Assembly: GCF_000186865.1 (NCBI RefSeq)
Contig: NW_008705566.1
Coordinates: 1,977,699 to 2,041,698 of the forward strand
DNA: 64,000 nucleotides
Source of the DNA: Aureococcus anophagefferens
Taxonomy: Eukaryota; Sar; Pelagophyceae; Pelagomonadales; Pelagomonadaceae
Reading direction: 5' to 3'
The notes under the pieces are model-generated. The model was not told the origin of the DNA. It worked only from the letters and a program-made list of their open reading frames with translations, and ran no database searches. Numbering within the stretch: position 1 is the stretch's first letter; the number at the start of each line of letters is the position of its first letter. Shown here piece after piece: positions 1 to 64,000 of this stretch. The translations under genes and the position numbers were made by a program.

Positions 1-81
1 TTGCATCGCAGTCGTAGCAGCCATCTAGCTCATTTTGAGCGCTTTGAGTGCAGTCGTAGCAGCCTCGCACCACCAAAACCA

Positions 82-727
82 ATGGGCCTCATCGACGCCG
101 TCGACGCCGGCGCCTGCGCCGCCCTGTGGCGCTCCGACGATCCGAAGCTCTACAGCGCGGCGCTCGCGTCCCTCGAAGCGAAGCAAGCGACGAAAAAGAC
201 CAAGTACGGCGACCTCAACAAGCTCCACGCCAAGTGGGTCGCGCTCGAGAAGACGCTGCGCAAGAACGGCGAGCTCACCAAAAAAGAGCTCCAGACGGTC
301 ATGTCGTTCAAGCTCACGCGCGGCAAGATGCGGCCGCTGATGCGCTTCGTCGACGCCGCGGACGACGGCGCCGTGCGCTCGGCGTCGCGCGCCGCGCTCC
401 GCGCTCGCGGCGGCGTCATCGTCCGCGGACTGCGGCGCGGCCTTCGGGAGCATGTCCCTGCCCGGCGTCGGCGTCGCGACGGTGTCGGTGATCTTCGCCG
501 CCGCGGACCCGCGCTTCGCGATCATGAGCGACGCCGCGCTCGAGGCCTGCTGCGGCGCGCCGGCGCACAAGAAGACTTATGGGTTGGACGAGTACCGCGC
601 GCTGCTCGACGCGCTCGAGGCCAAGGCGGCAACACTCGGCCCTGACTGGTCGCCGCGGTCCGTGGAGATCGCGCTCTACGCCGCGAGCCTCGTCGCCGGC
701 CCGAAGAAGCGGAAGCGCGAAGAGTAA
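82..727 (+). CDS. Helix-hairpin-helix-like protein, reading frame broken
   Basis: Coding starts at the ATG at 82 and reads lysine-rich helical sequence (YGDLNKLHAKWVALEKTLRK, then KLTRGKMRPLMRFV) to about position 410. It then has to move to a second frame that carries GSMSLPGVGVATVSVIFAAA, EALEACC-like helices and a basic KKRKREE end, with the stop at 725-727. The LPGVGVATVS stretch looks like the helix-hairpin-helix loop of DNA-glycosylase-like proteins, and the order basic helix, RGKMRPL, HhH matches an uncharacterised eukaryotic family I recall. I see no good GT-AG pair that joins the frames, so this is either a one-base sequence error or a non-standard intron near 385-450. The basic tail suggests nuclear location. 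The molecular function is unknown. The stop lies 30 bp from the stop of the convergent DnaJ gene. Confidence 0.6.
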
Positions 728-757
728 GCGATATTACGCGCCTCGGAGGAAAATCGC

Positions 758-3364
758 CTAGTGGTGGTGGAAGCCGCCGGGGAAGCCGCCGGGGAAGCCG
801 CCGCCGCCGGGGAAGCCGCCGCGCATGCCGCCCTGCGCGGCCTGCTGCTTCGCCATCTCGATTTTCTGCTCGACCTCCTCGCGGTCGTGGCCCTGGTCCC
901 AGAGTTTCTTGCGCTGCGGGTCCGTGAGGAACTCGTAGGCGTCGTTGATCTTCTTGAACTGGACCTCGGCCTTGCTCTTCTCCTCGTCGCTCTTCGTCGA
1001 GAACCGGTCCGGGTGCCACTTGAGCGCGGCCTTCTTGTAGGCCTTCTTCATCTCCTGCTCCGACGAATTTTCGTCCAAATCCGGGCCGACCTCGGCGTAC
1101 AGGTTCGGCCGGTTCGCCTTCTTGAGCAGGAACTGCGCCTCCTTGTACTTGCCGACGACGGCGCGGTCCTGCTTCGTCTCCGGGATGGCCTCGAGGCACT
1201 GCTCGAGGAGGTTGATGGCGTCCTGGTAGCGGCCCAGGCCCTGGAGCGCCTCGGCGCCGAGGAGGAACGCCGACTTGGAGCCCGGCGACGCGTGGTAGAG
1301 CGCCGCGGACGCGTCCGAGTGGCACTTGCGCCAGCACGCCTTCAGCGACGCGTTCTTCTCGTCGCCCGTGGGCTGGCGCTTCGCCTTCAACGCGAGGAGC
1401 TGGTAGGCCTTGGCGCGGCGCACGTGCATGGACGCGAGGAGCTTCTTGTCGTCCTCGTCGATGCCGATGCCCTCCGTCGCCGCCTTCACCGCGGCGTCGT
1501 AGTCGCCCTTGTTGATCGCCGCCTCGACGTCGCCCTTGACGCGCTCCGCGTCCTTCGTGCCCCGCCGGAGCTTCTTGAGCTTCGTCTTGAGCGCGTCGTC
1601 GTCGGGGTCCATCTGGAGGCACGCGGACACGTGCGCGGCCGCCTTGTCGCGGTCGCCCACCGCGACCAAGGCGTCCGCGCGCGTCGTGTGCGCCTCCACG
1701 AGGTCCTGGCCCCGGAGCCGCTTCGACGCCAGGGCCTGCATGGCCTCGCGCGAGCCGTCGTCGTACTCCTTGAGCCGCACGTGGCATTTCGCGAGCGCGA
1801 GGCGGAGGAGCGGGTCGTCGGTGACGCCGCACTCGTCCCGGAGCTTGAGGAAGCAGCGCTTGCCCCGGGAGAACTCGCCGCGGCCCACGGCCTCGTCGCC
1901 GGCGCCGCGGAGCTCGAGGTACTGGCCCGCCTCGCTCCGCTTCTTCTTGAGCCCCGCGTCGCCCGTCGACTCGAACGCTCGCTCCGCGACGGCCGCGGCC
2001 TCGTCCAAGCGCCCCAAGCGGCACAGCGCCGTGCAGCGCCGGCTCGCGACCTTGGAGCGCGACGTCGTGAGCCGGTCGCGCTCGCCGCCGGGCAGCGCCT
2101 CGCGCGCCTCGTCGTCGTCCAGACGCTTCGCGATGACGGCCTCGGCGTCGGCGCAGTCCTTCGCCGCGCGGTCCGGGTCGTTGACCATGAGCCAGCAGGC
2201 CGCGCGGTTCGCGTAGACGGCGTCGCGCTCGTCGTCGGACGTGGAGAGGCACTTCGTGTACTGCGTCAGCGCCTCCTTGTAGGCGCCGCGCTTGTAGAGC
2301 GCCGCGCCCGCGTCGCGGAGCGCCTTCGCCGTCGCGCAGGGCGCCTTGGGCGCCGCGCCCCTGGGCTTTAGGGACGCCAGCAGCTCCTTGAGGGCGGCGG
2401 CGTCCTTGTCGGCGACGTGCTCCAGGCCGAACTCGCAGGCCTCGACGGCCGCGTCCTTGCGTTCTAACTGTTTCAGCGACCGCGCGAGGTGGAGGTGGCC
2501 CTTGGGGAACGAGGGCTCCAGCGCGACGACGGCCCTGCCGTCCTCGGCGGCCTTGGCCCACTTGCCCAACGCCTGGTAGCAGGCGCTCCGGTTGCTCAGG
2601 TAGAGGTGCGCCGCGCCGGCCGTGAGGTCGACGGCCAACGTGTAGAGGGGGAGCGCGGCCTCGTAGTCCTTGGCGATAAAAAAGCCGTTGGCCTGCTTCT
2701 TCGCCGCCTCGGGGATCGTGCTCTGCTTCATCTCCGCGAGGGACTTGCTGCTCTCCACGAGCTCCGCGGGCGCGTTGCCGAGCGCGACGGCCGCGGCTTC
2801 CACCTCCCCGAGCGCGACGAGGCTCCGCGTGAGGTGGAAGTGGGCCTTGGCGTTGCCGCAGTCGAGCTTCACGGCGGCCTTGGCGTCGGCGGCGGCTTTG
2901 GCCCACTCCTTCAAACTCTGCCAGCAGAGGCCCCGGTTCAGGTAGAGCCGCGCGTCGTCGGGCGTGAGCTCGAGCGCGGCCGCGTACCGCTCGGACGCGT
3001 CCGCGTGGTCGCCCTTGGCGAAGAGCTCGTTGCCCGCGGACCGCTGCTTGTCCGCCGCCGACGCGAGCGCCGACGCCAGGCGCCGCTCGCGGCCCTCGAC
3101 GCAGGCCTCGGACAGCGCCTCGCACCGCTCGACGAGCGCCTTCCGCCGCGCGGCGGCGTCGCCGCCGCCGCCGCCCCCGCAGCCGTCGACCTTGAGCGTG
3201 AGCTGCTCCGCGGCGCCGTAGAGCTTGCTCAGCGCGTCCCGCGCGACCATGAGCGTCTTGCGGGACGCGTCGCTGCTGATGTTCAGCAGCGCCTCGTCGA
3301 GCTGGCCCTCGAGGGCGCCCGCCTCGGCCTCGAGCCCGTCGAAGGCGTCGGGCGGCGGGCACAT
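758..3364 (-). CDS. TPR-repeat co-chaperone with C-terminal DnaJ domain
   Basis: An 868-residue protein that starts at the ATG at 3364; an upstream in-frame GTG at 3388 is not a credible eukaryotic start. Most of the protein is tandem tetratricopeptide repeats (recurring NRGLCWQSLKEWAKAAADA, NRSACYQALGKWAKAAEDG, NRAACWLMVNDPDRAAKDC). Near residues 745-820 there is a J domain with the HPD signature (KAALKWHPDRFS) and a following INDAYEFLTDPQRKKLWD helix. It ends in Gly-Phe-Pro repeats (GGFPGGGG) and HHH. The TPR-then-J order matches DNAJC7/TPR2 proteins, which bind Hsp70 and Hsp90 and stimulate Hsp70 ATPase through HPD. No signal peptide is seen, so it is probably cytosolic. Confidence 0.85.
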   Translation of the reverse strand: MCPPPDAFDGLEAEAGALEGQLDEALLNISSDASRKTLMVARDALSKLYGAAEQLTLKVDGCGGGGGGDAAARRKALVERCEALSEACVEGRERRLASALASAADKQRSAGNELFAKGDHADASERYAAALELTPDDARLYLNRGLCWQSLKEWAKAAADAKAAVKLDCGNAKAHFHLTRSLVALGEVEAAAVALGNAPAELVESSKSLAEMKQSTIPEAAKKQANGFFIAKDYEAALPLYTLAVDLTAGAAHLYLSNRSACYQALGKWAKAAEDGRAVVALEPSFPKGHLHLARSLKQLERKDAAVEACEFGLEHVADKDAAALKELLASLKPRGAAPKAPCATAKALRDAGAALYKRGAYKEALTQYTKCLSTSDDERDAVYANRAACWLMVNDPDRAAKDCADAEAVIAKRLDDDEAREALPGGERDRLTTSRSKVASRRCTALCRLGRLDEAAAVAERAFESTGDAGLKKKRSEAGQYLELRGAGDEAVGRGEFSRGKRCFLKLRDECGVTDDPLLRLALAKCHVRLKEYDDGSREAMQALASKRLRGQDLVEAHTTRADALVAVGDRDKAAAHVSACLQMDPDDDALKTKLKKLRRGTKDAERVKGDVEAAINKGDYDAAVKAATEGIGIDEDDKKLLASMHVRRAKAYQLLALKAKRQPTGDEKNASLKACWRKCHSDASAALYHASPGSKSAFLLGAEALQGLGRYQDAINLLEQCLEAIPETKQDRAVVGKYKEAQFLLKKANRPNLYAEVGPDLDENSSEQEMKKAYKKAALKWHPDRFSTKSDEEKSKAEVQFKKINDAYEFLTDPQRKKLWDQGHDREEVEQKIEMAKQQAAQGGMRGGFPGGGGFPGGFPGGFHHH

Positions 3365-3663
3365 GCTCGACGTTTGGTCCTCAGCCACGGCGCCGACGCG
3401 ACGACGCGACGAGGTCGCGTACGAAGCGGCTCCGGACGGCGTGCGCTGCGTCGGCGCGCGCTCACTCGCTCGAATTTGTCGGCTCAGCTGCTGGTCCTCT
3501 GGCGATGTTTGTGGTGCCGCAAAATTGCCGCAGCCTTTGAGGCGTCCTTCTAGGAGGAGAAGTCGAAGTCGAAGGACGACGACGACGACGACGACGCCAA
3601 CGACGACTCCGACGACGACGGTCCCGGTCGCTCACCACCGCAGCAGCGGCGCACAGAGCCAGG

Positions 3664-5445
3664 CTAGTCCCAGAGCTTAATGAGGCCGTCCCAGCCGCAG
3701 GTGAAGACCCAGGAGGGCTCGAGCGGGTGCCAGGCGCAGCCGATGCAGGGCCCGCTGTCGTGGGCCTGGAGCTTGCGGTAGACGCGCGTCGTCTTGAAGT
3801 CCCAGAAGAAGAGCTTGCCCTCGCCGTCGCCCGAGGCGATGAACTTGCCGTTGGGGCTGAAGGTGATGCCGCAGGAGTAGCCCGAGTTGAGGTGGCCCTT
3901 GAAGGTCTTCTTGCGCATCTGCTTGAGCTTGTCGCGCGCGCCGTAGGTGACGATCGTGTTGTCGAGCGACTGGCCGCACCAGAAGTTCGTCGACGGGTGG
4001 AGCTCGACGACGGGCACGGCGTTCATGTGGGGCTCGGAGATGTACTTCATGGGCACGGGGATGTTGTGCTCCCAGATGAAGATCTTCTTGTCGTCGGCCG
4101 TGGACACGAAGCGGCGGTCGTCGTCGATGAACGTGATCGAGTTCACGGGCTGGAGGTGGTGGTTGTACTCCTGGACGATCTCCTCGTTGGCCCGCAGGTC
4201 CCACTGGTAGATGCGGTTGTCGGAAGCGCCCGCGAGGAGGATCTTGTCGTCGCGCGGGTAGAAGTCGACGCAGTAGCACATCTTCCGGTTCGGCGTCAAC
4301 GTGTGGAGCGCCGCGCCCGTCTCCGTGTCCCAGACGCGCGTGAAGCGGTCGAAGCCGCAGGTCGCGAAGGTGCTGCCGTCGTGGCTGAAGGTCGCGTCGC
4401 GCACGGCCTCGGCGTGGCCCGCGTAGGTCATGAGGCAGCGCCGGTCGTTGTAGACGTCCCAGATCTTCGCGGACCCGTCCATCGACGCCGACAGCATCAA
4501 GTGGCCGTACGTGGGGTGGAGCTTGATGCACTGGACGCCCTTGCCGTGGCCCGTGAACTTGTGGACGCAGCGCTTCGGGATGAAGCAGTCGTGGTCGTCG
4601 TCGACCTTGGGCCGGAGCTCGCCGAGGTTGGGGCGCGTCCAGCTCCGGCCCTGGTAGTCCCGCATCGCGTCGCCGTGGAACGCGTGCTTCGCCTCGATGG
4701 CCGTCGTGTCGCGGTCGTGGCGCGCCGGCAGCAAATGCGAGATCTTCCGCTCGTCGCGCCGGTCGAAGTCCTCGTTCTGGTCGTAGGCGCGCGTCGCGGA
4801 CTTGGGTTTCGCGACGGCCTCCGCGATCTCCGCCTTGCGCGCGGCGAGGTCCTCCGGCGCGTCCTCGTCGATGTGCTCGGGCTCGGGCGCCCAGACGCCG
4901 TGCTCGTCCTCCGTGCCCAGGGGCGCGTCGCCGCCGCGCTTCCGCTTCGCGCGCGGCCGCGGCGCGTCGGCCGCGGCGCCGTCGCCGACGAGCTTTTGCC
5001 CGCCCGCGGCGTCCTGCGCGTACCCGAAGCTCTGGAACGTGTGGTACTGCTCGTCGAAGGACCACTCCTCGATGGCCGCGCGCTCCACGGACCCGCCCGC
5101 GTGCACGTTCGACGCCTTCAGGTCCATCTGCTGGAGGTGGCTCCCGCCGCCGAACGAACGACTCGGGCCCGCGACTGGCGCGCGGACGAGCGCGGCCGGC
5201 AGGTTCGTGCGCATCTCCCCGAAGGCGCCCTGCGCCTGCTTCGCCTTCGACCCGGGCCGCTTGACGACCGCCAGGGCGCCGACGACGGCGGGCGCCGTGT
5301 CCACGACCCGCGCGAGCACCGTCGTCGGCGGCGGGCCAAAGTCCTCGCCGGGGGGCGCCGGCGGCGACGGCGCCGCGGGCGCGGCCGCCGACGCGCCGCC
5401 GCCGTCGCCGTCGCTGTCGTAATCGCCCATGCCCGGGAGCGCCAT
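3664..5445 (-). CDS. CDC40: Pre-mRNA-processing factor 17 (WD40 splicing factor)
   Basis: 593 residues from the ATG at 5445 (MALPGMGDYDSDGDGG). The N-terminal third is acidic and Ala/Pro-rich with a basic KRKRGG patch. The C-terminal part is a WD40 propeller that begins at HKFTGHGKGVQCIKLHPTYG and runs through SASMDGSAKIWDVYNDRRCL, TCGFDRFTRVWDTETG and SADDKKIFIWEHNIPVPMKY, ending TCGWDGLIKLWD. This order and wording match PRP17/CDC40, a spliceosome component of the second catalytic step. A working spliceosome factor fits a genome where introns are being inserted actively (see the introners). The open frame extends 159 nt upstream, but no better start is visible there. The next gene, an SGNH hydrolase, is divergent. 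Confidence 0.93.
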   Translation of the reverse strand: MALPGMGDYDSDGDGGGASAAAPAAPSPPAPPGEDFGPPPTTVLARVVDTAPAVVGALAVVKRPGSKAKQAQGAFGEMRTNLPAALVRAPVAGPSRSFGGGSHLQQMDLKASNVHAGGSVERAAIEEWSFDEQYHTFQSFGYAQDAAGGQKLVGDGAAADAPRPRAKRKRGGDAPLGTEDEHGVWAPEPEHIDEDAPEDLAARKAEIAEAVAKPKSATRAYDQNEDFDRRDERKISHLLPARHDRDTTAIEAKHAFHGDAMRDYQGRSWTRPNLGELRPKVDDDHDCFIPKRCVHKFTGHGKGVQCIKLHPTYGHLMLSASMDGSAKIWDVYNDRRCLMTYAGHAEAVRDATFSHDGSTFATCGFDRFTRVWDTETGAALHTLTPNRKMCYCVDFYPRDDKILLAGASDNRIYQWDLRANEEIVQEYNHHLQPVNSITFIDDDRRFVSTADDKKIFIWEHNIPVPMKYISEPHMNAVPVVELHPSTNFWCGQSLDNTIVTYGARDKLKQMRKKTFKGHLNSGYSCGITFSPNGKFIASGDGEGKLFFWDFKTTRVYRKLQAHDSGPCIGCAWHPLEPSWVFTCGWDGLIKLWD

Positions 5446-5655
5446 CGTGCCGCGGCGCGCGAGTGACGAGGAGCTGGAGCTCGGCGAGGCGGTGATCGAT
5501 GAGACCTTGAGAAGTGCAATTCGAGGGTGTTTACGCGGGAGCGCATGGTCGGGGGACAGGCTGCCCACCTCGCCTAGGCCTAGCAAGTCTGAGTTCAATA
5601 GCATGGGCGCTCAATGTCGTCGCACAGGCTGCCCACCTGGGCGCTAGCGCGCTGC

Positions 5656-6426
5656 ATGCTTCGAACTCTCCTCCTCCTCGCGACGTCGACGAGAGCGCTC
5701 GACTGCGTCACGGAACACTTGCCGGTGCACGACCCGGAGGTGGCGCAGTGCCTCCAGACCTGCGGCGCCTGCGACTACACGCGGCTGATCAACGCGTCGA
5801 GCATGCTCGCGGCCCTGCGGCTCGCGCGCTGGATGGAGTATCAGCGGCCCGTCGTCGAGCGTCGCCTCGAGGCGGCCGCGAACGCGTCCGTCGCCGCGAA
5901 CGCGTCCGCGACCGTCTTCTTCGGCGACAGCCTCTTCGCCATGGCCGCGGACAAGGACGAGGCCCTGCTCTGCGCGTCCCGGGCGGCGCCCTGCGCGAAC
6001 GCGGGCTCGGGCTACGACACGTTCCGCACGGCTTTCGGGCGCGCGTGGATGGTCTGCGGGTCGCGGCCCGGCCTGATCTACGTGCTCTTCGGCACGAACG
6101 ACCTGCTCCAGGGCGCGTCGGTCGACGCCGTGGCGTCCCGCGCGGCGCGCCTCGTGCGCTACCTGCGGCGCTGCAGCGACGCGGCCGTCGTGCTGGTGTC
6201 GCTGCCGCCGCACGCCGCGGGACACAACCACCCCTTCGACGAGCGGGCCGTGAACGCGAGGTACGCGGACGTCGCGGCGTCCGAGAACGCGTCCTTCTGC
6301 GATGTCCACGCGCCCCTCGCGGACGACGGCCGCGGCGCGCTCCGCGGCGACGGGCTCCACCTGACGCTCGAAGGCTACGCGATCCTCGCCGCGACGTTGG
6401 CCCGATGTCGAATACGGTCAGTTTAA
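5656..6426 (+). CDS. Secreted SGNH/GDSL-type hydrolase
   Basis: 256 residues. The ATG at 5656 was chosen over 5614 because it gives a clean signal peptide (MLRTLLLLATSTRALDC). The SGNH blocks are all present: FFGDS with the nucleophile Ser92, FGTND at about 145-149 (block III Asn) and DGLHLTLEGY at 232-241 (catalytic Asp and His). Paired cysteines (CLQTCGACDY) and Asn-Ala-Ser glycosylation sites suggest a secreted, disulfide-bonded enzyme. Family members hydrolyse lipid or carbohydrate esters, and the substrate cannot be told from sequence. Its 3' end is 75 bp from the convergent tyrosinase-like gene. Confidence 0.85.
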   Translation: MLRTLLLLATSTRALDCVTEHLPVHDPEVAQCLQTCGACDYTRLINASSMLAALRLARWMEYQRPVVERRLEAAANASVAANASATVFFGDSLFAMAADKDEALLCASRAAPCANAGSGYDTFRTAFGRAWMVCGSRPGLIYVLFGTNDLLQGASVDAVASRAARLVRYLRRCSDAAVVLVSLPPHAAGHNHPFDERAVNARYADVAASENASFCDVHAPLADDGRGALRGDGLHLTLEGYAILAATLARCRIRSV

Positions 6427-6501
6427 GAGTGGGCGCCGGGGCGCCGCGGGGGAGCGGGATGCTTGGCGGGGCGGGGAGATGGGGAGCGGAGCGTCGGCGC
6501 C

Positions 6502-8610
6502 TCACAGTTTCGACTTCCAGAACTCGCGCACGGGGCTGCCGAGCGCGTCGCAGTGCTGCCACTCGAATTCGGCGTAGACGTAGGGCAGGCGGTCGTAGCT
6601 CGGGTTGAAGATGTCGTTGAGCTCGCCGTTGGTGTAGAAGTGCTCGTTGTGGTCGACGAGGTTCTTCCAGAGCCGCGTGTCGTTGTAGTTGTGCGCCGGG
6701 TTCACGCACTGGGAGTAGGACGAGCCGTCCCGCCAGATCTCGTCGTAGGGGTAGGGCGACAGCCGCTTCCACTGCCAGTAGCGCTCCACGGACGAGTGCG
6801 TGAGGTAGAAGACGGGGTCGAGCGGCGCGCCGCTGTCCATCATCGTCCCCAGGAAGCCCGCGTCGCAGATCTGCGTCGACAGGGCCATGAAGATCTCGTC
6901 GGCCTCGGCCAGGGACCGGCCGTCGGCGAAGTGGACGCGGCGCGAGCCGTCGGCGAGGTAGGGGCCCCGGGACCGGTCCGCGCGGACGACGAGCAAATCG
7001 CGCGCGCGCGAGGACCACGCGCGGTGCTTGAGCCAGTCGAGCGCGCCCTGCTTCTCGAGGTGCTCGTAGGCGGCGCCCGGCGCCTCGGACCGTTTGATGG
7101 CCGCCGTCTCGTCCGTGCAGGCGCACATGCAGTCGGCCTGGGCCGTGTCCGCGGAGCAGTAGTCCGGGCACGAGATGAGCTCGGACATCCACGAGCCCTT
7201 GGGGTTGAGCTCCTGGAAGAGCGTGTAGGTGTCGATGCGCCCGCCCGGCGCCATCCAGAAGCCGTCGGACATGTACTCCTGGGCGTCGATGGCCCACATG
7301 CCGCCGATCATGTTGTGCACCGTGCCGTGCGGGTCGTACATGACCTGCAACGAGAACATGTCCGTGAGGCCCGCGGACCCGCAGCCCTCGGTGCAGTTCT
7401 GCGTGCCGTTGTACCACACGTCGAGCTGCATGACGTTGTGGACGTCCGTGCAGGTCGGGAAGTGGTTCGTCACGTAGCCGTAGGACTTGAACGTCCGCGT
7501 CAGGAACGGCGTGTTCAGCGTGTTCCACGCGGACCGCATCAAGCCGTACGCGTTCGTGTAGGACGAGTAGTTGCGCTTGTCGTCGCGGAGCATGGGCAGG
7601 TGGTCCCAGTAGCCGCCGTCGTCGACGATGTTCAGGTCGTTCTCGGGGCGCAGCGTCCCCAGGAAGTCGGGACTAAAGATCGACGACTCGCGCCACGACG
7701 ACAGGTTGCCCGTCGCGTTCACCTTCGCCGCCTCGATGGTGTAGTCCCAGTAGGGCAGCGCGACGGCGGGGTCCACGACCTGCACGGACCGCTCCAGCTC
7801 GAAGTTGATGGCCACGTGGCTGTTCATGAAGCCCGCGCCGTCGTGGAAGCCGTCGCACGCGAACGCACCCGCGTCGACGAGGTGGAGGCGGATGAAGTAG
7901 TCGATGCCCTTGTAGTCGTCCGTGCCGTATCGCCTCCGGCCCTCCTCCGTCGTCACGAGCCAGAGCGTGCGGTAGGCCTCGAAGAAGCGGCCCCGGTCCT
8001 CCTCGAAGAGGCCCCGGAGCTCGCGCCTCACGTACTTCACGTGGACCAAGCCCCGCGTGCGCTTGTCCGCGCTCGTCGACGCCATCTCGACGACGAACGT
8101 GCCCGCGTTGAGGAACTCGTGGACCATGCCCGAGCCCTCGTAGGCCTCGCCGGAAGGCTGGGCCCTGCCCTCCTCCCACACGGACCACTTGTACGTCGCG
8201 TCCGACAGGTAGTCCAAGGGCTCGAAATACGTCGCCCGCCGCGGCTCGACGATGACGCCCTCGAGCCAGGGGTAGTCCTCGCCGATGGGGCCGTCCCGTA
8301 AAATGTACTTGTTGTGCACCGTGAACGAGGGCTCGAGGCCCCGCATCTCCGGCACGACGACGCGGTAGCCCTCGTCCCCCAAAATCGCGCCGCTCCGCTT
8401 CGCGATCCCGCCCCGCGACGCCGCGGCCGCGTCCGCCGCCTCCGACGTCGCGACGCGCGTCATGAACTGGGACATGCCCGGCCGGCGCCGCGTCAGCGTC
8501 GCCGCGCCCGCGAGCCCGACGGCCGCGACGAGCGCGCCGACGACGAGCGGGCCGGCGCGCCGACTCCGCGGCGCGTCCTCGACGCCGCTCATGTCGTCGA
8601 GCGACGCCAT
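6502..8610 (-). CDS. Tyrosinase-like type-3 copper protein, membrane-anchored
   Basis: 702 residues from the ATG at 8610 (MASLDDMSG). A hydrophobic segment at about 22-42 (LVVGALVAAVGLAGAATL) is probably a signal anchor. CuA region: RLHLVDAG, GFHDGAGFMNSHVAINFELE and VALPYWDYT, the usual His...His...His plus PYWD pattern. CuB region: DPHGTVHNMIGGMW with HxxxH, then DPVFYLTHSSVERYWQWKR with the third His. Members oxidise phenols or catechols with a dinuclear copper centre. A Cys-rich insert (CPDYCSADTAQADCMCAC) between the copper sites is not typical. Topology is inferred to place the catalytic domain outside the cytoplasm. Divergent from the sulfotransferase gene. Confidence 0.83.
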   Translation of the reverse strand: MASLDDMSGVEDAPRSRRAGPLVVGALVAAVGLAGAATLTRRRPGMSQFMTRVATSEAADAAAASRGGIAKRSGAILGDEGYRVVVPEMRGLEPSFTVHNKYILRDGPIGEDYPWLEGVIVEPRRATYFEPLDYLSDATYKWSVWEEGRAQPSGEAYEGSGMVHEFLNAGTFVVEMASTSADKRTRGLVHVKYVRRELRGLFEEDRGRFFEAYRTLWLVTTEEGRRRYGTDDYKGIDYFIRLHLVDAGAFACDGFHDGAGFMNSHVAINFELERSVQVVDPAVALPYWDYTIEAAKVNATGNLSSWRESSIFSPDFLGTLRPENDLNIVDDGGYWDHLPMLRDDKRNYSSYTNAYGLMRSAWNTLNTPFLTRTFKSYGYVTNHFPTCTDVHNVMQLDVWYNGTQNCTEGCGSAGLTDMFSLQVMYDPHGTVHNMIGGMWAIDAQEYMSDGFWMAPGGRIDTYTLFQELNPKGSWMSELISCPDYCSADTAQADCMCACTDETAAIKRSEAPGAAYEHLEKQGALDWLKHRAWSSRARDLLVVRADRSRGPYLADGSRRVHFADGRSLAEADEIFMALSTQICDAGFLGTMMDSGAPLDPVFYLTHSSVERYWQWKRLSPYPYDEIWRDGSSYSQCVNPAHNYNDTRLWKNLVDHNEHFYTNGELNDIFNPSYDRLPYVYAEFEWQHCDALGSPVREFWKSKL

Positions 8611-8807
8611 CGCCCCCCGACGCGACCGCCCGAGAGACCGCGCGGGCCCGTCCGGCGCGACGCACACGGGCAGCCCGACACCCTCCGAGGCTGTGCGCAC
8701 ACCAAACCAAGAGTAACTCAAAACCTGGATACCGCCGCCTGGGGTACAAATCTTCAGCGTGAACTACAACCCGAACCGCGAGCACTTGAGAGGCGCCTCG
8801 GCAGACG

Positions 8808-9965
8808 ATGCGCCTCGGCCTCGCGGCCGCCGCGACGCTCGCCGCGGCGCTCGCCGCGGCGCCGCAGCGCCACGTGCACCACCGCGCGAACGCGACGCAC
8901 GGCCACCACCAGGGCCGCTGCAGCGGCGGCGTCGCCGCGGCGCCCGCGTCCCTCGTCGCCTACAAGCTGCCGGAGACGGGGTCGACCTGGTTCGCCGAGC
9001 TGCTCAACGACTTCAGCGAGGCCGTCGCCGTGCAGCACCAGTGGATCAAGGAGACGTGGGAGCGGCCCGCGTCGGCGACGGCGGCGCGGCGCGGCGAGTT
9101 CCTGCGCCTCGCGGCGCGGTGCGAGACGCACAGGGGCGCGTGCTACGCGGAAAAAAACGCGACCGTGCGCCACGCCTGCCTGCCCGGTCGACCGGTCGAC
9201 GCCGGCGTGCGACGTCGGGCGGCCCGCGAGAAACGCGACGCTCCCGGGCGCCGGCGGCTCAAGGCGACGCGGACGCGGCACCTCGACGCGGCACCGGCGC
9301 CTCCGGAACGGGAAAAAAAACATAATAATGCCTGCTCCTCGTCCCGCGGCGACGGGCGACGGAACGCGACGGTGCGCGGCGTCACCTTCAACCCCGTCGT
9401 CCTCGCCGACCCGAACGCGACGGCCGCCGCGCTCTGCGAGGACGCGGCTCGCGCGCCGAAGCGGCCGCGGCTCCTCGTGGCCTTTTACCGCGCGAACGTC
9501 GTCAAGTCCGCGCTGTCGCACGTCCTGAAGGACCTGGCCAAGAAGAAATCCCCGCGGTGCACGCGCTGCGGCCAGGTCGACCGGTCGAACCCGGCGTGCG
9601 ACGTCGGGCGGCCCGCGATTAACGCGAGCTTCCTGCTGGAGCTGGCCGTGGAAAAGCGCGCGGCGACGTTGGACCTGCTGGCGCTCGCGCGCGCGAGCTG
9701 CTGGCCGACGGCGGTCGCGCGCTACGAGGACCTGCAGGCCGACGCTCCCGGGACGCTCGCCGCGCTCTTCGCGCCCCTCGGCGTCGCCGGGCGCGCGCCG
9801 CGGCGGCGGCGCCTCGCGGCGCAGACGAGCCGCGAGGACGTCGCGGGCCGCGTCGCGAACAAGGACGAGCTCGTCGCCTACTTCGATGCACGCGCGTCGC
9901 CGTGCCTCCGGCGCATGCTCAACAGCAGCGCCGTCGACGCGTTCGCGGACTGCTGGCCGTCTTAA
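8808..9965 (+). CDS. Secreted or Golgi sulfotransferase-like protein
   Basis: 385 residues from the ATG at 8808, with a signal peptide or anchor (MRLGLAAAATLAAALAAAP). The PAPS 5'-phosphosulfate loop is seen as YKLPETGSTWFAELL at about 52-66, and a 3'-phosphate-type motif as YRANVVKSALSH from Tyr227. Sulfotransferases of this kind move sulfate from PAPS to carbohydrate or protein in the Golgi. The middle (about 9187-9345) is odd: about 54 bp is duplicated, out of frame, from 9576-9629, and the frame then reads a basic low-complexity stretch (EREKKHNNAC). That segment may hold an unrecognised intron or frameshift. The stop is 8 bp from the convergent FKBP gene. Confidence 0.72.
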   Translation: MRLGLAAAATLAAALAAAPQRHVHHRANATHGHHQGRCSGGVAAAPASLVAYKLPETGSTWFAELLNDFSEAVAVQHQWIKETWERPASATAARRGEFLRLAARCETHRGACYAEKNATVRHACLPGRPVDAGVRRRAAREKRDAPGRRRLKATRTRHLDAAPAPPEREKKHNNACSSSRGDGRRNATVRGVTFNPVVLADPNATAAALCEDAARAPKRPRLLVAFYRANVVKSALSHVLKDLAKKKSPRCTRCGQVDRSNPACDVGRPAINASFLLELAVEKRAATLDLLALARASCWPTAVARYEDLQADAPGTLAALFAPLGVAGRAPRRRRLAAQTSREDVAGRVANKDELVAYFDARASPCLRRMLNSSAVDAFADCWPS

Positions 9966-9973
9966 CCGCGCCC

Positions 9974-10711
9974 CTAGAGGACCAGGCCGCCGACGCCGCC
10001 GGAGAGGACCTTGATGAGCTCGACCTCGAAGCAGATCGTGGCGCCGCCGGGGATCTTGTCGCCGCTGCCCGCGTCGCCGTAGGCGATGTCCGCGGGGATC
10101 GTGAGCTTGGCCGTGCCGCCCTCGGCCATGAGGAGGAGCGCCTCCTGCCAGCCGGCGATGACCTGCTTGACGGCGAACTGCGCGGGCTCGCCCCGGGCCC
10201 GCGAGCTGTCGAAGACCGTGCCGTCGACGAGAGTGCCGACGTAGTGCACCGACACCGTCGACGCGGCCGTCGGCTGCGGGCCCGCGCCCTCCTTGACGTG
10301 CTCGATGACGAGGCCCGACGCCGTGCGCGTCGCGCCCTCGCGCGCCGCGGCCTCCTCCTGGGCCGCGAGGCCCTTGACCTGCTCGTCGGCGACGACCTTG
10401 ACCATGCGGTCCTGCAGCATCGCGTTGATGTCGTTCGCGTTCGCGCGGAGGATGTCCGTCGGGTCCGCGACCTTGTTCGTCAGGTAGTCCTCGATGCCCC
10501 GGAGGATCTGCGGCATCTCCTCCGTCGGGAAGAGCTTGCGGATGTCGCCGAGCTGCGTGGCGACGTTGACGCCCAGAGCGTAGAGCGTCTCGTCCGTGGC
10601 CTCGGCCTTGAGCGGCGCGATTTTGGAGATCAGGCTCTTCGGCGGCGACGCCATGAAGGCGACGCTCACCCGCAGCGACAGGAGCAGGGCCAGCGAGTTA
10701 CAGGCGACCAT
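9974..10711 (-). CDS. FKBP-type peptidyl-prolyl isomerase, possibly plastid-targeted
   Basis: 245 residues from the ATG at 10711; the open frame goes on to a GTG at 10747. The N-terminus is a signal-peptide-like segment (MVACNSLALLLSLRVSVAF) followed by MASPPKSLISK. A Phe at the cleavage point followed by a Ser/Lys-rich stretch resembles the bipartite ASAFAP-type pre-sequence of secondary plastids, so import into the plastid or its membranes is a reasonable inference. A helical segment (about 40-120) precedes the FKBP fold, which includes VSVHYVGTLVDGTVFDSS, GWQEALLLMAEGG, IPADIAYGD and the final FEVELIKVL. The arrangement, dimer-like helices then FKBP, resembles FkpA/Mip-type isomerases. Confidence 0.88.
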   Translation of the reverse strand: MVACNSLALLLSLRVSVAFMASPPKSLISKIAPLKAEATDETLYALGVNVATQLGDIRKLFPTEEMPQILRGIEDYLTNKVADPTDILRANANDINAMLQDRMVKVVADEQVKGLAAQEEAAAREGATRTASGLVIEHVKEGAGPQPTAASTVSVHYVGTLVDGTVFDSSRARGEPAQFAVKQVIAGWQEALLLMAEGGTAKLTIPADIAYGDAGSGDKIPGGATICFEVELIKVLSGGVGGLVL

Positions 10712-10930
10712 TGCTGCTTGCACCAGCACACGAGGCCAGAGCTTCACGCATGCACGATAATCGGCGAGGATCGATCAGTGCAAGGTGCCGCTTGTTGCTG
10801 TCCAAAGGCTGCCTTGTCATCATGGAACCGCATTGAAACCAGCCGAAAGACACCATCCGCGACGGGGTTCGTCCAGTAGTAGCGGTCGGGGAAGGGCTGC
10901 GCGAGGCCCCCGCGCGTACTCGCCGTCGCA

Positions 10931-12982
10931 ATGGTCGCCGGCGAGGCGACGGACCCGCTGCCCTACACGTCCATCATGCAGCTCGGCGGCTGGCCTCTGG
11001 AGCTCGCCCCTTATTGTTGCGTCCAGCTCACGCCCCCACCCCCGAAGAAGCGCGCCTGGACGCTGGCGGTCTGGCGCGTGAACAAGGCGCCCGCGGGCCT
11101 CCGGCCGACGCCCGGCGCCGACGACGCGGTGGAGATTTCCGGCGAGGTCGTCGCGGCGGCGGTGTACGCGGCGCGCTACGAGCGGGGCCTCTACCGCGCG
11201 GACGCGGAGATCACCGTCGAGGGCGGCGCGGGCGACACGCCCTTCAAGCTCTGGTTCCCGCGGGAGGCGGCGCTCCGCGCGCGCTGGGAGGCGGCGCTCG
11301 CGCTGTTCGGCGCCGCGGCGCCCGCGGACGCGCCGCCGCCGCCGCCGTACTGGATCGAGGACGTCGCGCGGAAGCTCGCCGAGGACGCGCTGCCCGCGGG
11401 CTGGAGCTGCTTCCGCGACCCGTCGAGCGGGAGCGACTACTTCGTGTCGGACGACGGCGAGACGACGTGGACGCGCCCGCTCACCGAGGACGTCGGCGCC
11501 GCGGCGAAGGCGCCGCCGCCCGCGACGTCGCTCGCCGTCGCCTGGCTGTTGCAGAAGGCGCTCGGCGACGAGGTCGACGCCATGCTCGACGAGGCCTCCG
11601 ACGACGCGGCCAAGGACGCGGGCGCGCCCGTGCTCCGGGGCCTGCTCGGGGCGCTGAAGCGCTGCCCGCTCGTCGCGTCGGACGACTGGCCGAAGGTCGT
11701 CGACGATCTGTGCGCGCAGATGCCCAGGCTGCTGGCCAAGGCCGAGGCCCTCGAGGCGGGGCCCGGCGGCGCGGGCCTGCCGGAGGAGCGCGGCGCGCGC
11801 TACCACCTCCTCCAGGGCGCGGCCCAGCCCCTCTTCTACCTCAGCGCGGGCGAGCGCGCCGCGGCCGACGCCGGCGACTCGTACGAGGCGCGGCTCCAGG
11901 CGCGGTGCCGCGGCGCGGCCGGCGAGCTCGCGCCCGACGTCGTCTTCGACGCGATCACGGCGTCGCCGGACGCGTCGGACCTGCCGGACGTGCTCCGGTG
12001 CGTCCTCGACGCCGCGAAGCCCCTCGTGGTCCTCCGCCTCGGCCGCAAGCTGCGGCCGCGGACGGAGCGGCTCCGCGCCGCGCGCGGCGCCTTCGACGCC
12101 TTCCCGCGGCGCACGGTCGTCGCCGCGCTGCGCGTCGGCGCGTTCCCCTCGTCGCCGTCCTTCGTCCAGGGCCTCGTGGAGCTCATGGTCAAGACGAAGC
12201 TCACGCGGTCCGTCTACGGCTCCTACACGGAGACGATCGCGCAGAGCTCCGTGCGCGCGTCGCTCGGCCTCGACGACCTCAAGCCGTGCGAGGGTCTAGC
12301 GCCGGACACGGCGGCCGAAGTCGCCGGCGCGACGGACGCGGCGCTGGAGACGCTCGCGGCGGAGTGCGAGGAACACGAGCGCGACGCCGTCGAGCGCGCG
12401 TGCGCGCTCGAGGGCTACCGGCGCAAGGCCGAGGCGCTCGTCGCGGCGTACGGGGACGAGGACTATGTGGATCTGGTCTGCACGCTGCACCCGGCCCTCT
12501 TCGAGCCCGTCGCGCAGATTTTGACGGACGCGTCCGTGCGCGCCGCGGACGCGGTCGAGGACCTTCTGACGAACTGGGGCGCGGCCCTCGACGACGCGAC
12601 CGACGACTACGTGACGGCGCTGGACCGCGTGATCCTGCTGGAGCAGCGCATCTCGAAGATGCTCGACGCGGCGCTGGGCCTCGTGCACCGCGCGGCGCGC
12701 CGGGACCGGGGCCGCTGGGACGACTCCGTGAAGTGGATCTTGGGCTTGGTGCACGCGTTCCAGCTCGATCTGGACGCGGACGTCGACGACTGCGCCGACG
12801 ACTTAGCGGCCCTGGAGCGGGCCCACGGCGCCTGCGAGGGCGACCTGAGCCTGCTGGGCGCCGTCGACTGCCCGGGCCTCCGCGCGAAGCTGCCGGGCTT
12901 CGTCGCCGAGCTCCGGGCGAGCTGGAGCGCCCGGAGCGCCGCGGCGCGCGCGCGCGAGGCCGACGACTACATCGCCACCTAG
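10931..12982 (+). CDS. WW-domain protein with PH-like N-terminus, function unknown
   Basis: 683 residues, starting at the ATG at 10931 (a second in-frame ATG at 10976 is possible). Residues about 40-127 look like a pleckstrin-homology-type barrel ending in a Trp-containing helix (FPREAALRARWEAALALFG). Residues 155-183 form a WW domain (LPAGWSCFRDPSSGSDYFVS, then TTWTRP) that would bind proline-rich peptides. The remaining 500 residues are helical and Ala/Asp/Glu-rich with no family I recognise. No signal peptide. The stop codon TAG (12980-12982) directly abuts the stop of the convergent channel gene (12983). Confidence 0.7.
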   Translation: MVAGEATDPLPYTSIMQLGGWPLELAPYCCVQLTPPPPKKRAWTLAVWRVNKAPAGLRPTPGADDAVEISGEVVAAAVYAARYERGLYRADAEITVEGGAGDTPFKLWFPREAALRARWEAALALFGAAAPADAPPPPPYWIEDVARKLAEDALPAGWSCFRDPSSGSDYFVSDDGETTWTRPLTEDVGAAAKAPPPATSLAVAWLLQKALGDEVDAMLDEASDDAAKDAGAPVLRGLLGALKRCPLVASDDWPKVVDDLCAQMPRLLAKAEALEAGPGGAGLPEERGARYHLLQGAAQPLFYLSAGERAAADAGDSYEARLQARCRGAAGELAPDVVFDAITASPDASDLPDVLRCVLDAAKPLVVLRLGRKLRPRTERLRAARGAFDAFPRRTVVAALRVGAFPSSPSFVQGLVELMVKTKLTRSVYGSYTETIAQSSVRASLGLDDLKPCEGLAPDTAAEVAGATDAALETLAAECEEHERDAVERACALEGYRRKAEALVAAYGDEDYVDLVCTLHPALFEPVAQILTDASVRAADAVEDLLTNWGAALDDATDDYVTALDRVILLEQRISKMLDAALGLVHRAARRDRGRWDDSVKWILGLVHAFQLDLDADVDDCADDLAALERAHGACEGDLSLLGAVDCPGLRAKLPGFVAELRASWSARSAAARAREADDYIAT

Positions 12983-15115
12983 TTACTGGGCCCCGAGCTC
13001 CACGCGCGTCCGGTCGCGGCGCGCGCGGTCGAGGACGGCCTGCCGCAGCGCCGCGAGCTGGCCCGCCTGCGCGGCGATGACCTGCTCGAGGTCGCCGATC
13101 TGGTCCACGAGGGCCGCGTCGACGGTCTGTTTGCCCGGCCCCGGCTGCGGGTCGCCGCCGGGCCCGACGGGCGACGGCGCCGCGCGGACCATGGGGCTGT
13201 TCAAATCGGAGACGTCGGAGAAGTCGTCGTCGTCCGCGCGCGCGAGGCTCGAGTGCACGAGCCCCGCGGACCGGATCTCCGCGAGCGCGCTCTTCGAGAA
13301 GCCCTCGGCGTCGGCGACGGCGGCGCCCTTGAGGGGCGCCAGCGGCGCGTCGCCCTTCGCCTCGCCCCTCCGCTTCTCCTCGCGGCGCCGCTCCTCGCGC
13401 TCGTCCGCGTAGTTCATGGCCCAGAGCTCCAGCGCCATGCGCACGACCTGCCAGCGGCTCGCGCCGCGGATGCGCCGCAGCTCCTCGGGGAAGTCCAGCA
13501 GGATCGCGTTGAGCGCCGACTGCGACAGCATCAAGACCTCGACGTACGTGATGGCCACGGAGACGACGCGCCGCTTCGAGCCGCGCCACTTGTGCGTCTT
13601 CTTGGACGGGAGCAAAAAGTCCAAACCCCAGATCTCGCCGTGCGTGAGCACCTTGCTTTTCCGGATCGCGACGCCCGACGTCAGGACGTACAACGCGTTC
13701 GGCGAGTCGATGGGCTCGAGCGGCGCGTAGAGGATGGGCTCCAAACAAACGGACAGCTCGCGCTTGAACTCGTGGGACGTGTCCGCGAGGTACCAGACGG
13801 CGTCGAGCCACTTGCCGCACTTCGCGGCCGCGACCTCGCCCCGCAGCTGGCTCGACATCGTCCGCTCGAGCACGCGGTGGTTCCGCGCGCGCATGATGCT
13901 TCGCTTCTTGACGAAGTAGGTGCGCACGCGCCGGCACATCTCCGGCGGGAGCTGCCGGTCCCGGAGCATGTAGTTGACGTCGTCCATGGTCTGGCGGAAC
14001 TGCGCGCCGTGCTTGTCCATGCCCGCGACGATCGTGCAGAATTTCCCGATCATGAAGGCCCAGAGCAGCGCGCTGTACATCATGCAGACGATGCAGACGG
14101 CGTACTCCGTCTCGTTCACGGGGATGATGTCGCCGTAGCCCGTGCCCGTGAGCGTGTAGACCGCGAAGTAGAGCGCGGGGAAGTAGCGGTCCGCGATCTT
14201 CCGGTAGTTTTGGCACGCGAGCTCGCCCGCGGGCACGGCGACGAACGCGCCGTTCACGTATTCGACGCCCGGCGTAGAGCCCATCCACATGCACGACGAC
14301 GGCTTGTTCCGCTCCAAGGCGTCGAGCCACGAGAAGACGGGCTTCGTGTCGACGCCGACGGCCTCGTGGGACGCGACCATGCCCCAGATGCAGGCGATCC
14401 AGTGCACGGACAACAGCAGAAAGAAGGCGAACTGGCAGAGGGCGAGCACGGCGTAGTTCACCGTCACGCGCTGCATGTAGCGCTGGAAGATGGCCTTGAT
14501 CCGCCCGAGGCGCGCGACCCGTATCAGCCGGATCAGGCGCAGCATCTTCAGGATGCCGCCCCCCGTCGTCATGACGATGAGGTCGTAGGGGATGGCGGCC
14601 AGAAAGTCCAGGATGAAGAAGCCCCGCACGTAGTTCCAGAAGATGCGCCGGTGGTTCTTGCAGAGCCGGCCGCCGTGCTTCGGATCTCTAAAGGGGATGA
14701 AGAACGTCTGGACCATGTCCACGGAGAAGGCCGCGTCGACGGCGCGGTTGAAGAAGAACCAGCGCGCCTTCGTGCCCTGCGACGTCGCCTCGCCGATGGT
14801 CTCCGGCGCGAAGCGCACGAACGCGACCTCGAACGGCGTCGCGACTGCCGTGAGCAATAGCGCGACGAGCGCGGCCATGTCCCAGCAGTGCATGTAGCGG
14901 CCCTTCGGGTTGATGATCAGCGACGAACGGCAGCAGAGGAGGCCCGTCTCCTGGTGCGCCAACAGGTCCTTGTAGTACTGCACGTCCTGGGCGTAGTCCT
15001 CCCGGATCGTCGCCGGCTCGAGCGTTTTGGTCGCCGCCTCCGGCGCGGCGCCGTCGTCGTCGACGGGGTGGACCTGCAGCTTCTTCGCGAACGGGCTGTA
15101 CTTCTTCTGCGCCAT
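12983..15115 (-). CDS. Voltage-gated potassium channel, EAG/CNBD type
   Basis: 710 residues from the ATG at 15115 (MAQKKYSPFAKK); the longer frame upstream has only a GTG. Six membrane segments lie between about 75 and 365. S4 carries regularly spaced arginines (LKMLRLIRLIRVARLGRIK, 189-207). The pore has the K+ filter TLTGTGYGD at 321-329. S6 is followed by a C-linker and a cyclic-nucleotide-binding-homology domain (YVLTSGVAIRKS, HGEIWGLDFLL). The C-terminus ends in a helical, probably coiled-coil segment (DQIGDLEQVIAAQAGQLAAL) likely to help tetramer assembly. The filter predicts K+ selectivity. Whether nucleotides bind is uncertain because the domain is divergent. Confidence 0.93.
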   Translation of the reverse strand: MAQKKYSPFAKKLQVHPVDDDGAAPEAATKTLEPATIREDYAQDVQYYKDLLAHQETGLLCCRSSLIINPKGRYMHCWDMAALVALLLTAVATPFEVAFVRFAPETIGEATSQGTKARWFFFNRAVDAAFSVDMVQTFFIPFRDPKHGGRLCKNHRRIFWNYVRGFFILDFLAAIPYDLIVMTTGGGILKMLRLIRLIRVARLGRIKAIFQRYMQRVTVNYAVLALCQFAFFLLLSVHWIACIWGMVASHEAVGVDTKPVFSWLDALERNKPSSCMWMGSTPGVEYVNGAFVAVPAGELACQNYRKIADRYFPALYFAVYTLTGTGYGDIIPVNETEYAVCIVCMMYSALLWAFMIGKFCTIVAGMDKHGAQFRQTMDDVNYMLRDRQLPPEMCRRVRTYFVKKRSIMRARNHRVLERTMSSQLRGEVAAAKCGKWLDAVWYLADTSHEFKRELSVCLEPILYAPLEPIDSPNALYVLTSGVAIRKSKVLTHGEIWGLDFLLPSKKTHKWRGSKRRVVSVAITYVEVLMLSQSALNAILLDFPEELRRIRGASRWQVVRMALELWAMNYADEREERRREEKRRGEAKGDAPLAPLKGAAVADAEGFSKSALAEIRSAGLVHSSLARADDDDFSDVSDLNSPMVRAAPSPVGPGGDPQPGPGKQTVDAALVDQIGDLEQVIAAQAGQLAALRQAVLDRARRDRTRVELGAQ

Positions 15116-15300
15116 CGCTCCGCACCGGCGCGCGGCCCGGCGGCCGACGCCGGCCGCGCTGCGGGCTGCCTCGGTGCGGCGCTCAACAAACTTGCAGTAA
15201 AATTTATCGTCAGCTCTAACGGATCGCCGAACGGAGCTCACACAGCCCGTGCGCCCTGTGGACGCTGGTCGAGCCGCGCGCGCCGCACCTGCCGAGCCCG

Positions 15301-16005
15301 ATGGCCGTGCGTCCCGCGGCGGCCCTGGGCGCCACGGCGGCCCTGGGCTTCTCCTACTGGCTCTACCGGCGCCTCTGCGCGAAGACGGACGCGTCGGAGG
15401 CCGTCGTCCACCTCGCCGTCGTCTTCTCGGGCAAGCGCAAGAGCGGCAAGGACTACTGCTCCGACAAGCTGCTGGCCCTCGTCGGCGAGTCCATCGCGGA
15501 GATCGGGTCCGTGTCGGCGCCGCTGAAGCGCGCCTACGCCGAGGAGCACGGCCTCGACTACGCCGAGCTCCTGACCGCGAGCGCGTACAAGGAGAAGCAC
15601 CGGAAGCCCATGATCGCCTGGGGCGAGGCGCGGAGGCACGCGGACCCGGGCTTCTTCGCGCGTAAGGTCCTGGACGCGGCGACGCGGCCCGTGCTCATCG
15701 TCTCCGACGCGCGGCGGCCCGGCGACGTCGACTTCTTCCTGAAGCGCGTGAAGACCGTCGTCCGCGTCCGGGTTTCGGCCTCCGAGGCGACGCGCGCGGC
15801 GCGCGGCTGGGCCTTCGCCGCGGGCGTCGACGACGCCGAGTCCGAGTGCGGGCTCGACGACTACGCGCCCTGGGAGTTCGTCGTCGCCAACGACCCGGGC
15901 AACGGCGCCGCGGTCGACGTGCAGCTCCGGCGCATCGCGACGCTGTGCCGCGACGCCCAGCGGGAGGCGGTTGCCGCCTACCACGCCGCGCCGCGCCGGT
16001 CGTAG
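15301..16005 (+). CDS. PMVK: Phosphomevalonate kinase, animal-type (PMVK fold)
   Basis: 234 residues from the ATG at 15301. After a membrane-like N-terminus (ALGATAALGFSYWLYRR, about 8-24) the protein has the PMVK signature: P-loop FSGKRKSGKDY (42-52), SAPLKRAYAEEHGLDYAELL, YKEKHRKPMIAWGEARR, VSDARRPGDVDFFL, and GVDDAESECGLDDY. These match the animal-type enzyme that makes diphosphomevalonate from phosphomevalonate in the mevalonate pathway, not the GHMP-type kinase of fungi and plants. The hydrophobic N-terminus is unusual for a soluble enzyme and could anchor it to a membrane or act in targeting. The stop lies 5 bp from the convergent EF-hand gene. Confidence 0.9.
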   Translation: MAVRPAAALGATAALGFSYWLYRRLCAKTDASEAVVHLAVVFSGKRKSGKDYCSDKLLALVGESIAEIGSVSAPLKRAYAEEHGLDYAELLTASAYKEKHRKPMIAWGEARRHADPGFFARKVLDAATRPVLIVSDARRPGDVDFFLKRVKTVVRVRVSASEATRAARGWAFAAGVDDAESECGLDDYAPWEFVVANDPGNGAAVDVQLRRIATLCRDAQREAVAAYHAAPRRS

Positions 16006-16010
16006 CACCG

Positions 16011-17009
16011 TTAGGACATGCTCCCCCAGGTGGGCGTCCGGGGGACGTCGATCTCGAGGAGCGTCGCGACCTTCTTGAGGTTGTAGGAGCGGACGGCCTT
16101 GAAGACCTCCTTGGCCTTGCGCACGTCGCCCGCGTTGGGCAGGGCGTCGATCTCCGCCGCGTGGAGGTGCTCGTTCTGGATCGCGAGGCGGACGACGTTT
16201 GCGACGGACGTCATCTCGTAGTGGACGCCGAGGTGCTTCGAGAGGCCGAGCTGGGTCTGCTTCGCGAGCTCGAAGATGAGCTTCTCGCGCGTCGACGCCA
16301 TGGCGCGCTTGTTCTCCATGCGGATCTCGCGCACGTGGTGCTGGAGGAAGGGCTGGTTGACCTCGCGCGCGCGGACCGTGCCCGCGGCCGGGTTCGCCTC
16401 CACGATCGAGGGGCGCGGCGTCGCCTCGCGGCTCGCGTTGGGGTCCTCGGCCTGGTTCTCCGTGCGCATGACGTCGGCGCCGTGCTTGAGGAAGGTCTCG
16501 AACTCGTGCGTCTCGATGGACCCGTTGTCGTTGTAGTCGAGCACCTGGAAGAGCTGCTTGACCATGTCGTTGGACATGCCCGTCGGCGGGATCTTCAACG
16601 TGGTGCGCACGAGGCGCCGCAGCTCGTCGAGCTCGAGCGTGCCCGACGCGTCCTTGTCCGCGTTGCTGAAGAGCATGGACCAGTCGTTGCCGACGGCTTT
16701 CGACGTCGCCTCGTGGAGCTTGCGATGCAACAGGTTGAGGAACTCGGGGTCCATGGTCTTCTTGCGCTTGCGCGTCACCGTCGCTTTCTCCTCTTCTTTG
16801 ATCCAGAAGGCGGGCAGCGACCGCCCGACGGGCGGCGTGCCGTCGGCGAAGCAGTCGAGCGCGCCGGGCGCATCGTAGCCGACGCCGAGCCGCGGCAGCA
16901 CCGGCGCGCCATGGCCGCTGCTCTGCTTCTCCTCCTCGCCGTGGCCCTGCTTCCCGCTGCGCCCGCTCCGCGCGGACCGCGCCGTGTTTTGGTTGGAAGA
17001 GACGCCCAT
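16011..17009 (-). CDS. EF-hand calcium-binding protein
   Basis: 332 residues. A Ser/Arg/Gly-rich N-terminus has a possible N-myristoylation start (MGVSSNQN). Two canonical EF-hand loops follow: D118-K-D120-A-S122-G-T124 to E129, and D158-Y-N160-D-N162-G-S164 to E169. All coordinating positions are filled, so calcium binding is expected. The C-terminal half is helical without a recognised domain. The protein is probably a calcium sensor, and the partner cannot be named. Confidence 0.85.
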   Translation of the reverse strand: MGVSSNQNTARSARSGRSGKQGHGEEEKQSSGHGAPVLPRLGVGYDAPGALDCFADGTPPVGRSLPAFWIKEEEKATVTRKRKKTMDPEFLNLLHRKLHEATSKAVGNDWSMLFSNADKDASGTLELDELRRLVRTTLKIPPTGMSNDMVKQLFQVLDYNDNGSIETHEFETFLKHGADVMRTENQAEDPNASREATPRPSIVEANPAAGTVRAREVNQPFLQHHVREIRMENKRAMASTREKLIFELAKQTQLGLSKHLGVHYEMTSVANVVRLAIQNEHLHAAEIDALPNAGDVRKAKEVFKAVRSYNLKKVATLLEIDVPRTPTWGSMS

Positions 17010-17081
17010 CGATAACGCGGGCCCGGGTCCGTTTCAAGAAGCTAATGTTAACCCTACAGAGCAAAGCACGATGACGATGGG

Positions 17082-18494
17082 ATGCATATGCATATGCTGC
17101 TCACCTTTTTGATCGTCGCGGTGGCCGCCGCCGCCCCGGGCGACGACGGCGCCGTGCGCGGCCTGCTGGCGCGCTACGTCGCGGAGCACGCGGCGTCGAC
17201 GGAGGCTGTCGTCGCGCGCGTCGCCGCGGACCCCTGCGGCCAGCGCTTCGTGAGCGCCGACTTTTGGGGCCGGGGCCTGGGCAACAGCGCGAACGTGGCG
17301 CTGAACGCGCTCGCCTTCGCCGTCGCGAGCAACCGGACGCTGCTCGTGAGCGACGACAAGAAGTTCCGCGCGGGCTTCTGGCGCTACCTCGGGGCCGTCG
17401 AACGGCGGTGGGCGTCGAAGGAGCCCGTGCTCGCGGCCTTTGGCGCCGCCGGCGGCTGCGAAAAGTGCGGCGGCTGCGGCGCCGACGGCGCCGAGGCCGT
17501 GCGCGACTTCTTCCCCATGTCCGCGCGGTGTTTGAATGAAAACGCGTGCGGCGCGGGCGTCTCGTGGCTGCTCTGCGACGACGCAGCGCTGTCGCGCGGC
17601 GACGCGCCCCTGGTCCACGTGCGGTCCGCCGTGACCTGGCTCGCGCCGCTGCTCCTCGAGAACGCCGCGGCGGCGGGCGAACTCGGCGACCGGCTCCGCG
17701 CGCTCTTCGGCGCGCCCGGCGTCAACGCGTGGGGCCTGCTCTACGACGCGCTCCTGGACCCGCAGCCCGCGCCGGGCGACGGGACCTTCGCCCTGTCGTC
17801 GATTTTAGACGAGACGCTCCCGCGGTCGGGGGACCGCCTCTTCGACGTCGGCGTCCACGTGCGCCATCGGCGGCACCAGCCCCTCGACGCGATCGAAGCG
17901 AACGCCGCGCGCTGCGTGAAGGTGGCGTTGGCGGACGACGCCGGGAGCGGCCGGCGCACGGTCTTCGTCGCCACGGACCTGCCGAGCCGCGTCGAGCGGC
18001 TGTACGACGCCATCCGCGGCGCCGTCGGCGCCGCGGCGGCGGCGCGGCTCGACTTCCGGTGTTTGAACGCGTCGGCGATGCCCCTGAGCCGCCGCGACGC
18101 GCTCAAGAAGGTCGCGCGGACGGACGTCAAGGCCGTGCTCGCCGGGCGCGACTGGGGCGAGCTCGCCCACGAGCGCTGGGCGTCCGTGGCCGACTTTTTG
18201 CTGCTCGCGAACTCGCGGACGACCGTCGGCGCGCTGAGCTCGACGTTCTCGGAGCTCGCGGGCGCCGCGCGCCACCTCGCGTCGAAGACCTTCCTCTACG
18301 ATCCCATCTTCGACGCCAAGGGCAAGGACCGGGTCATGTACAACTGGCCCCACGACGAGGAGTACCTCCAGGACCACTCGGGCCGCTTCAAGTGCCTCCG
18401 CGCGGACGCGCACTGGCCGTTGCCCCAGTACGTCCGCCTCCGGCCCGAGGACGCGCGGGCCTGGGTCGCCCGGGGCGGCTGCCGTACACGTTAG
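17082..18494 (+). CDS. Secreted fucosyltransferase-like glycosyltransferase
   Basis: 470 residues with a signal peptide after MHMHMLLTFLIVAVAAAAP (an alternative start is MHMLL, two codons on). It has a Cys-rich insert (GGCEKCGGCG). Later blocks resemble GDP-fucose transferases: a basic VGVHVRHRRHQP loop, a TVFVATDLPSRVERLYDAI strand-helix, and DFLLLANSRTTVGALSSTFS near the C-terminus. The family assignment rests on these three blocks and is moderate. It would act in the secretory pathway on glycans. The stop codon TAG at 18492-18494 overlaps the stop of the convergent methyltransferase gene. Confidence 0.68.
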   Translation: MHMHMLLTFLIVAVAAAAPGDDGAVRGLLARYVAEHAASTEAVVARVAADPCGQRFVSADFWGRGLGNSANVALNALAFAVASNRTLLVSDDKKFRAGFWRYLGAVERRWASKEPVLAAFGAAGGCEKCGGCGADGAEAVRDFFPMSARCLNENACGAGVSWLLCDDAALSRGDAPLVHVRSAVTWLAPLLLENAAAAGELGDRLRALFGAPGVNAWGLLYDALLDPQPAPGDGTFALSSILDETLPRSGDRLFDVGVHVRHRRHQPLDAIEANAARCVKVALADDAGSGRRTVFVATDLPSRVERLYDAIRGAVGAAAAARLDFRCLNASAMPLSRRDALKKVARTDVKAVLAGRDWGELAHERWASVADFLLLANSRTTVGALSSTFSELAGAARHLASKTFLYDPIFDAKGKDRVMYNWPHDEEYLQDHSGRFKCLRADAHWPLPQYVRLRPEDARAWVARGGCRTR

Positions 18495-19561
18495 GCGTCG
18501 TAGAGCGCGTAGCCGATCCCGGCCGTCGAGTCCGCGCGCTGGCCGACGCCCGGCGTGAACACGGAGCCCCGGATGACCGGGGCTAAATCCGTCGGCGAGA
18601 TCGCCGTCTCCCGCTTCTCGAAGACGACGACGGACTCGAAGACGCTGATGGCCTTGGTCTCCCGCGCGAAGGCGACGTCCTCCGCCGACAGGCGCGCGCG
18701 CGCGTCCGACGCGACGGGGAGGTGGAAGTAGTGGAGCGCGTCCATCTTCCGCTTCACGAACTCCACGAACGACCGGGGCCCGTCGCCGCCGAAGGACGGC
18801 CAGTAGGACGTGTGGCAGTCCTCGACGACGTAGACGCCGCCGGCCGCGAGCCTCGGGTAGAGGAACTCGAACGTGCCGATCTGCTGGCGCATGCCGTGGC
18901 CGCCGTCGTCGACGACGACGTCGAGCGCGCCCGACGCCGCGGCCAGGATCCGCGCGAGGAACGCCGGGTCCGCCTGGTCGCCGTGGTGCGTCGTCGCGGC
19001 CGGGTCGCCCGCGACGCAGCGCGGGTTGATGTCGGCGCAGTGGAGCTCGAGGCCCGGCCCGAGCCACGACCGCCAGAGCACGCTCGAGCCGCCGTCGGCG
19101 ACGCCGATCTCGAGCATGCGGAAGCTTCGACGCCGGAAGGGCGCGAGATGCCGCTCGTAGACCTCGAAGTAGTGGCGGTACTTCTCGAGGCCCGGGCCCG
19201 CATCGTAGGCGTCGACGAGCGCGACGAGGTCGTCCTCGGGCGGCGACGCCTCCGTCTCCGTCGCGTCCGCGACGACCCATTTGCACGCGGCCTTGCCGTC
19301 GTCCGTGCCCAGGTGGATGAGGTAGAGGCAGCGGTCCAGCACGTGCGACGCCGCGGTTTTTGCGATGCTCGGGCAGCTCGCCGAGGTCGGCGCGACGGCG
19401 GCGCAGAGGAGGGCCACGTCCTCGTCGATGCGGTAGTCCCGCGTCACGAAGAGGACCTGGCCTTCGTCGAGCTGGAGGTCCATGTGCAGCTCGAAGAAGC
19501 CGCGCCGCTCCGCGAGGCGCGCATGGGTGAGAGCGAGCAGGGACGCGAGGACGTGGCGCAT
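18491..19561 (-). CDS. Class I SAM-dependent methyltransferase-like protein
   Basis: 356 residues from the ATG at 19561. Motif I is clear (FRMLEIGVADGGSSVLWRSW) and is followed by LHCADINPRC (acidic residue for the SAM ribose) and DVVVDDGGHGMRQQI. A VYVVEDCHTSYWPS block looks like the Mt-24D / cephalosporin-hydroxylase-type methyltransferase fold. The N-terminus is hydrophobic (VLASLLALTHARL) and may be a signal peptide, which would place it in the secretory route. Substrate unknown. The 3' end overlaps the preceding gene by 4 bp, tail to tail. Confidence 0.75.
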   Translation of the reverse strand: MRHVLASLLALTHARLAERRGFFELHMDLQLDEGQVLFVTRDYRIDEDVALLCAAVAPTSASCPSIAKTAASHVLDRCLYLIHLGTDDGKAACKWVVADATETEASPPEDDLVALVDAYDAGPGLEKYRHYFEVYERHLAPFRRRSFRMLEIGVADGGSSVLWRSWLGPGLELHCADINPRCVAGDPAATTHHGDQADPAFLARILAAASGALDVVVDDGGHGMRQQIGTFEFLYPRLAAGGVYVVEDCHTSYWPSFGGDGPRSFVEFVKRKMDALHYFHLPVASDARARLSAEDVAFARETKAISVFESVVVFEKRETAISPTDLAPVIRGSVFTPGVGQRADSTAGIGYALYDA

Positions 19562-19696
19562 CTTCGCTAGGGCCGCCCCATGCCGCTGGCCATGCCGCTG
19601 GCTTTTTAATTACAGGTGCAAGAAAATGGGGTTAACATCTCGCTAAATCTTGTGGCAAATCTCGAGAACAAATCGCGCGCCTCTGGCCGCGCAATT

Positions 19697-20425
19697 ATGG
19701 TCCACGCCGCGCTGCTCGCGCTGCTCGCGACCGCCGCTGCGCTGCAGCCGCCGTCGAAGCGGCTCCCGCCCGCGAGCAGTCCGGCGAACGAAGGGCGCTT
19801 CCCGACGGCGTCGACGCCGCCGACGGAGGTCATCGAGGCCCAGCTGCGCGCGCTGTCGACGAACGACCTGCAGACGGCCTACTCGCTCTGCTCGCGCGCC
19901 TGGCGCGCCATCATCGTCGAGGAGGGCCGCGCGCAGGGCGGCGGCGGCCAGCTCGACCCGCCCGCGGACGTCGTGCGGCGGCGCCTGCGGTGTACGCTCG
20001 ACGAGACGTGCCCGGGCCTCATCGGCCACGGCTGGGCGGAGATCGTGTCCGGTCTAGCGATCAACGACCGCGCGAACGGGCGCCTGCCCCGCTACACGGC
20101 GCGCGTGAAGGTGAAGACCTTCCACGCGGACATGTACGACGCGTCCGACGGCGGCTGGCTCCAGGCCGCGGCCGACGCCGCGCCGCCGGTCTATTTTGTC
20201 TTCACGCTCATGCGCCAGCACGACCCGCCGCCGCCGGAGCGCCTCAGCATCGACCCCCGCGAGACGGAGCGCTTCGACGGCTTCGACCAGTGCTGGTTCG
20301 TGTCGTCCATCGTGCCCGAGCGCAAGGGCGGCCGCGGCGACGACGACGACGAGCCGCCGCCCGCGCCCCTCGACGGCGCGCCGAAGAAGGCCGCGGCGCG
20401 CGCGCGGCCCCGGAGCCTCGCGTGA
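19697..20425 (+). CDS. DUF4864-like protein with signal peptide
   Basis: 242 residues from the ATG at 19697, chosen because it opens a signal-like segment (MVHAALLALLATAAALQPP) after an A/T-rich leader at 19600-19690. The core IEAQLRALSTNDLQTAYSLC resembles the start of DUF4864 domains, found in many plastid and cyanobacterial proteins. The rest includes YTARVKVKTF strands and DGFDQCWFVSSI. The C-terminus is acidic then basic, with low complexity. Location could be secretory or plastid. Function unknown. Confidence 0.6.
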   Translation: MVHAALLALLATAAALQPPSKRLPPASSPANEGRFPTASTPPTEVIEAQLRALSTNDLQTAYSLCSRAWRAIIVEEGRAQGGGGQLDPPADVVRRRLRCTLDETCPGLIGHGWAEIVSGLAINDRANGRLPRYTARVKVKTFHADMYDASDGGWLQAAADAAPPVYFVFTLMRQHDPPPPERLSIDPRETERFDGFDQCWFVSSIVPERKGGRGDDDDEPPPAPLDGAPKKAAARARPRSLA

Positions 20426-20464
20426 CATCAACATCAAAAGTGAACATACAGGTGGGGGCACGGC

Positions 20465-22117
20465 CTAGGGCTTGTCCTGGCGGCAGTCGTAGGTCGCGGT
20501 CGCGTTGGACCCGAACTGGTTCTCGACGTAGATCGTGCCCGTCTTCGACGTCGCGGCGAGCTTCGCGTGGACCGCCGTCGCCCGCCAGTGGGGCGCGAAG
20601 CTGAACCGACCCGTCGCCAGCTCCGCGTCCTTGTCGTCGGTGATGTTGAAGAAGCCCTCGTACTGGCTCGCCTGCTTGAACGCGTTCGCGACGCCAAAGG
20701 TGACGTCGTGGCCGTCGCAGGTGACGTCGTAGACGAGGGGCCCCTCGTAGAAGCGCTCGACGCTGTACATGAGCCAGCCCGTGCCGCGCGCGCACGTCTC
20801 GCCGTCGGCGCACGTCTTCTTGCCGTAGATGTCCAGCCGGAAGGCCGTCTCCATGGAGTCGCGCGCGATCTCGGCGACGCGCGCCTCGTAGGCGTCGGAG
20901 CCGTTGATCGTCTCGCTGGGCCACCAGCAGGCGAGCATGTTGCCCGTGGGCAGGCGGTCGTTGTCGCCGAAGTTCTGCGAGTACGCGCCCGTGTCGTACT
21001 CCCAGACGACCGTCGCGTTCGCGTCGTCGGAGTCGGGCGCGAACTCGACGATCAGCAGCTTGGAATTCTTCTTCGTGTCGAAGTTGTTGTTCATGAGCGC
21101 GTACTGGCTCTTGCCGATGAACTCCGCGTTGTGCTGGCCGACCCAGTAGCTCTCGCCCGGCGCGTAGTAGTCGCCCGTGTATCCGACCCCGAAGTCGCCG
21201 TCGTCGCCGCCCAAAGCCCAGATCTTCGACCCGTTGCCCGCGTGGACGTAGTACAGCGTGTTCGTCATGCGCGACGAGATCAGGAGATACGCGTCGTCCT
21301 CCAGCGCCTGGATGTGGTTCAGATCCTGCACGTCCGCGCGGGGCACGCCCGAGATGCGCATGGCCGACGACTTGGGGCAGGCCGTGCCGAGGTCGACGCA
21401 CGTCTCCTGGAACTCCTCCGACGGCAGGGCGCTCCAGAACGCGTTGCCCTGGTAGCCCTTCTGGACGTCGTGCGTGTTGATCTCGACGTCCGTCAGGCGC
21501 TCGTACGCGCCCGTCCGCCAGTCCACCTTGAACGCGTAGCCCTTGAGGAGCGTGTTCTTGCCCGCGGCGAAGACAAACTCGGACTCGGACCAGGGCTTGA
21601 GGCCCGCGGCGCGCCAGACGTCGCCGCCCTGGTGGAGCGGGACCATCGTCTTTATCTCTCCGGCGTAGGACACGACGACGAACCACGAGGAGGCGAAGTC
21701 GCCCGTCGTATCCTGCCAGACCATGTTGAAGGCCACGTAGCCCCCGAGCGCCACGGAACCGATGGATCCCTCTACTAGCTCACGGTCGACCTCTAGCTCC
21801 ATCTTCCGCGGCACGTACCGCCAGAGCGTGTCGTCGTCCAGATCGCGGCAGTCGCCGACGCCCTCCATCTTGGCCACGTGCTCGCAGACGGCGTCGATGG
21901 CCGTGAAGTCCGTGGAGTTTAGCGTGACGACGGACGTCGTCGGCTCCGCCGCCGCGGCGTGCATGCCGCGCTTCTCCTTGAGCTCCTCCTCCAGAAAGTG
22001 CCACTCGTTGCGCGAGGCGGCGAAGCCGAGGAAGAGCAGGGCCGCGCCGGCGCCGAAGCCCACGACGCGGTGCACGCCGCGCCGCGGCGGCGCGTCGAGG
22101 TCCGTGTAGCCCGACAT
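20465..22117 (-). CDS. Arylsulfotransferase-like (ASST) type II membrane protein
   Basis: 550 residues. One membrane segment near the N-terminus (VVGFGAGAALLFLGFAAS) after a short cytosolic tail predicts a type II protein. The rest looks like the ASST beta-propeller: DVQDLNHIQALEDDAYLLIS, MTNTLYYVHAGNGSKIWALG, YWVGQHNAEFIGKSQYALMN, then SKLLIVEFAPDSD and NDRLPTGNML. These match the Arylsulfotran family, whose characterised members transfer sulfate between phenols without PAPS. The activity here is not shown. Starts at the ATG at 22117, 63 bp from the foldback element. Confidence 0.78.
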   Translation of the reverse strand: MSGYTDLDAPPRRGVHRVVGFGAGAALLFLGFAASRNEWHFLEEELKEKRGMHAAAAEPTTSVVTLNSTDFTAIDAVCEHVAKMEGVGDCRDLDDDTLWRYVPRKMELEVDRELVEGSIGSVALGGYVAFNMVWQDTTGDFASSWFVVVSYAGEIKTMVPLHQGGDVWRAAGLKPWSESEFVFAAGKNTLLKGYAFKVDWRTGAYERLTDVEINTHDVQKGYQGNAFWSALPSEEFQETCVDLGTACPKSSAMRISGVPRADVQDLNHIQALEDDAYLLISSRMTNTLYYVHAGNGSKIWALGGDDGDFGVGYTGDYYAPGESYWVGQHNAEFIGKSQYALMNNNFDTKKNSKLLIVEFAPDSDDANATVVWEYDTGAYSQNFGDNDRLPTGNMLACWWPSETINGSDAYEARVAEIARDSMETAFRLDIYGKKTCADGETCARGTGWLMYSVERFYEGPLVYDVTCDGHDVTFGVANAFKQASQYEGFFNITDDKDAELATGRFSFAPHWRATAVHAKLAATSKTGTIYVENQFGSNATATYDCRQDKP

Positions 22118-22179
22118 GCTGCCCCGACGGACTCAAAGTTGGCTCCTCATGAGCTCAAGGATTCGCGAGGACGGTGCCG

Positions 22180-24008
22180 CTGTGCACACCCTAATCAGAG
22201 GGGGTGCTGCGGCCACTAGACGTCCAGCCCCCCCGGTGCGCACGGACGCGCGCGTCGAGCGGCCCGAGAGCGATTGGCGCTGTCGACTGCTACCTCTAGG
22301 AGGGCCGGAAACGCTCTTCTTTGTTTCGTAGACCCGACTTCGCGCGCGCACGCGTCGGTCGACAAAGTGGCGGAATCGGCCGAGCCAGCCGTGCTCCGGC
22401 GGATCAGCGTTTGAATAGCTTCTTTTGCGACTGGAGGCTCGTCATGGTGGTGCGAGTCGATGGTGCGACGCACTCTTTGTGGTTCGTCGACTTTTGGGCG
22501 ACTCGCGAATGTCCGCCGGGCGCCGAAGCGCTTCGACCGAAAACGCGAGCCGCGGTGCGCCTGTGGGCGCTGGCGGCGGTCTGGCTGTCGTCGAAGGCGT
22601 GGACCATATGTTACGAGCGGGCGAAGGCGTCGGAGTCGCCCCGGGTTGCGAAATCGGCGTGCGAGAGGTTGTTCTGGTCAAAAGTGGCCTCAAATAGCCC
22701 GAAAACGAATGATTTCGGCGCCAAACGCAGCGTTTCGCGTCGACCGATCACCGTCGCTGTGTTCCGCCGGGCGGTTCGACATCATAGAGCTCCTGCACGG
22801 CGATCTACACCGTCTCCGACGCCCACAAGGTGCCCGACACTCGCCGAAAGCGTCTCGGCCGAGAAGCGGCGAATGGTCTCCGCGGCCTGTTTCGACCGCG
22901 TCCGGGCCTCGGTCGAGGTTTGTGCGACCTGTCCGTCCATCGACGGTCCCGACCGCAGCCGCGAGCGGCTGGATCGCCGCAGAGAGCGCCTTGGAGCGCC
23001 TCCAGGGGCTCAGAATAGCCCATTTTCACCTAAATTTGCTCCTGCAGGCTCTGTAGCCAGCCTCCGCGGGCCGCCCGTGCTTTCCTGAGAGCCGCCCGCG
23101 TCGGTTTCGTTCACGCTTAAGCAGGAACTTGCGTGGGTAAGCTCTAGAGAGCCTTATGGGAGTGCTTTTAGGTAAAAATGAGCTATTTTGAGCCCCTGGA
23201 GGCGCTCCAAGGCGCTCTCTGCGGCGATCCAGCCGCCCGCGGCTGCGGTCGGGACCGTCGACGGACGGGCAGGTCGCACAAACCTCGACCGAGGCCCGGA
23301 CGCGGTCGAAACAGGCCGCGGAGACCATTCGCCGCTTCTCGGCCGGGACGCTTTCGGCGAGTGTCGGGCACCTTGTGGGCGTCGGAGACGGTGTAGATCG
23401 CCGTGCAGGAGCTCTATGATGTCGAACCGCCCGGCGGAACACAGCGACGGTGATCGGTCGACGCGAAACGCTGCGTTTGGCGCCGAAATCATTCGTTTTC
23501 GGGCTATTTGAGGCCACTTTTGACCAGAACAACCTCTCGCACGCCGATTTCGCAACCCGGGGCGACTCCGACGCCTTCGCCCGCTCGTAACATATGGTCC
23601 ACGCCTTCGACGACAGCCAGACCGCCGCCAGCGCCCACAGGCGCACCGCGGCTCGCGTTTTCGGTCGAAGCGCTTCGGCGCCCGGCGGACATTCGCGAGT
23701 CGCCCAAAAGTCGACGAACCACAAAGAGTGCGTCGCACCATCGACTCGCACCACCATGACGAGCCTCCAGTCGCAAAAGAAGCTATTCAAACGCTGATCC
23801 GCCGGAGCACGGCTGGCTCGGCCGATTCCGCCACTTTGTCGACCGACGCGTGCGCGCGCGAAGTCGGGTCTACGAAACAAAGAAGAGCGTTTCCGGCCCT
23901 CCTAGAGGTAGCAGTCGACAGCGCCAACCGCTCTCGGGCCGCTCGACGCGCGCGTCCGTGCGCGCTGGAGGCGCGGACGTCTAGTGGCCGCACCATTAGG
24001 GTGTGTGT
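22180..24008. mobile_element. 1.83-kb foldback element with ~0.87-kb inverted arms
   Basis: The sequence from about 22180 to 23057 is repeated in reverse complement from about 23141 to 24008, leaving a loop of roughly 80 bp. Where I compared the arms they differ at only a few positions over some 800 bp; divergence rises near the loop and at the extreme outer ends. The outer ends read CACACCCTAAT and ATTAGGGTGTG. The direct repeat GGTGCCG flanks it at 22173-22179 and 24009-24015 (one base further out differs, C versus T), which suggests a 7-8-bp target duplication. Frames open in both arms begin with non-ATG codons and encode Arg/Ala/Ser-rich low-complexity sequence with no domain, so I do not call them genes. 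A non-autonomous foldback transposon is the simplest reading. Confidence 0.75.
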
Positions 24009-24091
24009 GGTGCCGTGGACAAATTGCGTCGGCTTCGCTGTCGGCGTCGTCGTCGTCCCGTCGACGCAATCACTCGCAGCGAAGTCGTAAA

Positions 24092-25657
24092 ATGGGTCTC
24101 GAGGTCGGCTTCTGCGAGTCGGACATGACGGGCTTCTCGCTCACGCAGCCGGCGGACCACATCGAGCGCTGGTCGCTGCCGCAGGACAACGGGACCCACC
24201 TCGAGATCCCCTGGATGCCGCACGGGCGCGCCTGCGGCATGAACGTCACGGGCTACTACGTCGACGTGAAGACGTCGGCGTCGTTCCTCAACCTCTTCGT
24301 CCACGCCTTCGGGTCCTTCCCGCAGGACATGTGCGACCCCAGGGGGTCCAAGGCGCGCGCGGCGACGTCCGCGACGGCGCCGACGTGCTCGCCCTACGAG
24401 GACCGGTGCCGCGAGCGGGAGCGGCTGGCGACCTTCGTCATCCCGTCGGCGCTGCGCCAGCTCCTCCACCTCGACATCGAGGTCGTCGTGCGCGCGTCGG
24501 GCACGCTCGCGCCCCCGAACGGCGGCGCGCCCGAGCCCGTGACGCACTGGTGCCACGTCTACCGGAAGGCGAAGGGCCCCTCGGCGGACGAGCCCCTCGC
24601 GCTGGCGCCGCGCAAGTGGTGGTCGCCGAAGACCTGGCGGAAGACGCCGGCGCCGGGCCGCGCGCCGTTCCCGCCGTCCGCGGCGCCGCCGACGGGCGTC
24701 GTGGCGGACGCGTTCGCGTTCCACAGCGACCGCATGGCGTCGCTCGAGCCGGCGCTCGTCGCGGCGTCGGCGCCGGTCTACGTGGCGCTCTGCTACCTGG
24801 CGCGGCGGCGGCGGCGCGGCGCGAAACAGCGCGCGCCGGGCGCCGTGTGCTTCGCGCTGCTGCAGCTACTCGTCGGCGTCGCGATCCCGGCCCTCTTCGT
24901 CTCCGTGGGCCGCTCCGCGGCCGCCGCCGACCTGGGCCTCGGCGGGCCGAAGGTGCTCGTAGCGATCATCGCCCAGGCCGTCGTCGCCTACTCGCTCTGG
25001 CCGCGGCTCAAGGACGCGAAGAACGCGTTGAAGGCCTCGGCGGTCACGACGGCGAAACGCGTCCGCCGCATCGCCAAGACCTACGTCGTCAAGGGCAAGA
25101 CGCGCACGGAGGACGTCGTCGTCGAGGACGTGCGCACGAAGCTGCTGGACCACGAGAGCGACACGGACGACGACGAGGACACCGCGGACCTGAACGCGCT
25201 GGACGACTGGCTCGTCGACACGGATCGCGGCGCCAAGGCGCCGCCGGTCATGCCCGCGGCGCCGCCGCCGCCGCCGCCGAAGCCCGTGAGTTTGGCGCCG
25301 GTGCTCGCCTACCACGCCCTCGGCGCGGGGCACTACGGCTACCTCTTCTGCTGGTGCGAGCCCGCGCTCGGCCGCGCGTTCGGCCCCGCGCCCGCCGCGC
25401 TCGCGACGCTCGCCGTCGCGCTCCTCGGCGACGACGCGCCCTTCTCGGCGAACCGCGCCTACGCGCTCGGCGCCCTCTGCGGCCTGCCGGCCCTCCTCGG
25501 CGGCTCGCTCCTCGCCGCGGCGCCCGTCGCCTACGCCGTCGACGCCGCGGCCAACGACGTCGAGCGCGGCGTCGACCTCCCCGACGCCCGCGACGCCAAC
25601 CACCGCCTCGCGGCCCTGCTCCTCCTCGCCCTCGCGGCCGCGCTGCTCCAGTTTTAA
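24092..25657 (+). CDS. Multi-pass membrane protein, unrecognised
   Basis: 521 residues from the ATG at 24092 (AAAATGG context), 83 bp after the foldback element. Residues 1-200 are polar with several Cys and an NVTGYY sequon. Hydrophobic segments follow: LVAASAPVYVALCYLA, AVCFALLQLLVGVAIPALFV, VLVAIIAQAVVAYSLW, then an acidic loop (DHESDTDDDEDTADLNALDD) and a Pro run. At least three more hydrophobic segments lie at the C-terminus (PAALATLAVALLG, LGGSLLAAAPVAYAVDAA, LAALLLLALAAALLQF). I do not recognise the family. An extracytosolic N-terminal domain with six or so membrane spans is the likely topology. Confidence 0.7.
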   Translation: MGLEVGFCESDMTGFSLTQPADHIERWSLPQDNGTHLEIPWMPHGRACGMNVTGYYVDVKTSASFLNLFVHAFGSFPQDMCDPRGSKARAATSATAPTCSPYEDRCRERERLATFVIPSALRQLLHLDIEVVVRASGTLAPPNGGAPEPVTHWCHVYRKAKGPSADEPLALAPRKWWSPKTWRKTPAPGRAPFPPSAAPPTGVVADAFAFHSDRMASLEPALVAASAPVYVALCYLARRRRRGAKQRAPGAVCFALLQLLVGVAIPALFVSVGRSAAAADLGLGGPKVLVAIIAQAVVAYSLWPRLKDAKNALKASAVTTAKRVRRIAKTYVVKGKTRTEDVVVEDVRTKLLDHESDTDDDEDTADLNALDDWLVDTDRGAKAPPVMPAAPPPPPPKPVSLAPVLAYHALGAGHYGYLFCWCEPALGRAFGPAPAALATLAVALLGDDAPFSANRAYALGALCGLPALLGGSLLAAAPVAYAVDAAANDVERGVDLPDARDANHRLAALLLLALAAALLQF

Positions 25658-25693
25658 ACACGGGCGGGTGGGATCTTTATGATGGCCGCGTGT

Positions 25694-26830
25694 TCACTTT
25701 TTCGAAATTCTTGGCAAATTTTCAAGTTCTTGCGCACTGAGAGGCTCAGACTTCGCGCGCTTCGCGTGCGGCGCCGCGTTTTCCTCGTCGACGACGACGG
25801 CGTTCTTGATGAGCTCGGCATCACGCTCATCGGAAGAGCGCACGCGCGTCACCTCGACCTCAGACTTCTCCGTGGTCACCGTGGTCTCCGGGGACGGAAG
25901 CGAGGTCCCAAAGCTGTTGGCGGCGTTCACGGAGATGCTGTATGTGGTGTCGGCGGTCAAGCCAGTGACGGTTACGGCATTAGGCTGGCGTCCGAAGTAG
26001 GAAGCTGTTGAAACGAGAACCATTTTCTGCGAATGAACAAAGGACGTCATGCCGCCGGTTGCGAAACTAATCGAAGCGGCAGTTGTGGCCACGCGCGCAA
26101 TATTTTGCAAAGGGAGCGTGTAAGAGACGCGCACCGACGTGTCGCCGAGGACTTCCACGTCTGGAGCGCCCGGAGCAATCGGCGCAAATTCCTTGGAGCA
26201 GTACGACGTAGAAGGCGATGGAGTTCGACCGGCGCCGTTCAAGCTGAAAACGACCACAGTATACTTCTTCCCTAGTTCCAACCCTGAGACCTTTTTGTAG
26301 GAAGTCCGTGACACTGGAGTCGTCATCATCTGCTTCTCGCGAATTTCATCCCCGGCCTCGTTGGTGAAGACGATCTCGATCGCGTTGCAGCTGAACGGCG
26401 CGGCGAAGAACACGTTCGCAGACCCCATGTCAGCCGGAACCACGACGGGCATGGCGGGCGCTTTCGGCAGCGTGAACGTCTTGGGCAGACTCCGAGGCGA
26501 CTCCGGGCCGAAAGAAATCTCGTCAGATTCGCGCGCGCAGAACGTCGCCGTATATTTGACGTCGGGCTTGAGCCCTTCGACAGTGAAGGCGAGCTTCGTG
26601 AAAGGCGTACGCTGGGACGGCGTGACACGCCAGGCGCGGCCTACCGCGCCGGGCGGTAGCATCACGCCCGTGGCGGGAACCAAGAGCTTGACTTCGTCGT
26701 CGCCCTCAAATAAATAGATGAGGACGTGCGCGGCTGATTTAGGCACGGCTAATGAGACAACGATTTTCGCGTTTAGCACTTCGATGACAGGCGCTTCCAT
26801 TGCGGCCGTGAACTGAGCGGTAGAAGCCAT
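25694..26830 (-). CDS. Fibronectin type III repeat protein (paralog 1)
   Basis: 378 residues from the ATG at 26830; another in-frame ATG at 26800 (MEAPVIEV) lines up with the start of the paralog at 41267. Three to four Fn3-like repeats are seen, each with the end pattern GLKPDVKYTATFCARES, GLELGKKYTVVVFSLNGAG and GLTADTTYSISVNAANSFG. The C-terminus is charged with a possible nuclear signal (KRAKSEPLSAQE). There is no signal peptide, which is unusual for Fn3 domains and suggests an intracellular role. Third positions are less G/C than in neighbouring genes. Shares whole blocks with the gene at 39972-41267 (PESPRSLPKTF, IAPGAPDVEVLGDTSVRV). Confidence 0.8.
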   Translation of the reverse strand: MASTAQFTAAMEAPVIEVLNAKIVVSLAVPKSAAHVLIYLFEGDDEVKLLVPATGVMLPPGAVGRAWRVTPSQRTPFTKLAFTVEGLKPDVKYTATFCARESDEISFGPESPRSLPKTFTLPKAPAMPVVVPADMGSANVFFAAPFSCNAIEIVFTNEAGDEIREKQMMTTPVSRTSYKKVSGLELGKKYTVVVFSLNGAGRTPSPSTSYCSKEFAPIAPGAPDVEVLGDTSVRVSYTLPLQNIARVATTAASISFATGGMTSFVHSQKMVLVSTASYFGRQPNAVTVTGLTADTTYSISVNAANSFGTSLPSPETTVTTEKSEVEVTRVRSSDERDAELIKNAVVVDEENAAPHAKRAKSEPLSAQELENLPRISKK

Positions 26831-27124
26831 CGAAGAACGGCGCGGCGCAGGCGGCGCGGCGCGCGGCGCGGCGGCGGCGGTGGCGCAGGTGAAAGTGAGT
26901 GGCGGCGCGTTCGTCGCAGTGCTGAGCGTGCGCGCGACGGCCCCGGCGCGGTCTACCGCAGCCTCGACGCCCACTTCGAGCCGAGCCTCGTCTGTCGAGG
27001 ACCCGCAGCTGGATGCGCGTTCGCAGAGCCGCCGGGCCGCCGGGGGTCGATAGGCTTGTCGATCCGCCGCGTGCACCCGAGGCCTCGCCGGCTAGACCAA
27101 GTCACAAACAAACTCCCCGTTACA

Positions 27125-29200
27125 CTACTGCGGCCCGTCGAGCCGCGGGTCCTCGCGCTGGTCGTGGACCAGGCAGAGCGCCGCGAGGCGGGCCGCGGTC
27201 GGCGACGCGGGCTGCCGCGCCGCGGCGCCGCCGCGCGGGTCCTCGTCGTCCTCGAGGACGTGGACGCTCGGGTCCGACCGCAGCCCCGACGCGTCGAGGA
27301 CGACGTCGCGCCACGCGGCCGTCGCGCACCGCTCCGCGCGGTCCAACAGGTGCTTCTTCGCGCGCGCGCGATCCGCGCCGTGCGCGTCGAACAAGAAGTC
27401 GAGGTGGTCCAGGCCGAAGTAGTTCGTCAGCACGTGCGCCGTCAGGTCCGACGTCAGCCGCCCCGGAAAAAAGGCCGCCCAGCTCGCCGGGTGGTCCGCG
27501 ACGACCTGCGCGAGCGCGTCCCTCTTCAGCGTCCGGCTCCGGAGGCAGGCCGAGGCCACGACATCGTCGCCCCCCAGCAGCGCCGCCGGAAGCTTTTCGT
27601 CGACGGGGTGGCACTCCAGCAGCGCGTCCGCGCGGCGCCGCGCGTCCGCGGCGTCCAGCAGCTTCTCCTCGGCCGCGTCCGAGGCCAGCGACCGGATCGC
27701 GTAGGCCATGAGCTCCGGGGGCACGCCCTGCGTCAAAGCCCGGTGGTGGCGGCCGTGCCACCAGACGTTGACGGCCCGGGTCCGCGGCGCGGAGACGACG
27801 CGGTGCCACCAGCCCGTCGGCCAGAACCCGACGTCGCCCGCCTCCAACAAGAGCCGCTCCACGGGCTCCGGCAGGTCCGTGCCGCGCCGCGCGTGGCTCA
27901 TGAAGGGCGCCGTCTGCGCGCACAAGCCCGGCTCGCCCGGCGGCCAGAGCTCCACCATCTTCCGGCCCTCCAGGACGACCATGAAGTTCTCGAAGCCGTC
28001 GAAGTGCGCGACCGTCGCCATGGGCGCGTCGCCGCAGGCGATCCAGGCGTTCAGCCGCGCGGACCCGTCGTCGCCGCCGCCGGCGATGGCCCTGTCCGCG
28101 GCGGTCGTCGCGTAGGACGCCCACGCGGGGATCGCGGCGCGCGCCGCGACGGCGAGCGCGGCCCGCAGCGGGCCCGCGGCCGCGTCGGGCCCCGCGAGGG
28201 GGATCTGGCAGCCGTAGCAGGGCCGCGGGTCCTCCGTCGACGACGCGCACCGCAGAAACTCGACCAGCGACGACTCGCGCTGCTTCTGGAGCTTCGCCTC
28301 GCCGTCGACGACGTAGAGCCCGGACGGCTCGGGCTTCTCCCGCGGCAGGTGCACGGCGATGGTGCCGCCGTCGTCGCCGAGGTGCTCGCCCAGCGCGATC
28401 AAGTTCCGCACGTCCAACCCCGGCCGCGCGGCGCCCCGGACGCGCAGCGGGCGGCCGCTCCGGACGGCGTCGAGGAACCGCGTCTTCAGCGCGGCGTCCT
28501 CGGGGTCGCAGACCCCCGGCCCGCGCGGGTCGTCGCGCGCCGGCGGCCGCACGAGGTCGCCGCCGTCGTCGCCCGCCGCGAGGTGCGCGATGGGGTCCGG
28601 GACGACGGTCATCGCCGCCGCGCCGGCGGCGACGTCGCGGCCCTCCTCGGCCCGGCGCTGGCGCCGCAGCGCGTCCATGAGCTCGCGCTGGAAGGGCAGG
28701 GCCAGGCTCAGGATGCGCCGCACGACGCGGCCGCGCCGCTCCGGCCGGTCGTCGCAGCACGCCGCGCAATACAGTAAAATCTCCCCGGCCTCGATGGCGT
28801 CGAAGGGCGTCGGCACGTCGCCGCCGGGCCAGCGCGCGAAGGCGCACGCCGAGAAGCGCCGCGCGATGCCCCGGGCGTCGCGCCAGGCGTCGCCGTGCGC
28901 GTCGCCGAAGACCTTGCCGTTCTCCTCGCCCACGAGGCACCGCGCCGCGCGGAGGACCAAACCCGCGGCGCGCACGCCGCCCGTCGCCAGGACGCCGTCG
29001 ATGGGGTGCGCCGCGCCCGAAGCGCTGCTCACACCGAGGTCGCGGAACCAGGCCTCGAGCGCCGCGGCGCGCTCCTCGTCGGCCTCCTCGACGACGCGCT
29101 GCGCCCGGATGAAGGGCCGCGCCCAGATGCGGCCGCCGAAGCCGCGCATGTCCGTGACCTCGATGGGCGGCGAGATCGCCCGCTCCCGCGGCGACGCCAT
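27125..29200 (-). CDS. JmjC/cupin-8 domain protein
   Basis: 691 residues. The middle carries a cupin-like 2-oxoglutarate oxygenase core: ATVAHFDGFENFMVVLEGRK with the HxD iron ligands, and AGDVGFWPTGWWHRVVSA with the distal His. ELWPPGEPGLC follows the first strand pair, as in cupin-8/JmjC enzymes. The N-terminal ~240 residues are helical and unassigned, as is the C-terminal ~180 residues. Expected chemistry is Fe(II)/2OG-dependent hydroxylation of protein or nucleic acid; the target is unknown. Divergent from AP-3 beta across 224 bp. Confidence 0.78.
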   Translation of the reverse strand: MASPRERAISPPIEVTDMRGFGGRIWARPFIRAQRVVEEADEERAAALEAWFRDLGVSSASGAAHPIDGVLATGGVRAAGLVLRAARCLVGEENGKVFGDAHGDAWRDARGIARRFSACAFARWPGGDVPTPFDAIEAGEILLYCAACCDDRPERRGRVVRRILSLALPFQRELMDALRRQRRAEEGRDVAAGAAAMTVVPDPIAHLAAGDDGGDLVRPPARDDPRGPGVCDPEDAALKTRFLDAVRSGRPLRVRGAARPGLDVRNLIALGEHLGDDGGTIAVHLPREKPEPSGLYVVDGEAKLQKQRESSLVEFLRCASSTEDPRPCYGCQIPLAGPDAAAGPLRAALAVAARAAIPAWASYATTAADRAIAGGGDDGSARLNAWIACGDAPMATVAHFDGFENFMVVLEGRKMVELWPPGEPGLCAQTAPFMSHARRGTDLPEPVERLLLEAGDVGFWPTGWWHRVVSAPRTRAVNVWWHGRHHRALTQGVPPELMAYAIRSLASDAAEEKLLDAADARRRADALLECHPVDEKLPAALLGGDDVVASACLRSRTLKRDALAQVVADHPASWAAFFPGRLTSDLTAHVLTNYFGLDHLDFLFDAHGADRARAKKHLLDRAERCATAAWRDVVLDASGLRSDPSVHVLEDDEDPRGGAAARQPASPTAARLAALCLVHDQREDPRLDGPQ

Positions 29201-29424
29201 GGGGCCGCCTCCGCCGCGGCGCCGATGGATGCCACCGACGCGGGCTGCCTCGCTCGGCGGCCACGGTGGAAGGGCAGCACGGCAATCTCGACAGCACCTT
29301 TGGCGTGGTAGACGATCGTCTCCGCGGCGAGCACGACGCGCGGCTGCCTGCGCGCGCGCGCGCCGGAGTCCCTCGTCGTTCGTAGTCGCGGGCGGCGGCG
29401 CGCCGGCCGCGGCGACCGTCGGCC

Positions 29425-32192
29425 ATGAACGCCGCCACGTCGAAGATGGGCACGGTGTCCGGCGACTCGCACTTCCTCGAGGAACAGATGAACCCGACGC
29501 GCATCAAGCAGTACCTCGACTCGACGCGGGACTACGACAAGGCCAAGGGCATGAAGTGGCTCCTCGCCATGATGTCCAAGGGGCGCGGTTCCCGCGTCGA
29601 CGCCGCCCCCGCCGCCCCGCGCGCGCGCGCCGCGCCGCTTTCGCTTTCGACCGCGCCCGCAGGCGCGACGCGAGCGACTTCTTCAGCGACGTCGTGAAGA
29701 ACGTCGTGGCCAAGTCCGTCGAGGTCAAGAAGATGGTCTACATGTACCTGAGCCACTACTGCGACGCGAACCACGCGTGCCGCGAGATGGCGCTGCTGTC
29801 GATCAACTCGTTCCAGAAGGATTTGGCCGCGTCGAACCAGCTCATCCGCGCCATGGCGCTGCGCGTCATGACGTCGATCCGCGTCGCCGACATCATCCAG
29901 ATCCAGCTGCTGGCCGTGCGCAAGTGCGCGAGCGACAGCAGCCCCTACGTGCGCAAGTGCGCGGCGAACGCGATCTCGAAGATCTACAAGCTGGATCCGG
30001 ACCAGGCGGAGACGCTCCACGGCCTCATCGAGAAGCTCCTGCGCGACTCGTCGACCATGGTGCTTGGAAGTGCCGTCCAGGCCTTTTCCGAGGTCTGCCC
30101 GGACAACTGGGCGCTCCTGCACCGCGCGTACCGGAAGCTCTGCCACCTGCTCGCGGACGTCGACGAGTGGGCCCAGATCATCATCCTCAAGACGCTCGCG
30201 CGCTACATCCGCACGCAGTTCGTCGACCCGGCGCCCGGCGCCGCGGACGCGGCCAAGGCGCTCGCGCAGCGGCGGTCGGCCGCGGGCGCGCAGGCCGCGC
30301 CGCGCAAGGTGAAGCGGCGCACGGTGAAGAAGGCCTTCTACTCCGACGAGGAGGACGAGAGCCAGGAGGAGGAGGTCGACGTCGAGGAGAGCGGCTTCGG
30401 CGGCTTCGCGGCGCCCCGCGACCCGGAGCTGCCGCCGTCGTCGGGGCTCATGACCAAGGAGGGCCCCGGCGAGTCCGAGGGCCACCTCGACCCGGACCAC
30501 CGCCTGGCCCTGCGGTCGTCGTTGCCCCTGCTCAAGAGCCGCAACTCGGGCGTCGTTTTAGGGGTGTGCACGCTCCACTACTACTGCGGCACGCGCGGCG
30601 CGGCGACGGGCGCGACGCTCGGCCGCGCGCTGGTCCGCATCCTCCGGAACCGGCGCGAGATCCAGTACGTCGTGCTCAAGTCCATCGCGACCATGGCCGC
30701 CGAGCGGCCGTCCATGTTCGCGCCCTTCCTCAACGACTTCTTCGTCAAGGGCACGGACGCGCGGTTCAACCGCGAGCTCAAGCTCGAGATCTTAGTATCT
30801 TTAGCGACGCCCGAGAACGTGACGCCCATCCTGCGCGAGCTGCAGACCTATGTGAAGTCCAACGACCGCTCCTTCGTCTGCGACGCCATCGCCGCGACGG
30901 GAAGGGTCGCGGACGCGCAGCCCGCGGTCGCCGACGACGTCGTCGGCGGCCTGCTCGCGCTCATCGCGGCCTACAACAAGGACCCGAAGCCGTCCGACGC
31001 CGCCGTCGTCTCCGTGGCCGTCGTCGTCATCCGCCAACTGCTCCAGCAGGGCGCCTGCGCGGGCGCGGCGCCCGACGACGGCGCGAAGCCCGGGTTGCTC
31101 CGCGCGGACGTCGTCCTGCGCCTGGCGCGGCTGCTCCTCAAGCCCGAGGGCCGGGGCTACGCCTTCGCCGCGGAGAAGACGACGGAGGGGCTGGACGTGG
31201 CCAAGCCGTCGGCGAACGCGGCGGCGTCGAAGCTGTCCGCGGACGCGCGGGGCGCGACGGCGCGCGCGAACGTCGTCTGGCTCCTGGGCGAGTACCGGGC
31301 CGACGCGGGCGACCTGCTGCCGGACTTCGTGCGGTTGCTGGCGGGCCGCTTCGCCGGCGAGGACACGCTCGTGAAGATGCAGGTCGTGAATCTCGCGGTG
31401 AAGGCGCACGTCGCGGACCCGGCGGACGGGCGGCTCGCGACGCTCCTCCGCTTCGTCCTCGAGCTCGCGCGCTTCGACCTGAACCACGACCTCCGGGACC
31501 GGGGCCGCTACTACACGGCGCTCCTGGGGTTCTCGGTGGCCGGGTCGGAGCACGTCGACGAGGCCGCGCTCGCGTCGTTGAAGGCGAAGGCGCCGGCGCT
31601 CGTGTTGGCCGCGAAGAAGCCGCCGCTCACGCTCACGGGGCCCGTGGCGCTCGACGGGTTGCCGAACTTCGTCGTCGGCTCCCTGTCCATCATGGTGGGC
31701 CACGAGGTCGACGGCTACCAGGACCTGCCGGACTGGCCCGACGTCCCGCCCGACCCGGCGACGCGCGACCCGGCGACGCGCGCGCCCGACGACCCCCGCG
31801 ACCTCACGGACGGCGGGCCCATCTCGACCCAGGGCATCTCCTCCGAGGACGCGCCCTTCTACGCCAAGGAGGGCAGCGACGACGACGACGACGACGACTC
31901 GGACGACTCGGACTCCGACGACGACGACGACGACAGCGACTCGGACGACGACGACGACAGCGACTCGGACGACGACGACGACGAGTCGTCCGACGACGAC
32001 GACGACGACAGCGACGACGACGACGACGACGACGACGACTCGGACGAGTCCGAGTCCTCGGACGAGCCCGCCGCCGCGCCGCCCAAGGCCGCCGCGCCCA
32101 CGGACGACCCCTTCGGCGTCTTCGGCGCGCCGCCGGCCGCGCCGGCCCCGGCCGCGCAGGACCTCAACCAGTCCATCCTCAACATGTTCTGA
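29425..32192 (+). CDS. AP3B: AP-3 adaptor complex beta subunit, two exons
   Basis: Exon 1 is 29425-29582 and exon 2 is 29663-32192, giving 895 residues. The join restores SKGRDASDFFSDVVKNV, the diagnostic N-terminal stretch of AP-3 beta, followed by VYMYLSHYCDANHACREMAL and the armadillo-like trunk (LAVRKCASDSSPYVRKCAAN). A long acidic Ser/Asp hinge (about 31870-32060, repeats of DDDSDSDDDD) is typical of AP-3 beta. The subunit forms the AP-3 coat that sorts cargo to lysosome- or vacuole-like organelles. The intron (29583-29662) is 80 nt with a GC donor, not GT. Confidence 0.92.
29583..29662 (+). other. 80-nt GC-AG intron in AP-3 beta
   Basis: Protein homology forces the splice after AAGGG: only a GCGCGG donor with the CCCGCAG acceptor keeps SKGRDASDFF in frame. 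The next GT (29588) would break the frame. The first five intron bases (GCGCG, 29583-29587) are repeated as the first five bases of exon 2 (29663-29667). This is the same arrangement as at the introners, but shorter and with a GC donor. Confidence 0.7.
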
Positions 32193-32302
32193 GCCTCACA
32201 CCGCCATCCGCCCCCGCGCGCGCGGGGGCTCGACGCGCCTTCTTACGCGCCCGTCGTCCTCGGGGTGGCTCGGGGACGCCGCCTTCGGTTCTTGGATCTT
32301 GG

Positions 32303-33049
32303 TCACTTGGCGAGGTAGCCGAGCGTGAGCGTCTGCACCGCGCAGATGGCGACGAAGCCGCCGACGTCGCCGCCGAGCGGCCCCATCTCCTTCTGGCCGA
32401 CGAGGAGCAGCGGCACGTAGACGGCCGTGAGGACCGCGAGCATCTTGAGCATGGCCTTGTCCTTGGCCTTGATGGCGAGGAGCTTGAGCGCGGTGATGAA
32501 GCAGTGGTTCAGGCCCCACATGCCCCAGGTCATCGCGCGCGCCGACGGGTCCGCCGCGGTCATCAGCGGCCGCGTCTCCGCCTCGCCGGGCAGGATCGCC
32601 GTGCCGTAGGACACGATGTCGCGGCCCGCCGGCAGGAAGATGAACGCCGAGCTCGCGTAGGCGAGCGCCTCGACGACCCCGTCGACCGTCGCGCCGCCGC
32701 GCGCGACGGCGAGCGCCTTGCCGCCGCGCGGGAGGGCGAGCGCCTTGTCCGCGACGCCTTCGGGCGCCTCGAGCGCGCCCGCAGCGCTCGTAGCGGCGTG
32801 CACGCCGGCGTGCGCGCGCGCGTGGGCCAACAAGTGGACCTCGGCGGACCCGTAGCCGGCGAGAACATCTGCCGCCTCGAAGGCCTCTTCGAAGACGCCG
32901 CCGCCGCGAGGCGCCAGCGGCTGGCGCGGTTTGCCGATGTTGTCCAAGCGCAGATTCCCCTCTTTGGCGATGTTGTCCAAGCGCAAGAGGCCCTCGAGCG
33001 CGCCCGTGGAGGACGCAGTGGCCGCAAGAACGGCGAGAAGGCGCGCCAT
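32303..33049 (-). CDS. Predicted membrane protein with signal peptide
   Basis: 248 residues. The N-terminus is a signal peptide (MARLLAVLAATASSTGA). It is followed by a tandem LLRLDNIAKEG / LRLDNIGKPRQ repeat and two RGG-type stretches (LPRGGK, VARGGA). The C-terminal half has three or four hydrophobic segments (ALAYASSAFIFLPAG, ITALKLLAIKAK, MLAVLTAVYVPLLLVG, GGFVAICAVQTLTLGYL). I do not recognise the family. Similar signal-plus-membrane layouts are common in heterokont plastid membrane proteins, but no clear ASAFAP motif is seen here. Confidence 0.65.
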   Translation of the reverse strand: MARLLAVLAATASSTGALEGLLRLDNIAKEGNLRLDNIGKPRQPLAPRGGGVFEEAFEAADVLAGYGSAEVHLLAHARAHAGVHAATSAAGALEAPEGVADKALALPRGGKALAVARGGATVDGVVEALAYASSAFIFLPAGRDIVSYGTAILPGEAETRPLMTAADPSARAMTWGMWGLNHCFITALKLLAIKAKDKAMLKMLAVLTAVYVPLLLVGQKEMGPLGGDVGGFVAICAVQTLTLGYLAK

Positions 33050-33150
33050 GCTGTTTTGAGAATCAAGAAAACGCAGGTTGGTCTTGCCAGACGGTCTGTA
33101 AGTTGACCTACAAGCGCCCGTGAAGGCGCTGCATAGGAGCTACCTGAAGG

Positions 33151-34830
33151 TTACCCGCTCGCCGACAGCTCGATGTCGAGGGCGCGGTCGGGCTTGGCGC
33201 GGGCGTACTCGTCCGGGTCGCCCGGGTCGCCGTCGCCTTCGAGGCCCGGGCCGCTCCGCGACACGGCGAGGTCGAGCGCGTCCCGGCCCGCCGTCGCGCC
33301 CCGCCGGAGCGCGAAGCGGAACTTCAACACGGGCGCGCCCGTCGCCGCGCAGGCGCAGGCGATCTCGAGGGCGTCGTCGGACGCCGTGAGCGTGTCGTCG
33401 ACGAAGAACGCGCGGCGGTCGCACTCGGCGTCGTCCATTGCCGTGCGCAGGGGCAGCCCCGGCGGCCCGGAGAAGCGGTGGCTGATGACGCCGTCGCGGA
33501 GGTGGACGAACCACTTGCCCCGCGCGCGCTTGATCCAGACCGTCGCCGCGGCCGCGCGCGCGGCGACGCGGCCCGTCGCCGACATCGCCGGGTGGAGCGC
33601 GTCGACGCCCGACCCGCGCCGCCGGAGCTCCCAGGCGCCCGCGAGGCGGCTCTCGGGGTCGCCGTCGGCCTCCGGCGGCCGCTCGGCGCTCCGGCTCCGC
33701 GACGGCCGCGGCGACCCCTCGAAGCTCAGCGACCGGCGCACGGTGTCGGCCGTCGTCCGCCCCGCGCCGCCGTCGCTGTCGCCCGACGAGTCGTCGTCGA
33801 GGCCGCCCCCGTCGTCGGCGGTCGACGCGACGAGGGCCTTGAGGAACTGGAAGGGGTTCGCGCCGCGCGGCGGGCCGGCGTCCGGCGGCGGCGACCGCCG
33901 GCCCTCGGCGTCTGGCGGCGGCGCGCCCTGCGACGCGTCGCGGCGCCACTCCCGGCGCAGGCCCGCGAGCTCGTCGCGCAGCTTGGCCTTCTCCGCGGCG
34001 ACGGCGGCGTCGATGGCCGCGGCCCACTCGCGCGTCGTCGACGGCGCCGACCGCAGCTTCGCCGCCGCCTCCTCGTCCCAGCCCGCGGCGTCCAACGCGC
34101 GAAAGTCCGCGCGCCAGTCGAACTCGTCGGCCTCCGGCGCGCGCAGGAACAGGGGCTTCTCGACGCCGTCCTCGCAGCGCAGCGCGAACGCGATCTCGTC
34201 GCGGCCGCAGCGGCCCGCGCCGACGTCCGCGCGGTCGCCGACGACCCGCCGCAGGTCGACGACCAAATCCTCGCCGTGGCGCGCGTTGCCCTTGGAGTTC
34301 ACCTCGAAGTAGAAGAGCGTGCCCCCCCGCAGCGCGCAGCGGTAGTGCTTCCAGTGGCGGCCGAGCAGGTGGCCCGGCGGCCGCGACGTCTTGAACAAAA
34401 TTCCGCACGCCGCCAGCGGCCGGGAGAGGTCGCCGGCCGCGTCCGCGCGCATGCGCTTGTGCGACGGCTTGACGAGGCCCACCATGAGCGCGAACTGGCG
34501 GTCGCTCCGCGTGCCCAGGAGCCCCGCGACGGGCGCGCGGTCGGACCGCGTCCGCTTCTTCGCGACGTCCTGCTCCGACTTGGGGATGCGCTGGGGCGCG
34601 CCGCCGCCGAAGGCGTGGTAGAAGAGGGGCGCGAGGACGTGGCCCATGGACGCGCCGACGCGGCCCGACGCCGCGACGCGGCTCACCAAACCCCGGATGA
34701 GGCTCACGCACGCGGCGTCCAGAGTGCCGCACCGCGGCGGCGGCGCCGGGTAGGACTTCGTCGCCGGCGCCGGCGCCGCGGGCACCCGCTCCGCGTCGGG
34801 GAGGAGCTCGAGGAGGCTGCTGTCCCGCCG

Positions 34831-34862
<32 letters not shown>

Positions 34863-36670
34863 GCGACTCGTCCGCGGTCTCGCGCGCGCCGAGCCCGTAG
34901 TCGCGCCGCGTCGTGTAGAGGTTGAGGTAGAGCCCCTACCAAGCATGACGGCAACGATTTTTCATCGTTTTCCCAGCGGAAATCTCTCGAAAATCGTCAC
35001 GGCCACAAGACGCTGGTCGTAGCCTTCAAGCGCACGGCCTGCTTCTTCGCCAGGCGGTAGTCCGCCTCGTCCAGCGGCCCGTCCTTGGCGTCGCGCACGC
35101 GCTCGAGGTTGCCCTTGTTCCCGAGGAAGAGGTCGCGCACGTAGAACGTCACGGACGAGATCTGGAACGCGCGGATCTGCAGGAAGAACGGGAAGGTCGC
35201 GAGCATGCCGCGCACGGCGTCGTGGGCGCCGACGCGCTGGTTCGTCTCGTTGCTGTCGAGCTGCAGCTTCTCGAGCGCGGTGAGGCCCGCGGTCTCGGAC
35301 GCGCCGGCGTCGTCGCCGTCGTCGCGGTACCACCGCAGCCGGAGCTGCACCGCCGGGTAGCCCGGCGCCGGCGCGCCCCGCAGGTCCGACGTGTTCGGCG
35401 CGCCCGGCGCGTCGAAGGGCCGCCACTTGCCGTCGCGGAGCGGCACCCAGCCCGCCCAGCCGAGGCCCTCGTTGACGTCGCCGCCGTCCGCGGCCACGCC
35501 CAGGCCGCCGTCGGCGTAGGTCGGGTCCAGGGCGAGCCACTTGGCCGTCGTCGTCCACTGGCCCAGCAGCGCGTCGCCGACGTAGTTCTCGTCGTACAGG
35601 GCTACGTGGACGCACGTCGACGGCTCCGTGAGCACGAAGGGGTCCTCGGGCCGGAACGCGTAGACGGGGTCGCCGTTCATCATCATGGTCCGCGACCGCC
35701 GCTGCTGCGCGACGACCTGGACGACGGCGAACGTGTTGAGCCTCTCGCGGCCCTCGGCCGCGCGGTCGAGGTGCCGCGCGGCGACGACCTCGACGGCGAG
35801 GCGGTTGAACTTGCGCGCGACGAGCGCCCGCGCCCGCGGGCAGCGGCGCCGCCGCGCCGCCGCGCGCACCTCGCCGCGCGCGAGCGCGTCGCCGACGGCG
35901 CAGACGTTGAGCCGCTGCCGCGTGTGCTCGAACGCGAGGCTCACTTCGCCGAGGGACACCTGCTCCACGCGGATCGTGCCCAGGGGCGACCGGTGCTGCC
36001 AGCACCCCGTCGCCGGGTTGAGCACGGCCCCGAAGGGCGCGTCGCCGCCGTCGGCCGTCGGCCGCGGCGGCTGCGCCTTCGGCGTCGCGCGCCACCGCGA
36101 GAAGAGCAGCGGCAGGCGAAGGAACTCGCGCGGCAGCATGCTCGCCTCCACGGCGACGTCGCTCGCGCTCAATAAGTCGGCGTGGCACCAGGCGTGGTCC
36201 TCGTCCCGCGCCCAGTCGACGCCGTCGACGCGCGGCTGGCCGAAGCGGAAGAGCGCGACGTCGAGGCGCGCGTGGAGCCGCCAGGCGCCGTCGCCCCGGG
36301 CGAACCAGGCTGCGAGCCGCGGGTGTCTGAATTCCAGGTCCACGGCGCCGTTGAGCGCGTACTTGGAGACGAGCGCCGAGAGCGCGGCGCCCACCGCCGC
36401 GGGCAGCCACAGGTACGCGGCGACCGCGGCGACCGCGGCCGCGGCGGAGAGCAAGGCAGCCGCATACACCCGGAGCGGGATCATAGCGGCGAAAAGGACG
36501 AGGGCGAGCGCGCCGGCGGGCTTCGCGGCGCGGGCGATGGTGGTGCTGAGCCGGCTCGGGTGTGGTGCGACGCCGTCATCATCGCCGTCGAAGGCGGCGT
36601 CGCTGACGTCGCTCACGGCTTTCATGAGCGTTGCCGACCGCCGCTCCATCTTCACGAGCTTGCGCCGCAT
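33151..36670 (-). CDS. Membrane-anchored C2 and PH domain protein, two exons
   Basis: Exon 1 is 36670-35012 and exon 2 is 34935-33151; both frames and phase 0 agree, giving 1147 residues. Order: charged N-terminus; a hydrophobic hairpin (ALALVLFAAMIPLRVYAAAL, then AVAAVAAYLWLPAAVGAAL); a beta-rich region (VDLEFRHPRLAAWFARGDG); a C2 domain (NRLAVEVVAARHLD, FVLTEPSTCVHVALYDENYV); an Asp9 run; a PH domain (GHLLGRHWKHYRCALRGGTL, YFEVNSKGN); and a second PH-like region at the C-terminus. The hairpin plus C2 and PH domains suggest a protein at membrane contact sites, but no SMP domain was identified. The exon 2 part alone has no ATG near its start, which supports the join. Confidence 0.7.
34936..35011 (-). 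other. 76-nt GT-AG intron in the C2/PH gene
   Basis: On the minus strand the intron starts GTCTTGTGG after codon AGC and ends TTGGTAG before GGG. Removing it joins LKATTS to GLYLNLYTTRRDYGLG in frame, and both flanking frames otherwise hit stops. It contains an imperfect hairpin built on ACGATTTT / AAAATCGT near its ends, but there is no direct repeat across the splice sites. Confidence 0.7.
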
Positions 36671-36841
36671 GGTCGCTTACCGAGCCAGCCCTGGGTCAAT
36701 CCATCGTCGATTCTCGAGCACGAATCGAGTGCTCGAAAGGTTCAATGAGAGCTTCAATCGCCCTTTATTTGCCGCAAGCGCAAAAAGCTCTGCGCGCGCG
36801 CGCCGCCCGCACCGGTGCGCCCGCGACGCCGCCGCGAGGCG

Positions 36842-39800
36842 ATGTCGGACATGAAAGAGCGCATTCGTTTGCGGCGCGAGCGCGCGGCGGCGCGCGCGGC
36901 GGCGAGCGCGAGCCCGGCGGCCGCGGCGCCGACGCCGCCGCCGGCCGCTCCGGCGCCGACGCCGCCGCCGGCCGCGCGCGCGCCCCGGCGCGCGGCGGCG
37001 CCCGTCGAGGCGCCGCCGCCGGCCGCGCCGCTCGCGGCGCCGCGGCGCAAGAGCAGCCGGTCGCCGCCGCCGGCGACCGCGGCGCCGCCGGCCGCGGCCG
37101 CGGCGCCGCTCGCGGCGCCGCGGCGCCGCGGCAGCAAGTCGCCGCCGCCGAAGCCGCCGACGGCGCCGCCGCCCGCGCCGCCGCCCGCAGCGGCGCCGCC
37201 GCGCGCGCGCCGGCTCAGCGAGGAGATCCCGCGGACGACGCGCGACCGCGTGCGGGGCCTCGAGGGCCGCGCGAAGGAACGCGCGCGCGCGGCGATCCTC
37301 GGCGAGGTCAAGGACGGCGCCCTGAGCCTCGCGGCCATCGACGCGCTCGCGCGCCGCTACGAGCAACAGCGGCGCGACGCCGAGGGCCGCTGCCGCGTCG
37401 CGCTCGAGACGAAGCGCCAGTCCGCGTTCCTGGGCGTGCGAGCGCTCGAGGACACGGCGCGCGTGTCCAAGGACATGGACGCCAAGTTCGAGGCCGTGCG
37501 GTCCGGCTCGTCGCGCGCGCGCGCGGCGCTCGAGGCGTTCCCGCGGAGCGAGCTCGAGGACGCGCGCGTCGCCATGGGCAACTTGGAGAGTCTGCTGGCG
37601 CAGATGGACTTTTACGCGGCGATCCCGTCCCGCTGCGCGGCGCTGCGGGCCCAGCTCGAGGAGCGGCCCCGCGACGTCGTCGTCGTCTACAAGCGGACCA
37701 TGGAGCTGGAACTGTGGCGGTCGTCGCTCCAGCGCCACGTGCGCCAGGCGACGGATCGCGCGCGCGCGGCCGACGGGCTGAAGCGGTCGACGAGCGACTA
37801 CGGCCTCGAGGAGCTCGGCCGCCTCGCCGCGGCGCTGGCGCACCGCTTCGCCGCCGTCGCCGGCCTCGTCCACGACGTCTTCGAGTTCGCGCTGGCGCCC
37901 CTGGGGGACGACGTGCTCGCGTCGGCCGCGGACGACCCGGCGCGCGTCGTCGCGGCCGCGCGCGTCGTCGAGTTGCACGAGACGCTGCAGCGCCAGCGGC
38001 TGCGGCGCGACGCGCTCGCGGACGCCGAGGCGCGGGGCGAGGACGCCGCCGACGCCCTCGACCGGCTCCGCCACTCGCCGACGGGCGCGCCGGCGCGCGC
38101 CGGAGCGGTCGCGCGACTCTACGACGGTTTCCGGAAGCGCGCGGCGACGGCCTTCGCGGAGGCGCAGATGTCGCTGGCGGACCGGGGCCACGGCGCGACG
38201 GCGGCCCTGCTGGGGGCGGGCACCCGTTTAATCCTCGACACGCAGGCCTGCGTCGACCACCTCGCGCCGCTGCTGCCGCCGAGCTGGCGCTGCGCGCGCG
38301 TCTGCCGGTCCGCGCTCGAGGCGCACGTCGAGCGCCAGCTGGGCCAGCTCTGGTCGCCGGCGCGCGCGCGGGACCTCGAGGTCGAGGAGCTCTTCCAGGT
38401 GTCCGAGTGGCTCGAGACCTACAACGCGATCCTCTCGGAGATCGACCCGGTCGCGGACGACGACGACGGCGACGGCGGCGACGACGACGCGCGCGCCGCG
38501 GCGCCCCTGCGGCCCCGGGGGCCCGCCAAGGCCTTCGCCACGGCCGGCGCCTTCCTCATGGGCGAGTACCTCGACCGCATCGCGAAGCAGGTCGAGTCGT
38601 GGTTCGTGGCGATCCGCGCGCGGAAGGCGGAGCCGCGCGCGGACCCGGCGGGCCGCCTCGTGACGACGCGGCCCGAGGACATGTTCCAGGTCATCACCAT
38701 GCAGGTCGGCGTCGCGCTGGACCACGCCGCGCGCGACGCGCCGGACCCGGCCGACGAGCCCGCGTCTCCGGGCCGGCCGAAGGGCCAGCACGTCGCGACG
38801 GTCGTGCTCCGCTGCCTCGAGGAGCTGCGCCACGACGCCGCGCGGTCCTCGGAGCGCTGCCGCGAGTGCGTCGCCGCCGTCGAGCGCTACGTGCGGTCCG
38901 CGTCGCGCGGGCGAAGGGAGGACGACGACGACGGCGGCTCGTCCGGCTCCGACGGCGAGGCCAAGGCCGAGACGCGGCGGTCGGCCTACTCGCGCAAGGG
39001 CCGGAAGAACTCGCTGGGCGTCCCCGACGACGACGCCGCGCCGCCGAGCCTGGAGGTGGAGCGGCTCTGCGCGCTCGCGAACGACGCCTTGCGCGTCCAG
39101 GAGCGGTGCGAGGAACTCGTGGAATCGCTAGAATCGAAGGACGCGGTCACGGGCGCGCCCCTGCTGTCCGTGCGCGCGGTGACGGACCAGGTCGTCGCGG
39201 ACTACGCGGAGCTGGCGCTCGACGCGTGCGCGGCGGCGGCCGCGGCGCCCTTCGTGGACCTACGCGACGCGATCTTCGCCCCCGACGCGGACCGCGCGCT
39301 GTTCGGGCCCCGCTGGGAGAGCGACCGGACCAAGGCCGACGCCGTGGACGTGGCGCTGACGACCCTCGACGACTATCTGAGGGACTACCGGGCCTGGCTC
39401 CCGGCGTACCTCTACGCGAAGCTCGCGCGGCGCGCGTTCGACCTCTTCGTCGAGGCCTACGTCTACGCGCTCCTGGACGCGAAGCCGAAGCCCTTCGCGG
39501 ACGGCGACGGCGCGGCCATGTTATTACTGCGGGACCAGAACCACGTGCTGGCCTACTTCCTCCCGAAATTCACGGAGGACCCGGATTTGGCGTCCGCGGG
39601 GCTCCGCGAACCCGGGAGGGTCGTTGCGGAGACCGCGGCGCTCCGCCACCTCGCGGACGTGCTCTCGGCCTGCGCGCCGGCCGTCGACGACTACGTCGTC
39701 GAGGAGCTCTTCGCCGACTTTGGCGACGCCGCGCCGGACGTGCTCGTCGCGCTGCTCGCGCGCCTGCCCGCCTTCTCCAAGAAGGCGGTCCGCGAGGACT

Positions 39801-39901
39801 GCCGGCGCGCGGCGGCGGCCGCGATCAACCGGCTGCCGCCGGAGAAGCAGCCGGCCGACGGCGGGCGCTTCGCCGTGCCGCCGCGCATCGTAAAGCGGTA
39901 G
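36842..39901 (+). CDS. SEC6: Exocyst complex subunit Sec6-like
   Basis: 1019 residues from the ATG at 36842 (MSDMKERIRLRRERAAA). Residues about 15-130 are Ala/Pro low complexity with recurring AAPRRK-type blocks. The rest is long helical bundles: RDRVRGLEGRAKERARAAIL, FSEVSEWLETYNAIL-like ELFQVSEWLETYNAILSEID, and the TTRPEDMFQVITMQ motif characteristic of Sec6/EXOC3. The C-terminal helices contain VSLFVEAYVYALL-like LFVEAYVYALLDAKPKPFAD and ILAYFLPKF-like HVLAYFLPKFTEDPD. Sec6 is an exocyst core subunit that tethers secretory vesicles at the plasma membrane. The N-terminal low-complexity stretch is an extension compared with other Sec6 proteins. Confidence 0.8.
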   Translation: MSDMKERIRLRRERAAARAAASASPAAAAPTPPPAAPAPTPPPAARAPRRAAAPVEAPPPAAPLAAPRRKSSRSPPPATAAPPAAAAAPLAAPRRRGSKSPPPKPPTAPPPAPPPAAAPPRARRLSEEIPRTTRDRVRGLEGRAKERARAAILGEVKDGALSLAAIDALARRYEQQRRDAEGRCRVALETKRQSAFLGVRALEDTARVSKDMDAKFEAVRSGSSRARAALEAFPRSELEDARVAMGNLESLLAQMDFYAAIPSRCAALRAQLEERPRDVVVVYKRTMELELWRSSLQRHVRQATDRARAADGLKRSTSDYGLEELGRLAAALAHRFAAVAGLVHDVFEFALAPLGDDVLASAADDPARVVAAARVVELHETLQRQRLRRDALADAEARGEDAADALDRLRHSPTGAPARAGAVARLYDGFRKRAATAFAEAQMSLADRGHGATAALLGAGTRLILDTQACVDHLAPLLPPSWRCARVCRSALEAHVERQLGQLWSPARARDLEVEELFQVSEWLETYNAILSEIDPVADDDDGDGGDDDARAAAPLRPRGPAKAFATAGAFLMGEYLDRIAKQVESWFVAIRARKAEPRADPAGRLVTTRPEDMFQVITMQVGVALDHAARDAPDPADEPASPGRPKGQHVATVVLRCLEELRHDAARSSERCRECVAAVERYVRSASRGRREDDDDGGSSGSDGEAKAETRRSAYSRKGRKNSLGVPDDDAAPPSLEVERLCALANDALRVQERCEELVESLESKDAVTGAPLLSVRAVTDQVVADYAELALDACAAAAAAPFVDLRDAIFAPDADRALFGPRWESDRTKADAVDVALTTLDDYLRDYRAWLPAYLYAKLARRAFDLFVEAYVYALLDAKPKPFADGDGAAMLLLRDQNHVLAYFLPKFTEDPDLASAGLREPGRVVAETAALRHLADVLSACAPAVDDYVVEELFADFGDAAPDVLVALLARLPAFSKKAVREDCRRAAAAAINRLPPEKQPADGGRFAVPPRIVKR

Positions 39902-39971
39902 GGATAGGTCCCCGCGGGGCTCGCCGTGGTTCCAGAACCTTTATGATCAATGCTAGTTCACGGGGGCTCGC

Positions 39972-41267
39972 TCACTTCTTCTTCGGGGGCGGTGCGTGGG
40001 TGAGATTAACCCAGACCAGGTCGCGGTAGTAGCCCAGGCCCTTGGCGCCCCGCGCGAAGAAGAAGCCGGGCATCACACCGGCGTACGCGCCCGCGGGCTT
40101 GAAGTCCGCGTCGGCCGCGGGCGCCGGCTCGTCGCGCGGCCGCTTCGCCGCGCCGCCCGCGGACTGCTTCGCGCGCTTCGCGGGCGACTCGTCGACATCG
40201 ACGGCGTCCTTCATGAGCTCGGCGTCGCGCTCCTCGGAAGAGCGCACGCCCGTCACCTCGATCTCGCTCTTCTCCGTGGTCACCGTGGTCGCCGGCGACG
40301 GAGGCGAGAACCCGAACTGGTTGCAGGCTTTCACTGAGATGGCGTACTTGGTGTCCGCTTTTAAGCCCGTGACAGTCTCGACGGAATTTATTGGTGGAAA
40401 GAAGCCGACGCCTTTTTTTGCGGCGACGAAATCATTCAATTCTTTAGCCGGAACAAGCTTGAATGTCGGTGGTACCGGGGAGGGAGCAGGGTAGATAACC
40501 GAAAATTCCTCACCACCGGCTTCAAAAGTGATCTTGACGCCCGTCGTGGAAAGAACATCGAAACGGTCATACGTCGGTCTCGCAAAACCCACTTTCACAG
40601 AAGTGTCCCCCAGGACCTCCACGTCTGGCGCGGGAGGCGCGATCGGCGCGTGATCCGCCGCGCAGTACGTCGTGGAAGGAGATTCTGAGCTTGGACCAAC
40701 GCTGCTGAACGCGATGGCGCGCACTTTGTACTTGGTCTCCTTATCCAATCCTTGAACGAGAACAGATCCACTATGAGTATCCGGCGTGGTCAGGTCCACG
40801 TGCGTGGATTTTAGATCATTGAAGTAAATTTTGATCGCATGAGCGCTCAGGGGTGCGACGTAGAAGACGGCCGCCGTGGTGCCGTTATGCGGGAGGACGC
40901 GGGGCTCGGCCGGCGACTTCGGTGGCGCAAAAGTCTTGGGCAGACTGCGCGGCGACTCGGCGCCGAACGATACTTCGTCGGCTTCGCGCGTGGCGAACGT
41001 GGCCGTGTAGACCGTGTCAGGTTGGAGCTCCCTGACAATGCAGGTTCTAGTAGACACATTTGTACCAGAATATAATGGCGTGACCCGTGCCTTCATTGCG
41101 CGCCCCACCTCACCCTCCTTCAGGAGCGTGCCCGTAGCTTCATCGTACATGTGCTTGGTCTCCCGCTCGCCTTCGAAGAGGTACAAAATGGCATGCGAGG
41201 AATTCGGCGGCGGCGTGAATGAAACTGTGACTTTCCCGCCATTGAACGAAATGATAGGCGCCTCCAT
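39972..41267 (-). CDS. Fibronectin type III repeat protein (paralog 2) with GYV/FF-type tail
   Basis: 431 residues from the ATG at 41267 (MEAPIISFNGG), 72 bp inside the boundary of the MITE-like unit that holds its upstream region. Fn3-like repeats parallel the gene at 25694-26830. The C-terminus differs: after a basic stretch (KRAKQSAGGAAKRPRDE) it adds GFFFARGAKGLGYYRD, which resembles the GYVFKMGDEGLGYYLD segment of the parvulin gene at 62611. No signal peptide, so an intracellular, probably nuclear protein. Function unknown. Confidence 0.8.
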   Translation of the reverse strand: MEAPIISFNGGKVTVSFTPPPNSSHAILYLFEGERETKHMYDEATGTLLKEGEVGRAMKARVTPLYSGTNVSTRTCIVRELQPDTVYTATFATREADEVSFGAESPRSLPKTFAPPKSPAEPRVLPHNGTTAAVFYVAPLSAHAIKIYFNDLKSTHVDLTTPDTHSGSVLVQGLDKETKYKVRAIAFSSVGPSSESPSTTYCAADHAPIAPPAPDVEVLGDTSVKVGFARPTYDRFDVLSTTGVKITFEAGGEEFSVIYPAPSPVPPTFKLVPAKELNDFVAAKKGVGFFPPINSVETVTGLKADTKYAISVKACNQFGFSPPSPATTVTTEKSEIEVTGVRSSEERDAELMKDAVDVDESPAKRAKQSAGGAAKRPRDEPAPAADADFKPAGAYAGVMPGFFFARGAKGLGYYRDLVWVNLTHAPPPKKK

Positions 41268-41338
41268 CGAGCTGGACGCGCGCGCGCTGCCGCAAAAATG
41301 CGGCTCTTCGCCGATCGAGCTGACCCGCAGCCCTACTG

Positions 41339-41947
41339 TAAAAGTACCTTGCACTAGAAAAACAACATGTTTCCCCTAGTGAGGGCTTTGCGCAGGCTCC
41401 GCGCACTTCTCCATGTGATGATCCGAGTTTTAGTGCACCAAAATTGGTCACGCCCGAGAGACAGGCGCTGCCGAGCCATCGGCAGCGGGTCGGCGAAAAT
41501 CGGCGCGCGCGCGCCTGCGTTTTAGCGATAGACGCTGTGGCAAAAATGTGCCGAAAAAGGGCTGCATGTGGACCCATTCGCGCGCACTACCATGGCATGA
41601 TCACTATCTTTTGGGGGTCCACAAGCCGCGCTCGTCCGCGCGGGGTCCCAGGCAACTCAGCGCGCCAAGCACGGGCAGCCGCAGACGCTGGGATCGCTTC
41701 GTGGAGCTCATGGCGCGCTCGAACGTGCTCCAAAGCGGGTTCCGCAGCCCGCCGCGCCGTCGCGTTCCCAGCGACCGGCTCACCATAACTCGGCTATGCG
41801 CGACGAGAGAACGTCGTCGCGGCGTCGCAAGGTTCCATCGGACCCAGCTGACATCGCAGCGGCCATTGCACGGGCGCACCAGAGGCTGCCGAGGAGTCGA
41901 CTACACTTCAACTCATGATGTTGCTTTTCTAGTGCAAGGTACTTTTA
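41339..41947. mobile_element. MITE-like unit with 30-bp terminal inverted repeats
   Basis: The left end (41339-41368) and right end (41918-41947) are inverted copies with one mismatch over 30 bp; the core reads AAAGTACCTTGCACTAGAAAA. TAC occurs just outside both ends (41334-41336 and 41948-41950), a possible short target duplication. The 549-bp interior has no convincing gene; frames there are unsupported and base composition is mixed. The unit fills most of the space between the Fn3 gene and gene X, and the Fn3 gene must start transcription within or next to it. Confidence 0.6.
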
Positions 41948-42141
41948 GTACGCGACCGACGCCGGCGTTGACGGCATCACGGGCTCTCCCCGTCGCCGCG
42001 CAGCGGCAGCACGCCGCATGGGGCTGGCTGACCCGAGGAGCCTGCTGAGCCGAGGCGACGCCCTCGGCGTATACTATATACGTATCGGCGAGACCTCGGG
42101 GATGCGGCGCAACCGAGCACACGGACTTTCCTTAAGCACAC

Positions 42142-43791
42142 TCACGACCTCCGCCAGAAGCGCCACCACGGTCGCGGCGGCGCCTCCGCCGCCACGACGG
42201 TCGCCTGCGCGCACTCAAAGTCGACGTTCGCGGCGCAGCGGGAGAAGATGGCCTCGATCTTCTCGGCATCGATGGTCTGGATGAGCTCCTCGACGAACAA
42301 CCGCACGAGCGCGAAGCGCATGGACCTGTGTGGAAATCAACCAGTGAGCTGGGACGTCGGGGCCAAACTTCAGAAATCTCTAGCTCGGTCAAATCGAAGT
42401 CGATTCAGCTGATTTTTGGACGAATCGATTGCTCTCGTCGAGTTATCGAAGCACAGCCAAAGAGCCTGTGTCGAAAGATTCGAATACGCACACATTGAAG
42501 TCGGGTTGAAGATTTGATTTGCACACAGGCATGGACTCGGGCATGACGAGCTGGAGCCGGCCGAAGATGTCCTCCTTGGGGTCCATCAACTCCAGGCACA
42601 TGTTGTAGCGGAGCACGTGCTCGAAGGGCTTCTCGTGCGCTTTCTTCCGCTGCGACTCCGTGTGGGGGTCCTCGAGGGGGTGGCGCCGCACGGCGAGCTC
42701 GTGGTGGCGCCGCCCGCGGACCGCGTCGCCGTACTCGTGGTAGGACGTCGTCAGCGCGTTCGTCACGGACGCGGAGGCCATGTTGACGGCGTTCTCGATC
42801 ATGCTCGCGACGACGGACACGGGCACCAACGGCAGCTTGTCCGTGTAGGCCGCGAGGTTGTTCACGAAGGCGTTGCGCTCGTCCTCGTCGTAGAAGATGT
42901 GCTGCACGCCCCGCAAGAAGACGTCCGTGACCAACGCGTGGTGCTCGTCGGGCGACCTGGGCAGCAAAAGGGTGATTCAACGTCGCTTCAACGTGAGTGT
43001 TCCGCGCGCGCGCGTTCCAAATAAAGCATCCACGCTTCGAGACCGTTCCGGGAGATGATCGCTCGTCCAAAAATCAGCCAAAACGAGTGGAAAACGGCCG
43101 AGATAGGAGCCTTTGAAGTTGGGAATTTCGCACACTTTTGCTGCTCGTCGGGCGACAGGTGCGCGGCGACGTCCTCGTGGGACCGGCGCATGGACCGCAT
43201 GAGCATGGCCATGACGCAGCGGATCACGCGGCGCCGGTCCGCGTCGTCGAGGAAGGGCAGCTGGACCTCCGCGAAGAGCCAGCGCGACATCGCGGCCTCG
43301 AACTTGTCCGCGGCGACTTTCGGCATGACCTGCTTCGAGTGGACCAAACGGATGAACTCGTTGGGCAGGTTGTGCGCGATGGTGTCGATGATCTTCAGCA
43401 CGCAGAACTCGAAGATCTCCTGCTCCTGCGCCTCGTCGAACCAGACCAGGTCCACGAGGTCGTTGATGAGGTGCGACGTGTGCACCACCTCATTATCACT
43501 GAGGCAGAGCTTCGCGCGGGGGCTCCGCTCGATCTTCGTGCCGACGTAGCGCTTGCTCAGCGGCACCTCGGCGCGCAGGTACTCGTCGCGCTTGTCGTCG
43601 CAGAGGTCGTGGTACCAGCGCGCGCCGCGGTCCAGCGCGCCGTGGATCTTCGCCGCCTGGCTCCGGTCGACGTGGAAGACGCCGCCGACCGTGTGCTTCT
43701 CCTCCTCGCTCCGCGAGAAGGGGCCGCCCGACGCCAGCCAGGCCGCGCCGGACGCCGCGGCGAGCGGGCCGAGGCGGCCCACCGTGAACAT
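42142..43791 (-). CDS. Three-exon gene X, helical protein with two introners
   Basis: Exons: 43791-43157, 42956-42537, 42325-42142, giving 412 residues. The start is the ATG at 43791 (MFTVGRLGPLAAASGAAWLA), the first in frame. The first join reads EDVAAHLSPDEHHALVTDV and the second QLVMPESMRFALVRLFVEEL; both are smooth. Exon 3 (IQTIDAEKIEAIFSRCAANV, ending RPWWRFWRRS) would be missed unless the second intron is recognised. The protein is helical and soluble-looking after a hydrophobic N-terminus that may be a targeting signal, with a Trp/Arg-rich end. I do not recognise the family. Confidence 0.78.
42326..42528 (-). mobile_element. Introner, subfamily 2 (intron 2 of gene X)
   Basis: A 203-bp element with 15-bp terminal inverted repeats (CTGTGTGSAAATCAA, one mismatch between the ends). 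It is flanked by a perfect 8-bp direct repeat (sense GTCCATGC) at 42529-42536 and 42318-42325. On the gene's sense strand the upstream repeat gives the GT donor and the element's terminal ACACAG gives the acceptor, so the intron is 42536-42326 (211 nt). The 16-bp block GCTGATTTTTGGACGA (42408-42423) is identical to a block in the 192-bp introners, although the terminal repeats differ. Confidence 0.85.
42957..43148 (-). mobile_element. Introner, subfamily 1 (intron 1 of gene X)
   Basis: A 192-bp copy between 8-bp repeats (sense GTCGCCCG) at 43149-43156 and 42949-42956; the spliced intron is 43156-42957 (200 nt). The 3' terminal repeat is intact (sense CTTTTGCTGCCCAG). The outermost four bases of the 5' terminal repeat have been replaced, so that 15 bp, not 8, now match across the junction. 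Confidence 0.9.
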
Positions 43792-44235
43792 TGTGCGCAG
43801 CCCTAGGGCAGTCCACGATAACAATCCTCCGCCGGGAGCCGGTTTGGCTGACCGTGAGGTAGATGTTGGCTGGCTGGCTGGCTCGGTCGCTGACAGCCAC
43901 CCATTTCTTCAATGTAGACGTTGCATGTGCAAATCTTGCGATTTTCGTGCGGGATACATGTCAAAATCTAGTTAGAATCCGGAGTGGCCCGCCGGGGGTG
44001 ACGGAAGCGCGAGCGCCGACGCGCGTGGCCGGCGGCCAGCCGGTCGCCGCAGCCGCCCCAGGACGGCGCGGCGCGCCGTAGGCGCGCGTTGTAGAGGTTG
44101 TAGCGAGGGGTCGTTTCGTGGACTGGACGTCCCTGGCTGGCTGGCTGGCTCGGCCCCCGGCGGCTGGCTGCGGTTTTGGACTGCCCTTGCGCAGCCCAGA
44201 ATAAAAAACGTCAAGCAAACGGTTGATGAAGCATC
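43792..44235. other. Divergent intergenic region with GGCT repeats
   Basis: Lies between the starts of gene X and the glycosyltransferase at 44236. It holds a 20-bp direct repeat (TGGCTGGCTGGCTGGCTCGG) at 43867-43886 and 44134-44153, and an A/T-rich patch at 43915-43980. No gene is seen. It presumably contains both promoters. Confidence 0.5.
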
Positions 44236-45147
44236 ATGATGGTCCTCGCGTTCGCGCTCGCGACCGCCCACGCCCGCGCCGACGAGGCCCAGTCCATGCG
44301 GTCCGCGTCCATCGCGCTGGGGCGCTGGCAGGCCGACGCGGTCTGCGGCGCGCCGGCGAAACGCAAGCGCGTCGCGTTCCTCATCGCCGGCCTCGTGCGG
44401 ACGCTGCCCCTGGCGCGCGTGCACCGGTCCATCGCGCAGTACGGCATCGACGCCATGGGCGTCGACGCCGCCGTCTTCCTGGAGCTGAAGAGCGCCGGCA
44501 CGGGGCGGCTCGGCGCCGAGCGCGGCGACGCCGGCGCCGCGGCGGCCGCGATCGCGTACCTGCGGCCCGCGTCCGCGCGCTGGGACGCGGCCGGCGGCGA
44601 GCTCCGCGCGGCCCTGCGGCCCTGCGGCCCCGTGCCGCCCGCGGACGCGCCGACGCACTGGGTCGTGAGCCAGTGGCTCGGCCTGCGGAACGCCTTCCGC
44701 GAGATGGTCCGCCACGAGCGCCGCGAGGGCGTCCGCTTCGACGCGGTCGTCAAGCTCCGCGGCGACGACCTCTGGCTCGGGCCGGCGCCGGTCTGGTGCG
44801 CCCTCGACGGCCTCTGGGCCGGCGCCGCGGCCTACGCGAACCTCGCCGGCGGCGGCGACGACTCCTACGTCGGCGGCCTCGACTGGTGGCTCGCGGTGCC
44901 GCGCGACCACGCGGACCGCGTCTTCACCATGGCCGGCGCCTACCTCAACTGCTCCAAGGCCAACCCGCAGCACAGCGAGAAGTGGCTCGCCCAGACGCTC
45001 CGCGGGACGCCGGGCCTCGCGCTCCGGCGCCTCCGCGACCTCCCGCGCGTCATCGTCTACGAGGAGCGCCTCGCGGCGAAGAAGTTCTGCGCCTACGTGC
45101 CGGACTACCTCCGCCCGGCCTGCCACAAGCTTCGCTATCCGCCCTAA
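44236..45147 (+). CDS. Secreted glycosyltransferase-like protein
   Basis: 303 residues from the ATG at 44236 with a short signal peptide (MMVLAFALATAHARA). Blocks RVAFLIAGLVRTLPLARVHR, VSQWLGLRNAFREM and FDAVVKLRGDDLWLGP are typical of a family of algal and plant predicted glycosyltransferases that keep an RxDD-type nucleotide-sugar site. Several Cys toward the end (KKFCAYVPDYLRPACH) suggest lumenal folding. Donor and acceptor unknown. The stop TAA (45145-45147) overlaps the stop of the convergent ABC transporter gene. Confidence 0.65.
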   Translation: MMVLAFALATAHARADEAQSMRSASIALGRWQADAVCGAPAKRKRVAFLIAGLVRTLPLARVHRSIAQYGIDAMGVDAAVFLELKSAGTGRLGAERGDAGAAAAAIAYLRPASARWDAAGGELRAALRPCGPVPPADAPTHWVVSQWLGLRNAFREMVRHERREGVRFDAVVKLRGDDLWLGPAPVWCALDGLWAGAAAYANLAGGGDDSYVGGLDWWLAVPRDHADRVFTMAGAYLNCSKANPQHSEKWLAQTLRGTPGLALRRLRDLPRVIVYEERLAAKKFCAYVPDYLRPACHKLRYPP

Positions 45148-46901
45148 GCATCGCGCGAGGCGCAGAGCGCGGCGAGCCCGAGGTGGCCCGCGAGGAGGCC
45201 CCACAGCGCGCGCGCGTGCGGCTCGCCGGCGCGGAGGCCGAGGCGCCGCAGGACCTCGTCGCCCGAGCTCACGAGCGCGAGGCCGCCCATTCTTGGTGCG
45301 TCCTTCCCCTCGAGCTTGGCGCCGCGGAACTCGCGGTCCAGGAGCAGGCGTATCGTCCATCGGATGGGCGACAGCGCCGCGAGCGGCTTCGGGCGCTCGG
45401 AAGGAGCCTCCCCGCCGGGATTGACGATGCCCGTGAGCATGTGGATGACGACGAGCGGCATGCCCGCCGCGAGCGCGGCGTCACTCGACGGCGTCGCCGC
45501 GCCGACCGCGAGGCCCAGGGTCGCCGACGCCGCCGCGGCGAGCGCCAGCGGCGCCGCGGGCGCGCTCCGGACGCCGCCGGCCGTGGCGCGGCCGAGCGCC
45601 CAGCCGTGGAGCGCGGCGAAGAGCGCGTCGGACGGCACCTCCGCGAGGGCCTTCGCCAAAACGTACTCGCCGCCGCCGTAGGCGCCGCGCTCGACCTCGC
45701 GCGCGACGACCTTGCGCTCCTTGCCGAAGAGGTCCAGCGCGCGCGTCAGCGGCAGCACGCACATGGAGATCGCGCTAAAGGAGAGGAGCGCGACGCGGTC
45801 CGCGCAGCCGGAGGCGCTCAGCGCCGGCGCGCCGCCGCCGTAGCGCCGCGCGAGGAACGCGCCCAGGCCGCCCGTCGACGCGAGGCGCAGGGCCTGCACG
45901 CGGGCATCGCGCGCGACCTGCCGCGCCGCGCGCCGCGCGAGGAGCGCGAAGCGCCGCGGCCGGGTCGCGCGCGGCCGCCGCGGCCGCGCGGCCGCGTCGT
46001 CCGCCGGCGCCGCGGGCGGCGGCCGCGCCTGCGCCGCGGCGGCGCAGAGCTGCTCCGCGCAGGCCTCGTCGGCGACGAGCTCGAGGAGCCACTCCGCCGG
46101 GTTCGTGAACGGCGGCAGCCGCCGGCCCGTCGCCGCGCGCGCGAAGGCCGCCGCGCGGTCCCGGGGCCCCGCGTAGGCGACGCGGCCGCCCGGCGCGAGC
46201 AGCACGACGCCGTCGACGTAGGAACGCCAGACGCGCGACGACGGCTGGTGCAGCGACGCGACGACGGCGCAGTGCTTGTCCACCGCGTGGCGGCGTAAAG
46301 TAGCGACGACGGCCTCGGCGCCGACGCTGTCGAGGCCGCTCGTCGGCTCGTCGGCGGCGAGGAGCGCCGGCGCGCCCCGCGCGAGCGCGAGCTCCGCGGC
46401 GACGCAGAGCCGCCGCCGCTCGCCGCCGGAGATGGCCGCGCCGCCGCCGCGGCCGTCGCCGACGCGCCGGTCCGCGACGCGCAGGAAGCCGAGCGTCCGC
46501 AGCCCGCGCTCCGCGAGCGCCGCCGCCTCGGCGCGCGACGCGCCGCGCAGCGCGTGCGCGAACTCGAGCGTCTCGCGGACCGTCAGCATCGCGAAGAGCT
46601 CCGAGTCCTGCGCGAGGAGGCCGCAGTCGCCGTCGCGCAGGCCGCCGACCGCGCGGCCGCCGGTTCGCACGTCGCCCTCCGCGCGCGCGCCCCGCGGCGG
46701 CGCGCGCACGAGCGCGCGCAGCAGCGTCGACTTGCCCGCGCCGCTCGCGCCGAGGACGGCCGTGAAGGTGCCCGCGGCGGCGGTGCCGCTGCAGGGCTCC
46801 AGCAGGAAGGCGCCGTCGGGCCGGCGCACGGCCAGGTCGCGCCAATGCACGTCGGCGCTCGTTTTGTGCATGAGCAGCGCCAGCAGGCATCGAGCCATCA
46901 T
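45144..46901 (-). CDS. ABCG-type half-transporter
   Basis: 585 residues. The nucleotide-binding domain comes first: Walker A GASGAGKST (51-59), Q-loop GLLAQDSELFAMLTVRE, signature ISGGERRRL, Walker B with DEPTSGLDS, and the H-loop SLHQPSSRVW. The domain order (NBD then membrane domain) and the LTVRETLEFA phrase place it in ABCG/White. The membrane half is short and rich in Ala, with about six hydrophobic segments ending at LLAGHLGLAALCAS. Half-transporters dimerise, usually to export lipids or hydrophobic compounds. The substrate is unknown. The start codon is one of two adjacent ATGs. Confidence 0.88.
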   Translation of the reverse strand: MMARCLLALLMHKTSADVHWRDLAVRRPDGAFLLEPCSGTAAAGTFTAVLGASGAGKSTLLRALVRAPPRGARAEGDVRTGGRAVGGLRDGDCGLLAQDSELFAMLTVRETLEFAHALRGASRAEAAALAERGLRTLGFLRVADRRVGDGRGGGAAISGGERRRLCVAAELALARGAPALLAADEPTSGLDSVGAEAVVATLRRHAVDKHCAVVASLHQPSSRVWRSYVDGVVLLAPGGRVAYAGPRDRAAAFARAATGRRLPPFTNPAEWLLELVADEACAEQLCAAAAQARPPPAAPADDAAARPRRPRATRPRRFALLARRAARQVARDARVQALRLASTGGLGAFLARRYGGGAPALSASGCADRVALLSFSAISMCVLPLTRALDLFGKERKVVAREVERGAYGGGEYVLAKALAEVPSDALFAALHGWALGRATAGGVRSAPAAPLALAAAASATLGLAVGAATPSSDAALAAGMPLVVIHMLTGIVNPGGEAPSERPKPLAALSPIRWTIRLLLDREFRGAKLEGKDAPRMGGLALVSSGDEVLRRLGLRAGEPHARALWGLLAGHLGLAALCASRDA

Positions 46902-47060
46902 GCTTGTTGAGAGTAGCTCACACGCGAGAGCTGTGGCAGCTCACGCGAGCTTCATACTCGGCCATCGACGGCAATGAGAAGCACTTGCCGCAGCATCGTT
47001 GACCTTTGCAGGCTGCCCCGCATCGATGTGCGATAGACAACGTCTAGCTTGACGTCGACG

Positions 47061-48452
47061 ATGGACGGCGCCGTGGGCCAGCGCATCCAGCAGAAGCTCG
47101 CGACGCGGCGCCTCGCGTCCGGCGAGAACGACGCCCACGCGGCGACGAAGGCTGCCGAGAAGCTGCACCGGCGCCTCGCGCGCCTCGCGGAGAAGCTCGA
47201 GATGTCGGAGCTGGCGACGAGCGAGGCGAGCTCCCACGTCGCCGAGCTCATGAAGCGCGGCGCCGGCGCCCCGGCGGCCCCGGCGCCGCCCGCCGTCGGC
47301 GCCGGCGCGGCCGCGCGAAGTCTGGCGGAACACGACGCGCACGCGGCGGCGCTCGCCGGCGAGGCGGACACGCTCCGGGCCGCGGGCCGCCACGGCGCGG
47401 CCGTCGCGAAGCGCCAGGAGGTGTGCTCCTACTGGTCCGGCGTCGCGGACCTCGCGCGCGGCGGCGGGGCCTCCGCGGACGCGGCGGCGTGCTCCGACCG
47501 CCGCGACGCTGCGTCGCTCCGGTACCACGCGGAGGCCGTCGCCGCGCCCAACGCGCTCGCCTGCCGCGCGGCGCGGCGCGGCGAGGCCGACGAGGCCGTC
47601 CGCCAGCGGCGCGCCTTCCTCCAGGGCGCGCTCGCGCTCCGCGCGCGCGTCGACGGCGACTTCCTCGAGGCGAAGACGACGGCCTGGATCCGCTTCGCCG
47701 CCGAGGAGCTCGCGTTGGAGGTCGCGGCCAAGGCCAAGGCCGAGCCCGACGACCACCGCGCCTGCTGCGCCGTCCTCCAGGACGCGCTGGCCGTGCGCCG
47801 GGGCCTCGTCGGCTTCCGCCGCTACTCCGTGCTGCTCGACCTCGCGTGCCACCTCGAGCTCTCCGGCGCGCCGCGGGGCGCCGTGCTCGACGCCGTCGTG
47901 CGGCGCCTGGCCGTGCTTCGGGAGGCGCGGACCCGGCCCGACGCCGACGACGGCGCCGCGGAGGATCCGTCGCCGTACTTCGACCGAGTCGCGCGGCCGC
48001 AGTTCCCGCCCGCGCGCCGCGACTGGGCCGGCGACGCGGCGCTCGCGACGACGCTCGCCGACGCCGCGCGGCACCGCGTCGCCGCGCGGGACTACGGCGC
48101 CGCGCGGGCCAGCGCGGACGAGGCCATCGCGCTCTGCCTCTCCGCGCTCGAAGCGACGCCGGAGAACGGCGACGTCGCCGTCGCGCTCGCGGCCGCGCGC
48201 GTCGAGCGCGCGGCCGTGGCCCTCGCCGACGGCGACCGGCCCCTCGCCGTGGCCTGCCTCGCGGACATCGAGAGCGACGCGGGCCTCCGCGCGCGCGTCT
48301 CCGTCGCGCAGAACCCGAGGCTCCGCCTCGCCGCGGGCTGCCTCGGCGACGCCGACGGGCCGCCGCCGCCGCCGCCGCGCCTCGACTTCACCTTCGGCTG
48401 CGGCTGCGCGCCGGCCTTCGAGCTCCCGGACTTTGGGCTTCCCCGGCGGTAA
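47061..48452 (+). CDS. Helical repeat protein, unrecognised
   Basis: 463 residues from the ATG at 47061 (MDGAVGQRIQQKLATRRLAS). The N-terminal 75 residues form a probable coiled coil (KLHRRLARLAEKLEMSELAT). The rest is Ala-rich helical sequence with TPR-like spacing (AALAGEADTLRAAGRHGAAV, ATTLADAARHRVAARDYGAA). It ends in a Pro-rich and Cys-containing tail (FTFGCGCAPAFELPDF). No signal peptide and no known domain that I can name. Confidence 0.6.
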   Translation: MDGAVGQRIQQKLATRRLASGENDAHAATKAAEKLHRRLARLAEKLEMSELATSEASSHVAELMKRGAGAPAAPAPPAVGAGAAARSLAEHDAHAAALAGEADTLRAAGRHGAAVAKRQEVCSYWSGVADLARGGGASADAAACSDRRDAASLRYHAEAVAAPNALACRAARRGEADEAVRQRRAFLQGALALRARVDGDFLEAKTTAWIRFAAEELALEVAAKAKAEPDDHRACCAVLQDALAVRRGLVGFRRYSVLLDLACHLELSGAPRGAVLDAVVRRLAVLREARTRPDADDGAAEDPSPYFDRVARPQFPPARRDWAGDAALATTLADAARHRVAARDYGAARASADEAIALCLSALEATPENGDVAVALAAARVERAAVALADGDRPLAVACLADIESDAGLRARVSVAQNPRLRLAAGCLGDADGPPPPPPRLDFTFGCGCAPAFELPDFGLPRR

Positions 48453-48558
48453 TCAGGTCGTGGGTGCTCTGCACCTTGAATGCCGCATTACAATCTCATT
48501 ATTATTACACTGAGCATGATGCATATGCGACGTCGGGGCTGCCGCCGCTAGCCTCTCC

Positions 48559-51171
48559 ATGCGTCGCTGGCTGCTGCTCGCCGCCTGGCTCGTCGGCGCG
48601 GCGAGCGTCGAGGACGAGGTCGTCGTCTTCCTCGCCGTGCGGTCCAAGGGCAGCAACGCGCGCCTGCGGTCCGTGCTGCGGCGCACGTGGCTGAGCCCGC
48701 GGCGCGGCCTCGGCTACCGCTTCTTCTCCGACTCGACGGGCTGCTGCGCCGACGAACGCGACGTCGTCGTGCGCGACGCGACATGGACGCACCGCGAGTT
48801 CGAGCTCATCTACCCGCCGTCCATGGACCTCAAGCAGAGCGCGTGGTCGGGCATGTACAGCCGCGACTGGGAGCTGAACTGCGCGGCCTGGGCCGTGCGC
48901 TTCGCCCGGTTCCGCTTCATCGCCCACACGGACGACGACGCCTTCGTCTGCGCCCGGTCCATGGTCGAGATCCTCGGCGCGCTGCCGGTCCCGACGCGGG
49001 GCCTCGTGCTCGGCTGGAACCGGCGCGACGCCTTCGACAACTGCCTCGTGCTCGTGAGCCGCGACGTCGCCGACTACTTCGCGCTCTACTACTACGAGAA
49101 GCTGCGGCCGGCGCAGATCCGCAACGGCGTCACCTACGGCAGCGGCTGGTCCGCGTCCAAGGGCGACTGGCGCGCGCGGCTCGTCGAGGACGGCGTGCCC
49201 CTCCTCTTCCGCCAGGGCTTCAACAAGGACCGCGGCGTCCGCCTCGTGGACCACCACACCTACCCGGACGTCTGGCCCCGGACCGTCGCGTCCGTCTACC
49301 TCGACGCCGACATGGACGCCGCGGTCGAGGCGGCGCCGGGCGTCCTCGGCTTCGGCCCCCGGGTCAACACCTGGGCCCACTACCGCGAGAAGCTCCAGCG
49401 CCTGAGCACGCCGGCGGAGAAGCTCGCCCTCGCGACGGAGTCGGCGGCCCACGGCCGCGAGCGCTCCGACTTCGCGCCGCCGGCGGACCCGCGGGGGTTC
49501 TGCCGCGGCCGGCTGCACTTCGACAAGTTCAAGAGCGGGGCCGTCCTGGACTGGTTCTGGCGCAAGGTCGCGGCCCCGGGGGGCGACGCCGCCGCGGACG
49601 CCGCCGCCGCGCGGGACGCCGCGGCCTACCTCCTCTACAACGGCCCCGCGGCGCCGGCCGCGCCGACGCGCTACGCCGAATCGCGCGTCTGGGACGCGAC
49701 GCGCGGCTGGCGCAACGGCACGTGGTACGACGCGCTCGGCGTCGACGCGGCGACCGTGCCGGCCCGCGTCGCGGCGACCTACGCGGCGCCGCCGCCGAAG
49801 CCGCCGCCGGCGCCGGACGTCGACGGCGCCGCGGTCCGCCGGCGGACCCGATGGCCGCGCGCGGCGCCCGAGCGCCGGCGCGACGCGCTCTGGCGCCTCT
49901 TTACCGCGCGGACCTGCGCCCGCGCGACCGTGGCCGCCGCCTGCGCCGCGAGCGCCCGGCGGAAGATGCCCTGCGACCGCTGCCTGCCGTGGCACGCGGG
50001 CATCGACCCGCGCGACGACTGGGTCGACAAGCCGCTGAACCGGCGCCCCGCGCCGCCGCCCCACGCGCCCGACGACGAGGCGCTCGTGGTGCCGCCCCGC
50101 GCCGCGCCCTGCGCCGGCAGCCCGCGGGCGCCGCCGGCGCAGAAGCGCTACCCCTGGCTCCTCTTCGCGCGGAAGCATCGAGCCGCGTCGGCCGCGGGCG
50201 CGGCCGCGCTCGCGCGCGCGGCGGCGCTCAGCGCCGCGCTCAACGCGCCGTCGTTGTTTCCCATCGTCGTCTACCTCCACCACGGCCGCCGCGACGTCGA
50301 GGACGACTTCACGCGGTTTTTGGACGCTCTGGGCGTCGCGTGGCTTCCCCACCGGCTCTCGTTCGCGGACGAGCTGCCGGCAGACTTGCGCGACGTGCCG
50401 CTCCACAGCTTCGCCTGGATCGACGCCGCGGCGCTGCTCGAGGCGCTGCGGCCGGAGTTGGAGGAAAGAGGCGTCGGCGACGGGCGGCGGGCGCTCGTGA
50501 CGTCCGCGGGCGTCCAGTTCGCGGGCGACGTGAAACTCGACGAGATCACTTTCTGCGCGGAGCGCCGCGCCGCGTGCCACGTGCCGGGCCGGCCCCTCGT
50601 GGAGACGAACTGGGGGACGAAGCGCTGCTGCGGCGACGCGGCGGGCGCCGTCGTCGCCGTCGGCACCGAGGCCGCGGGCACGGAGAACCTCGGCGGCGAG
50701 CTCGACGCCGCGGTGTTGATGGTCCTCGACGCGCCGAGGCTCGCCGCGATGCGGGCCGACGTGCTCGACCTCGCGCGGCGGCGGCGCTGGCGCGTCCCCG
50801 ACGAGCGCGACCTCATGGTCGAGTGGTTCGTGCCCGGCCGCGGCGGGCCCGTCGCCTACTACGACGATTCCGCGTACGCGGCGCGCGCGTTCGCCCACCC
50901 CGTGACGTTCCCGCCGCGGGACGCGCGCATCTGGCTCTGGGACCGCACGACGCCGGAGGACGTCCTCTGCTGGCGCCGCGGCAACTACACGCCCGCGCTG
51001 AACCTCGTCGTCAACAACATCGCCGCGCGCAACGTCCGGACCAACCTCGGCTGCCCCCAGAAGCAGCTCATGCACGGCTGCGCCACGCGCACCTACGCCG
51101 CCCTCCTCGACGACCACCTCGCGCTCCTCGAGGCGGCGGAGGCCCTCGCGCCGCGGGGCGCCCGGAGGTAA
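48559..51171 (+). CDS. Secreted two-domain glycosyltransferase (GT31-like plus second domain)
   Basis: 870 residues with a signal peptide (MRRWLLLAAWLVGAASV). Domain 1 (about 20-260) is beta-1,3-galactosyltransferase-like: RSKGSNARLRSVLRRTWLSP, then FRFIAHTDDDAFVCARSMVE with the DDD metal site. A Cys-rich linker (CDRCLPWHAG) and Pro-rich stretches join it to a second domain of ~370 residues (FPIVVYLHHGRRDVEDDFTR, ALVTSAGVQFAGDVKLDEIT) that also looks like a glycan-acting enzyme with an AGTENLGGELDAAVLMVLD core. The pair suggests a bifunctional Golgi enzyme. Donor sugars are not inferable. Confidence 0.7.
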   Translation: MRRWLLLAAWLVGAASVEDEVVVFLAVRSKGSNARLRSVLRRTWLSPRRGLGYRFFSDSTGCCADERDVVVRDATWTHREFELIYPPSMDLKQSAWSGMYSRDWELNCAAWAVRFARFRFIAHTDDDAFVCARSMVEILGALPVPTRGLVLGWNRRDAFDNCLVLVSRDVADYFALYYYEKLRPAQIRNGVTYGSGWSASKGDWRARLVEDGVPLLFRQGFNKDRGVRLVDHHTYPDVWPRTVASVYLDADMDAAVEAAPGVLGFGPRVNTWAHYREKLQRLSTPAEKLALATESAAHGRERSDFAPPADPRGFCRGRLHFDKFKSGAVLDWFWRKVAAPGGDAAADAAAARDAAAYLLYNGPAAPAAPTRYAESRVWDATRGWRNGTWYDALGVDAATVPARVAATYAAPPPKPPPAPDVDGAAVRRRTRWPRAAPERRRDALWRLFTARTCARATVAAACAASARRKMPCDRCLPWHAGIDPRDDWVDKPLNRRPAPPPHAPDDEALVVPPRAAPCAGSPRAPPAQKRYPWLLFARKHRAASAAGAAALARAAALSAALNAPSLFPIVVYLHHGRRDVEDDFTRFLDALGVAWLPHRLSFADELPADLRDVPLHSFAWIDAAALLEALRPELEERGVGDGRRALVTSAGVQFAGDVKLDEITFCAERRAACHVPGRPLVETNWGTKRCCGDAAGAVVAVGTEAAGTENLGGELDAAVLMVLDAPRLAAMRADVLDLARRRRWRVPDERDLMVEWFVPGRGGPVAYYDDSAYAARAFAHPVTFPPRDARIWLWDRTTPEDVLCWRRGNYTPALNLVVNNIAARNVRTNLGCPQKQLMHGCATRTYAALLDDHLALLEAAEALAPRGARR

Positions 51172-51216
51172 CCTTGAAGTGCAAGGCGGCTGCACCGAAA
51201 GAATTATTGCGGATCG

Positions 51217-52286
51217 ATGATGGGATCCGAGCGGGCTGCTGCACCACGCATCGGCCTGCTGTTCGCGGCGGCGTGCGCCGCGTCGCCGCCGCGGTTCGCC
51301 ATCGCCACGACGATGGCGGGGCGCCGCTGCGACTTCGACCGCGTCGCGCGCACGCGCATGTGGCTCGCGTCGCTGCGGCGCACGGACACGAACGCGACGG
51401 TCGTCCTCCTGGCGTCGGGCTTCGACGGCGGCGAGCTCGCGCGCGCGTTCCGCTCCCCGGCCTTCGACCGCGTCGTCGCCGTCGCGCCGTCGGAGCTCCG
51501 CTTCCGCGCGCGCCGCGAGGGCGACGGCCTGCTGCCGCCCGCGCTCGCGCCCGGCCGCGGCCGCGACTCGGCGATCCAGCCGCGCGACGACGGCGCCGGC
51601 ACGACGCTCAAGTTCTGGGCCTGGGCGCTCGCGGACTTCGACGGCGTCGTCGTCGCCGACGCGGACGTCTGCTGGAACGGCGCCTTCGCCGGGCCCTACG
51701 GCCGCGGCGGCCATCGGCCCGCGGCCCGGTTCCACTTCACGTCCGCGCACGAGCTCCAGGGCTTCATGGCCGAGCTCCACCGCCGGCGCGCGCCCTTCGC
51801 CGCGGCCGCGGAGCGCGGCAACCGCGACTACGACGGCTTCAACAGCCACCTGTTCTATGCCCGGCCGTCGCTCGACGTCTTCGCCCTGCTCCGGGACAAG
51901 GCGGCGTCCGGCGACTTCGTGCCGTACACGAACACGGAGCAGGACGTCTTCGACACCGTCTTCGCGCCGCACCGCCACAGCTTCGAGTCGGCATCAGACC
52001 GCCGACGCACGAGCACACGAAGGGCCGCTGCGCCGGGAACGACGAGCCGTCGTCCCCGACCCACGCGGCCACGGGCGAGTTCGCGGAGTGCTACGCGAGC
52101 CGGTACCCGGATCTCCACGACGCGTTCTGCCGGCATCCGTCGGGCTGCGACATCAGCGCGCTCGGTCACCACTACCGAGACCGCGGCGCCAGCGGGGGGC
52201 GGATCTTCCGCTGCGGCGGCTGCGACGCGTGCAACTACACCGTCTCGGACGAGGGGCGCACCGAGTGGGCCGCGTGCGGGAGATAA
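51217..52286 (+). CDS. Glycosyltransferase-like protein, frame break near 3' end
   Basis: Starts at the ATG at 51217. The first ~260 residues have a GT8-like core: FAIATTMAGRRCDFDRVART, DFDGVVVADADVCWNGAF (DxD) and YDGFNSHLFYARPSLDVFAL. At about 51990-52010 the frame changes: the later coding (THEHTKGRCAGNDEPSS, then ECYASRYPDLHDAFCR and the stop at 52284-52286) is in another frame. Dropping 11 nt there (51992-52002) restores a smooth read, but that is too short for a normal intron, so a sequence error or pseudogenising indel is likely. The Cys-rich tail (IFRCGGCDACNYTVSD) resembles small modules appended to algal secreted glycosyltransferases. Confidence 0.6.
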
Positions 52287-53031
52287 TGAGCCGCGCGTCC
52301 GAGTCCGGTTGCCCTCTCTCTCTAGAGCATTAGACGAGCTAGCCCGCCGGCGCGCCGCCTACCGAGCCAACCTGGCCAACGGGCCGCTCCTCCCGCCCGC
52401 CTCCCTGCACGCCGCGGCGTGCACAACACTCCCGCGCCTGAGGCCGCGGGCGACCCCGCGGGGTCGCCCGCCGGAGCCCGCGCCTACTTCCTCCCTACGC
52501 CCGGAACAGCGACAACCCTGCGGGGTTCGACGCCGGTTCCCGCTCTTCGGCCTCAACACGGCGTGCCCGCAAGGCACGCCGCACCGCCGTTCCTCCCCGG
52601 CGCGGTGCCGTGGCACCCGCCCTGCACGCTGCGGCGTGCACACTCTCATTCCCCGGCCTGGCTTCGCAGTCCCCGCTCCGCCTTTCCGGCCGCGGCGGGG
52701 GAGCAGAGGAGCCAGGATACGCCTAGGATACCCGTAACGCAGTCTCACTCTGATCTGCGGCCCCCCTGGAACTATACGCCAGCTACTCCACCAAGATTGC
52801 CCGGGAGACTCTCTTGGAACTCGCCCAAGAGCGACGGCAGGAATTCGCGCAGCTGATACAAGAGGCCGAGGCCGCCCCCGCGGACTCGGCATCGCGAGAC
52901 GTCGCGCCGACGTAAGCCATGACGATTTTTGTCTAGTGCTCGGAATACCGGCTCGCAATTTAGCTACTTCCCCCGCGCGGCGGCCCCGGCGGCGAGTTCG
53001 GGCCGCGGCGCGCCGCGTGGAGAGCTCTTGA
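52287..53031. other. Gene-free stretch with a cluster of GC palindromes
   Basis: No supported gene. From 52406 to 52640 it holds several perfect or near-perfect palindromes: TGCACGCCGCGGCGTGCA (52406-52423), a 24-bp one at 52447-52470 (GGGCGACC...GGTCGCCC), AACCC/GGGTT at 52514-52527, a CGGCGTGC/GCACGCCG stem near 52560-52582, and TGCACGCTGCGGCGTGCA (52623-52640). A short frame at 52766-52915 reads helical sequence (ARETLLELAQERRQEFAQLI) with lower GC at third positions, but has no start or acceptor that I can support. Confidence 0.5.
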
Positions 53032-53914
53032 CTAGAGCTCCACCTGGTTGTCGTTGATGGCGACCTCCTCCATGTCGTCCGTGGGCACGGGCTCGACGCT
53101 TTTTCCGTGGCGCACGGTCGTCACGCCCGGGTTCGCGAAGCCCTGGTCGGCCGCGGGCCGCATGTTCGAGAGGACGAGCTCTTCGTCGGGCTCGTCGCGG
53201 CGGCCGCCGGCGGCGGCGCCCGCGCCCGAGCCGAAGCTGTGGGCCAGCGTGGTGATGCGGCGCCGCTTGAACGACCGGCGCTGCCAGAGCATGATGCCGG
53301 CGACCGCGAGGCCGATGCCGAGGACCATGAGGCCCATGATGAGGCCGACGAGCTCGCCCCGCTTGAGGTCGCCCTTCTTTTTGCCGCCGCCGCCGCCGAG
53401 CGTGATCGTGTACTCCTCGACGGCCTCGAGCGTCCGGGCGACGTCGACCGTCGCCTTGTGGAGCACGGAGCTGTATTCGCCGTTCAGGAGGTCGTCCATC
53501 TCGCCCGACTCCGCCGCGCCCACGATCGTCGCCTTGAACTCCGCGAGGTCCATGTCCGTGACGACCTCGTAGAAGACCTCCGCCCCGCCGCCCTCGCCGG
53601 GCTCGGACCGGACGCCGCTGAAGTAGTACACGTGGATGTCGAGGATCTTGCCGACGACCCCGTCCGCGAACTCGACCTAGGGCGGCGACGGTTTCGCGGC
53701 GAAGGGTTCGCGGCGACGGGTTCGCGGGGGAAAAAGACGCCGCGTTTCGTACGTGCGCGAGCTTGTCGATGTTGAAGAGGTCCGATTCGATGTTGTTCAG
53801 GACAACAACGCTCGAGATCATGCGGTCGGAGGACCCGAGACGTCGCCGTTGACAAACATCGTCGGCGCGGACGCCGATGGCGGCGACGAGGGCGAAGCTT
53901 CGCAGGAAATTCAT
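53032..53914 (-). CDS. Type I membrane protein, two exons
   Basis: Exon 1 is 53914-53753 and exon 2 is 53676-53032; the join keeps phase and gives 268 residues. Signal peptide MNFLRSFALVAAIGVRADD, lumenal part (DIHVYYFSGVRSEPGEGG, EVVTDMDLAEFKATIVGAAE), one membrane span (LVGLIMGLMVLGIGLAVAGI), then a basic stop-transfer (WQRRSFKRRRITTLAHS) and an acidic cytosolic tail. No family recognised. The first exon alone is very short and the second lacks an ATG before HVYYF, which supports the two-exon model. Confidence 0.72.
53677..53752 (-). other. 76-nt GT-AG intron with 14-bp tandem repeat
   Basis: Sense start GTACGAAAC, end CGCCCTAG. The intron contains three tandem copies of a unit like GGCGACGGGTTCGC (plus strand, about 53681-53727) with one or two differences per copy. 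No direct repeat across the splice sites beyond GT. Confidence 0.65.
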
Positions 53915-54285
53915 GGTCGACGAGGAGGCGTGTGTGTGTGTGCGACGGGGCGTGTGGACGAGGCAGAGGGGGGGCGAGGGTGGAGGTCAGACGCGACTCG
54001 TCGCGAGCGGCGCTCTTACCACAGCGGCGCGCGGCGCTCGCTCGGCGCGCCGCTTGCTCATTCTTGCTCGGCTGCCGCACGCCGCCACTCGAAGTGCTCG
54101 CGGTTGGCAGCTCGCCTCGCCACCGCAGCCGGCCTCGCCGCGCGCGCCGCGGGTCCACACAGCCCCGCGCTCGCCGGCCTCCACCGCGAACGCCAGGACT
54201 CGAACGCGCGCGCCCGTCCCGCGCTCGCCGGCCGCTCGCCGCCGAGAAACCCCCCATTCACCACTCGCCGCCGCGCGCCGCCGAG
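53915..54285. other. Divergent promoter region
   Basis: 371 bp between the membrane-protein gene and transportin-3. Holds a short TGTGTGTGTGTGTG microsatellite at about 53931-53942, C/G-rich sequence and no gene that I can support. It presumably contains both promoters. Confidence 0.4.
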
Positions 54286-57200
54286 ATGGCGGACCAGGAG
54301 ATGCTGGCGCTCCTGGCGACGAACCTCCAGGCCATGTACCACGGCACGGACGCGGCCCAGCGGCGGAGCGCCGACGCGTTCCTCCAGAAGCTGCAGCGCG
54401 AGGCGAGCGGGTGGGGCCTGGCGGACGCGATCCTCGGCGGGCGCACGCCCTTCGCGTCGGGCCCCGGCGACCTCGCGTCCAACGCGCTCGGCGCCGAGGC
54501 GGTGACGTTCGCGTCGATGACGCTCCACGCGAAGGTCTCCGGCGACCTGCACGAGCTGTCGCCGGAGCAGGCCGTATCGCTGCGCGGCGCGGCGCTCGAC
54601 CACCTCGCGCGCTGGAGCGGCGTCGGCGTGCCCGGCGTCGTGGTGAAGAAGCTGGGGCTGACCGTGGCGGCGTTGGCCGTGTCGACGTCGTGGGACGGCG
54701 CCCTCGACTTTGTCCGCGAGGCGTTCGGCCGCGAGGAGGCGGACGCGGCGCAGGGCATGCGGACCAAGGTCGTCGCCGTCGAGCTGTTGGCGGCGCTGCC
54801 GGAGCAGTGCGCCTGGAAGGAGCTGAACGTGCCCCTGAGCCGCCGCGAGGCCTACACGCGCTACCTCTGCCAGAGCTCCGAGGGCGTCCTCGGCGTGCTC
54901 ACGCAGCTCGTGGTTTGGGCCGCGGGCGCGGCCGCGGGCTGCCCCGCGGGCGCGGAGCAGCTCAACGGCGCCGTCTTCGGGTGCCTCAAGTCCTGGATCT
55001 CCTTCTGCGACATCAAGGCCGAGCACCTCGCGTCGAGCGCCCTCTTCACCGGAGCGTTCGACGCGCTGGGCCACGGCCCGCTCTTCGAGCACGCGTGCGA
55101 CGTCATCGTCGAGGCGCTGCGGCGCTTCGACTGCCGCCTGCCGGAGAACGGCGTCCTGGTCGCCGCCATCGCGCCGCGCGTCATGGCTCTAGAAGCGCGC
55201 TTCGCCGCGGCGACGGCGAGCGAGGACGACGACGAGGCCATGGGCCTCTGCCGCATCTTCTGCGAGATGGGCGAGGCCTACATGCCCATGATCGCGAGCG
55301 AGCGCGACTGCAACCAGCTCGCCATCGTTTCTGTGATGATCAAGTGCACGGAGTACCCCGCGCGGCGCGTCGCGGCCAGGGCAGCAAAAGAGAGCGAAAT
55401 TCCCAACTTCAAAGGCTCCTATCTCGGCCGTTTTCCACTCGTTTCGGCTGATTTTTGGACGAGCGATCATCTCTCGGGACGGCCTCGCAGCGTGGATGCT
55501 GTTTCCGGAACGCGCGCGCGCGGAACACTCACGTTGAAGCGACGTTGAATCACCCTTTTGCTGCCCAGGTCGCGGCGGCGCCGCTCCGGTTCTGGTACCA
55601 CCTCGCGCGCGCGGTCGGGCGCCTGGCCGACGGCGACCCGGCGCGCGCGAGCCTCGTGGCCAAGTTCCGCGACGCCTACGCGTCCCTGGCGCGGCTCTGC
55701 GTGCGCCTGAGCGTCCGGGGAGAGCACGACGTCGACGCCGCGGACCCGCGGTTGGACGGCGACGACTTCTCGAGCCACCGCTGCGACCTCTTCGACGCCT
55801 TTGGCGACGCGGCCTACTTCCTCGGGGCCGACGCGGTCCTCGCGGCCGTCGCGGAGGAGGTGCAGCTGGCGACGGGCGCGAACGCGACGTGCGACGGCGT
55901 CGAGGCGTGCTTGTTCGCCTTGACGGCGCTGTCCGACTTCGTGCCCGACGCCGAGGCCTTCGTGCTCCCGTCGGCCTGCTCCATGGTCTGCGCGTTGCCG
56001 CGCGACTGGCGCCGCGCGCGCGACCGGGGGTCCGTGTTCGTGGGCGCGTACGCGCGGTGGCTCCGGCGGCGGCCCGACGCGCTCCGGTCGTGCTTCCAGT
56101 TCCTATTGGACGAGCTCGCGGCCCTGCCGGCCCAGGCGCCGGCCAAGGGGGACCACAGCTCCCAGGCCGCGCGCGCGCTCAAGCGGCTCTGCGACAAGTG
56201 CGCGCCGGAGCTGGGGCAGGCGGGCGCTTTGACGATCCGCGACACGCTGACGAACCGCGTGCCGCTCAAGGACGAGCTCGAGATCCTCGAAGGCCTGGGC
56301 GCCGTCGTCGCGGCCATGCCGGACTACGAGGCCGTCCGCGCGGGCACGGAGCAGCTCGCGGGCCCGCCGGCGCTCGCTTTGACGGCGATCGCGTCGTCGA
56401 ACGCGGCGGGCGAGCCGCGCGTCGTCGCGCGCGAGCTCGACCGCCTCACGTCCGTCGTGCGCTACGCGTCGCCGCCGGCGGCGCTGTTGGGGAGCCGGCC
56501 CCACCCGGTCCTCGAGCTCTTCGACAAGCTCTGGCCCGTCTTCGAGGCGCTGGGCGCCAAGTACCGCGAGTCGACGGTCGTCGTCAGGGCAGCACAAGGG
56601 TGATTCAACATCGCTTCAACGTGAGTGTTCCGCGCGCGCGCGTTCCGGAAAAAGCATCCACGCTTCGATGCCGTTCCGAGAGATGATCGCTCGTCCAAAG
56701 ATCAGCCGAAACGAGTGGAAAACGACCGAGATAGGAGCCTTTGAAGTTGGGAATTTCGCACCCTTTTGCTGCCCAGGTCGTCGTCGAGAAGCTGTGCCGG
56801 TGCTACAAGCACGCGATGCGGTCCTGCCGCAAGGCCTTCGCGCCCATGCTGAGCCGCATGGCCGCGCATCTCGTGCAGTCGTTCGCGTCGAACCCGATCT
56901 CGTCGTTCATCTACTGCTCGTCGATCTGCATCACGGAGTTTGGCGACGAGGCGGAGAAGCGGCCGGCGCTCTTCGACATGTTCGCGTCGCTGTCGTCGGC
57001 GGTTTTTGGGTTGCTGAGCACGCCCGAGGCCTACGCGGCGGCCCCCGACGTCGTCGAGGAGTACTTCTACCTCGCGTCCCGCTTCCTGGACCACTGCCCG
57101 GAGCCGCTGCTCGAGAGCCCGCTGCTCGCGGCGTTGCTGCGCGCGGCGACGGCGGGGCTGGCCGTGGAGCACCGCGAGGCGCTCCGGGGCGTGCTCCACT

Positions 57201-57709
57201 GCTGCGACCGCTTCGCGTCGACGGCGATCCGGTCGCTCCAGCGCGCGGGCGGGCCCCTGCCGCCGGCCGTGGCCCACTGCGAGCCGCCGCTGAGCCGCCG
57301 CGACGCGCCCCAGTCGCAGCAGGACGTCGACGACGCGCGGCGCCACGCGGCGACGCTCCACGGGTTGCTGGTCGTCGAGGCGTCGGGCGCGGCGCTCACG
57401 GACGGCCTGCTCAAGGCGCTGTCGGGGGACCTGCCGTCCTACATCAAGGACGAGGGCCGCGGGTCGCTGCTCGGCGTGCTCTGGAAGCTCCGGCTCGTGT
57501 GCCCGCCGGAGTCGTTCGCGGCGTGGTGCTCGACGAGCCTCGCGGTCATCACGGACAAGTTCGCGTCCCACGAGATCACCAACGACCTGCTCAAGTCCGT
57601 CGCCGTCGAGCCGCCGCGCAAGGACCACTTCTACGACGCCTTCGCCGTCTTCGCGCGCTGCTTCTCCGCGAAGCGCAAGATGAAGACGCGCCGCTCGGGC
57701 CGCCGCTAG
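54286..57709 (+). CDS. TNPO3: Transportin-3/MTR10-like nuclear import receptor, three exons
   Basis: Exons 54286-55368, 55569-56576 and 56777-57709 total 1007 residues. All joins are in phase 0 before a GTC codon: YPARR/VAAAPLRFWYHLA and AKYREST/VVVEKLCRCYKHA. The N-terminus (MLALLATNLQAMYHGTDAAQ, ASGWGLADAILG) and LTQLVVWA/ISFCDIKAEH blocks fit the importin-beta-family transportin-3/MTR10 group, which imports SR splicing factors in animals and yeast. HEAT-like helices run to the end, finishing RKMKTRRSGRR. Both introns are introners. Confidence 0.85.
55377..55568 (+). mobile_element. Introner, subfamily 1 (intron 1 of transportin-3)
   Basis: 192 bp between perfect 8-bp repeats GTCGCGGC (55369-55376 and 55569-55576). 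Termini CAGGGCAGCAAAAG and CTTTTGCTGCCCAG are inverted repeats with one mismatch. The spliced intron is 55369-55568, 200 nt. Translated without splicing it gives a 57-residue tail (AAKESEIPNFKGSYLGRFPL...) before a stop. Confidence 0.93.
56585..56776 (+). mobile_element. Introner, subfamily 1, reversed (intron 2 of transportin-3)
   Basis: 192 bp between perfect 8-bp repeats GTCGTCGT (56577-56584 and 56777-56784), in the opposite orientation to the intron 1 copy. The spliced intron is 56577-56776, 200 nt. In this orientation the sense strand carries a consensus-like GTGAGT at 56621-56626, 44 nt inside. Using it instead would leave an in-frame TGA. Confidence 0.93.
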
Positions 57710-57793
57710 GGCTAAGGCGCGGCGAGTCCGACGCTTGCCGGCCGGGGGGCGGGGCGTCCGTCGCGGCGGAGAACCCCCTCGAGAGCGCATCGC

Positions 57794-58285
57794 TTAGGAC
57801 CGCTGGGCCGCGTCCATGGCCTGCTGGGAGACGGCCTGCGCGCGCTCCTGCGCGGTCCGCGCCTTGCCGCGCGCCCAGAGGATCTTGATGGCGTCGTCCT
57901 CCTCGCCGGAGATGAAGGGCGCCGGCGGCGGCATGGCGCTCAGGACCTGGGCCGCCTGCCGGTAGTCGCCGAGCCGCGTCTCGTAGAGGCCGAGGAGCTG
58001 CTGGAAGTCGTAGCGCTCCTCGGGCGTGCACGCGCTCGTCGCGAGCGCGCGCGTGAGCTCCTGCATGGCCTCCTCGTACTGCGCCGCGATGTCGTTGATC
58101 GTCGCCACGGCCATGGTGTCGGCGTTCGTCGTGCGCCGGCAGTGGGCCTTCGTGGCGATCTTCTGCTCCATCTCCGGTCCGCCGTCGTCGAGGAGCCGCT
58201 TGCCGGCCTGGGCCTGGGCCACGCGCTGGCTCGCCTGCTCGCTCGCCGCGTTCATGGCGTCCTTGGCGGCGGCGAAGAAGTCCAT
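57794..58285 (-). CDS. Small helical protein, unrecognised
   Basis: 163 residues from the ATG at 58285 (MDFFAAAKDAMNAASEQASQ); a longer frame has only a GTG. The N-terminus is an Ala-rich amphipathic helix. A two-helix unit follows (AAQYEEAMQELTRALATSAC, RYDFQQLLGLYETRLGDYRQ), and the C-terminus is again Ala-rich (QERAQAVSQQAMDAAQRS). It could bind a membrane or a partner protein. No family recognised. Confidence 0.6.
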   Translation of the reverse strand: MDFFAAAKDAMNAASEQASQRVAQAQAGKRLLDDGGPEMEQKIATKAHCRRTTNADTMAVATINDIAAQYEEAMQELTRALATSACTPEERYDFQQLLGLYETRLGDYRQAAQVLSAMPPPAPFISGEEDDAIKILWARGKARTAQERAQAVSQQAMDAAQRS

Positions 58286-58376
58286 GTTGTGCTTTGGGGG
58301 AGCTGTGTCGGACCCTGATGACCTCTGTGGGGGCACCTTCGACCTTGCTCACCACATTGCACCCAAGCGCGGTCCG

Positions 58377-59430
58377 ATGGTGATGGCCGCCACTCTGCGG
58401 GCAGCCCTGGCCCTCGCGCTGGTCGCCGTGTGCCAGGGCGACGACGGCGAGCGCGCCTTCGACGACGACCCGCACCCCACGGTCACCAGCTTCGAGGCGC
58501 CGCCGGCGGGCTTTCACAAGGACCCCGCGGGGTCGACGGTGTCCGCGGGCCACTTCCACACCTGCGCCCTGCGCGCCTCCGACGGCGACTTCGGGGGCAT
58601 CGCCCACTGCTGGGGCTTCGACGCCATGGGCCAGGTGAGCCGGAGCCCGAGCACGCCCATGGTCCAGCTCAGCAGCGGCCACTTCCACAGCTGCGGCCTC
58701 ACGCTCGGCGAGAAGATCTTCTGCTGGGGCCAGGAGAAGGAGACGGCCCACAGCCCCGAGGGCCTCTTCAGCCAGGTGAGCGCGGGCCAGTTCCACAGCT
58801 GCGGCCTGACGAAGGACGGCGACGCGCGGTGCTGGGGCGAGGACTACCGCGCGCTCGGCGCGGTGTTCCCGCCGCGCGGCAAGTTCGTGCAGATCGGCGC
58901 GGGCTACGACTTCACCTGCGGCCTGCGGCCCTCGGGCTTCGTCGAGTGCTGGCGCCGGCGCCCCGCGCGACGAAACCAAAAAACGAACGGTGTTTCTCTC
59001 TAGGTGCTGGGGCGGCGACGACAAGGGCCAGGCGTCGCCGCCGAGCGACGTCCGCTTCGAGCAGCTCGAGTGCTCGACGTCGTCGGCCCAGGCCTGCGGC
59101 CTCACGCTCGGCGACCGGGACCTCGTCTGCTGGGGCCACGACAACAAGGGCGCGGCGCCGCGCTTCGTCGCGGGTCCGTTCGTGCAGGTCGCGACGGGCT
59201 ACAAGACGACGTGCGCGATCCGCGACCCGGGCAGCGCCATCGACTGCTGGGGCGTGTCGAGCCACGTCTTCGAGACGGCGGAGAAGCCCAAGTTCGCCGG
59301 CCGGACCTTCGAGCAGGTCTCCGTCGGCATGGACCACGTGTGCGCGCTCGACGTCGACGGCGAGGTCCTCTGCGAGGGCCAGCCGCTCGCCGCGGGGCGC
59401 GACGTGCCGACGGGCTTCGTCGCCGCCTAG
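58377..59430 (+). CDS. Secreted RCC1-like repeat protein, two exons
   Basis: Exons 58377-58945 and 59004-59430 give 331 residues. The signal peptide is MVMAATLRAALALALVAVCQ. Blade-like repeats each carry HTCAL/HSCGL and CWG (AHCWGFDAMGQVSR, KIFCWGQEKETA, DARCWGEDYRALGA, VECWGGDDKGQASP, LVCWGHDNKGAAP). These look like an RCC1-type propeller with an extra Cys pair per blade, as in secreted RCC1-like proteins. The splice removes 58 nt in the fourth repeat and restores CWGGDDKG; the unspliced frame stops shortly after. Confidence 0.78.
58946..59003 (+). other. 58-nt intron with GTGCTGG direct repeat
   Basis: Starts GTGCTGGC and ends CTCTCTAG; exon 2 starts GTGCTGGG, so 7 of 8 bases are repeated across the two splice sites (58946-58952 and 59004-59010). 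This copies the introner geometry, though the remaining 50 nt show no terminal inverted repeat. Confidence 0.75.
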
Positions 59431-59482
59431 GAGGTGGCGCCCCGGCTTGCTTCTTTTAACGGACGAGAGCGACGCGCCGGGC

Positions 59483-62331
59483 CTAGGACATGCTCTCGTC
59501 GACGTCGACGTTCGGGTGGACCGCGAGGACGGGCTCGCCGTCCTCGTGCGCGACGACGATGACGAGCTCGTCCTTCTGGAGGCGCTTGAGGATCTGCTTG
59601 AGGAGCTTCGTGTGCGCGGCGACCTCGTCGCCGACCTCGTCCGCGTGGACGCGGAGGTACCAGTCGAGGATCGCGGACCGCGGGAGGCCCGGGACGTCGT
59701 CGAGCGTCGCGCGCGACCGCAGGTGCGTCGTGATGAGGAGCCGGTAGCGCTGGTAGTCCTCGTAGGAGAGCTTGATCTTGGTCTTGGGCTTGGCCGCGTC
59801 CGCCGCGGGCGCCGCCGCGGGCGCGTCGTCGCCGCCGCCGTCGCCGCCGTCGCCGTCGCCCGCGGGCCGCTTCGCCGGCGGCTCGTCGCCCGCGTCGCCC
59901 TCGTCGCCCTCCCGCGGCCGCTTCGCCGCCGACGGCGGCGCGTCGCCGTGCGCGTCGTCGCCGTTCGCGGCGACGTGCTCGTCGCCGGCGAGGTCGACGT
60001 TCGCCGCCGCGAAGACGTCGTCGTCGTCGTCCAAATCGTCGAGGACGACGGCCTCGGACTCGACGCTGATGATCGACTTCTTGAGCAGGCGGAAGGCCTC
60101 CCTGACGTCGTCGGGCTCCACCGTGTCGCTCATGCGGATGCGCGCGTGCGCCTCGGAGAGCCGGACGAGCGACTCGAGCTGGCGCACGGTGACGCGGTAC
60201 GCGGTCTTGTTGCGGCCGACGCAGTCGTTCTGCCGCAGCTGGCGGTAGCACTTGACGAGGGTCGTGTGCGCCGCGTCGCCGATCTCCGGCGTGAGCTTCT
60301 TGGCCACGCGGACGTAGGCCCGGAGCTCGTCGAGCGTGAACGGCGCGTCCAAGGCTTTCCGCTCGCCGCGGTGCACGTCGACGATGTGCGTCGCGACGGC
60401 CCGGTCCGTGAGCTCGTCGCAGTCGTCGACGACGATGAAGAAGAGGTCGAAGCGGCTCATGATGGGCGCGGTCATGTCGACGTTCGCCTTCAGCGTCTTC
60501 GACTTGTCGTAGCGGCCGTGCTTCGGGTTCGCGGCCGCGAGGATCGACGTCCGCGCGTTCAGGTTCGCCTGGATGCCCGCCTTGGTGATGGAGATGGTCT
60601 GCTGCTCCATGGCCTCGTGGATGGCGACCTGGTCCGCGCTGTCCATCTTGTCGAACTCGTCGATGCAGCAGACGCCGTTGTCCGCGAGCATGAGCGCGCC
60701 CGCCTCGACGCAGAACTCGCCCGTCTCGCCGTCGCGGGCGATGGACGCCGTCAGGCCCGCCGCGGACGCCGCTTTACCGGACGTGTAGACGGACCGCGAG
60801 AGGAACGAGTGCACGTATTTCAGGAACTGCGACTTCGCCGTCGACGGGTCGCCGACGATACAGACCTGGGCAGCAAAAGGGTGATTCAACGTCGCTTCAA
60901 CTTGAGTGTTCCGCGCGTGCGCGTCACGAGAAAAGCGCCCACGCGTCGAGACCGCTCCGAGAGATGATCGCTCGTCCAAAAATCAGCCGAAACGAGTGGA
61001 AAACGGCCGAGATCGGAGCCTTTGAAGTTGGGAATTTCGCTCTCTTTTGCTGCCCTGATGCAGACGTTGACGTCGCCGCGGAGCTTGATGCCCTCGTGCG
61101 TGCGCTTGTGGACGCCGCCGACCAATTGAAGCAGCACGCCGTGCTTGATGTCCTTGTGGCCGTAGACCGCGGGCGCGACGGACTCGGCCAAGGCGTCGTA
61201 GACGCGCGGGTGCTGGCGCATGCGCCGCGCGACGACCTGGTCCCGGGCGTCGCGGGGCGTCATGATGCGGTCCGGGTCGTCCGTGACGCCCCCCGCCGTC
61301 TCCAGCGCGCGCAGCGCCTCGTCCTCCTCGTCCTCGCGCAGCGCCGCGTCGCCGCCGACGTCGTCGGACCGCTCGATGGAGCTGCCCATGAAGAGCAGCC
61401 GGTAGGTCATCTCGCGGGAGCCGGCCTGCTTCGTGCCCGTCACGCCCTGGGCCATGCCGTCCTGGCCCGTGCGGCTACTCACCGTGGCCTCGCCCGCGCG
61501 CGCGAGGCCGCCCGTGTCGGGCATGACCGCGAGGCACCCCGTCGCGACGATCTTGTCGCCGGCCTTGACCTGCTCGACCATCTCGTCGCGCACGAGCACG
61601 TCCATGGACCGGGGTAAGGACCCGGCGGGGATCTCGTCGGGCGCCTCCTGGAGCCGCACGCGCTGCCAGTCCGCGAAGCGGCTCCGCTCCATCTGGAGCT
61701 GCCACGCGGCGGCGGACGCGTTGTTGCACTGCGGGTTGCGGCAGATCGTCGGCGTCGTGTAGCGGAGCTGCTGCTCGACGTCGTCGGCCTGGAGGCCGCA
61801 CTTGAGGCAGAGGAAGGAGCCCGCGAGCAGCTCCGGCCGCACGTCGCTCGTCCGCGTGACGACGCCGCGGCACCGCACGAGCGACCCGACCTTGTCGCTC
61901 CGCAGGTCCCGCAGCTTCGCCGCGTCGCGGTGCAGGTTCCGGAAGCAGACGAACAGATTCTTCGCGTCGAGGGGGTCGCCGCCCGCGGGCCCGTCGCGCG
62001 CCGCGCCGACGGACCGCTCGTAGACCTCGCGGTACGCGCGCTTCGCGCCCGCGCGCGCGCAGACCTCGAAGCGGTAGAACTCGGACTCGATGGCGAGGGC
62101 GAGCTCGCTGTCGTGCTGCTCGAGCTCCGCGAAGTCCACGCGCACCGTCGCGCCCTCCTCGGCCGCGACCATGCCCTCGAGCTGCGACGCGTACGGCCGC
62201 TTGCCGCCGCCGCACCCGCCGCCGTCGTCGTCGGCGTCCTCGGGGCTCGCACCGGGGCTAAAGTCGAGCAGGAACCGGCAGAACCGCTCGACGACCTGGT
62301 TGTTCGTCTCCTGCTCCGTCACCTCGGCCAT
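59483..62331 (-). CDS. MCM6: MCM6-like replicative helicase subunit, two exons
   Basis: Exons 62331-61066 and 60865-59483 give 882 residues. The N-terminal OB/zinc region has CLKCGLQ and CRNPQCNN. The AAA+ core reads LRGDVN/VCIVGDPSTAKSQFLK across the splice, then Walker B VCCIDEFDKMDSADQVAIHE, and MSRFDLFFIVVDDCDE (arginine finger). The REMTYRLLFMGSS stretch before the core and the AFRLLKKSIISVES block after it match MCM6 better than other MCMs. A low-complexity acidic and KRPRE insert precedes the winged-helix C-terminus (YQRYRLLITTHLRS). MCM6 is one of six subunits of the MCM2-7 ring. Confidence 0.93.
60866..61057 (-). mobile_element. Introner, subfamily 1 (intron of MCM6)
   Basis: 192 bp between 8-bp repeats (sense GTCTGCAT at 61058-61065 and GTCTGTAT at 60858-60865, one difference). 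The spliced intron is 61065-60866, 200 nt, inserted before the Val of the VCIVGDPSTAK motif. It has the same orientation relative to transcription as copies 42957 and 55377. The single mismatch in the repeat shows that the insertion is not brand new. Confidence 0.92.
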
Positions 62332-62610
62332 CGCTTACACAAGTGGCGTTGGCGCACCGCGCGGCGCGTGCGGTTGCGCTCCCGAGACGAGGTTTCGCGA
62401 GCGCTTCAAGCGCGTCTCCCGTGCGCGGTTGCGCGCAACGCTGCGTGGTCGACGTACGCTCTCTGCTGGCTCAGGGAGAGACAGAGGAGGGCACTACTGC
62501 AGTCGAGCCCATCAGCTCAAATCCGCGAGTCGCTGGCCGGGGATCCGCGGCGCTCGTCGACACAATACCTCGCACGCCTCCGACGACGACCCCGAGTATA
62601 AAACGCCACG

Positions 62611-63447
62611 TTACGCCACGCGGTAGATGAGGTGGACGCCCGACGACGACGCGACGGTCTTCGAGAGCTCGCCGACGTCGAGGTTGAACGCGGCGACCTC
62701 GAAGGGCGGGCTCATCTTGCCGCGGCGGAAGAAGCCGAGGTCGCCGCCCTTCTTCGCCGAGCCGCAGTCCGACTGGGCCTTGGCGAGCTCCTTGAAGAGG
62801 TCCTCGCGGCGGTAGGACGGCGCGGCGAGGAGCTTCGACCGCGCGATCCGCAGCTCGTCCGTCGCGTCGTCGACGCTCCGCGTCACGCGCTTCGCCGGGT
62901 TGCGCCAGGACGTCGGGTTGCGCGAGTCGCGGTGCTTGCGGACGACGTGGAGGCAGTGCACCTTCTCGAGCTTGAAGAGGCCCGGCGCGAAGACCTTGAC
63001 GGGCCCGCGGTCGCCGGCCGCCGCGGGCGCGGCCGCGGCGGCCGCCTTGGGCTTCGGCGGCGCCTTGGCCGCGGGCGGCGGCAGGTCCGCGTAGGGGTCG
63101 AAGGCCGCCGCGGGCCTCGCCGCGGGGCTCGGCAGGTCCGCGGCGGCGATGATCGCCGCGCGGCTCGGCGCGGCCGGCGCGGCGTCGCGCTCGTCGTCGC
63201 TGTCCGCCGCGGCGACGGGCGCGGTCTGCGGGATGCCCGGGCCCTCGAGGCCCTCGAGGGCGCGCTCCTTCGCGAGCTGCTTGTCGTCCAAGTAGTAGCC
63301 CAAGCCCTCGTCGCCCATTTTGAACACATAGCCCTTGCGCGACCCGTAGTACGCCGAGGCCTTGCTAAAGGCCAGGAGCTCCACCCTCTTCGGCGCCGGC
63401 TGCGGCGCGTCGCCGGCCGGGCGCTTGCGCGCCAGGTGCGCGTCCAT
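62611..63447 (-). CDS. Parvulin (Pin1/ESS1-type) isomerase with GYVFK N-terminus
   Basis: 278 residues from the ATG at 63447 (MDAHLARKRPAGDAP). Residues 38-54 read KGYVFKMGDEGLGYYLD where a WW domain would sit in Pin1. After a Pro/Ala linker, the last ~115 residues are a parvulin domain: VHCLHVVRKHRDSRNPTSW, then SDCGSAKKGGDLGFFRRGKM, and the final VASSSGVHLIYRVA. Pin1-type enzymes isomerise pSer/Thr-Pro bonds. The replaced WW module may change targeting. 233 bp from the divergent CDC37 gene. Confidence 0.86.
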   Translation of the reverse strand: MDAHLARKRPAGDAPQPAPKRVELLAFSKASAYYGSRKGYVFKMGDEGLGYYLDDKQLAKERALEGLEGPGIPQTAPVAAADSDDERDAAPAAPSRAAIIAAADLPSPAARPAAAFDPYADLPPPAAKAPPKPKAAAAAAPAAAGDRGPVKVFAPGLFKLEKVHCLHVVRKHRDSRNPTSWRNPAKRVTRSVDDATDELRIARSKLLAAPSYRREDLFKELAKAQSDCGSAKKGGDLGFFRRGKMSPPFEVAAFNLDVGELSKTVASSSGVHLIYRVA

Positions 63448-63680
63448 GTCGCAGGCGCGCGGCGGCAAAGAGCAGGCAAGGAGCAGTCTTGCCACAGCCG
63501 GACGCCGAGAGCCGCGCGCCCGCCCTCGATTCGCTAAGCCACAGCGGCGCCCAGGTGCTTCGACGCGCGTCTCTGCTCGCGCTCGCCGCCCCGTCCGCTC
63601 CCGCGTCGCCGCCTCCGCGCCGCGCCGCCGCCAACCAAGAGAACACCCGGTGCGAAGGAACCGAACTCGCCGAATCAATC

Positions 63681-64000
63681 ATGTCGAAGATGGCATTCGA
63701 CTATTCGAAGTGGGACAACATCGAGATCAGCGACGACGAGGCGGACTGCCACCCGAACATCGACAAGGCGTCGTGGTTCCGCATGAAGCACCGGTCCCGC
63801 GTCGAGCGCGAGGACACGGAGGCCGCGGACCGGAAGTCGATGGAGGCGGAGAACCGCGCCGACGGCGAGCGCGAGTCCGAGATCCTGCGGATCCTCGCGG
63901 AGATCAAGGCCGGCGGCGAGGCGGCGGAGTACGAGGACGAGGAGGCGTTGAGCGGCGAGCTCGTCGAGGTGCGCACGCGCGTCAAGGAGCGCGTCGACAA
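63681..64000 (+). CDS. CDC37: CDC37 Hsp90 co-chaperone, N-terminal part
   Basis: Starts at the ATG at 63681 and runs off the window end. The N-terminus (MSKMAFDYSKWDNIEISDDE, then CHPNIDKASWFRMKHRSRVE) is the diagnostic kinase-binding head of CDC37, including the Ser in the acidic ISDDE site that CK2 phosphorylates in other organisms. The following helix (ESEILRILAEIKAGGEAAEY) agrees. CDC37 loads protein kinases onto Hsp90. 320 bp are seen, so the rest cannot be judged. Confidence 0.9.
   Translation, partial: MSKMAFDYSKWDNIEISDDEADCHPNIDKASWFRMKHRSRVEREDTEAADRKSMEAENRADGERESEILRILAEIKAGGEAAEYEDEEALSGELVEVRTRVKERVD

Follow-up and report, generated by a model that had tools for sequence, protein, structure and literature searches.

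The window analysed here, a stretch of 64,000 nucleotides of Aureococcus anophagefferens DNA, carries four copies of a 192-bp element, interpreted below as introners, which lie within the genes for transportin-3 and MCM6 and within a third gene, termed gene X. The features are listed with upstream and downstream given in gene sense.

54286..57709, plus strand: transportin-3 gene, 1007 aa in three exons, with predicted introns after residues 361 and 697, both in phase 0
55369..55376, plus strand: upstream target repeat of copy 2, GTCGCGGC, source of the predicted GT donor
55377..55568, plus strand: introner copy 2 in transportin-3, 192 bp, CAGGG...CCCAG, core type I (B end at the sense 5' side)
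55569..55576, plus strand: downstream target repeat of copy 2, GTCGCGGC, forming the first exon bases
56577..56584, plus strand: upstream target repeat of copy 3, GTCGTCGT
56585..56776, plus strand: introner copy 3 in transportin-3, 192 bp, CAGGG...CCCAG in gene sense, core type II (inverted core)
56777..56784, plus strand: downstream target repeat of copy 3, GTCGTCGT
59483..62331, minus strand: MCM6 gene, 882 aa in two exons
61058..61065, minus strand: upstream target repeat of copy 4, GTCTGCAT
60866..61057, minus strand: introner copy 4 in MCM6, core type I, the predicted intron being 61065-60866
60858..60865, minus strand: downstream target repeat of copy 4, GTCTGTAT, matching its partner at 7/8 positions
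42500..43791, minus strand: first part of gene X, starting at 43791, the low end being only the limit of the stretch read; introner at residue 211.7
43149..43156, minus strand: upstream target repeat of copy 1, GTCGCCCG
42957..43148, minus strand: introner copy 1 in gene X, core type I, with its outer 5' inverted repeat replaced
42949..42956, minus strand: downstream target repeat of copy 1, GTCGCCCG

The preliminary description of this DNA had placed four 192-bp copies at 42957-43148, 55377-55568, 56585-56776 and 60866-61057, and all were confirmed there, each within a predicted GT...AG intron of 200 nt, the length that had also been claimed. The 8-bp flanking direct repeat is exact in three of the four, while the two repeats of the MCM6 copy differ at one position, a synonymous change (Cys). 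Similarly, the element ends that were said to be common to all four are generally present, except in the copy at 42957, which lacks the outer 5' inverted repeat and reads ACGAGCAG in place of CAGGGCAG. As the outer end of this copy has been replaced by target-like sequence, its direct repeat is 15 bp long by eye, rather than 8 (GTCGCCCGACGAGCA on both sides, spanning 42949-43163). At the gathering threshold, Rfam gave nothing in the window.

Joining the transportin-3 exons at the predicted splice sites gives an open frame of 1007 aa, the alignment of which with solved transportin-3 (residues 7-839) is gap-free at both junctions. Identity to the A. anophagefferens records P0002 and P0003 is 98% and 97%, respectively, in a multiple alignment, and BLASTP gave 94% over 55% and 95% over 83%; the differences mostly fall where the gene models appear to be in error, and both public models have the same junction residues as predicted here. 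In MCM6 the junction falls after residue 422, between RGDVN and VCIVGDPSTAKSQ, and GDPSTAKS, which we take to be the Walker A motif, begins four residues on. The spliced protein aligns with solved MCM6 chains without a gap at the junction, where the public A. anophagefferens models P0022 (87% over 76%) and P0023 (84% over 80%) have the same residues as predicted, the gene models differing in part elsewhere. For these two genes, the gap-free homologue alignments bear out the idea that splicing gives uninterrupted proteins; for gene X, the certainty with which an exact junction had been assigned was overstated, given the public models P0015 and P0016.

No Pfam family was matched by gene X, the homologues of which are P0014-P0020, A. 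anophagefferens records among them. P0014, P0019 and P0020 read across the junction like the spliced form. P0015 and P0016 keep approximately 21 nt of the element end region, with EQQK preceding SPDEHH. A second GT donor lies 21 nt inside the intron of copy 1, and splicing of the window sequence from this inner donor would give SPDEQQK before SPDEHH, exactly the residues of P0015. Since P0014, P0019 and P0020 have no extra residues, the P0015 and P0016 junctions may be prediction errors. Further along the gene, at 41500-42500, there is an apparent second, different intron after ...VMPESM, as judged from P0015.

Some public records bear on whether the copies are fixed at these sites. P0017 enters the element in gene X and then stops, P0014 continues across the same site, and P0021 represents a seamless MCM6 frame, 98% identical, whose cluster has a longest contig of 16,692 bases, which is long for a transcript. 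Seven short motifs of a retained element were absent from P0001-P0020, the P0017 allele being one residue off the motif used. P0014, P0017 and P0021 may be unspliced frame calls, and P0014 and P0021 may derive either from empty DNA sites or from transcripts. The P0014/P0017 pair together with P0021 would, in the former case, point to presence/absence variation, and the long contig behind P0021 hints at an empty genomic site.

The genome searched comprises 49,050,692 bases in 86 contigs, and within these 49 Mb a 12-base element end occurs at 935 places, compared with 12 for its reversed control, and so more often than by chance. From fetched loci, 135 different full-length copies were collected, the window's four included, in a sample that is not random: the first loci were the best matches of a search (8 of 40 cut out), further loci were picked among the first 100 listed of the 935 end matches, on contigs C1 and C2, and another 60 were picked among the first 100 listed of 370 matches to a pattern that favours one of the two core orientations, type II. 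Partial blast matches and those at locus edges, 14 in all, were dropped, and copies identical in both element and flanks were counted once.

The sampled copies are uniform, with a length of exactly 192 bp in 114 of the 135 and a median divergence of 4.8% from consensus among 134 cores. Their target repeats match at 8/8 positions in 110 copies and at 7/8 in 14, giving 124/135 at 7/8 or better. Ten of the 134 AG-ended copies fall below 7/8 in register, four of which reach 7-8 when the register is moved by 1-2 bases and six of which do not. AG is found at exactly one end in 134 copies, at neither end in one (in locus L009), and at both ends in none (0/135). Downstream of the AG-ended copies the repeat starts with GT in 70 cases, GC in 63 and GA in one; far from lying mostly without a splice-site repeat, 133 of these 134 sampled copies have one that starts with GY. 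Where the two repeats match at 7/8 or better, position 1 is invariably G (124/124), position 2 is Y in 123/124, and the mirrored repeat end gives GY in only 34/124. Such a one-sided pattern is what splicing, rather than a symmetric target preference, would produce. Beyond positions 1-2, the repeats approximate local base composition, and the largest excess is a C just before the repeat (68/124).

Pattern searches of the whole genome agree with the sample. TTTTGCTGCCCAGGY was found at 437 places (1 in the control), and TTTTGCTGCCCAGNNB at 423 (6 in the control), with 100 of the 100 rows listed for the latter reading GY. Ends then Y showed no excess over the control (8 vs 9). The fetched loci and the window together hold 272 ends matching GGGCAG[GC]A[AC]AAG, overlapping loci being counted twice, and 262 of these lie in or beside a 192-bp element match; the other 10 comprise the four ends of the symmetric relatives described below, which make eight through double counting, and two apparently unrelated matches in L011. 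Neither the viral nor the prokaryote collections contained an exact match to a 23-mer from the core.

The reading frame across joined flanks was assessed for 130 of the 134 copies, four being dropped because their flanks were too short, with a codon score derived from the three window genes, the copies in which also belong to the test set. The best-scoring frame lay on the sense strand in 127 copies and on the antisense strand in three. Joined flanks were open in sense over approximately 120 codons in 122 of the 130, and five contained a stop. The open cases divide into intron phases 0, 1 and 2 as 63, 19 and 40, and if the elements were retained, 120 of these 122 frames would be broken, in most cases because 200 is not divisible by three.

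Between fixed CA...AG termini, the 188-bp core is found both ways round, as type I in 62 copies and type II in 72, which is not a genome ratio, as the sampling favours type II; among loci L021-L053, which are less biased and consist mostly of exact-end pairs from C1 and C2, the ratio of type I to type II is 23:13. The types interleave in a poorly resolved tree of 134 cores, requiring 15 parsimony changes against a shuffled mean of 44, and branches with good support make at least three of these orientation changes unavoidable. The mixing is incomplete, as the types differ on average near the B end. In L083, a type I copy is one base away, over all 188 bp of the core, from three type II copies. 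This mix of orientations could have arisen by the core inverting between its terminal repeats, or by a symmetric ancestor undergoing a T-to-A change at one end or the other. Insertion in both orientations was already reported in the 2016 paper on Aureococcus introners, according to the accessible part of a review (PMC10228655).

Two longer relatives have the same terminal repeat in a symmetric arrangement, CAGGG...CCCTG, without an acceptor AG: one of 478 bp on C1 (L010:277-754), and one of approximately 500 bp on C32 (L062, approximately 1156-1657). The C32 relative is flanked by an exact 8-bp repeat, CGCGCGAC, and none was seen by eye around that on C1; a DNA search with the C1 relative as query returned only these two as longer relatives. 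Judged by their ends, they may represent the unspliceable ancestral form. It can tentatively be proposed that a symmetric, unspliceable CAGGG...CCCTG transposon became an introner by one T-to-A change that made AG at one end, either repeatedly in both directions or with the change moved by core inversion. Polarity would then not be fixed, and the same core would be spliceable either way.

A sister family of introners ending GTTTCCCGCCCAG, with ends of the type GCGGGAAACGGG, is represented at L006:2857-3048 and L056:2650-2841; genome-wide it has 51 acceptor-like ends that fit GTTTCCCGCCCAGNY (control 0), 46 of which read GY under a pattern that itself demands Y. Partial core matches at L021:2004-2195 and L034:122-313 lie inside what appears to be a different repeat, which ends in TGTGGAAATCAA/TTGATTT and may be one more family. 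Other repeats in the window include a near-perfect inverted repeat at 22227-23974, with 808-bp arms that are 99% complementary and 132 bp apart, and two similar 460-aa frames on the minus strand, at 25694-27076 and 39972-41354, which are 14.3 kb apart with repeats 71-81% identical; the frame at 39972-41354 matches a fibronectin type III domain.

The copies are very probably the introners of Aureococcus: non-autonomous, MITE-like DNA transposons that were inserted by a transposase with an 8-bp duplication, taking the donor from the target and AG from the element end. Like introners, they are near-identical introns at many unrelated gene positions, in which target duplication and element each give one splice site; like MITEs, they are short and uniform, with terminal inverted repeats, a target duplication and a high copy number. 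The preliminary description had likewise proposed introns made by DNA-transposon-like insertion with a donor from the target repeat, and is supported by the GY count (133/134) and the open joined flanks (122/130). In the mechanism envisaged, a transposase would insert the 192-bp element, with terminal inverted repeats GGGCAGCAAAAG/CTTTTGCTGCCC, and duplicate 8 bp of target. One element end gives AG (CCCAG) and the duplicated target gives GT or GC, so that 8 bp of target plus 192 bp of element make an intron of 200 nt, which the spliceosome would remove exactly. Insertion would take place at many sites, the survivors being those with GY on the sense strand and the AG end downstream, because other insertions would break the gene; survival thus seems to depend on spliceability.

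Three alternatives can be set against this reading. Ordinary old spliceosomal introns whose shared sequence arose without DNA transposition, through reverse splicing of intron RNA for instance, would also lie within genes, in sense and with splice sites, and the accessible text of one study relates a proposal that fungal introners spread by way of RNA (PMC9860276). Reverse splicing is nevertheless a very improbable source of these copies, as it would not yield inverted repeats at both ends, an 8-bp duplication (124/135) or two core orientations (62 and 72 copies). Somewhat less improbable, though still unlikely, is a transposase that itself targets GY, from which the genic location would follow and which would leave little role for splicing selection. 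The G and Y at the first two repeat positions are what such an enzyme would leave; however, a complex of two like ends should favour the mirrored bases at positions 7-8, where GY is infrequent (34/124), GY goes with the CA end in every AG-ended copy but one, and 127/130 copies score best on the sense strand in the frame test.

That the copies are plain MITEs, disrupting genes and not acting as introns, hardly merits belief, although their structure is that of MITEs and their splicing is read here from DNA sequence. All four window copies, if retained, place a stop codon in frame, which would truncate conserved proteins, MCM6 just before Walker A, and the joined flanks form open frames in 122/130.

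In the introner mechanism, the transposase would be supplied by an autonomous element. None was found, and a 5.2-kb candidate between matching ends on C1 (L009) was rejected as two separate 192-bp copies. hAT transposons make 8-bp target duplications and follow an end rule that resembles CAGGG. The elements here share with hAT transposons and their MITEs the 8-bp duplication (exact in 110/135, and at 7/8 in 14), and their ends, which start with CAGGG, resemble the hAT end rule. The hAT transposase profiles PF05699 and PF14372 had no match in the genome, a weak negative result, as no control genome matched either; membership of hAT is a candidate assignment. The KDZ profile PF18758 gave an equally weak result, with no match here or in any control genome, and the MULE profile PF10551 also had no match, with control genomes matching in 3 of 14 cases.

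The finding is already known, and amounts to a correct, independent rediscovery of a mechanism published for A. anophagefferens. The introner elements of this species were reportedly described by Huff, Zilberman and Roy in 2016. In the accessible parts of later papers, they are presented as small, non-autonomous DNA transposons that bring one splice site in their own end and recruit the other from gene sequence (PMC9612004), as having canonical splicing motifs together with direct and terminal inverted repeats that are constant in length (PMC7789003), and as having a characteristic length near 210 bp (PMC9481584). The elements in the window fit these descriptions, in keeping with their earlier assignment to a class known from Aureococcus. 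The species is the same or very near, the co-opted splice site, the repeats and the occurrence of both orientations are alike, and a comparison by published description, as opposed to element sequence, found no difference from the 2016 introners in the text accessible. The canonical motifs mentioned in the accessible part of PMC7789003 can be set against the GC-AG introns predicted for 63 of the 134 copies here. In the accessible passages, only the range of GC donors given across introner families, 0 to 50% (Gozashti et al., PMC9860276), touches on this high GC-donor share. From the accessible text of the same 2022 study, introner family 4 of Aureococcus sp. TARA_AOS_82_MAG_00129 belongs to the same genus and has an 8-bp target duplication; in contrast to the elements described here, which carry the acceptor only and would add nothing to the transcript, that family brings both splice sites with it and lengthens the transcript by 12 bp.

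Introners show, within one genome, the mass production of spliceosomal introns by DNA transposons, and the window is a tidy example for teaching, in which one predicted intron precedes the MCM6 Walker A motif by four residues. The one-sided GY rule, which holds in 133 of the 134 AG-ended copies, quantifies an apparent selection for splicing, and the symmetric-ended relatives offer a testable ancestor for the family.
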